From an uncultured Planctomycetales bacterium (lineage in GTDB: Bacteria; Planctomycetota; Planctomycetia; Isosphaerales; Isosphaeraceae), in contig CAIYJE010000072.1 of assembly GCA_903926465.1 (NCBI GenBank), positions 1 to 34,200 of the forward strand: 34,200 nt of DNA, given 5' to 3'. The notes under the pieces were generated by a model, which was not told the origin of the DNA, did not search any database, and worked only from the letters and a program-made list of their open reading frames with translations. Every line of letters begins with the position of its first letter. The stretch's first letter is position 1. The translations under genes were made by a program, and so were the position numbers. This document shows, piece by piece, positions 1 through 34,200 of the stretch.

Positions 1-114
1 CATGCGAGCAGACTTTGTTTTGGCCATGGCACGGATTCCTTGCGGTCGCGATAGTTTCTACCCTTGCTGTCCTCCAGGAAGCGGCAGAAATCACACCGGC
101 ACAATCATGCCAGA

Positions 115-519
115 TTACCTAGAATCGCGCAATCGCCCTGCCTTGTGAACAAAGTCGGCCAGGGCAGGGCTCCTGACCGTGGGATTCGTGCAGTCCAATC
201 GACTCAAACGACGACGGATTCCAGGATAGTCTGACAAGTGCCTATCCAGTTGTCTGGCCATCCTGGTCGGGGCCCGAACCGGAAACCGATGGACCGAGAG
301 GGATTGATCCCTGCTCATTCCCGTGGGGTAATCATTGGCCCAGGTCAGAGTGTTGGTTGCCGTGGTGGTCGCAACTTCCACCGCAAATCCATCTCGCTGC
401 GAAAGTTGTTCCGCGAAGGCTCGAATCAAGGCTTCGGATCCGCCGGCTACGGAAGCCCAGCGCGGGGCCACAAAAAGCAATCTCCGCGGATGTGCCGGCA
501 ACCGTGCCATCAGAATCAC
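115..519 (-). pseudogene. Truncated GT4 glycosyltransferase, N-terminal part
   Basis: Only the N-terminal Rossmann half of a GT4-type glycosyltransferase is readable. It opens with a hydrophobic strand and a Gly-rich acceptor loop (RLLFVAPRWASVAGGSEALI) and contains a TWANDYPTG segment followed by an RFPV strand, as in bacterial GT4 enzymes with this type of N-terminal domain. The frame stops at TAA (115-117) after about 134 residues, whereas such enzymes are 350-420 residues. No donor-binding C-terminal domain with an EX7E motif follows in this frame. A different minus-strand frame is open over 1-117, so a frameshift is possible, but its sequence is not recognisable. The start is either GTG at 519 or ATG at 510; a GAGGA lies just upstream. 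It could also be a real gene end produced by rearrangement. Confidence 0.6.
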
Positions 520-988
520 TCGTCCTCGTATCTTACCAACCCGAAAAACCCGGGTTTTCTTGATTGTAGTGGCTGACTCTTGTTTTGAAATTACCGATCG
601 TGATCAAGATTGCAAAAATTCATGAGTTCTACGCGTTTTTTGACCAAGGAACCGTGATTGTGGCTTGATCCGTGGATTCTCAATCGGGTAACAGCCTTCA
701 ATCTGGTGTGATTGGAAGGATCGTTTTTGAGTGCGTTCTTTGGCGGAAAAGTTTTGTATGCTAGGGAAACCTGGAAAGATGGCGACCGCTTGCCAACGGC
801 CAAGGCAATTCAAGGGAACAGCCATCGGAGAGTCTAACGACCCAGTTTCGTCGGCCAGCCAAGTTTGCCCAGGTAAGGATCTTGCAATTGAATTTGGTTT
901 TCCAAACAATCTTTCTTTCCGTCTATCATGAAAAGCCGCTTCAAATCGCTACTGGCATACGATTCAGGATCGGTTCAATTTCGGAAGT
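520..988. other. Intergenic region between divergent GT4 genes
   Basis: This 469-nt gap separates the minus-strand GT4 fragment from the plus-strand GT4 gene and must hold promoters for both. The one clear structure is a perfect 14-nt palindrome, AAAACCCGGGTTTT, at 545..558, just upstream of the minus-strand start. It could be an operator or a small hairpin. No convincing gene, tRNA or sigma-70 promoter was identified. Confidence 0.5.
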
Positions 989-2092
989 ATGATGACCAAG
1001 ACGATTCGCATTGGAATTGATGGGAGCATTTTCTCTGAGCAACCCAGGGGACATTCTCTTTACACCTATCGGCTCTGCCAGCAACTGGGTGATCAGCTTC
1101 CCGAGGCCCAGTTTTTCGTTTATAGCCCGTGGCCGGTCGATCTTTCTGGATTCAAGGGAGATTGGACGTTGCGAACGGGGGCCCAAAGATCACGCCTGTC
1201 TCCCGTACTCTGGCTGAAGATGGTCGCTGGCACCATGTGCCAGGCTGATAAGCTCGACCTATTCTGGAGCCCTTATGTTTTCCTACCCAGGCTAGGACGA
1301 GAAACCAAAACTCTGATCACTGTTTACGATTTCGTGAACCGGATCTCCCCCGATTCCTTCGCGCGACTGCATACGCTGGCGTACACCCTGTTCGCCAGAA
1401 GAGACATTCGACGGGCCGATACCGTTGTGACGATCTCTCAGGGAACCGATGACAAGTTGTTTCAGTACTTCGGACGTCGCTCGCGGGTTGTGAAACCGGC
1501 CCTCGAACCCCGATACCGACGACCCGACTCCTCAGAAATCCAGGCAACGCTAAACGCTCTGAACATCCAGCAGCCTTACCTGTTGAATGTCGCCACCTGG
1601 GATCCCAGGAAAAACGTGGCGGCCTTGGTTCGCGCTTTTCTGAGAATGAAAATCGAGGGAGAGATTCCGCACACACTTGTACTGGTTGGCAAGAAAGACC
1701 GGGCCTCTGAAGAGATTGAACGGCTCATTTCAGCCCAGGAACAAGGCAAGATCCTTGTCCTCGGTTACGTGGGCGACCAGTATCTGCCTGCCCTGTATGC
1801 CGGGGCAGACGCGTTCGTTTTTCCATCCACGTATGAAGGTTTCGGAATGCCCGTGCTTGAGGCCCGTGCCTGCGGGACACGCGTTGTGACCACGGACATC
1901 CCCGAACTCAGAGAGGCCGGTGATGACCACTGCATCTATATTTCACCCACGGAATCAGGAATCCGACAAGGAATTCTCTCGGCCCTGAGCCGGAATCGCG
2001 TGGACAACCACGGTACCAGCGTCCCGTCTTGGAGCGAACAAGCGGGCCTGCTGGCCACCGAGATGCGTCGTCTTGTCAGTGGTCAAGAGTGA
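989..2092 (+). CDS. GT4 family glycosyltransferase
   Basis: A complete retaining GT-B glycosyltransferase of family GT4, 367 residues, expected to transfer a sugar from a nucleotide-sugar donor during surface-glycan assembly at the inner face of the membrane. The N-terminal acceptor domain starts with the strand IRIGIDGSIF and includes LITVYDFVNRISPDSF. The donor domain carries the strand LLNVATWDPRKN, the strand TLVLVG, and the motif YEGFGMPVLE, in which E283 and E291 form the EX7E signature. Two start codons stand together (ATG at 989 and 992), behind a weak GGAAG; 992 has the better spacing. The gene is convergent with the minus-strand glycan operon and separated from it by a hairpin. The acceptor and donor sugars cannot be read from sequence. 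Confidence 0.9.
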   Translation: MMTKTIRIGIDGSIFSEQPRGHSLYTYRLCQQLGDQLPEAQFFVYSPWPVDLSGFKGDWTLRTGAQRSRLSPVLWLKMVAGTMCQADKLDLFWSPYVFLPRLGRETKTLITVYDFVNRISPDSFARLHTLAYTLFARRDIRRADTVVTISQGTDDKLFQYFGRRSRVVKPALEPRYRRPDSSEIQATLNALNIQQPYLLNVATWDPRKNVAALVRAFLRMKIEGEIPHTLVLVGKKDRASEEIERLISAQEQGKILVLGYVGDQYLPALYAGADAFVFPSTYEGFGMPVLEARACGTRVVTTDIPELREAGDDHCIYISPTESGIRQGILSALSRNRVDNHGTSVPSWSEQAGLLATEMRRLVSGQE

Positions 2093-2168
2093 CAAACGCC
2101 GTAGGCATTCCGCGAAATCCGGGGGTTTACCCAAGGCTTGGAGATATTCACGATTGGGTCGCGCACCT

Positions 2169-2193
2169 AGCACAGCCGCCCGCGGCTGTTGCT
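2169..2193. terminator. Bidirectional hairpin between convergent GT4 genes
   Basis: The arms ACAGCCGC (2172-2179) and GCGGCTGT (2182-2189) form a perfect 8-bp GC-rich stem with a 2-nt loop. With one bulged base the stem can extend to AGCA/TGCT. It lies 80 nt after the plus-strand GT4 stop and 124 nt after the minus-strand GT4 stop, as expected for a shared terminator. No long U-tract follows on either strand, so Rho-independent activity is inferred. Confidence 0.45.
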
Positions 2194-2316
2194 TGGGGTT
2201 GTGTGTGTGCAACCCATTCGTGAACCGCTGCAAACCTCGTTCAGCCTGCGTGTCAGCCTACGAGCCAGCGGCCGGCAAACCATCCGTCTCCAGAACTCAA
2301 CATCTGGGAATCCACC

Positions 2317-3441
2317 CTATTGAAACCGGTTCAGCCTGTTCACAATGCGGTAGATCGGGCCGGGCAGAGAGTCCCGAATCCTGAGCCGCGGCTGTCTACA
2401 TTCAGACCGGGCGGGTGCCAGAGCGTACTGCCCCTGCTGTAACTCTTTCAACAATCCTCCATAAGCCTTTGACATTTCTGCAAGGCTGAAGTTGCCAGGC
2501 ATCCTGGCGATCGCGACCCAACTCATGGTATCCCAGCAGGTTTGGTCCAACAAGCGACCAATCTGATCGGCAAAAGAACCGGCGTTCCCAATTTCGGCAA
2601 GTAATCCGGTTTCGCCGGCCTGAATCGCAAAATCGGTGACGCCGGGAATTCGTGAAGCCACCGGCACACACCCATTGGCCTGGGCCTCAAGCAAGACCAA
2701 GCCCAAACCCTCGCCAATCTCCGAAGTTAACAACAAAACGTGATGCTCCCGAAAGATGCGGTAAAGATCGGCCTGGGTCGGGGCCGCCTCGAACCGGATC
2801 TGGTGCGATACCCCGTACTCCTGGCAGGACTGTGCCAATGAGTCCCGATCATCGCCGTGTCCCACAATCGTGAGTGTAACGGGAAGCTCCCGCCCCTGAC
2901 ATTCGGCCATAATCGCGGGCAGCAGGTGCACATTCTTCCGGCCAAAGAGCCGCCCGACATACAGAAGTTTCAATGGTTTTGAGAAGGGGAGCCGCCCGGA
3001 CAACTCGTGGTCGGACGCAAGATCCACCCCCGTGGCCAGTAAACGGACCGGCTTCCCAGGCATGCGACGCTCGGTTTCTTGCTGGAGTCTGGGACTGATG
3101 GCCACCGCTACATTCCAGTAGGCAGAAGTGCGCATCGTGGGTTCATACGCATGGTCTCGGTCACCCACCACAAGCGGCACCAACGCCGTTGCATCTGGCA
3201 GCAAGCTCCAGACATATTCTAGGTTGGGGATCGGCATCCCTGCCACAACGAACACGACATCAAACTTCTCGGTTTTGAAGAGGCGGCCAAGCCGCCGCAC
3301 GGCCCCAGCCACACTGTTAAATCGGCCCGGAGCGATGGAAAGGAACCGCAAGCCTGGCGCCATCATCGTTGGCTCAACGGAGCGCGGAGAGGGGGCCAGG
3401 ATGGCAACACGATGGCCGGATTCGTGCAAAACCACTCCCAA
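2317..3441 (-). CDS. GT4 glycosyltransferase with damaged N-terminus
   Basis: A GT4 glycosyltransferase whose C-terminal donor domain is intact: LKLLYVGRLFGRKNVHLLP, VTLTIVGHGDD and an EX7E motif in EIGEGLGLVLLEAQANG. The reading frame opens with TTG at 3441 (LGVVLHESGHRVAIL) and lacks the first strand and Gly-rich loop expected of the fold. An ATG at 3458-3460 overlaps the stop of the upstream sulfotransferase (ATGA) and reads MNIAIC, a typical GT4 first strand, but in another frame that stops after about 28 codons. A small deletion plus frameshift therefore appears to have removed roughly 13 residues. It is the last gene of the minus-strand glycan operon. The product may be inactive, or the lesion may be an assembly error. 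Confidence 0.8.
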   Translation of the reverse strand: MGVVLHESGHRVAILAPSPRSVEPTMMAPGLRFLSIAPGRFNSVAGAVRRLGRLFKTEKFDVVFVVAGMPIPNLEYVWSLLPDATALVPLVVGDRDHAYEPTMRTSAYWNVAVAISPRLQQETERRMPGKPVRLLATGVDLASDHELSGRLPFSKPLKLLYVGRLFGRKNVHLLPAIMAECQGRELPVTLTIVGHGDDRDSLAQSCQEYGVSHQIRFEAAPTQADLYRIFREHHVLLLTSEIGEGLGLVLLEAQANGCVPVASRIPGVTDFAIQAGETGLLAEIGNAGSFADQIGRLLDQTCWDTMSWVAIARMPGNFSLAEMSKAYGGLLKELQQGQYALAPARSECRQPRLRIRDSLPGPIYRIVNRLNRFQ

Positions 3442-3456
3442 CGCAAATAGCTATAT

Positions 3457-4389
3457 TCATAGTCGTCTTCCGGGACGGACAAACTCAACCAGACGTCGAG
3501 CGGGGCTTTTCACGGCATATCGCGCGTGTGCAGCGATGCTATATGTTCTTTTTGGCTGCCGCTGGAACCGACTCCATTGCTCTTGGAAAAGCTCTTGGGC
3601 GTGATCATAAAGCAACTGATCGTGGCGAGTGAGTTCCTGAAGCTGGCCAAGCACCTTGGGGTCAAGTGTGTTCCGATACTGAGATTGCGCCTCTTTGCGC
3701 GATGGATTGGCGTTTTTCTGCGGCATTTTCCAGGGCGCAGGAATCCCAAGCAGGTCACACACCATCAAAACAGACTCATGGAATCTTTCCGTGAGACCCA
3801 CCACGGCCATCTCTCCAAGCCAGCCCCGCCCGTTCGCAAGCAGGGCCGCGGGATCATTCACATCCATCAGTGGCGGCAACGGATAGGGACGCAAGATCGA
3901 GCGGCCACTGTCGGCGTCGGGGCTGCCCTTGAACATCGGCCGGTAATCTTCCCGAATTCCCAGGGTCCGGATCTGGCTGTCGCAGGCACTTTCAAAGGCC
4001 TGAGGGTCCAGACATTCACGAAGGTCCGACTTCAAAATGGGGTCAACCGCAGCCAGATACTGAGGAGTGAAGGTGTGGGGAATCTCTCTGACCACACGCT
4101 GGAGGTAACGGATCTGAGAGACCGACCGCTCAATTGGGTCTCGCATCATCGTGATACAGGCCAGGTCGGTTCGTCCGATCAATTCGAACAGGGTACGGCC
4201 CTGATGCATGGCATGATAACACCGAAACGATTTGAGTTGCCCCAGACTCAGCTTGGCCATCTTGGGCGGATCGAGACGCACAGATTCACGACCCTTGTAG
4301 CACAGGTCAAGCAGTGACCCAAGCGTAATTCCCCCCGTTTTGGGAATATGGACAAAGTAGGTTGGAGCCGGCTCCATTTGAAAACTCAA
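3457..4389 (-). CDS. Sulfotransferase, heparan-sulfate 2-O-sulfotransferase-like
   Basis: A PAPS-dependent sulfotransferase of the Sulfotransfer_2 type (310 residues), predicted to sulfate a sugar hydroxyl. The 5'-phosphosulfate-binding loop is HIPKTGG (H14-G20), and the 3'-phosphate site is MMRDPIERSVSQ with R83 and S91. CYHAMHQG near residues 57-64 occupies the place of the catalytic histidine in HS2ST-like enzymes. The TTG start at 4389 gives a 4-nt overlap with the upstream sulfotransferase and has a GAGG 7 nt ahead; ATG at 4377 is the alternative. The stop overlaps the ATG at 3460 of the next glycosyltransferase. Tight coupling to glycosyltransferases and an ABC exporter suggests a secreted sulfated glycan. 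Substrate and position of sulfation are unknown. Confidence 0.85.
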   Translation of the reverse strand: MSFQMEPAPTYFVHIPKTGGITLGSLLDLCYKGRESVRLDPPKMAKLSLGQLKSFRCYHAMHQGRTLFELIGRTDLACITMMRDPIERSVSQIRYLQRVVREIPHTFTPQYLAAVDPILKSDLRECLDPQAFESACDSQIRTLGIREDYRPMFKGSPDADSGRSILRPYPLPPLMDVNDPAALLANGRGWLGEMAVVGLTERFHESVLMVCDLLGIPAPWKMPQKNANPSRKEAQSQYRNTLDPKVLGQLQELTRHDQLLYDHAQELFQEQWSRFQRQPKRTYSIAAHARYAVKSPARRLVEFVRPGRRL

Positions 4390-5321
4390 GGCTGCACCTC
4401 GCCTGCCCCAACCGAAGACGGAGTCGCAGAATCTACCATCCAGCGCGAAAGATCTTTGCCGATCAACTCTTGCAATTTCAAAATATCGTCCCGATATCCT
4501 TCCGTCAGTTCACGCCTGAGATCGTTGGGAAACGGCGGCGGGGCCAGCTCGTTCCAATCCCGCAATTGCTGGAGCAGCCAGCCTGGCAAAAGCCGCTTGA
4601 TCCATCGCTCAGCCCGATTCGGATTGATAAGCAGCCGACGCACGCGTTTACTCTTGTAGCGGGTGGTCACATTCCGTCGTTCAACGACCACGCGAACGCT
4701 CTCACCGATTTCCAGAAAGCGAAAGATCTCACGAAGAACGGACCCCGGATTCGAGTTCCATTCTTCATGAAGATAGACACGAATCTGCTCGCTTGGAAAA
4801 CAATCGTAATGCGGTTTAAGATTGGCGTAATAGTACCCATTGGAACGATGACGGATATCCGGAGACTCGCTGTCAAACCGTCCCAACTCGGCCGCCAGCG
4901 CTTGAGCGAAGTCCGCGATCGGTTCAATTTCTCGTGCATGGTAAAACTGGAAGGCAGAATACGCACGATCAGCCGGCTGTCGCAGAAGCGCGATGATCTT
5001 GGCATGCGAAATCCGCTCTCGAATTCGTGCGGCCGTTCGCTCTGGATAGTAACTGCTTAGATAAATGGCCGACGCCTCACCAATCGCCCGCTTTGCTCCC
5101 GCATCCATGAACAGGTCCAGGTAACGGTCCCATTCAGCAACGAGCCGGCGGGTATACCCTGGCGAGGGATGCCGGAACCCCGGCAACACCCCCTCCATCA
5201 TGAAAAACGAGGGCTCTTTCTCGGGACTCATAAAAATATCGGGATGGTGCTTCAATACGTAATAAAGCGCATCCGTACCGCACTTCTGGGCCCCGATAAT
5301 GAAAAAATTTGGCACTGGCAT
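4386..5321 (-). CDS. Sulfotransferase, Sulfotransfer_1/NDST-like
   Basis: A second PAPS-dependent sulfotransferase (311 residues), from a different subfamily than its downstream neighbour. The N-terminus NFFIIGAQKCGTDALYYVL is the 5'-phosphosulfate-binding loop seen in heparan N-/O-sulfotransferases, and KIIALLRQPADRAYSAFQFY is the 3'-phosphate-binding segment. HPDIFMSPEKEPSFF is typical of NDST/HS3ST-like bacterial proteins. The ATG at 5321 lies inside the 3' end of the upstream GT4 pseudogene, and the stop overlaps the next gene by 4 nt. The reading frame is intact although the preceding glycosyltransferase carries nonsense codons. The role is probably sulfation of a surface or secreted polysaccharide. 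Confidence 0.85.
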   Translation of the reverse strand: MPVPNFFIIGAQKCGTDALYYVLKHHPDIFMSPEKEPSFFMMEGVLPGFRHPSPGYTRRLVAEWDRYLDLFMDAGAKRAIGEASAIYLSSYYPERTAARIRERISHAKIIALLRQPADRAYSAFQFYHAREIEPIADFAQALAAELGRFDSESPDIRHRSNGYYYANLKPHYDCFPSEQIRVYLHEEWNSNPGSVLREIFRFLEIGESVRVVVERRNVTTRYKSKRVRRLLINPNRAERWIKRLLPGWLLQQLRDWNELAPPPFPNDLRRELTEGYRDDILKLQELIGKDLSRWMVDSATPSSVGAGEVQP

Positions 5322-6589
5322 AGTTCTTCATTTTCTGATATCAGCGATACCGGCTTCAGATTACGACCCCGCAACGTTCGCCACCGCTTCCTTAACGCTC
5401 CCACCCCATTCATGAAAAACTCTGGTGCAGGAACGCGTGGAAAATAGTTCCACCAGTAAAAGGGGACCGATCCCAATTCTCGGGTGGTGTTATAAGCACG
5501 CGTCAGGGAAAAACCATTCTGGGCCAGATCGTTAAGAATGATCTCGTACTGGGCCCCCATGGCTTCCACGGAAAAACACTGGCAACTGCGTTCAATCGCG
5601 GCGCCTGACGCGTTCTGCCAGCGATCGCGATCGAGCATCAGCTGGATATGGTCGACGAACTGCTCAATATTGCCAGGCTCCGCCAGGTAACCCGTCACAC
5701 CGTCTTCAATAGCCACGTCGGTAATACCCGGCAGGCGGGTTGCAACGCAAACACATCCTCTGGCCTACGACTCCAAAACCACCAACGGCATCCCTTCCAT
5801 GTTCGTGGGGAAGACCAGGACGTGATGATTCAACATGGCAGCCACACTGGTGGCGGGGTCAAGATATCCTGACATCACAACCAGGTCGCTCACCCCTTCC
5901 TGCTCGAACCGCTCTTGTAGTTGGCGACGATCTTCACCGTCTCCAATCACGGTCAGCCTCACGGGCAAATCTCGCTTCCTGCATTCCGCCAGAATGGCTG
6001 AAAGCCGGAACACCCCCTTGTGAGAGTCGATCAGGCGGCCCACAAACAGCAGCCCAAGCGGAAGCTCCCACCCGCTTCGTGACTGCAATACGGCCTTCTC
6101 TGGGATCTCAACGCCATTCACAATGCTGAATAACGGTTTCTCCTGAAAGTACATTGCCGCTTTTTCTCGAACCTTCGGGCTCACACCAACTGCGCAGTTC
6201 CAGGCCGCGGCTTCTCGGGCGGCCAGTTCATACATGGCCTCCCAATCTCCATGCAAGATCAGCATCACCCGGATGCGGTCATCCAGCATGTGGCACGCAT
6301 GATGCGCCACATGGTTCAAAAGGCTCGCGTTCACGATGACGGCATCGTACTGCTGATCATTCCAGTAACGTGCCAACCGACAGGCGCGCTGGACCGTGGG
6401 TTCCCAGGAATGGGACGGAAGACAGAACCCCGAGAGTCCATGAGGTTCAAGTTCCGACCACCAGATCCCAGGACGCTCTGTGCAAATCGTGACATCGTGG
6501 CCCAAACTCGCCAGATACCTCCCAAGCACCAGGGCTTATTTGGGACCACCCCCCAGAGACATCTCCTCCAGAGATATTGCAAGCTTCAT
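5252..6589 (-). pseudogene. GT4 glycosyltransferase with two in-frame stop codons
   Basis: Read from ATG at 6587-6589, one continuous frame encodes a full GT4 enzyme interrupted by only two stops. It starts MKLAISLEEMSLGGGPK, meets TAA at 6536-6538, then continues ALVLGRYLASLGHDVTICT. The donor domain has LGLLFVGRLIDSHKG and VRLTVIGDGED, and after NMEGMPLVVLES comes TAG at 5765-5767, followed at once by ARGCVCVATRLPGITDVAIEDG. The second stop falls where the downstream paralogue has Gln (LEAQANGC), so CAG to TAG is a simple explanation. The 3' end runs 70 nt into the next sulfotransferase. It is the first post-exporter gene of the glycan operon. Genuine decay and sequence error both fit; no other frame disruption is visible. 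Confidence 0.85.
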
Positions 6590-6821
6590 CACAAACTCAA
6601 GGAATGAAATGACCGGTTCCCGACCCAAGTGTGAGCTGTTTTGTTCATGCTTTCACCAGATACCCAAAACTCTAGTATGCACCGGCGTGTTATCCCAGAG
6701 AGGCCGATTGATCCAAGAGCTCTCACTCTGCATGGTACCAGCTCTGAACGTTCAAGGGCACCTCACGCGAACCAGTTGGCACCACACGGAAAGAGCATGG
6801 GCGGGACCACAGGACCCGCGA
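6590..6821. other. Gap between ABC exporter and GT4 pseudogene
   Basis: A 232-nt spacer in a cluster whose other joints are 4-nt overlaps. No reading frame, hairpin or promoter was recognised. It may hold an internal promoter for the glycosyltransferase/sulfotransferase block or be the remnant of a lost gene. Confidence 0.4.
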
Positions 6822-8753
6822 TCAGCTATCGATGTTCTGCAACGCCACCATCTCGGCATACCGGCCTCCGCGTGCCATCAGGGCCTCGTGATCGCCCATT
6901 TCCACAATGCGGCCAGAATCCATCACCAGAATCTTGTTCGCTTGGCGTACCGTGCTCAGACGGTGCGCAATAACAAACGACGTGCGGTTCTTCAAAACGG
7001 TGGCCAGGCTGCTCTGGATCAATCGTTCACTCTCGCTATCCAGGTTGCTGGTGGCTTCGTCCAGAATCAATATCCGAGCATCCGCAAGCACGGCGCGGGC
7101 AATGGCCAACCTTTGCCGCTGGCCGCCACTCATCCTTACGCCCCGCTCGCCAATCATCGTTTGATAGCCATCGGCAAATGCCTCAATGAACCCGGCCGCA
7201 TTGGCAACCCTGGCGGCGTGCTCGATCTCGCTCTGGCTCGCGCCTCGACTGGCGTAGGCAATGTTATCTGCAATGGTTCCATCAAACAGAAACACGTCTT
7301 GCTCAACAATCCCCAGCAAGTGACGAAAATCTTCGACATCGATCGAGCGGATGTCTCGACCGTCCAGCCGGATCGTTCCCGAGGTGGGGTCATAGAATCG
7401 GGCCACCAGGTTGCACAGCGTCGTCTTGCCTGAGCCACTGCGGCCAACCAGGGCTACGGTCTCTCCAGGCGCAACCTCAAGCGAAATGTCATGAAGCACA
7501 GTGGCTTGGGTACCTGGATATTGAAATGACACCCCTTCAATGCTGATCCGGCCGGCAACCTCGCGTTTGCGGATCTTGCTTCCGGTTCCAGTACTCTCGC
7601 CGCCCACCAGTTCCATTTCTCGTGGTTCGGCCAGAATATCCAGCACCCGATCAAAGCCGGCAAGATTTCCCTGCACCTGGTTCATGGAACTGGCAATGGT
7701 GGTGATCGGGTCGACCAACATGCCCAGGTAAACCAGAAACATCATCAGGTCGCCGGGCGAAAGGTGGCCATCCAGCACCCGAAGCCCGCCGTAAAGCATC
7801 AGCAGCCCAGAGGCGGCCGGCAACACCAGTTCCCACAGCAATTCCACGATGCGGGTCCACCACCAGGCCATCAGTTCGAGCCTGACCATGACGTGGTTGC
7901 CACGGACGAACCGACCCGACTCCCGCCGCTGGCGACCAAATGCACGCACCACGCGCATTCCGCCAAACGCCTCGGCAGCCCTGGCATCCACCTCTTGCCG
8001 CTGGCTTCGTACATCGCGATACAGGGGCCGCAGAAACCGGTTCCAGAGCCGGCTCGAAACAAACACCGCGGGCATCAGCACCATGGCGCAGATCAACATC
8101 CGCCAGTCAACCCAAAGCAGAACGATCAGCCCGCCGGCGAACTGAATCAACGCACGCCAGGGGTTGTAAAACATGCTGAAGATCAGCTCGCCCACGCCGC
8201 CGGCATCGTCCCTGAGCAGACTGGCGGCCCCACCCGCTTTCAACTGATACACGCGATGCAACGGCAGCCGCGCAGCATGCTCAAAAACCGTGTGCCGCAC
8301 CGAAACCTGCAAACGCTTGCTGATCACCGTCGCAAGCCAGCGGGTCCAGATACCAAGTACCATGCCGAGCAAGGCAACCATGAACACCACAGCAACCAGC
8401 TCAACCAATCGCTGCTTGGGGTCGGCCGGCACCGGCAACCAAGCCGGCAACCAGGTTGGCAACGGTCGGCCTAGCAAAACATTGTCGATGGCAAGCTTGG
8501 TAGCAACCGGCGGGATCAGTTTGAGCAGCGTGACCACGGAAAGGATGGCCAGCGAGCCGCTGAAGGCCCACCAGTTTCCCGCTAGCAACCGGCTCAATTC
8601 CCGGTAGAGCTGCGGCAGCGACCGGTGGCGAATGATCGACTTGGAATGATGCTTACCCCCGCCGCCCGGCTCTTGCCTGGCCCGCGCACGCTCAATTCCA
8701 TACTTTTCAAATTGCTTTCGACTGCTTGCCTGATCGTTCGTTTTCAAAACCAA
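6822..8753 (-). CDS. ABC exporter half-transporter (MsbA-like)
   Basis: A 643-residue fused membrane-ATPase half-transporter, type IV ABC exporter fold, expected to work as a homodimer moving a lipid-linked glycan or other hydrophobic substrate across the inner membrane. About six transmembrane helices occupy residues 55-330. The ATPase domain holds the Walker A loop LVGRSGSGKTTL (about 433-445), the signature MSGGQRQRLAIARAV (about 540), the Walker B strand ILILDEATSNLDSESE (about 560) and the H-loop IAHRLSTVRQ (about 589). The start is TTG at 8753, with GGAG 4 nt upstream and an in-frame TGA just before it. It is followed, after 232 nt, by the GT4 and sulfotransferase genes on the same strand, so the cargo is plausibly their product. 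Confidence 0.9.
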   Translation of the reverse strand: MVLKTNDQASSRKQFEKYGIERARARQEPGGGGKHHSKSIIRHRSLPQLYRELSRLLAGNWWAFSGSLAILSVVTLLKLIPPVATKLAIDNVLLGRPLPTWLPAWLPVPADPKQRLVELVAVVFMVALLGMVLGIWTRWLATVISKRLQVSVRHTVFEHAARLPLHRVYQLKAGGAASLLRDDAGGVGELIFSMFYNPWRALIQFAGGLIVLLWVDWRMLICAMVLMPAVFVSSRLWNRFLRPLYRDVRSQRQEVDARAAEAFGGMRVVRAFGRQRRESGRFVRGNHVMVRLELMAWWWTRIVELLWELVLPAASGLLMLYGGLRVLDGHLSPGDLMMFLVYLGMLVDPITTIASSMNQVQGNLAGFDRVLDILAEPREMELVGGESTGTGSKIRKREVAGRISIEGVSFQYPGTQATVLHDISLEVAPGETVALVGRSGSGKTTLCNLVARFYDPTSGTIRLDGRDIRSIDVEDFRHLLGIVEQDVFLFDGTIADNIAYASRGASQSEIEHAARVANAAGFIEAFADGYQTMIGERGVRMSGGQRQRLAIARAVLADARILILDEATSNLDSESERLIQSSLATVLKNRTSFVIAHRLSTVRQANKILVMDSGRIVEMGDHEALMARGGRYAEMVALQNIDS

Positions 8754-8848
8754 TTTGCTCCGTTTTCAACCAGCAGAAACCATGAAATCAGGTTTACCCA
8801 TCGGTTCTCTTACACAAGGGCCAGGAACCCATAGAATTTACCCGATTA

Positions 8849-8941
8849 TGGCCTGCTGGTGGGGGGTCTCAATTTGGCCAGCCCCGTCTCTAGCTTTGGC
8901 CCAACCGCATGGTATCCCGCCAAGTGGCCACCAGCAGGCCA
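8849..8941. repeat. 14-bp inverted repeat enclosing 65 nt
   Basis: TGGCCTGCTGGTGG (8849-8862) and CCACCAGCAGGCCA (8928-8941) are perfect reverse complements separated by 65 nt. The pair lies in the intergenic region upstream of the minus-strand ABC exporter. It could close a structured leader or other RNA, or be a decayed terminal inverted repeat. No coding frame explains it. Confidence 0.55.
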
Positions 8942-8985
8942 CGCCAGGATCGCCCTAATCCTCTGAACCAGATGACCTTACACCC

Positions 8986-9004
8986 AGAAACCACCATGGT
9001 TTCT
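8986..9004. terminator. 8-bp hairpin after the hypothetical gene
   Basis: AGAAACCA (8986-8993) and TGGTTTCT (8997-9004) form a perfect 8-bp stem with a 3-nt loop, 12 nt beyond the minus-strand stop at 9016. The position fits a terminator, but there is no U-tract. Confidence 0.35.
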
Positions 9005-9015
9005 TGGAAGCCATG

Positions 9016-9357
9016 TCAAAACCTGGCCTGGCTCAGCGTCTCCCCCATGGAGACCCGTCCCAGGTCTTGAAACCGCCGCTGAACCTGTAAACGTCTCCGG
9101 CCAAACTCAAGAAGTTGAACCAACGTACGCGGTCTGTACAAATCTATTTCTACCTGACCGGTCAACTGCTCGTCAAAATGTGCGTCGGAGCCACCTCCAC
9201 CACTTCCTGTCGTTGAGCCCAGCTCCAGCGCGTTCAGTACCAAGCTTCCAGAAACAAGCCTGATCTGGGAATTGGAACAGGATTCGCGTGGATCAATCTT
9301 GCCAAGCACTTGAGTCATCAGCTCGTGGTAGCCGTTTTTCGGACCCTGCCTGATCAT
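9016..9357 (-). CDS. Hypothetical protein, 113 residues
   Basis: I do not recognise this protein. The frame from ATG at 9355-9357 reads like a real soluble protein: hydrophilic, with an amphipathic segment QIRLVSGSLVLNALELG, a Gly-rich linker STTGSGGGGSDAHF, and a strongly helical Leu/Arg-rich C-terminus (RTLVQLLEFGRRRLQVQRRF). The open frame extends further upstream to 9516, but that part lies antisense to the pyruvate kinase start and looks non-coding. An alternative start is ATG at 9318. The gene would be divergent from the pyruvate kinase with a 48-nt gap. A hairpin follows its stop. No function can be assigned. Confidence 0.5.
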   Translation of the reverse strand: MIRQGPKNGYHELMTQVLGKIDPRESCSNSQIRLVSGSLVLNALELGSTTGSGGGGSDAHFDEQLTGQVEIDLYRPRTLVQLLEFGRRRLQVQRRFQDLGRVSMGETLSQARF

Positions 9358-9405
9358 CTCCGGGATGAAATCAGCACGCGCGCAGCCGCCAGGATTGTTC
9401 CACCC

Positions 9406-11385
9406 ATGAAAAACAATGGTAAGAAGCCCCAAAAAACCAAGGCTCAGGCCAAAGAGGTGCTGAGCGAACTCCTGGCCATTCGCGCGGAACTTGCCGCCCA
9501 GCCATCGGTGACGCAATCACGGATGAGCCAGGTGCACGCGAACTACCAGGAAAGTGCCCATAACTTGTTGCATTACATGGCCCTGCGTCGGCGCGATCTG
9601 CGGCCGCTTCAGCTCAGGTTGGCCTCGATGGGGCTCTCATCACTCGGCCGGGCCGAGTCCCACGTGCTGGCCACCGTAGATGCCTTGGTAGGCGTGCTCC
9701 AGCAACTGGTGGATGACGCCTGGACCCCGCCGGCCGCCACGGGCTCGGTGGTGGATTTCAATCATGGGGAATCTCTGCTGGCAGAACATGCCCGAAACCT
9801 GCTCGGGCCGGCCCCGCCCGGTCGAGAGGTACGGATCATGGTCACCATGCCGGTGGAGGCCGCCCGAGATTCCAGCCTGGTTCACAACCTGCTTCAGCAA
9901 GGCATGGACTGCATGCGCATCAACTGTGCGCACGATACTGCCAGCGACTGGACCCGGATGATCCAGAACCTGAGGCACGCCGAGCAGGCGCTCGGGCGTT
10001 CGTGTCGCGTGGTTATGGATCTGGCTGGCCCCAAACTCCGAACCGGCCCCATGGAACCAGGTCCAGCCGTGGTGCGTATTCGACCCCAGCGCAATGTTTT
10101 CGGCACTGTCATCGCCCCCGCACGGATCTGGTTAACCCCCGAAACCAATCCCCAGCAACCGCCTTCGCCCGCGTCGGCAACCCTGCCTGTTCCCAACGAA
10201 TGGCTGGCCCACCTGCGGCCAGGTGAGCAGGTGCGGTTCAAAGACGCCCGCGAGTCCCGCCGTGCCCTGAAAATTGTGGAAGTGACCGACCAGGGATGCT
10301 GGGCGGAAGCCACCCAAACCGCCTACCTGGTGCCAGGGACCCGCCTGCGCCACGGGCGTAAGAAAGAGGAAAGCGGTCACCGCAGTGCCAAAGTTGGCAA
10401 TCTACCGGCCACTGAGAATGTTATCCACCTGCACAAGGGAGACAAGCTAATCCTGACCAGGGACCAGGTGCCAGGTCGGCCGGCCTCGTATGACAGCGTA
10501 GGGCAAATTCTGACCCCGCCCCGGATCGGCTGCTCCATTCCTGCCGTATTCGATGATGTTGAAGCCGGTGACAGCATCTGGTTCGATGATGGTCGCATCG
10601 GAGGCGTGGTGGACCAGGTCGAAGCTCGGCAGGTAGTGGTTCGAATCACCCAGGCCCGCACTCGGGGCGAGACCCTGCGAGCCGACAAGGGGATCAATCT
10701 CCCGGACAGCAACTTGCAACTGGAGGCGCTCACAGAGAAAGATCTGGCGGATCTGGCCTTCGTGGCCCAGCATGCCGACATCGTGGAACTCTCGTTCGCA
10801 AACTCTGCGCAAGACGTGGAGTCACTTCAAAAGCATCTGGCCACGCTTTGTACTCGCCAGCCGGCCGTGGTGCTAAAAATTGAGACCAAACGTGGCTTTG
10901 AAAACCTGCCGGCCATGCTTCTGACCGCCATGAAGATACCCTGTTGCGGCGTGATGATTGCGCGAGGAGACCTGGCGGTGGAGTGCGGCTTCGAACGATT
11001 GGCAGAGGTTCAGGAAGAAATCCTCTGGATCTGCGAGGCAGCCCATGTGCCGGTGATCTGGGCCACGCAAGTTCTGGAATCGCTGGCTAAAGAGGGAATG
11101 CCCTCACGCGCTGAGATTACAGACGCCGCCATGGGCCACAGGGCCGAATGCGTGATGCTGAACAAGGGAGTTCATATCGTGAGTGCCGTCCGTGTCCTCG
11201 ATGATATCCTGCGGCGAATGCGAAGCCACCAGGCCAAGAAACGTTCGATGCTCAGGGAACTGCACCTGGCTCACACCCTGTCCGAAGCGCCGCCCACAAG
11301 CAAGGCCGCGCTCCAGGAACTCAGCCAATTGCATGACGGGCTGGCCAAAGATACGCCGCAGCTCAAGCAGGCACAGAACGCTTGA
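9406..11385 (+). CDS. Atypical long pyruvate kinase
   Basis: A pyruvate-kinase superfamily protein, 659 residues from ATG 9406, predicted to convert phosphoenolpyruvate and ADP to pyruvate and ATP. A roughly 140-residue N-terminal extension precedes the barrel. Recognisable elements are GMDCMRINCAHDTASDW (place of the usual RxNxSHG), VVMDLAGPKLRTG, an enlarged B-domain region, VELSFANSAQDV, VLKIETKRGFENLP with the catalytic Lys, and GVMIARGDLAVECG with the metal-binding residues. The usual TxGPxS start motif is replaced by TMPVEAARD, the SGETA motif by MLNKGVHI, and the C-terminal regulatory domain is missing. The ATG is preferred because the upstream in-frame extension lacks protein character. 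Allosteric control through the C-domain is unlikely. Activity is inferred, not certain. Confidence 0.8.
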   Translation: MKNNGKKPQKTKAQAKEVLSELLAIRAELAAQPSVTQSRMSQVHANYQESAHNLLHYMALRRRDLRPLQLRLASMGLSSLGRAESHVLATVDALVGVLQQLVDDAWTPPAATGSVVDFNHGESLLAEHARNLLGPAPPGREVRIMVTMPVEAARDSSLVHNLLQQGMDCMRINCAHDTASDWTRMIQNLRHAEQALGRSCRVVMDLAGPKLRTGPMEPGPAVVRIRPQRNVFGTVIAPARIWLTPETNPQQPPSPASATLPVPNEWLAHLRPGEQVRFKDARESRRALKIVEVTDQGCWAEATQTAYLVPGTRLRHGRKKEESGHRSAKVGNLPATENVIHLHKGDKLILTRDQVPGRPASYDSVGQILTPPRIGCSIPAVFDDVEAGDSIWFDDGRIGGVVDQVEARQVVVRITQARTRGETLRADKGINLPDSNLQLEALTEKDLADLAFVAQHADIVELSFANSAQDVESLQKHLATLCTRQPAVVLKIETKRGFENLPAMLLTAMKIPCCGVMIARGDLAVECGFERLAEVQEEILWICEAAHVPVIWATQVLESLAKEGMPSRAEITDAAMGHRAECVMLNKGVHIVSAVRVLDDILRRMRSHQAKKRSMLRELHLAHTLSEAPPTSKAALQELSQLHDGLAKDTPQLKQAQNA

Positions 11386-11396
11386 TTGGGAAACCA

Positions 11397-11488
11397 GCAG
11401 TGGGGGCAGGGGGTGCGGCAGTTCCAGAACCGCCTTGGAATGCACTCGACCTTCCTGGAGCCAGACCTCCCATCGCTGCCCCCGCTGC
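11397..11488. repeat. Inverted repeat, possible structured RNA after the pyruvate kinase
   Basis: GCAGTGGGGGCAG (11397-11409) and CTGCCCCCGCTGC (11476-11488) pair over 13 positions with one G-U in RNA, enclosing 66 nt. Inside, GGCAGTTC/GAACCGCC can form a second hairpin. It starts 12 nt after the pyruvate kinase stop. It may be a terminator-like or 3'-UTR structure. The rest of the 280-nt gap (11386-11665) holds no clear plus-strand gene; a minus-strand frame is open across it but overlaps the pyruvate kinase. Confidence 0.45.
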
Positions 11489-11665
11489 AGCTCACGGCCA
11501 GGAATAGCGGTAACCAGGACCACGGACCAGCATTGGGCCGGAATCTTCCGCCTGAAACCATCTGCCATCTGGCTCCTGATCCTTGTAGAATTCAATCTGA
11601 TGAATTGCGAATTGATGTTCGCCACGGATTTAATTTTCTCAAGAGCTAAGTCCAGGAGTTCGCGG

Positions 11666-13450
11666 GTGGCCGCAGTGACGAATATCTCGGCGTATCTGTT
11701 TGCACCCCTGGACGGCCTCAAGCCGTTGCGTGACCGTCTCATCTCCGTCTGCCGAGAACGGGGTCTGAAAGGGACGATTCTGCTCAGTACCGAAGGGATC
11801 AATCTGTTTGTGGCGGGCCCACCAGTAGAGGTTGATTACCTGGTGGCGCTGTTACGGGCCATCCCTGGCCTGGAAGCGCTGACACCCAAGGTCAGCGAGA
11901 GCCGCGAACAGCCGTTTTCCCGCATGCTGGTGAAGATCAAGAAAGAAATCATCGCGTTTGGCGTCGAAGGAATTGACCCCGCGCGTGATCCTGCGCCCCG
12001 GGTCTCTGCCCGCGAGCTCAAGAAATGGCTCGACGCCGGCCAGCCTGTCACCCTGCTCGATACCCGCAACGACTACGAGGTGAGCCTGGGAACGTTCCGT
12101 GATGCTGTTTCCATAGGCATCGATCATTTTCGGGACTTTCCCGCCGCCACCGCCAAACTTCCTGACGACATCCACCAGCACCCCATCGTCACTTTTTGCA
12201 CGGGCGGAATTCGCTGCGAAAAAGCGGCCCCCTTCATGATCCAGCAGGGGTTCAAACAGGTCTTCCAGCTCGATGGCGGCATCCTCAAATATTTTGAAGA
12301 ATGTGGCAACGATCATTTTGACGGAGAGTGCTTTGTATTCGACAAACGGGTTGGCCTGGCGGGTGATCTCGACGAATCGGGCCACGGACTCTGCTATGCC
12401 TGCCAGAACCTGTTGACCCCAGAGGAAGCCAGCGACCCTCGCACGGTGGAAGGGGTCTCTTGCCCGCATTGCTATCAAACGCCCGAACAGCAGCAAGCCC
12501 TGTCCCTGGCCGAACATCAGGAAAAAATTCGCCAGGTCACCGTGCCGCTGCCTGGAAAACATCCCCAAGACAACTTCCGCCCCCTCAAAATTGCAGGCCA
12601 GCAAGACGGCTTGTCCATGCTCGACTTCCTGGTCGAGGTCTTCCCGCAAATCTCTGCCGAAACCTGGCTCGCACGCTTTGAGACCGGTAATATTCTAAAC
12701 GCCGACCATGTGCCGATTACACCCCAGCAAACGGTGCGGGCGGGCGAATATTACCGAACCCGCGAACGGATGCAGACCGAACCAGACGTGAATGCCGACA
12801 TCACGATCCTGCACGAAGACGAGGCCCTGATTGTGCTCAACAAGCCGGCCCCGCTTCCCATGCACCCCAGCGGCCGGTACAACCGCAACACGCTCGTTTC
12901 CATCATCCGAGATGTGTACGATCCACAGCGACCACGCCCAGCCCACAGGCTAGACGCCAATACCTCGGGCTTGGTCGTTTTCACCCGCACCGCCAAGTTC
13001 GCCCGAGCGCTCCAGCCACAGTTCGAACGCGGCGTGGTTGAAAAACGTTACCTGGCCCGGGTGATCGGCTATCCACCCGAAGACCGGTTTGAGTGCGATG
13101 CCCCCATCGCCCTGGCAGAAGGGCACAGCGGCGCACGTACCGTCAACGAGAACTCGGGAGTGCCCGCGTTCACCGAATTTGAAGTGCTCACGCGGCTCCC
13201 AGACAACACCACCCTCTTACGCGTTACGCCAAGAACCGGGCGAACCAACCAGATTCGCGTTCACCTCTGGCACCTTGGCTGGCCCATTGTGGGCGATGCC
13301 ATGTACAAGCCAGACCACCAGCTTGGTGAACTGCAAACGCTGACCACCGACGACGCCCCGCTCAACTTGCACTCCTGGCAATTGACCTTCGCTCATCCCC
13401 AGACCGGCAAACCAGTGACCTACGAAACCCCCAGGCCAGACTGGGCCTGA
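11666..13450 (+). CDS. TrhO tRNA U34 hydroxylase fused to RluA-type pseudouridine synthase
   Basis: A two-domain RNA-modification protein of 594 residues. The first half is a TrhO/YceA protein: an N-terminal acylphosphatase-like fold (ILLSTEGINLFVAG), then a rhodanese domain with FCTGGIRCEK, C178 being the catalytic cysteine, and a CYAC...CPHC pair that probably binds zinc. TrhO makes 5-hydroxyuridine at tRNA position 34 from prephenate. The second half is an RluA-family synthase, with an S4-like segment at about 325-370 and the catalytic HRLDANTSGL (D430), followed by PRTGRTNQIRVHL. The start GTG 11666 has AGGAG 8 nt upstream; the frame is open further up but not protein-like there. Both activities act on RNA uridines, so a joint role on tRNA is plausible. 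Confidence 0.88.
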   Translation: MAAVTNISAYLFAPLDGLKPLRDRLISVCRERGLKGTILLSTEGINLFVAGPPVEVDYLVALLRAIPGLEALTPKVSESREQPFSRMLVKIKKEIIAFGVEGIDPARDPAPRVSARELKKWLDAGQPVTLLDTRNDYEVSLGTFRDAVSIGIDHFRDFPAATAKLPDDIHQHPIVTFCTGGIRCEKAAPFMIQQGFKQVFQLDGGILKYFEECGNDHFDGECFVFDKRVGLAGDLDESGHGLCYACQNLLTPEEASDPRTVEGVSCPHCYQTPEQQQALSLAEHQEKIRQVTVPLPGKHPQDNFRPLKIAGQQDGLSMLDFLVEVFPQISAETWLARFETGNILNADHVPITPQQTVRAGEYYRTRERMQTEPDVNADITILHEDEALIVLNKPAPLPMHPSGRYNRNTLVSIIRDVYDPQRPRPAHRLDANTSGLVVFTRTAKFARALQPQFERGVVEKRYLARVIGYPPEDRFECDAPIALAEGHSGARTVNENSGVPAFTEFEVLTRLPDNTTLLRVTPRTGRTNQIRVHLWHLGWPIVGDAMYKPDHQLGELQTLTTDDAPLNLHSWQLTFAHPQTGKPVTYETPRPDWA

Positions 13451-13754
13451 GCTGCATGAAACGAGATCACCTCACGAATCCAGCCAATCTCTCGCAGTCC
13501 ACGCTCGCTTGCGCTCGGATTTCCAATGCACGCCCAAAACGCCAGCGAGTGAATCTCTACTCTCACAAACAGTGGCGCAATGCGAGGGCGTCTGGAATGA
13601 TCACCAGGGGGCCCCTCGTTTCGCCACCGTTTCTCAATTTCCGCAAACCTTGCCCCTGCCTGGGAGCCCATCAAAAGACGTACAGCCGCTTTACGTCACG
13701 ATACTGCCTATGTATAGTAAAGGCACCTGAAAAGGATCCTATGCCGTTCTTTTC
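13451..13754. other. Intergenic region upstream of the yeh-type operon
   Basis: This 304-nt gap holds the likely operon promoter and a tiny leader frame near its right end (separate entries). A minus-strand frame at 13420-13674 is open but was not recognised as a protein. Nothing else was found. Confidence 0.4.
13690..13718 (+). promoter_or_regulatory. Candidate sigma-70 promoter of the yeh-type operon
   Basis: TTTACG (13690-13695) and TATAGT (13713-13718) match the -35 and -10 consensus at 4/6 and 5/6 positions with 17-nt spacing. Transcription would start near 13725, about 30 nt before the SWIM gene. Prediction only. Confidence 0.45.
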
Positions 13755-13758
13755 ATGA
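13741..13758 (+). CDS. Five-codon leader ORF coupled to the SWIM gene
   Basis: ATG at 13741 opens a frame reading MPFFS and ends at TGA 13756-13758, which overlaps the ATG of the SWIM gene (ATGA). A good ribosome-binding site AAAAGGA stands about 4 nt before the leader ATG, while the SWIM start has none of its own. Translation of the first operon gene may therefore depend on termination of the leader. Whether the leader is translated is untested. Confidence 0.35.
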   Translation: MPFFS

Positions 13759-15149
13759 ACCCACCGATCATGATGCATCAATGGTCCTCGGCTGAAATTC
13801 TCCAGTTTGCCCCCGACCCAGCAACCGCCAGAAGTGGTCAAGATCTCGCCCAGCGCAGGAAGTGGGCCAGACTGGGAGCCGATGAGCAGGCGCTCTGGGG
13901 TGAGTGCCAGGGAAGCGGGGCAAAGCCCTATCAGGTCCAAATCGATCTCAGCGAACCGGCATTCAAGTGCTCGTGCCCAAGCCGAAAGTTCCCCTGCAAA
14001 CACGGCGTCGGCCTGTTCTTACTATCCTTAACGGCTGCGGCGGAATTTACAGAGCCGATTCGACCGGGGTTTGTGCAGGAATGGCTCGAATCTCGAAAAA
14101 CGCGTGCCGAGAAAACCGAAGCGAAGGCGGCCAAGGTCGAAAAACCGCGTGATGAGTCGGCCGCCACGAAACGGAAGACCGACCGACTTGCCAGAATTCG
14201 CGCGGGTATGGCCGACCTTACCGCTTGGACAGAAGACCTGGTGAAACCGGGCATCGCAACGATGGCTGGAAAGAGTTACGAATTCTTTGACGGCCAGGCC
14301 AGACGCATGGTCGACGCCCAGGCTCCAGGCCTGGCACGCCTGATCCGCGAACTCGGAGACGTGGCCGCCAGCGGTTCACGCGAGAGCGGTCGGTCAGCAA
14401 CGGGCGGCCCCGCTCGCTTGTGGCATGCTCGCTTTCTGGAGCGGCTGGCGATCATCCATCTGATCTGCTCTGCCACCGCTAACTGGGACACCTTGTTACC
14501 CGACGATCGGGCCGCCCTGGAGGCCGTGTTTGGCGTGCCCGTGCCTTCACAAGACCTGGGCCAACTTCCCTCGGTGCGTGATCTCTGGCAAGTGGTCGGG
14601 CGTGAGGTCGAATTCGAAGATCGATTGAAAGTCCAGCGCACCTGGCTCTTCGGCCAGCAAACGCATCGCACGGCCTTGATCCTGGATTTCGCGCACGGCA
14701 CCAGTGCGCTAGACGCTTCACTGAGCCTGGGACTGCAATACGACACCGAACTGGTCTTCTATCCAGGCCATAGCCTTCGGGCCGCAGTGCGCGGCACCAC
14801 GGGGGACCCCCAGCGGATCACCGAGCCGTCAGGTCTGGAATTGATCACCGACCTCCTGAACGCGTACAGCAGGCAACTTCAGGCATGCCCCTGGCTGGAA
14901 ACACTGGCGATTCCGCTGCTAGGAATCATCCCAACGGTGGACCCTCACGGCTATGCATTTCTGGATCGTTGTGGCGAGTCACTTCCGGTGGTGGCACGCG
15001 ACGGGGCAATTTACACCCTGCTGGCGATTTCAGGCGGCCAACCGATCAACGTCACCGCAGAGTTTGATGGCACTTCGCTCCATCCCCTCGCAGCCTTCGC
15101 TGGAGGGATCTGGAGCCCGCTCACCTCGCTTGAAACCAGGGAACGGTGA
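13755..15149 (+). CDS. yehQ: SWIM zinc-finger protein (YehQ-like)
   Basis: First gene of the operon, 464 residues. A SWIM zinc finger lies near the N-terminus: KCSCPSRKFPCKHG, with C72, C74, C81 and H83 forming the CxCx6CxH site. SWIM fingers bind DNA, RNA or protein. An Ala/Lys/Glu-rich charged linker follows (about 115-145), then a long domain without a recognised fold (ARLIRELGDV; LILDFAHGTS). Homologues sit beside MoxR and VWA genes in many bacteria, and E. coli YehQ belongs to this class. The start at 13755 overlaps a five-codon leader; ATG at 13770 is a possible alternative. The stop overlaps the next gene by 4 nt. Its probable job is target or substrate recognition for the ATPase module, an inference from context. 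Confidence 0.82.
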   Translation: MNPPIMMHQWSSAEILQFAPDPATARSGQDLAQRRKWARLGADEQALWGECQGSGAKPYQVQIDLSEPAFKCSCPSRKFPCKHGVGLFLLSLTAAAEFTEPIRPGFVQEWLESRKTRAEKTEAKAAKVEKPRDESAATKRKTDRLARIRAGMADLTAWTEDLVKPGIATMAGKSYEFFDGQARRMVDAQAPGLARLIRELGDVAASGSRESGRSATGGPARLWHARFLERLAIIHLICSATANWDTLLPDDRAALEAVFGVPVPSQDLGQLPSVRDLWQVVGREVEFEDRLKVQRTWLFGQQTHRTALILDFAHGTSALDASLSLGLQYDTELVFYPGHSLRAAVRGTTGDPQRITEPSGLELITDLLNAYSRQLQACPWLETLAIPLLGIIPTVDPHGYAFLDRCGESLPVVARDGAIYTLLAISGGQPINVTAEFDGTSLHPLAAFAGGIWSPLTSLETRER

Positions 15150-16621
15150 GCATGTCAGACTCATTGTTCAAAACGGCACTCCTTGGCACCAGCCAATCCC
15201 AACGGGAATGGACCGATTTGCCCCAAGAGATTCTAGCGCTCTTCGCGGAATCTCCAGGCGCGAGCCCGGAAGCCGCCCTGCTGGATCGGTATGCCGCCAA
15301 CCTGCTGTTCACACGGTCCGGCCAACGGCCGCAAACCGGATTACCAAGGCCGTCAGAAGCCCCCAAGGACATGAATCCGGAATGCACGCTGACGGCGGCC
15401 AGCCTATTCTTGGATCTCCTGGATGCCCACCGGCACGAGTTACTGCTGGAGTGGCTGGAACTGGCCGAAAAGGGGGGTCTGAGACTCCCCGCCCGGCTGC
15501 TGCCCCAATTGCTCGACCTGGCCAAGCGCCAACCCGCCTTCCGAAAGGCCGCGCTGGCGGTTGCCGACGCCCGAGGCCAGTGGTTGATGCAGTTCAACCC
15601 AAACTGGCAGTTTGCAACCACCCAGGTGGATGAAGGGCTCTGGCAAACCGGCACCAAAGACGAACGTGCGGCCGTTTTGAGACACGTCCGCAGCACCAAT
15701 CCCGAAAAAGCGAGGAGCTTGATTCAGGAAACCTGGGCGACCGACCCGGCCGAAGACCGGTCGCGATGGGTCGAGTTCCTGGGTCAAGAATTGAGTACGG
15801 ACGATGAGCCGTTTCTCGAAACCTGCCTCGATGATCGAAGCGCCCGAGTGCGTGAAGCTGCCGCCGATCGACTGGCCAAATTGCCCGCCTCGCGGCTCGT
15901 TCTGCGCATGATCGAACGGGCCGAACCGTTGCTACGGCTCGTGCCGCCCATTCCCGCCAACCTGCTCAAGCTCAAAAAAGGGACAGCAGCCCGATTCGAA
16001 GTGACACTTCCCGACACCTTCGACAAGACCTGGCTGCGAGACGGCCTCAAAGAAAAACCATCCGAACGGCTAGGCGCAAAACAGTGGCACCTTTACCAGA
16101 TCCTTTCATACGTACCGCTGGCCCACTGGACAACCACGCTGAAAATCAATCCCGAAGCCATTCTCGCTGCGCTTCCTGAGGATTTTTCGGGCCTCATCAT
16201 TCGCGCATTCGTCAATAGTTACGCAAACGTGCCCGAATCTACGTGGACGCTCTCATTGATCGAACACTTTCCAGGCAAGGCCGAGATTTCCGCCGACTTC
16301 TACCCGGCCATACCTGTTGAGCAGCGACCATCGGCCATCAAGGTGCTGGCCAAGCGCGCCGATGAGCAGTCGGGATACTGGCTTAGCCACATACTGAACG
16401 CCTGGAAGCCGCTCGATCCGCAAACCTCGCTGGCAATCCTGAGCGCGGTCACTGCCGAGACCCTGGCCACGTCCAGCTTCTGGCAGGCGGCCCATCCAAC
16501 GTCACTGGAACTGCTGGAGCAGCGGTTGGAATCTCTGCCCGAGGCCAGGCACTATCGGGCCGAACAGGTGTTGTCGGATATCGCGCTCAGGCGCAGAATC
16601 GAACTGGAGTTTACCCAATGA
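15146..16621 (+). CDS. DUF5691 family protein
   Basis: A 491-residue protein from GTG 15146 (GTGA overlap with the previous stop) or 489 from ATG 15152. The opening SDSLFKTALLGTSQSQREW matches the DUF5691 family start (KTALLGT). The middle is rich in Leu/Ala helices resembling HEAT-like repeats (LLEWLELAEKGGLRLPARLL; FLETCLDDRSARVREAAADRLAKL). It has no catalytic motif or membrane segment that I can see, so a scaffold or adaptor role for the neighbouring AAA+ ATPase is plausible. It is co-translated with the SWIM gene before and the MoxR gene after, each by 4-nt overlaps. Function is unknown across the family. Confidence 0.75.
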   Translation: MSMSDSLFKTALLGTSQSQREWTDLPQEILALFAESPGASPEAALLDRYAANLLFTRSGQRPQTGLPRPSEAPKDMNPECTLTAASLFLDLLDAHRHELLLEWLELAEKGGLRLPARLLPQLLDLAKRQPAFRKAALAVADARGQWLMQFNPNWQFATTQVDEGLWQTGTKDERAAVLRHVRSTNPEKARSLIQETWATDPAEDRSRWVEFLGQELSTDDEPFLETCLDDRSARVREAAADRLAKLPASRLVLRMIERAEPLLRLVPPIPANLLKLKKGTAARFEVTLPDTFDKTWLRDGLKEKPSERLGAKQWHLYQILSYVPLAHWTTTLKINPEAILAALPEDFSGLIIRAFVNSYANVPESTWTLSLIEHFPGKAEISADFYPAIPVEQRPSAIKVLAKRADEQSGYWLSHILNAWKPLDPQTSLAILSAVTAETLATSSFWQAAHPTSLELLEQRLESLPEARHYRAEQVLSDIALRRRIELEFTQ

Positions 16622-17724
16622 CGACCAAGAACGGTGATACAACGCCTGGGGTTTCCGTCCTGCGGCAACACGCAGAGGACCAGTTCAAACACGAACTAGA
16701 AGCCTTGGCGGCGGCCGATGATCGCCCACGCCCGCCCAACTGGAAACTGAGCCCCTGGGCCGTGTGTACCTACCTGCTTGGCGGAACGACCCCCGATCTG
16801 GAAATTAGCGCGAAATATATTGGCAATCGCCGCCTGATGGAGATTGCCGTTACAACCCTGGCAACCGACCGCGCCTTGTTGCTGCTGGGTGTGCCGGGCA
16901 CCGCCAAAACGTGGGTGGCCGAGCATTTGGCTGCGGCGATCAGCGGCAACTCAACCCTGCTAGTTCAGGGCACCTCGGGGACGGCCGAAGAACAGATTCG
17001 CTACGGCTGGAATTACGCCCTGTTGCTGGCAAAAGGACCCAGCCGTGAAGCGTTGACGGCCAGCCCACTGATGACCGCCATGAACCAAGGGTCCATGGCA
17101 CGCATTGAAGAACTCACGCGCATGCCGTCCGACGTGCAAGACACGCTAATCACCATGCTTTCCGAAAAAACCCTGCCCATTCCCGAACTTGGCGATGAAG
17201 TTCAGGCGAAGAAGGGCTTTAACGTGATTGCCACGGCCAATAATCGCGATAAAGGCGTGAATGAGCTATCATCCGCGCTCCGCCGGCGGTTTAACACCGT
17301 GATTTTGCCAACGCCGGATACCGAAGATGAAGAAGTGGAGATTGTGCGAAGGCGCAGCGAGTCGCTCGGTAAAGCGCTTGAGATTCCCGCCGAACCGGCC
17401 AGCGTTGATGAGATCCGCCGGATCGTGACCATATTCCGAGAACTGCGAGACGGCAAAACAGCCGATGGCAAGACGAAGCTCAAATCACCCACCGGAACCA
17501 TGAGCACGGCCGAGGCGATTAGCGTGGTGACCAACGGCCTGGCCCTGGCCGCCCACTTTGGCGACGGCACCGTGCGCGCAGCCGACATGGCGTCTGGCAT
17601 TCTGGGCGCCATCGTCAAAGACCCCGTGCAAGATCAAGCAACCTTCAAAGAGTACCTGGAAACGGTTGTCAAGGAACGCGAAGGCTGGAAAGATCTCTAT
17701 CGCGCGTGCCGAGAGATGATTTGA
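16618..17724 (+). CDS. yehL: MoxR AAA+ ATPase, YehL subfamily
   Basis: An AAA+ ATPase of the MoxR family, 368 residues, close to E. coli YehL in length and context. Walker A is LLLLGVPGTAKTWVAEHL (about 88-105). The Walker B region is MARIEELTRMPSDVQDTL (about 160-177). Sensor 1 is NVIATANNRDKGVNEL (about 201-216), followed by LRRRFNTVILP with the arginines expected near the subunit interface. MoxR ATPases form hexamers and, together with VWA-domain partners, remodel or load metal into target proteins; that mechanism is known for other MoxR subfamilies and is only inferred here. ATG 16618 overlaps the DUF5691 stop. The next gene follows after 21 nt. Confidence 0.9.
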   Translation: MTTKNGDTTPGVSVLRQHAEDQFKHELEALAAADDRPRPPNWKLSPWAVCTYLLGGTTPDLEISAKYIGNRRLMEIAVTTLATDRALLLLGVPGTAKTWVAEHLAAAISGNSTLLVQGTSGTAEEQIRYGWNYALLLAKGPSREALTASPLMTAMNQGSMARIEELTRMPSDVQDTLITMLSEKTLPIPELGDEVQAKKGFNVIATANNRDKGVNELSSALRRRFNTVILPTPDTEDEEVEIVRRRSESLGKALEIPAEPASVDEIRRIVTIFRELRDGKTADGKTKLKSPTGTMSTAEAISVVTNGLALAAHFGDGTVRAADMASGILGAIVKDPVQDQATFKEYLETVVKEREGWKDLYRACREMI

Positions 17725-17745
17725 CATCTGTGGAGAGCCGTTCTC

Positions 17746-20067
17746 ATGTCTTCGTCTCTGGATATTCTGGGCATTCGGCATCACGGGCCGGGCAGCGCGC
17801 GGGCCGTTGTACGCGCGCTGGAATCGGTCTCGCCAGCGTGCGTGCTTATCGAAGCGCCCGCCGACATTCCCCGCGATGTGATCGACCTGGCCGCGGATCA
17901 GGCCATGCAGCCACCCGTGGCGCTCCTGATCTACGAAACCGAGAATCCCAGGGAATCCAGTTTCTTACCGTTTTCGGAATTCTCTCCCGAGTGGTGCGCC
18001 ATCCGCTGGGCGCTGACCAGCAAGATCCCCCTGCGATTCATGGATCTCCCTCAGTCGCACCGAATTCCAGTTACCAAGAACTTCGCAGCGGACCAGAAAA
18101 CGCCAGAAGAGCAGGGCAGCCAAGCCGAGCAAGCCGATGAGCCACCCTCGAACAGTAACGCCCCCGTTGATCCCGACCAGGTGCTCCGGCTCGACCCGCT
18201 GAACGAACTGGCCCGCGCGGCCGGCTTTGACGACGGCGAGCGATGGTGGGAGCACATGGTTGAGCACAGGTTGCATGAGGCCGAGCTTTTTCCAGCCATT
18301 CGAGAGGCCATGGTGGCGCTTCGTGAAAATACGCCCCAGCACCAGCCCGGCTTGCGCAATCACCTGGAGTTTCTGCGCGAAGCCTGGATGCGCAAAACCA
18401 TCCGCGAAGCGCGTAAAGAGTTTGATTCGGTCACCGTCATCTGCGGCGCATGGCATTCCGCCGTGCTGGACGAAGATTCGCTCAAGCGATTCAAAAAAGA
18501 CGATGACGCGTGCCTGAAGGGCCTACCCAAGGTCAAAACAACCACAACCTGGACCCCCTGGACCTACGAGCATCTTTCCTCCGCCAGCGGCTACGGCGCC
18601 GGCGTGACCTCACCGGGTTGGTACGAACATCTTTGGCGCTCTCCCGATGCAATCATTGAGCGGTGGATGACCCGCGTCTCACGCATGCTGCGGAAAGAAG
18701 GGCTCGATTGCTCAAGTGCGCACGCCATCGAAGCTTCTCGTTTGGCAGAGGGCCTGGCCTCGCTCAGAGGTCGGCCGCTCGCCGACCTGAGCGATATGGC
18801 CGACGCCTGCCGCTCCATCTTTTGCTTTGATAGCGACCTGGCGATGCGGCTGATCCACCGAAAATTACTGGTGGGCGAACGGCTCGGCCAGGTTCCAGAA
18901 ACCGCACCAGCCGCCCCTCTGCAAAACGACCTCCAGGCGCAACAAAAACGGCTCCGGTTCAAACCCGAGGCCACCACAAAAACGCTCGACCTCGATCTCC
19001 GCAACGAAACCGACCTGGCGCGGTCGTACCTGCTCCATCGCCTGCGCATGATTGACGTGCCGTGGGGCGTTCCCGGCCCAGGCGGGGCGGGCAAAGGAAC
19101 TTTCCACGAACTCTGGATGATTCGATGGGATCCCGTTTACCTGGTTCGGTTGATTGAATATGGCCGCTGGGGCAGCACGGTTGCCGCGGCAGCCACCGCC
19201 TTCGTTCAGCATCGCGCAGCGGAAACCCACGCCATTTTGGAACTGACGTCACTGCTGGGCGACGTGCTGCTGGCCGATCTGCCCCACGCGGTGGAAGTAC
19301 TTCTGTACAGGATCATGAATGTTGCGGCAGTTGGAACCGATGTCAGCGCATTGATGGAAGCGTTTGGCCCGCTCGCAAAATCACTTCGGTACGGGAACGT
19401 GCGGCAGACCGATAAAGAACAGGTACGGCAGGCCATCAGCGGCATCCTGCCACGCATTGTCATTGGCCTACCGCTGGCCACAGCCTCCCTGAACGAAGAA
19501 GCGGCGCGGCAACTGGAAGCCAATATCATGGAGATGCAAACCGGCGTGGCCTTGCTGGAAGATGAGAGCCAGCAAAACGATTGGCTTGACTGTCTCGATC
19601 GGATTGCACGCACCCCGTCGGTCCACGGCCTGATCCAAGGGCGATGCGCAAGGATTCAGTTCGACTCTCGCCGTTGGAACGAGTCGGAAATCTCCCAGCA
19701 GCTCAGCCTGGCGCTGAGCCATGGAACCCCACCCGAACAGAGCGCAGCCTGGATTGAAGGCTTCTTCCGCAACTCGGGGCTGATGCTAGTGCACCATGAT
19801 TCGCTGCTGGAAATTCTTGACCAGTGGTTAAGCACCATTGCCGCCGATGTCTACTTGAACCACATTCCACTGCTGCGCCGGACATTTTCCACCTTTTCTC
19901 GCGCAGAACGGCGGCAACTGGCCCAGAGCCTGAGTTCAGGGCAAACCACCAAAACTCAACAGGCCAAACCGCAGCCGCTTGATCTCGACCGCGAACGGGC
20001 CTCACGCATAATTCCGGTGCTCAAACGATTGCTGAATGGAACCGTTTCCCAGGCAGGTGGGGTATGA
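17746..20067 (+). CDS. yehM: YehM / DUF5682 protein
   Basis: A large protein of 773 residues. Its start, LDILGIRHHGPGSARAVV, then VLIEAPADIP and FSEFSPEWCAIRWAL, corresponds closely to E. coli YehM (DUF5682). The conserved H12/H13, E36 and a later VICGAWHSAVL (about 228-240) recall the GxxH...E...GxxH pattern of the TraB/Tiki/ChaN-type metal-dependent hydrolase fold; this is my inference. A Gln/Glu/Ser-rich linker lies at about 110-145. The C-terminal half is helical without a recognised motif. GGAGAG stands about 10 nt before the ATG. The stop overlaps the VWA gene by 4 nt. It may be the effector enzyme of the MoxR/VWA module; the substrate is unknown. Confidence 0.85.
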   Translation: MSSSLDILGIRHHGPGSARAVVRALESVSPACVLIEAPADIPRDVIDLAADQAMQPPVALLIYETENPRESSFLPFSEFSPEWCAIRWALTSKIPLRFMDLPQSHRIPVTKNFAADQKTPEEQGSQAEQADEPPSNSNAPVDPDQVLRLDPLNELARAAGFDDGERWWEHMVEHRLHEAELFPAIREAMVALRENTPQHQPGLRNHLEFLREAWMRKTIREARKEFDSVTVICGAWHSAVLDEDSLKRFKKDDDACLKGLPKVKTTTTWTPWTYEHLSSASGYGAGVTSPGWYEHLWRSPDAIIERWMTRVSRMLRKEGLDCSSAHAIEASRLAEGLASLRGRPLADLSDMADACRSIFCFDSDLAMRLIHRKLLVGERLGQVPETAPAAPLQNDLQAQQKRLRFKPEATTKTLDLDLRNETDLARSYLLHRLRMIDVPWGVPGPGGAGKGTFHELWMIRWDPVYLVRLIEYGRWGSTVAAAATAFVQHRAAETHAILELTSLLGDVLLADLPHAVEVLLYRIMNVAAVGTDVSALMEAFGPLAKSLRYGNVRQTDKEQVRQAISGILPRIVIGLPLATASLNEEAARQLEANIMEMQTGVALLEDESQQNDWLDCLDRIARTPSVHGLIQGRCARIQFDSRRWNESEISQQLSLALSHGTPPEQSAAWIEGFFRNSGLMLVHHDSLLEILDQWLSTIAADVYLNHIPLLRRTFSTFSRAERRQLAQSLSSGQTTKTQQAKPQPLDLDRERASRIIPVLKRLLNGTVSQAGGV

Positions 20068-21245
20068 CCATGGACGACCAGGAACGGAAACGGCGATGGC
20101 GGCTGGTTCTGGGGGCCGACGAATCTCAGGCCGATGCCGCGCTCAACGTCTCTCTCTCCAGCGTTGATCAAACCATCGACCGCGCTCTCTCCGCACTCTA
20201 TGAACCGGCAACCGAAGACGACAAGCGGCGCGGCGGGCTTGGGGGGTCGTCACCGAACGTGGCACGCTGGCTGGGTGATATCCGTCAGTTCTTCCCATCC
20301 TCCGTGGTGCGCGTGATGCAGCAAGACGCCATGGAGCGGCTCGACCTGAAAAAGCTGCTCATGGAACCGGAAATGCTTGAGCATGTTGAGCCAGACGTGC
20401 ATCTGGTGGCCAACCTGCTCTCCCTTTCTGGAATGATGCCACGCAAGACCAAAGAAACCGCGCGCCTGGTTGTACAAAAATGCGTGGATGAAATCCAAAA
20501 GAAGCTTGCAGAACCGATGCGTGATGCCGTCACTGGGGCACTCAACCGCTCGGTCCGAAACCGGCGTCCGAAACACAGCGAAATTGATTGGAATCGAACG
20601 ATACGTGCCAACCTGAAAAACTATCAGGCCGATTACAACACGGTCATCCCTGAGGCTAGAATTGGCTACGGCCGCCGCAGGAGCGCCCTGAGAGATATTA
20701 TCCTGTGCATTGACCAGTCTGGCTCGATGGCAACGAGCGTGGTTTACAGTGGCATCTTTGCCGCCGTGCTTGCCACCCTACCGGCCGTTCGAACCCAGGT
20801 TGTGGTGTTCGATACCTCGGTGGTCGACCTCTCCGATAAGCTCAACGACCCGGTGGAAGTGCTTTTCGGTACCCAGCTAGGCGGCGGGACCGACATCAAT
20901 CAGGCGCTTGCCTATTGCCAGAGCCTGATTCGGCAGCCCCAGCAAACGATCATGGTGTTGATCTCCGACCTGATCGAAGGCGGCGTGCGAGAAAACCTGA
21001 TCAAACGAGCAGGGAGCATTATTGCGTCTGGAGCAACCTTGATCTCGCTACTGGCGCTCTGCGACGACGGCACCCCCTGTTACGACCATGAAAACGCCGC
21101 CGACCTGGCCGCGCTGGGCTCACCCGCCTTCGCCTGTACGCCCGACCTCTTCCCAGCCTTGATGGCCGCCGCCATCCAGCGACACGATATTGGCCAGTGG
21201 GCCTCGTCGCTTGGCATCACAACGGCTCGCGCCAGCCAAGACTGA
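20064..21245 (+). CDS. yehP: VWA-domain protein (YehP-like)
   Basis: A 393-residue protein resembling E. coli YehP along its length: RRWRLVLGADES at the start, the segment GGLGGSSPNVARWL, and a C-terminal von Willebrand A domain. The metal-ion-dependent adhesion site is complete: DQSGSM (D about 217) and GGGTDI (T about 276). VVVFDTSVVDLSDKLNDPVE is shared with YehP. VWA proteins beside MoxR ATPases act as cofactors that bind substrate or the ATPase ring. Translation can start at ATG 20064 (ATGA overlap with yehM) or ATG 20070. It is the last operon gene; the REP-like element begins about 24 nt after its stop. Confidence 0.9.
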   Translation: MTMDDQERKRRWRLVLGADESQADAALNVSLSSVDQTIDRALSALYEPATEDDKRRGGLGGSSPNVARWLGDIRQFFPSSVVRVMQQDAMERLDLKKLLMEPEMLEHVEPDVHLVANLLSLSGMMPRKTKETARLVVQKCVDEIQKKLAEPMRDAVTGALNRSVRNRRPKHSEIDWNRTIRANLKNYQADYNTVIPEARIGYGRRRSALRDIILCIDQSGSMATSVVYSGIFAAVLATLPAVRTQVVVFDTSVVDLSDKLNDPVEVLFGTQLGGGTDINQALAYCQSLIRQPQQTIMVLISDLIEGGVRENLIKRAGSIIASGATLISLLALCDDGTPCYDHENAADLAALGSPAFACTPDLFPALMAAAIQRHDIGQWASSLGITTARASQD

Positions 21246-21268
21246 TCACACCCGATCGCGGTTCCAAA

Positions 21269-21301
21269 GCAACAGTGACAAACGACAACGGCCTGCTCTG
21301 G
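21269..21301 (-). repeat. 3' part of the intron-split REP-like unit
   Basis: Reading the minus strand from 21301, CCAGAGCAGGCC followed by TTGTCGTTTGTCAC resembles the repeat at 24277-24308 (CCAGAGCAAGCA, TTGTCGTGTGTCAC) over about 27 of 32 positions. It is the 3' flank of the group II intron and completes the unit whose first part is at 23194-23292. It begins about 24 nt past the yehP-like stop. Confidence 0.8.
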
Positions 21302-21345
21302 ATAGGGGTAGGGAAGACCCATTGGCTTGGGTCTCCCCTCCCTCC

Positions 21346-21378
21346 GAACCGTACGTGCGGATCTCCCGCATACGGCTC
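21346..21378 (-). ncRNA. Group II intron domain V
   Basis: The minus strand here begins GAGCCGTATGCGG and ends CCGCACGTACGGTTC. It folds as the 33-nt domain V hairpin, with the AGC triad near its 5' end, a two-part stem and a small terminal loop. It stands 18 nt after the maturase stop. Domain VI (about 21302-21345) follows with the GGGAAGACCC-type stem before the intron end. Confidence 0.9.
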
Positions 21379-21396
21379 TCCAGTCGGGGTTTTACC

Positions 21397-22719
21397 TCAA
21401 AGAGGATTGGCTGGCGAACTGTAAGCTCGTGCCAGACTGTAGAGCCCACGTTCGTCAAAGTAAGCATCAGGCCAGCGAGCGTTGGCCTTGCCCAAAGCTT
21501 GGCCTCGAAGTTTGTTACGGCTCATCAGAATGCGACGCAGACGGCGGCGTATCCAGCCGTCCAGACGGCTATATAACCGCAGACGACCGTGCTGAAAGTA
21601 TTCAAACCAACCGCGAAGCATCCGGTTCAAGTCCGCAATGATGGCCGGAAGCGAATTGCCGTTTGTGCGTGGTGTCTTGTGCCGTATCTTGGTCTTCAAC
21701 TTCGTCACGCTCTGTTTTCGTGGCCTGTAACGCCAGCCTCGAAAATGATAGCCCAGGAAGTCAAATCCCTCAGTCCGGACATCGACCACTTTCGTCTTCG
21801 TGGGGTGAAGCTGAAGCTCATTCTCTGTGACCCAAGCTTCGACCAGGGCCAGTGCATGAGCGGCCTCTTCGGCCGTTTGGCACAGAATCACGAAGTCGCC
21901 TGCATAACGCACCATTTCCAGTCCCGTCTGGGCCATCATATGGTCCAATGGGTCCAGATAGATATTGCTAAGCAGCGGGCTGAGCACGGCGCCTTGCGGG
22001 GCTCCCATGCTCGGCGTCAATTCCTCCGGGCCGTCCAGGATCTTCGCCTTCAGGAAAGTCTCGATCAGGGACAGCACCGAACCATCCGCAATCTTCTCTT
22101 TCAATCGGCTCAGAAGACGGTCGTGCGGAATCGTGTCAAAGTAGCCCTTCAGGTCCGCGTCCACAACGTAGACGTGACCCGCTTGGATGAGCTCGTCAAC
22201 ACGGCATAACGCATCTTTGCAGCCTCGACCGGGACGGAATCCGTAGCTTTGATCCGCGAAATCACGCTCGAAAATCGGTTCGATCACGTTCACTACCGCC
22301 GCCTGCACCATCCGATCTCGTACCGTGGGTATCCCCAGCGGTCGTGTCTCGTTTGTGCCGGGTTTCGGGATATGCACGCGACGGATCGACTGGGGCCGGT
22401 ATCCACCGTGCTTCAATTGATCGGCCACTTCCCAGAGTGATTCCGGGAGGGCTCGCTCAAAATCTGACACTGTGATGTGGTCAACGCCAGCTGATCCCCG
22501 ATTTGAGGCAACCTGTTGGAATGCGGCAAACAAGTTCCGCTCCGAGATCACGTTATCAAACAACCTGAACCATTTGCCTCCCTCGATCCCTTGTTCCAGG
22601 GTTGCCAACATACGAACTGTCCACGCCGTCGGTTCGACCCATCGCCATCGCGAGAGGATCTCTCCGGCTTGTTGAGCCTGGGGCACTGACGCCGGTCTGT
22701 CTTCCGCCGATCGTGTCAT
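21397..22719 (-). CDS. ltrA: Group II intron reverse transcriptase/maturase, YAGD variant
   Basis: A 440-residue LtrA-like protein with the fingers-palm order of intron reverse transcriptases: NRGSAGVDHITVSDFE, RRVHIPKPG, RPLGIPTVRDRMVQ, DQSYGFRPGRGC, VVDADLKGYFDTIPHD (motif 3, Asp present), MGAPQGAVLSPLLSNIYLD and DFLGYHFRGW. The maturase X domain follows (IADLNRMLRGWFEYFQHG); there is no endonuclease domain. The catalytic box, normally YADD, is YAGD here: codon GGC at 21898-21900 gives G274 in place of Asp. That Asp binds a catalytic metal, so polymerase activity should be abolished or very weak, while splicing (maturase) function may remain. The start ATG 22719 and all frames are intact. 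The substitution is a single A-to-G change. Confidence 0.9.
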   Translation of the reverse strand: MTRSAEDRPASVPQAQQAGEILSRWRWVEPTAWTVRMLATLEQGIEGGKWFRLFDNVISERNLFAAFQQVASNRGSAGVDHITVSDFERALPESLWEVADQLKHGGYRPQSIRRVHIPKPGTNETRPLGIPTVRDRMVQAAVVNVIEPIFERDFADQSYGFRPGRGCKDALCRVDELIQAGHVYVVDADLKGYFDTIPHDRLLSRLKEKIADGSVLSLIETFLKAKILDGPEELTPSMGAPQGAVLSPLLSNIYLDPLDHMMAQTGLEMVRYAGDFVILCQTAEEAAHALALVEAWVTENELQLHPTKTKVVDVRTEGFDFLGYHFRGWRYRPRKQSVTKLKTKIRHKTPRTNGNSLPAIIADLNRMLRGWFEYFQHGRLRLYSRLDGWIRRRLRRILMSRNKLRGQALGKANARWPDAYFDERGLYSLARAYSSPANPL

Positions 22720-23193
22720 CTCATATCCACCTTCCTGGAGCCCTTCGCTACACCGAAGTTACCCGGTTTCGACGCTACTATGGCTCCTCTGACTCCTACG
22801 TGCCAGCTCTGGGGATCCCGTGATCATCAAGCCGATCTGAAACACGCAGGTCTCTCTGTGTCATGTGTCTAACCTTCCGACCATTCCACCTCCAAAAACC
22901 CATCCCACTCCTTACGTCGCTTTAGCAGGTTACCCATCAGCTCGTAAGGCTTCCGACTTGCGTCGGTCTGGACTTCACCTTATGCCAGCAGGCTCGTCAG
23001 GTAGGCAGGCCGAATCGAGTTCACTTGCGTTGTGGACTGGTCTTTCGCCTTATGTTGCTTCCCACCCCGCCTCGCGGCGACGCAGTTACACTCGGCTACA
23101 GGCCGGAGAACGTATACCTGGAAAGGACTTGCACCTCCTGGTCAGACACACTTCGAAACATTGGCGAAGTGCCAAGGTTTCTAACAGACGCAC

Positions 23194-23292
23194 TGGCATG
23201 GATGACGCCGTCTGCGGGTCATCCGTGCAGTGCAGCCATGGGAAAGTGCGTGCTCTGGAGTGGTGCAGCCGTGGGAGAGGGCGTGCTCTGGA
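23194..23292 (-). repeat. 5' part of the intron-split REP-like unit, inverted relative to the array
   Basis: The minus strand of 23194-23264 is identical over 71 nt to plus-strand 24368-24438, and similarity continues to about 23292. It holds one REP hairpin and two CCAGAGCA sub-repeats. The orientation is opposite to the array at 24105-24461, so the RAYT gene lies between inverted copies. Confidence 0.9.
23200..23224 (-). repeat. REP-like hairpin, minus-strand copy
   Basis: GGATGAC and GTCATCC form a 7-bp stem; CCG/CGG inside extends it around a CAGA loop with one bulged C. It is the same 25-nt hairpin as in the array. The group II intron begins 6 nt after it. Confidence 0.88.
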
Positions 23293-23326
23293 GTTCTAAG
23301 TTTTCCGGTCGAACGGTTTTTTTTGC

Positions 23327-23908
23327 TCAGTCGAACAGGTCGGCGGTGGGCGAGTGAAGTTCAGGAAGATCCGGATCAATAGGACGCTCTGGTTCTTCTC
23401 GATAAAACCGTGCGCTAGACCATTTCCAGTCCATGGGAGTTGCGGCTAGTCCGCGTCTAAGCGGGTTTCGATGAATATAGTGGGTCGCGTTCAAGATTCT
23501 TCGCTCGCCCCGAATATTCTGATCGTGCCCACCACCTTGCTGCCAGAAGCGGAAAGTTTGACTTCTATCGGGATAGTGCACCATCAATCGTGGGAGCGCG
23601 GGATAGTTGTCAGTTTCCCAGAGTCGATGGACGAAGCGTGATAAAGGTTGTTTGAAGCTCTTCAGAAAGAGTTCACTCTCAAACGTTGGACTTGATGGAA
23701 GTACGAGCATGTGCACATGCTCCGGCATGTAGACGAACGCGATCCGCTTGCATTTGTGTGACAGTAGCGCTTTGTCGATGCGCCGGGAAAGACCACACAC
23801 AACACGCGGATCGGTGAGTAGGGAAAGTCTTTGATAACAGTTGAACGTGAATAAGTGTAGATCGCCATGTTCGTGGTATCGCCGCACCGTTTTCCGATGG
23901 ATGCCCAT
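23327..23908 (-). CDS. REP-associated tyrosine transposase (RAYT)
   Basis: A 193-residue Y1 transposase of the RAYT group related to IS200/IS605 TnpA. It contains the HUH motif (MPEHVHML, H64 and H66), the RAYT-type segment FWQQGGGHDQNI (121-132) and the catalytic tyrosine Y144 in HYIHRNPLRRGL. RAYTs nick single-stranded DNA at REP hairpins and are thought to disperse them. It is flanked on both sides by REP-like repeats in opposite orientation, as expected for a RAYT with its cognate REPs. No IS200-type left or right end was found, so it is a domesticated-type gene rather than an insertion sequence. ATG 23908 is the start. The frame is intact. Confidence 0.9.
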   Translation of the reverse strand: MGIHRKTVRRYHEHGDLHLFTFNCYQRLSLLTDPRVVCGLSRRIDKALLSHKCKRIAFVYMPEHVHMLVLPSSPTFESELFLKSFKQPLSRFVHRLWETDNYPALPRLMVHYPDRSQTFRFWQQGGGHDQNIRGERRILNATHYIHRNPLRRGLAATPMDWKWSSARFYREEPERPIDPDLPELHSPTADLFD

Positions 23909-24114
23909 GCTCAGGAACTCATCGCGTTAGATCGGCTCGACACTCAAGGTCAAGCCAATCATTCGAATGGTGGAGCTTGATTGTAAACCGAGGTTCTACA
24001 CGCCTGCTATCGCCAATCATTTCTTTCTCATAGCGGCAGACTCACGACCGATGATCGTTTGGCTTGCGTGAATATTTGGCCTCCCGCACGCAGTCACCCT
24101 TTCCTTCACTGCAC

Positions 24115-24139
24115 GGATCACCCGCAGACGGCGTCATCC
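24115..24139 (+). repeat. REP-like hairpin, copy 1
   Basis: A 25-nt hairpin with GGATCAC as left arm and GTCATCC as right arm; one stem position is mismatched relative to copy 4. Loop CAGA. Confidence 0.85.
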
Positions 24140-24212
24140 ATGCCACCAGAGCAGGCCCTCTCCCATGGCTGCACCACTCCAGAGCAAGCCCTTCCCCATG
24201 GCTTCACTGCAC

Positions 24213-24237
24213 GGATCACCCGCAGACGGCGTCATCC
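24213..24237 (+). repeat. REP-like hairpin, copy 2
   Basis: Identical to copy 1 over the 25-nt hairpin, including the GGATCAC left arm with one mismatch. Confidence 0.85.
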
Positions 24238-24310
24238 ATGCCACCAGAGCAAGCCCTCTCCTACGGCTGCACCACTCCAGAGCAAGCAATTGTCGTGTGT
24301 CACACTGCAC

Positions 24311-24334
24311 GGATGACCCGCAGACGTGTCATCC
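24311..24334 (+). repeat. REP-like hairpin, copy 3
   Basis: The stem GGATGAC/GTCATCC is perfect, but the inner part is one base shorter: GT replaces GGC before the right arm, giving 24 nt. Confidence 0.85.
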
Positions 24335-24407
24335 ATGCCACCAGAGCACGCACTCTCCCACGGCTTCACCACTCCAGAGCACGCACTTTCCCATGGCTGC
24401 ACTGCAC

Positions 24408-24432
24408 GGATGACCCGCAGACGGCGTCATCC
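24408..24432 (+). repeat. REP-like hairpin, copy 4
   Basis: Perfect 7-bp outer stem with CCG/CGG inner stem and CAGA loop. Identical to the inverted copy beside the group II intron, and followed by the uninterrupted sequence at the site where that copy holds the intron. Confidence 0.88.
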
Positions 24433-24538
24433 ATGCCACCAGAGCACGCACTTGTCTTCTGCTTCCCAGAAGTACGCAGCCTCGGCAAGACTTTGGATCA
24501 ACAATGAGGCTTTCACCCTGGTGGGCTGACATCGTACC

Positions 24539-24552
24539 GCCCCGATCGGGGC
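24539..24552. terminator. Palindrome after the CoA-disulfide reductase
   Basis: GCCCCGATCGGGGC is a perfect 14-nt palindrome 34 nt beyond the minus-strand stop at 24586. The position fits transcription termination, but no U-tract follows on the minus strand. Confidence 0.35.
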
Positions 24553-24585
24553 TCATTACAATCCGGCCCGAGGGTTTTTACGGAC

Positions 24586-26238
24586 TCAACCAAGATCAGG
24601 CTGGTACAGCCTGTAAGTTTTGTAGCCACCGCCTATGTTGGACGCATCAAAACCGGCCTGGTTGAGAATTCTGGTGGCCAGGTAACCCCGCTGGCCCACC
24701 TGGCAGTACACGGCCAGCGGCTTGCCCGCAGGCAGTTCGGCCAGCCGGCCCCTGAGGTTATCTACGGGAATGTTAACCGCGCCCGGTAGATGCCCAGATG
24801 CAAATTCCTGGGGCGATCGCACGTCGAGCAGGAACGGCCGATCGGCCGGATCGATGGCCAGAATAGCATCCATATCAAGCTGGGGATGATCGTTCCTGAG
24901 CAGGCCGGCCGCCACAAATCCCGCCATGTTCACCGGGTCTTTGGCAGACCCGTACTGGGGAGAGTACGCCAGCTCCATCTCCTCCAGGTCATACACCGTC
25001 AGGCCGGCCTGAATGGCCACCGCCAGCACATCGATCCGTTTATCCACACCGGCACCACCCACGGCCTGGGCACCAAGAATGCGGCCCGTACTTGGATCAA
25101 ACAGCAGCTTCAGAACCATCCCCTCTGCACCCGGGTAATAACCCGCGTGATGGGCCGGATGCACATAGATTTTGCGGAACGCCCGATTCAATCTGCGCAG
25201 GGTTTTTTCGGATGCTCCCGTCATTGCGGCCGTGCAATCAAACACGCCAACAATGGCGGTACCCTGGGTTCCTCGGTACTTCTGCTTGCGACCAAAAACG
25301 TTGTCGGCGGCAATCCGCCCTTGCCGGTTGGCAGGCCCAGCCAACGGCACCTGGGTTGGATCTCCCAGCACCACGTCTTTGACCTCGATCACATCGCCCA
25401 CCGCATAGATGTCTGGATCACTTGTCTGAAGATACTCGTTCACCCTGATCCCGCCACGGGGACCGGTTTCCAGCCCTGCGTCCACCGCCAGTTTGTTTTC
25501 TGGGCGCACGCCAACCCCCAGAACCACCAGTTGAGCCGTCAACCGCTCGCCAGCCTTCAACTGGACCACAAGTCCATCTGCACTGGTTTCCAATCGGGCC
25601 GCCGATTGACCCAATAACACCGTGACCCCGTTGCCCCTCAGGGTTTCCACAATGGGGGTTGTCATTTCCTGGTCGAACGGAGGCAACACCTGATCTTGAA
25701 GCTCCACCACCGTGGTCGCCACTCCACGCTTTACCAGGTTCTCAACCAGTTCCAGCCCAATGAAGCCGGCCCCCACAACCACAGCGCGCTGGATTCCCTG
25801 ATCGACGCGTTGCTTGATCTGATCCACATCTTGCAGGTTTCGCAGCGTGTAAATTCCTGGCAGGTCGAGACCCGAAATGGGCGGCCGCAACGGCGCGGCC
25901 CCTGGGGCCAAGATCAACTTGTCATAAGATTCCTCGTACTCACGCCCCGTGGCCACATCACGAACACGCACCTTTTTGGCTGCGCGATCGATCGATTCCA
26001 CGGACGACTGAGTTCGCACGTCAAGATTGAACCGTGTTCGCAGCATCTCCGGAGTGGTCACCAGCAACTTCTTGCGATCAACAATCTCGCCGCCCACATA
26101 GTAAGGTAAACCACAGTTCGCAAAAGATACATCGGGGCCACGTTCGAATAGCACAATCTGAGCATTTTCCGAAAGTCTGCGAGCCCGCGCCGCCGCCGAG
26201 GCTCCACCTGCCACCCCACCAACAATCACGAGTTTCAT
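24586..26238 (-). CDS. CoA-disulfide reductase with C-terminal rhodanese domain
   Basis: A flavoprotein of the NADH oxidase/CoA-disulfide reductase family, 550 residues, that reduces CoA disulfide or persulfide with NAD(P)H. The FAD-binding start is KLVIVGGVAGGASAAARARR. The single redox cysteine C42 sits in SFANCGLPYY. A second dinucleotide motif is VVVGAGFIGLELVENL, and the FAD motif DIYAVGDVIEV follows. A C-terminal rhodanese domain carries VYCQVGQRG with C512, and DVRSPQEFASGHLPGAVNIP. The fusion suggests handling of CoA persulfides or polysulfide. ATG 26238 is chosen because AAGGA stands 9 nt upstream; the frame extends eight codons further to a TTG. It has no operon partner here; the REP region lies downstream. 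Confidence 0.9.
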   Translation of the reverse strand: MKLVIVGGVAGGASAAARARRLSENAQIVLFERGPDVSFANCGLPYYVGGEIVDRKKLLVTTPEMLRTRFNLDVRTQSSVESIDRAAKKVRVRDVATGREYEESYDKLILAPGAAPLRPPISGLDLPGIYTLRNLQDVDQIKQRVDQGIQRAVVVGAGFIGLELVENLVKRGVATTVVELQDQVLPPFDQEMTTPIVETLRGNGVTVLLGQSAARLETSADGLVVQLKAGERLTAQLVVLGVGVRPENKLAVDAGLETGPRGGIRVNEYLQTSDPDIYAVGDVIEVKDVVLGDPTQVPLAGPANRQGRIAADNVFGRKQKYRGTQGTAIVGVFDCTAAMTGASEKTLRRLNRAFRKIYVHPAHHAGYYPGAEGMVLKLLFDPSTGRILGAQAVGGAGVDKRIDVLAVAIQAGLTVYDLEEMELAYSPQYGSAKDPVNMAGFVAAGLLRNDHPQLDMDAILAIDPADRPFLLDVRSPQEFASGHLPGAVNIPVDNLRGRLAELPAGKPLAVYCQVGQRGYLATRILNQAGFDASNIGGGYKTYRLYQPDLG

Positions 26239-26575
26239 GTCGATCAATCCTTCCGTGTTCAAGAGGTCTCCAGGATAACGATTTGAGACAATCTCACCAC
26301 GTCAGCTTTCTAGCATCCAACAGGGTCGGTTGTCGTCAGCAACCAATAAGGGTGTAGTGAGCAGCGATCAAGGTAGACCATCCCCAACCTCATTCACCTG
26401 CCACCCATCATGCCACGTTCGATCATGGCGACTCAAGCCTCTTACCGCGCCAGATCGACGGCGAGGGTTTTCCCACCCTCAGCACCGCCCACAATCAGAT
26501 GATCCAACGATCTCAAGCTCATGATTCAGTCTGACCAGGTCCCTAGCGTGGATCAAAAGGCACAGAGGTAACCGG
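26239..26575. other. Gap between CoA-disulfide reductase and uvrA
   Basis: Within 337 nt, GAGGGT (26463-26468) and ACCCTC (26475-26480) form a 6-bp hairpin with a 6-nt loop, a weak terminator candidate for uvrA. The promoter of the reductase must lie here. No gene was recognised. Confidence 0.4.
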
Positions 26576-29488
26576 TCAGCGCTTCTTGCGTTTGGGGGCC
26601 ACCGGGGCCGGTGGATCCTGGAAACGCTGCAATTCTTCGGCAAGGAATCGACCGGTGTGAGACGACTTGCAGGCTGCGACCTCTTCTGGCGTACCAGAGA
26701 CAATCAGCTCGCCCCCCTGATGGCCGCCCTCGGGGCCGAGGTCAATCACAAAGTCGGCCGTTTTGATCACGTCAAGATTGTGCTCGATCACGACCACCGA
26801 ATGGCCATGATCCACCAGCCGATTCAAACTCTCTAACAAGCGATTGATGTCGGCAAAATGCAGGCCAGTCGTCGGCTCATCAAGGATATACAGGTTGTGT
26901 TTGCCACGTTTAAGCTTGGCAAGCTCGCCCGCCAGCTTCACCCGTTGCGCCTCTCCGCCCGAAAGAATGGTGGAAGGATGACCCAGCTTGAGATAGCCCA
27001 GACCCAGTTCATCAAGCACCCGGATCTTGCGAACAATGGTCGCTTGATCCTCAAAAAACCGAACGCTCTCCTCGATTGAAAGATCCAGAACGTCGGCGAT
27101 ATTCTTGCCTCGATACTGAATTTCAAGCGTATCCTGACTGTAGCGGGCCCCCTTGCAGGTTGGGCAAAGCACTTCCACATCGGGCATGAAAGACAGTTGC
27201 GTGGTGATGGTTCCCTCACCCGCGCATTCCTCGCAACGACCACCCTTCACGTTGAAACTGAAGACCGAGGGCCCATAGCCGCGTCGTTTCGCCTCGTCGG
27301 TTTCAGAGAACAACGTCCGGATGGCATCATAGAAACCAAGATAAGTCGCAGGATTGGAACGCGAAGACCGACCAATCGCCGATTGATCCACATGGATCAC
27401 ATCGTGAATCTGTTCACTACCGGTCAACTCGTCATGATCGCCGGCAAAGACACGGCTATCCTGAAGCAAAGAGAACAGCCGCTTGTAAAGAATCTCATGA
27501 ACGAGTGAGCTTTTACCCGATCCAGAGGCGCCCGTCACACACACAAATTGTTCGAGCGGGATCTCTACGTTGATATTCTTGAGGTTGTTCTGACGCGCGC
27601 CTCGAATAACAATAGACTTCCCGCTTACCGGCCGGCGTCTGCCCGGAATTCCGATCGTTTTGCAACCGCTCAGGTATTGCCCCGTGAGTGAATGCTCATC
27701 TTGAAGGATTGCTGACAGTGGACCCTGGGCCACAATCTTGCCGCCATGAATACCAGGTCCAGGGCCAATCTCCACCACATGATCGGCCGCTCGAATCGTG
27801 TCGGCATCATGCTCCACAACAATCACCGAGTTTCCCAGGTCGCGCAGGCGCTTCAACGTCTCGATCATCTTGACGTTGTCCTTAGGGTGAAGCCCGATGC
27901 TCGGTTCATCCAGCACATACATCATCCCCATCAAACCCGAGCCAATCTGCGAAGAGAGGCGAATCCGCTGAGACTCGCCGCCCGAGAGCGTGGACGACCG
28001 ACGATTGAGGTTAAGGTAATCCAGCCCAATCGTCATGAGAAGCTCCAACCTGGTGGAGACTTCGCGCACAATTGTCTCAACAATGGCCGCCTGACGAGCC
28101 GTAGGCTGGATCGCATTCAGAAACACGAGCAGTTCCGCGAGATGCATCTCTCCCAGCTCAAACAGATTCCGCTCCGCAACCGTCACAAGTCTGCGTGTTC
28201 GCTTCAGGCGCGCTCCACCACATTCTGGGCAGGCGTACTCAACCATCACCTTCTTCAAGTAATCGTCCATGCCGGCGTTCGACGTACCCTGTTTGCGATA
28301 CTGCCGGTACTGATGCTCCAGTTGATTGATGATCCCGTTGAACTTGATCTTTTTACCGGCATGCTGGTGACCCAGCTTGGCCCCAGGCGGCACCACCACT
28401 TCAAACTGCTCTCCCTTCGTGCCGTAAAGCAACACCCGCACATCATCCTCTGAAAGTTCCTGGAACGGAACATCCAGGCTAAACCCGTAATGCGCGGCCA
28501 AACTAGAGAGAATCCGACCGCCCCAGCTATCACGACTATTACTCATCGCGGCCGTGACGAAGGCGCCATCGTTAATCGATCGCTTGGGATCGGGCACCAG
28601 CAGCGACGGATGAACCCGCATCGCCGTACCAATGCCCGCGCAGGTGGCGCAGGCCCCCGACGGATCATTAAACGTGAACTGGGCCTGATTCATCTCGCCG
28701 GCAACCATCTGGTGCCGCGCACAGCCAAACCCCTCATAAAACTTCTTGCGTTCGGTTTTCAGCTTGCCGGTTGCCGGAAGATGAAAACTGAGCATTCCGT
28801 CGCCGAGTTTCAGCCCGTGTTCGAGCGAAGTCACAACCTGCTGCTCAATGCCCGGCTGGATCACAAAGTTGTCGATCACGGCTTCAATTTCATACGCCTG
28901 GTCTTCCTCAAGTTCGATATGCTCACCCAGGTCATGGAGCTTGCCGTCAATCCGGGCGCGCCGGTAGCCATTCACGCGAATCTGATCAAACAGGTACTCG
29001 AAATCCTCGCCATGAATCTTGTAAACGGGAGCCCGGACCTCAACTTCCGTCTCGCGAGGAAGTGTAAGCAAGTGTTCCATCATCTGATGGGACGTGCGGA
29101 CCACAAGCGCCTCGGCACACGAGGGACAATGCGGCGTCCCCATGGTTGCGTAGAGCATACGCAAGTAGTCTGAAATATCGGTCATTGTGCCAACCGTCGA
29201 GCGTGGGTTCGATCCCACGGTCTTCTGGTCGATCGACACCACGGGCGAGAGACCACTCACAAAGTCAACATCGGGCTTCTTCAACTGGCCAATGAACCGC
29301 TTGGCAAAGCTAGACATTGACGCAAGTAGCCGCCGCTGGCCTTCAGCATAAATGGTGTCAAACGCAAGCGACGACTTGCCCGACCCGCTCATCCCGGTAA
29401 TCACCACCAGCTTTTCACGCGGGATTTCCAGGCCCACATTTTGCAGGTTATTTTCCCGTGCGCCTCGGATTTGGATGGTAGTTTGCAT
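26576..29488 (-). CDS. uvrA: Excinuclease ABC subunit A, zinc module 1 altered
   Basis: UvrA, 970 residues, the damage-recognition ATPase of nucleotide excision repair. It has two ABC ATPase units: Walker [21 protein letters not shown] and [15 protein letters not shown], signatures [11 protein letters not shown] and [11 protein letters not shown], and Walker B sites [11 protein letters not shown] and [15 protein letters not shown]. Zinc sites CPECGGARL and CEECAGEG...CPTCKGARY are visible. The first zinc module, normally CxxC...CxxC, reads GCARH...GACATC, so the first half is CxxH. The frame is 20-30 residues longer than E. coli UvrA, with a basic PKRKKR tail. ATG 29488 is the start. SOS control was not evident upstream. 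Confidence 0.93.
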
Positions 29489-29563
29489 ACCAGCTTTCGC
29501 TTGAATTCGGCGATTCTTGGCGGCTGCTCAGGTGAACCACCAACCCTGTGTTGAAAGAGAACA

Positions 29564-29583
29564 GGGGGGAACGATCTCCCCCC
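29564..29583 (-). terminator. Terminator-like hairpin after the small membrane protein
   Basis: GGGGGGA (29564-29570) and TCCCCCC (29577-29583) form a 7-bp stem with a 6-nt loop, 23 nt after the stop at 29607. On the minus strand a pyrimidine-rich stretch (CTGTTCTCTTTC) follows. Confidence 0.5.
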
Positions 29584-29606
29584 CTTGCCAGACCGATTGA
29601 ACAGGC

Positions 29607-30029
29607 TCAGGCCGGCTCGCTGCTGACTGAGATGGCTGGCCGACTTGACCAGAGTACCGCCGCCAGGCAGGCGAACGGAATTGAGACCTGGCAGGATCCC
29701 TTGAACCAGAACGGATAGGGGAGCTTTGAGACATTGAAGGCCACGGCCAGCACGAGCAGCAGCCCAACAACGGCGGCCGAGCCCCTGGTCCCGATCTTGC
29801 GAGCAACCCAGGTTCCAACATACGCAGTTATCGCCCAGGCCGGAACCACAACGGCAAGAACCCAGGCCGGGTATTTCTCAACATGACGGCACATCGCTTC
29901 CATCGTCCCATCAAAGTCTTGGGGGAGCGGGTGCACCTGATCACTAAAGAACTCAACTGCGATCACCAGCACCAACGCCACGAATAACCCCAGCACCACT
30001 CCGACAATGGCCCGCACAACCGATTTCAT
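29607..30029 (-). CDS. Small integral membrane protein, hypothetical
   Basis: A 140-residue protein with four probable membrane helices: about 4-26 (VVRAIVGVVLGLFVALVLVI), 52-72 (PAWVLAVVVPAWAITAYV), 84-102 (SAAVVGLLLVLAVAFNV) and 113-128 (CQVSIPFACLAAVLW). A soluble loop HPLPQDFDGTMEAMCRHVEKYP lies between the first two. I do not recognise a functional family. It stands 41 nt after the nucleotidyltransferase-like gene on the same strand, with AGGA only 2 nt before ATG, and may share its transcript. A GC-rich hairpin ends the unit. Confidence 0.75.
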   Translation of the reverse strand: MKSVVRAIVGVVLGLFVALVLVIAVEFFSDQVHPLPQDFDGTMEAMCRHVEKYPAWVLAVVVPAWAITAYVGTWVARKIGTRGSAAVVGLLLVLAVAFNVSKLPYPFWFKGSCQVSIPFACLAAVLWSSRPAISVSSEPA

Positions 30030-30070
30030 CGTCCTTTCACCGCCGGGTAGCGGTGCCTCTTAAAAACAAC

Positions 30071-31036
30071 TCAAACATCCAGAAAATACGCAGGTTCTTC
30101 AACCCGTTCCAGACTCCGCTTGGTAAGCTTGAACGGCGCTGAGACCTTTTGAATCAAAGCCTTGCGTTCCAACCATTCACAGGCCGACTCCAGATGCCAG
30201 GGATGAATTTGCGAGAATGCGAAGTGGTCACTGATCTCGGATAAGGGCACAACGCGGTTCTGCTTCTTGAGGTAGGCCAGCAGCGGTTTCAGGTGCGCCT
30301 GGTAGTGCTGATCAAGATAGCCGTCAATTGCATCAAGCGCGGTAAGCAGCACTTGCCGATTCTTACGCTTGGCAATGACGTCCAAGTAAATGGACTGAAA
30401 GAACGCCGGCGCTGCATCCATGGCGCGGTAAATGACATCCCCTTCGCAGATGATCCCTTGCCTGATAATTTCGGTGTGCGCCACACTTTGTGCGGCCGAG
30501 AGAATTTCCTGAGCCGCCAGTTCCAGATCGTCTTTGAGCTCAAGCCGCTTCCGCGCATGCCTGGCCGCATAAATCGTCCAGGTCGAGAACGTCAGCAGCT
30601 CACGTTCCTGGTCTTTGGTGGCGACGGCGTTAGCCATTTGGAACCAGGTCTCGATCGACGGATCATTGCTATGCACAATCCGCCGCTCAGCAAAGAAATT
30701 GCAAGAGAAGGCGGTTCTGGACGCCCCCTCGACCATCTGTTTGAATCGGGAGCGGGGAATGACCTCGGCATGAAGATTGATGCCATTCTCGACCAGGATT
30801 CGATAGACACGTAAGTCTGCGTCATCGCTTTGCAACCTTCGGGTCACGCCATCGGCTTCGATAATCCACAACCCAAGCGACTCGCGCCGCCAGATCGTTT
30901 CCAGGGAGAGACTCCCCACCAGCACAATCGCCAAGACGTAGCGATCTTCGGCTACTCTCTCTACAAAACCGTTCAGTGCGGCTTCAAACCGAGCAAGCTT
31001 GGCCGCGTCATCCTCATGGGCCCCTGCGATATTCAT
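30071..31036 (-). CDS. Nucleotidyltransferase-like protein with degenerate active site
   Basis: A 321-residue protein whose N-terminus resembles the pol-beta nucleotidyltransferase fold: LAIVLVGSLSLETIWRRESLGLWII has the GS motif after a strand, but the two acidic residues expected in the following strand (DxD, usually SDIDL) are absent. Another acidic pair, DADLRVYRILVENGINLHAEVI, lies further on. A helical middle (HEPN-like in length) and a C-terminal winged-helix-like segment (VPLSEISDHFAFSQIHPWHLESACEWLERKALI) follow. ATG 31036 has an excellent AAGGAG 9 nt upstream. It may be an inactive or regulatory member. The assignment is from fold pattern only. Confidence 0.65.
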   Translation of the reverse strand: MNIAGAHEDDAAKLARFEAALNGFVERVAEDRYVLAIVLVGSLSLETIWRRESLGLWIIEADGVTRRLQSDDADLRVYRILVENGINLHAEVIPRSRFKQMVEGASRTAFSCNFFAERRIVHSNDPSIETWFQMANAVATKDQERELLTFSTWTIYAARHARKRLELKDDLELAAQEILSAAQSVAHTEIIRQGIICEGDVIYRAMDAAPAFFQSIYLDVIAKRKNRQVLLTALDAIDGYLDQHYQAHLKPLLAYLKKQNRVVPLSEISDHFAFSQIHPWHLESACEWLERKALIQKVSAPFKLTKRSLERVEEPAYFLDV

Positions 31037-31494
31037 GAATTCGTACTCCTTGAGTCACAGAAGATTCTACCGTGAACGGGGGGCTCTTGCACCCAGCCAA
31101 ACCCGGTAAGAGATAAGCATGACAGCCTGGATCTTGGCCGACGCGGGTTTACCCAACCATCGAGCGGGCCATGCTTACAGCGGTGTATGATTGAATTGCA
31201 CACAAAAACAACCCCAAAAGACAGCCAAGGGTAGCAGTTCCACATGCGCAACCTAATCGTGAATCCCGATAAGACACCCCGCGCCCAACACCACCGCGAA
31301 CTTCATCAACCTCACCGGACTTAGCCTGGAAACGTGGCAGGATCAAGCAAAGTCGCTCAAGTCTCCGAGTCGAGTTTTCGGGCTGGCCAATGCACACAAC
31401 TACACTCGGCGATTCGTGCGGCACGCAACCTCTGAGCAATGAAGTTCGGCGAAGAGAACCCTGCTCAAATGACTCAGAAGCGTCAGCCGTTCAT
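31037..31494. other. Gap between pirin and nucleotidyltransferase-like genes
   Basis: These 458 nt hold the ribosome-binding site of the nucleotidyltransferase-like gene near 31045 and presumably its promoter. I found no tRNA, repeat, hairpin or convincing gene. The open frame at 31149-31439 on the minus strand is Cys/Gly/Arg-rich and not protein-like. Confidence 0.4.
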
Positions 31495-32358
31495 TCAGGG
31501 GCTCAATCGGCCCATGCGTCCGGTCTGATAATCGTGGATCGCCTGTCGAATCTCCTCCCGCGTGTTCATGACAAACGGCCCATGCCCCACAACCGGCTCG
31601 TCGATTGGTTGGCCGGTGAGCATCAGAACCATTGCCTCAGATTCGCAATGAATCAGAACATCGGTTCCCGAACGCCCGAGAATGGCCAACTCGCCTGAGG
31701 CGAGGGACTGGCCGTTCACAGTCACGCGGCCATGTTGAACCAGCACAATCGTGGTGTGACCCTCTGGGGCGGGTGCTGTCCATTCATGACCGGCCGTCAA
31801 ACGAAGATCAAAGACGCAGAGTGGCGTGACCGTACGGGCCGGCCCCGTTGTGCCTGGCCACTCGCCGGCAATCACCCGAACGGTTCCAGCCCCCTGGGGA
31901 AGATCCACGCGCGGGATCTGCGAGCTGGTGATTGCCTGATAACCCGGCGGCGACATCTTTTGCCGGGCCGGCAGATTCACCCACAGTTGGACCATCTCGA
32001 ACGGGCCGCCGGTCCTGGCGAACTCGCGGCTATGAAACTCGGCATGCACGACACCCGAACCCGCGGTCATCCACTGCACGTCGCCAGGCCCAATGGTACC
32101 GTGGCTACCGGTCGAGTCGTGATGTTCCAGGCTCCCCTCATAGACAATAGTAACCGTCTCGAACCCGCGATGAGGGTGCTCGCCCACTCCACGTTGGTGG
32201 TCGGTTGGTGAAAATTCATAGGGCCCACCATAGTCAAGCAGCAGAAATGGGCTCACCTCGGCCGCTTCTTCTCCGTACGAGAACAACGACCGCACAGGAA
32301 AACCATCCCCCACCCAGTGCGGCTGCACGTTGCGTACAACCCGTTGTATCCGTTTCAT
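31495..32358 (-). CDS. Pirin family protein (quercetinase-like bicupin)
   Basis: A 287-residue bicupin of the pirin family, related to E. coli YhhW, which has quercetin 2,3-dioxygenase activity in vitro. The metal site is complete: EHPHRGFE supplies H61 and H63, and SGVVHAE supplies H105 and E107. The N-terminus RNVQPHWVGDGFPVRSLF and the segment DYGGPYEFSP are typical. The C-terminal cupin lacks obvious metal ligands. The start is ATG 32358, preceded by AAGGAAG 5 nt upstream; a TTG one codon earlier is also open. It is a cytoplasmic protein of uncertain physiological role, and its neighbours give no clue. Confidence 0.9.
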   Translation of the reverse strand: MKRIQRVVRNVQPHWVGDGFPVRSLFSYGEEAAEVSPFLLLDYGGPYEFSPTDHQRGVGEHPHRGFETVTIVYEGSLEHHDSTGSHGTIGPGDVQWMTAGSGVVHAEFHSREFARTGGPFEMVQLWVNLPARQKMSPPGYQAITSSQIPRVDLPQGAGTVRVIAGEWPGTTGPARTVTPLCVFDLRLTAGHEWTAPAPEGHTTIVLVQHGRVTVNGQSLASGELAILGRSGTDVLIHCESEAMVLMLTGQPIDEPVVGHGPFVMNTREEIRQAIHDYQTGRMGRLSP

Positions 32359-32500
32359 CAAATCTTCCTTGTTCAGGCTCGATGATCTCTATCTTCGAGG
32401 GCGAGAATAACGACTTCCCATACCCTCGGCAACCGAAACCACCCAGCTATAGCCGCATCCAGAACTCCATCTCATTATAGGAAAAGAGATCGTCGGTTTC

Positions 32501-32929
32501 CTAATGACGGTCGATTGACGAACCACGTCTGGCACGTTGAAAAAGACTGACGATCCCCGCAGCCGCCAGAAGATGGACCGGCATGCCAAACAAGTCAATC
32601 AGATAATTCTTATACACGCCGACAGGGTCGGAGTCTGGCCCCCACAACTTAAGGTAGGAGATTCGGATAATCACCAAAGCCACGCCAGTCAAGAAGGCCA
32701 TCGCCAGAGCCAACCACAACACGAACAGTAATCGATGGCCGGCCTTCCAGTACCGCGGAATAAGCACAAGCTGATTAACATACACTGCCAAGGCATAGGC
32801 CACGATAAGGCTGGTTGTCACGATTACCGCGAGAGCGAACGTTGGATGGTGATCATGCGTGACGCCGAGCCAGAATCCCCAGACGACCACCCAGGCCAGG
32901 ATCGACCAGATACCAGATTCCCAACCCAT
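32501..32929 (-). CDS. Four-helix membrane protein, hypothetical
   Basis: A 142-residue membrane protein. Probable helices lie at about 6-24 (IWSILAWVVVWGFWLGV), 30-53 (TFALAVIVTTSLIVAYALAV), 71-93 (LLFVLWLALAMAFLTGVALVII) and 119-137. The segment VNQLVLIPRYWKAGHRLLFVLWL recalls the membrane part of LytS/YehU-type histidine kinases (LIPRF...YLLY), but no kinase domain is present. ATG 32929 is preferred, because GGGAGG lies 6-7 nt upstream. It follows the disrupted membrane gene on the same strand with a 24-nt gap. Confidence 0.75.
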   Translation of the reverse strand: MGWESGIWSILAWVVVWGFWLGVTHDHHPTFALAVIVTTSLIVAYALAVYVNQLVLIPRYWKAGHRLLFVLWLALAMAFLTGVALVIIRISYLKLWGPDSDPVGVYKNYLIDLFGMPVHLLAAAGIVSLFQRARRGSSIDRH

Positions 32930-32953
32930 GGAAGCCCTCCCAATGAGCAACCT

Positions 32954-33634
32954 TCACTTTGCCCCCATGGGCGGGAAGTGGATGCTCGGATCCCTGGCGC
33001 AATGACCAGTAACAGCATACCGACGATGGGTAGGGCAGCAAGGATGGTCAAAACAATAGCCAAAGGGTAAGTCCACCAGCGTACGAGTCGCCGACCAGGA
33101 CGTTCCGGATAACATCTGGTGGGAAGGTAGAGCATCAGGCCATAGAATAATATCCATTGCGCAACGGCAAGAATTTGGGGGCCTGCCAAAGAAGTCTCAT
33201 TGATTACTCCGTCAGTCCAAAGAGTACAAACAGCTCGCAAGCCGTAAATGCTTAGCGTAAGGGGGCCTAGGCCCAAACTGCGGCATGAAGACAATAACAC
33301 TATGAAAGTAGACGACATCAAAGTAGTTCGCAGAAGCCGTGAGATACACTTCGCCCATTACCACTTCGAAGAGGGGTACACCGTTCGTCATCCACGGGGC
33401 AATGGCTTCTTCAACCAGCGTGAGCGTTGTGGCCAAGAGCCAGACTTTCAATCCAGCCCCCAGCAGAACGCGCTGAAACCAAATGGGTGCCTTCGACCGT
33501 CCCAGCACCGAGATAACACCGGCACCGCCAATCCACAGCAGATCGAGGCCCCACAGCATCTTCGCCATCGCCGCAAGCAAGCGGTTCTCTGTTCCTGCCA
33601 GCGTCAGAAACAGCGCGAGCAAGACCTGCCACAT
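32954..33634 (-). pseudogene. Membrane protein gene with two 1-nt indels
   Basis: Two frames join into one membrane protein of about 225 residues. The first (from ATG 33634) ends with ASANYFDVVYFHSVIVFMPQF, then runs into TGA at 33212. The second resumes within 33261-33277 as LGPLTLSIYGLRAVCTLWT and carries AQWILFYGLMLYLPTRC, PYPLAIVLTILAALPIVGMLLLV. A further shift at the run of five C at 32962-32966 would give a natural stop TGA at 32954-32956, just before the ribosome-binding site of the next gene. Both shift sites are 5-base homopolymers, and the first abuts the palindrome GGGCCTAGGCCC (33263-33274). I do not recognise the family. Confidence 0.7.
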
Positions 33635-34125
33635 CACCAGTAACGAGAGAACTGTGAACTTGGTATATTTCGGGATTACTAATCTCTGGTCTCGTTTTTC
33701 TTATTGGTGTTTTTTGGCATTCATTCCCATTCTTGATTCGTGACCCCCGCGGATGCGATGCACAAAGTGAATGTCCACGGCGAAAAATGTGTACTATTTT
33801 CACCATCCCAAAAGAACGTCCCAGGCGGAACAAACGCGAGAACCGCTAATTTAAAGCCACTCCGGTGGAAATAAATGAAAATTAACGGACCGGGGCTCTG
33901 TTGCATCTTTGCAATCTGGCTTTCGGCCACGCCTCAGCTTATGCAATTTTTAATTCGTGCTAGTTCTACGCCGAATTGTTCAAGCACGCAGGTGACAAAC
34001 AGCTCTACACTTGGAAGCGATCATGGAGTAATGGTTTGACACTCCATAAATTTAAAAAATCGTAAGCATTCAGCCGAATTCAGTAACCCCTTGCATTTTG
34101 CCTTTCGTGGCATTCAACTCTTTGC
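33635..34125. other. AT-richer intergenic region near the right end
   Basis: This 491-nt stretch separates the minus-strand membrane genes from a plus-strand start and should hold divergent promoters. Its AT content rises towards the right (for example AATTTAAAAAAT near 34048-34060). One inverted repeat is listed separately. No gene was recognised. Confidence 0.45.
34023..34047. promoter_or_regulatory. Operator-like inverted repeat overlapping TTGACA
   Basis: ATGGAGT (34023-34029) and ACTCCAT (34041-34047) are perfect reverse complements with an 11-nt spacer. TTGACA, the -35 consensus, is at 34037-34042. The arrangement resembles a repressor site over a promoter, about 80 nt before the partial gene at the window end. 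No clear -10 was found. Confidence 0.4.
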
Positions 34126-34200
34126 ATGGCACCACTGGGTACGGACACCCATGATCTGACTTCTCTGCTGGACATTCTTGGTCCGCAGATGACCGCTGAG
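34126..34200 (+). CDS. Start of a gene that runs off the window
   Basis: ATG 34126 opens a frame of 25 codons to the last base (MAPLGTDTHDLTSLLDILGP and on). The composition is protein-like and the AT-richer region upstream would suit a promoter. No good ribosome-binding site is visible and the product cannot be named. Confidence 0.4.
   Translation, partial: MAPLGTDTHDLTSLLDILGPQMTAE

Follow-up and report, generated by a model that had tools for sequence, protein, structure and literature searches.

A group II intron that interrupts one unit of a dispersed repeat raises the question of whether the intron reads the repeat as its target or has ended up there by other means. Such an intron lies in the window analysed here, which is the whole stretch of 34,200 nucleotides from contig C72 of an uncultured Planctomycetales bacterium, the genome being a 6.89 Mb draft in 207 contigs. 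We consider it very likely that the intron is an endonuclease-less, hairpin-guided group II retroelement, class C-like in kind, that inserted into a REP unit beside the gene of a REP-associated tyrosine transposase (RAYT). Judged from the DNA alone, this reading draws on the split of the repeat at an exact base, the complementarity between EBS1 and the repeat tail, covariation in related introns, recurrent hairpins and sites that lack the intron.

Ends and strand of the intron

The intron lies on the minus strand at 21302..23193 and is 1892 nt long, with the ends GTGCG...CTAT. The sequence-only reading had given these ends and this length without the strand, and it was right, since the intact units of the neighbouring array, the end of the Rfam match to domains V and VI and the register of the EBS1-IBS1 pairing all agree. 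On the minus strand, with a slash at each boundary, the junctions read ...GTCATCCATGCCA / GTGCGTCTGT...CTACCCCTAT / CCAGAGCAGGCC..., and the REP unit is split between ATGCCA and CCAGAGCA, with CATGCCA directly before the intron and CCAGAGCA directly after it. The 5' exon ends in the REP tail ATGCCA, the IBS1 (23194..23199, minus strand), and the 3' exon starts with the remainder of the unit (21294..21301, minus strand). That an uninterrupted site of the array equals the two exons without the intron, as had been claimed, is borne out by CATGCCACCAGAGCA, which is found intact four times in the array (at 24139, 24237, 24334 and 24432). The ends are unambiguous because the terminal bases of the intron differ from the exon bases that the array shows beside them, the first intron base being G against a C that opens the 3' exon, and the last intron base T against an A that closes the 5' exon. 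Joined at these ends, the exons are predicted to read ATGCCACCAGAGCA.

The Rfam match to domains V and VI (RF00029, 57.6 bits, gathering threshold 40) covers 21302..21380 on the minus strand and stops exactly at 21302, and the termini GTGCG...AT follow the group II rule GUGYG...AY. Matches to the Rfam D1-D4 families stayed below gathering (31.1 of 49 and 25.9 of 35) and were not used for class assignment. Near the 5' end of the intron there is an insertion of about 30 nt (approximately 23155..23184, minus strand), hairpin-like by eye, which is missing in 21 other rows of the intron alignment.

The REP repeat and the RAYT gene

The hairpin that bears the intron, GGATGACCCGCAGACGGCGTCATCC, lies at 23200..23224 on the minus strand, 2-6 nt upstream of the insertion. 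The distance of 6 nt given in the sequence-only reading holds for the core palindrome GGATGAC...GTCATCC; with three further pairs on the outer side of a mismatch included, the stem comes to within 2 nt of the junction. The hairpin is found more often than by chance, with 25 matches in the genome at up to three mismatches and none for the reversed pattern, and the tail ATGCCA follows directly after 21 of the 25, the intron-bearing one included. Four further units, all on the plus strand, form the array at 24115..24139, 24213..24237, 24311..24334 and 24408..24432; three of them fit the pattern, and the third in order is one base shorter and for that reason falls outside the 25 matches.

The RAYT gene (23327..23908, minus strand; NF047646, 83.4 bits, cut-off 80) has the intron-bearing unit on one side and the array on the other, and the same profile has six matches in the genome, three of them above the cut-off. 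REP units on its two sides point in opposite directions, a minus unit on one side and plus units on the other, which is the layout expected when a RAYT is accompanied by REPs that belong to it. A reading of the insertion site as a transcription terminator was rejected, as there were no terminator-like sites within 21000-24600 against 3.2 in shuffled sequences, a result which alone does not exclude a IIC intron.

Pairing of EBS1 with the REP tail

An alignment of 22 related intron rows contains a hypervariable loop of six bases flanked by GAGCCTGC and by AAGGNGAAG-like sequence. In the window this loop reads TGGCAT (intron nt 207-212; 22982..22987, minus strand) and is complementary to the REP tail ATGCCA in all six bases. 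In 15 introns the loop was located from its flanking sequence only and then paired with the last six bases of the exon; these 15 are what was left of the 22 aligned rows once a near-duplicate and surplus copies of the same intron had been set aside. The pairing score of the 15 was 73, compared to a mean of 35.2 and a maximum of 58.5 when the exons were reassigned to the loops in 100,000 permutations, and it dropped to 25-33 when the exon was slid by one to five bases. As both controls score lower, the result speaks for the loop being EBS1 and for the intron boundary as claimed. An EBS/IBS pairing model, which the sequence-only reading had proposed as a check, holds in that EBS1 complements the REP tail and covaries with the exon across 15 introns. 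Individual scores span 3.5-6, with the window at 6 of 6 and five introns pairing weakly (L040 with 3.5, and L044, L046, G025 and G033 with 4 of 6). A IIC intron would be expected to have 3-4 bp here and to lack an IBS2-EBS2 pairing. Introns whose 5' end is off the contig or was not found stand outside both this test and the hairpin test below (C98, C200, L041, G027, G044, G158, G168, G299 and the C63 copy of G033).

In a scan for EBS3, the best column was intron nt 298 (22896..22896, minus strand), where 13 of 14 introns pair with the first base of the 3' exon. The one that fails to pair is the window intron, whose T faces the C opening its 3' exon. Since 604 of 5000 permutations reached 13/14 at some column, the position is unremarkable and was dropped as independent proof, and a candidate EBS3 at this place is suggestive only.

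The intron-encoded protein

A protein of 440 aa is encoded within the intron (21397..22719, minus strand). Pfam reports a reverse transcriptase (RVT_1) and a maturase domain (GIIM) in it and no endonuclease domain, and it matches TIGR04416 with 381.7 bits (cut-off 300). The closest solved structures are 7uim (226 bits), which we take to be a IIC protein, and the GsI-IIC RT (224), followed by 6me0 (162) and LtrA (141). Among solved structures the protein appears nearest to the IIC proteins, and a place among class C neighbours such as g6, U1 and U2 of PMC8919778 is possible too.

At the active site of the reverse transcriptase the window reads YAGD, with the codon GGC for Gly274 (21898..21900, minus strand), where relatives have YADD, a motif that is present in all 39 readable of 43 related loci when copies of one intron are each counted. 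The aspartate that is lost is essential for reverse transcription. Because the catalytic YADD is replaced, the window copy is probably no longer mobile by means of its own protein. The codon is one base away from one for aspartate, and a sequencing or assembly error at this single base is a possible alternative. Beside YAGD, the probable mismatch at EBS3 and the presence of a single copy of this intron family also speak for an immobile copy, which in addition has the roughly 30 extra bases near its 5' end.

Other introns in the window genome

The genome holds one copy of the window intron family. Two other DNA matches were found, one being a second group II intron (C98:26-1637) of 67% DNA identity over 1.6 kb, the other an intron fragment of 96 bases (C200:65262-65357). 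A search for further copies at the same distance from a REP hairpin had been proposed together with the original observation, and its outcome is divided: the fragment on C200 stops 6 nt away from a different hairpin, one with five further matches elsewhere in the genome, but the C98 intron ends 79 nt before a REP and does not occupy the window REP at the same position. In both cases the contig breaks off within the intron, so that the 5' exon is unassembled, which suggests collapsed copies. In a tree of 21 proteins the C98 protein groups with those of a genome of the same bacterial family, G038, with support 100/99. A third domain V-like match (C68:60-134, L039; 38.5 of 40 bits) lies on a small contig, 12 bases into the intergenic side.

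Occupied and empty targets of related introns

In G038, all 11 copies of a related intron are inserted at the same base, ...GACGCGGAGCGTCGNGGA / intron / CGGCAT..., and the joined site has 74 matches, of which, among those listed, at least 30 are uninterrupted (at least 90% identity over at least 68 nt). Beyond the intron, the copies share only some 26-133 nt of DNA on the upstream side and 21-60 nt on the downstream side. A recurrent target hairpin was found in all seven genomes searched, with 10 to 121 matches per genome: apart from the 25 and 74 matches in the window genome and G038, there were 10 places in G435 (control 1), 81 in G436 (control 0), 17 matches at 11 places in G437 (control 0), 38 matches in G439 (control 0) and 121 in G438 (control 0). 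These patterns were taken from occupied sites, and in G437, G439 and G438 both arms of one palindrome may each count. The proposal that a dispersed REP serves as target is supported by such relatives at other recurrent hairpins, together with the complementarity of EBS1 and the REP tail.

Relatives on Burkholderiales plasmids, which are outside the set of 15 introns, begin with GTACG as against GTGCG in the window, and their EBS1 is ACTAAA, with the complement TTTAGT. The intron on the Cupriavidus taiwanensis STM 8555 plasmid retains YADD. This complement closes the 5' exon in all four plasmid loci, and ACAA follows the intron in three of the four filled sites. Empty sites read TTTAGT / ACAA in all six that were inspected, including Cupriavidus necator H16 and Paraburkholderia phymatum STM815. 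In four of the six annotated loci fetched (L163, L187, L188 and L191) there are integrase or recombinase genes close to the target palindrome, which for this reason may be an end of some other mobile element.

A related intron in G261, which comes from another family, directly adjoins a RAYT gene (C1 around 2396275-2396761, L093). The occupied sequence is found three times within 6 kb around this gene, one copy with one mismatch, and its hairpin is not above the local background. Adjacency to RAYT as a general rule was rejected: when 16 RAYT-like proteins were compared by tblastn with the window and 43 intron loci, a whole RAYT was found in the window and G261 only, the remaining five matches being a reading frame that runs into the 3' end of an intron. 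In G025 (C105, L053) the intron protein is split by a stop or frameshift, the start of the intron is two bases off the boundary predicted from EBS1, and the hairpin resembles the second hairpin of the G038 repeat.

Hairpins upstream of the junctions

Junctions at 20 sites, with one of the 11 copies in G038 counted, were compared with 5107 upstream background positions by the score of the best stem whose end lies 0-8 nt upstream of the position. The median score was 8 at the junctions and 4.5 in the background (Mann-Whitney p 2.8e-10), and 13 of the 20 hairpins were within the top 6% of their own local background. The remaining seven are not clearly above it, with at least 10% of background positions reaching their score (G417a, G417b, G432b, G432c, G261, G033 and L045). 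The four copies in G432, which are not mutually independent in the intron, follow four different stems, two of them with T-rich, terminator-like 3' exons, and the two exons in G417 are unlike each other. Proximity to a hairpin looks general in the set, and a dispersed repeat looks like a frequent, not the sole, source of the hairpin.

A bias towards one replication strand was also considered for G038. On its contig C5, where GC skew was sampled at 19 places and the replication arms were assigned by hand (one sample near 3.98 Mb contradicts its neighbours), 8 of 11 introns and 6 of 18 uninterrupted sites are on the strand expected to be lagging-strand template (Fisher p 0.060). All 11 introns are on this contig, compared to 18 of 30 uninterrupted sites (p 0.018). 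We regard both differences as too weak to use.

Mechanism and alternative explanations

The matched unit is a hairpin together with a tail of six bases that pairs with EBS1. Splicing and mobility of the window intron are predictions from its sequence, and a plausible course would be that spliced intron RNA and the protein reverse-splice into DNA that is single-stranded and has folded into the REP hairpin, with the base of insertion set by EBS1-IBS1 and probably by one EBS3-IBS3 pair. As the protein has no endonuclease domain, cDNA synthesis would be primed from nascent DNA. A hairpin that is intergenic and present in many copies would offer many landing sites at a low cost, and the sequence-only reading had likewise foreseen many potential homing sites. 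The 25 REP matches speak for that, but only one of them is occupied by the window family, and by a copy that looks defective.

A rather unlikely, still serious, alternative is that the intron accepts every kind of intergenic hairpin, that of a terminator as well, and hits REPs simply because they are the commonest. It gains from the four different hairpins used in G432, two with T-rich 3' sides, from class C introns reported after terminators in passages of PMC8919778 and PMC4424553, and from a statement in PMC3898094 that calls the specificity of IIC introns limited. The fit of EBS1 to the REP tail over six bases, a tail carried by 21 of 25 REPs, and the confinement of all 11 copies in G038 to one repeat argue against it, and the difference from targeting of the REP is one of degree only. 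It could also be imagined that the intron never chose the REP, and that a REP in which it was already present was duplicated or relocated, through RAYT or recombination. The intron-bearing REP does adjoin a RAYT gene, likewise in G261, but we find this explanation very improbable: shared DNA in G038 ends near the intron and at least 30 copies of the repeat are uninterrupted, the Burkholderiales sites exist both with and without intron, and matching between EBS1 and exon is expected only if the intron reads its site. A chance landing of one intron in a repeat-rich region, with a coincidental match of six bases, would be in keeping with the single copy of the family in the window genome, but it is contradicted by the permutation and slid-register controls and by recurrent targets in seven of seven genomes searched, and hardly deserves belief.

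Relation to known mobile elements

Class C (group IIC) introns were reportedly found by Robart in 2007 to be inserted after intrinsic terminators. The same location is given in the accessible parts of PMC8919778, PMC4424553 and PMC7161350, and PMC7923331, to the extent available, also names attC and other inverted repeats as IIC targets and gives IBS1-EBS1 as 3-4 bp. With these introns the window intron shares a hairpin just upstream, a short IBS1, the lack of an endonuclease domain and a protein nearest to IIC among solved structures, whereas it targets a dispersed REP that has no T tract like that of a terminator, and EBS1-IBS1 in its set reaches 6 bp and tracks the tail of the repeat, compared to the 3-4 bp in that excerpt. 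We think that the window intron works like a class C intron and is a class C-like variant of a known hairpin-guided targeting, for which the available text of PMC3898094 terms the mechanism of hairpin recognition unknown.

The IIC-attC introns of integrons, documented in passages of PMC4424553 and PMC7923331, are also a lineage specialised on the recurrent hairpin of another mobile system, but here the hairpin is a REP beside RAYT (also in G261) or a palindrome beside integrase genes (4/6 annotated Burkholderiales plasmid loci). An association of a group II intron with REPs is already in print for Pseudomonas putida KT2440, where Tobes and Pareja (2006, PMC1525189) counted 2 of 9 with REPs; it is a minority association, and the accessible portion of that paper presents it without junction, EBS or mechanism. 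The same portion lists insertion sequences that target REPs (ISPsy8, ISPa11, ISPpu9, ISPpu10, ISRm22 and ISRm19), for which REPs are likewise landing sites in many copies for another mobile element, with recognition of DNA by a transposase there in contrast to RNA pairing and a hairpin here. An EBS1 that tracks the tail of a REP, or a single repeat that holds all copies in a genome, was not found among the titles and abstract beginnings that searches of one open-access library listed.

We tentatively suggest, as an idea with slightly less than even prospects, that a broad hairpin-guided lineage has repeatedly re-tuned its EBS1 to the tails of palindromes spread by other mobile systems, such as RAYT-linked REPs and palindromes beside integrases. 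Records of the lineage carry titles of Planctomycetaceae, Pirellulales, Acidobacteriota, Tectomicrobia and Deltaproteobacteria, in addition to the Burkholderiales plasmids. If this is true, the intron would act as a secondary parasite, settling in repeat families that other elements have produced. Pairing of EBS1 with the tail of an intergenic hairpin in many copies is a concrete reason why a loosely specific intron can multiply harmlessly. The case also links two systems that handle hairpins of single-stranded DNA, RAYT with its REPs and the endonuclease-less group II introns. From the EBS1 of a new intron its target can be predicted, as succeeded for the Burkholderiales plasmids, and as filled and empty sites are there found in cultivated, named strains, hairpin recognition could be tested in them.
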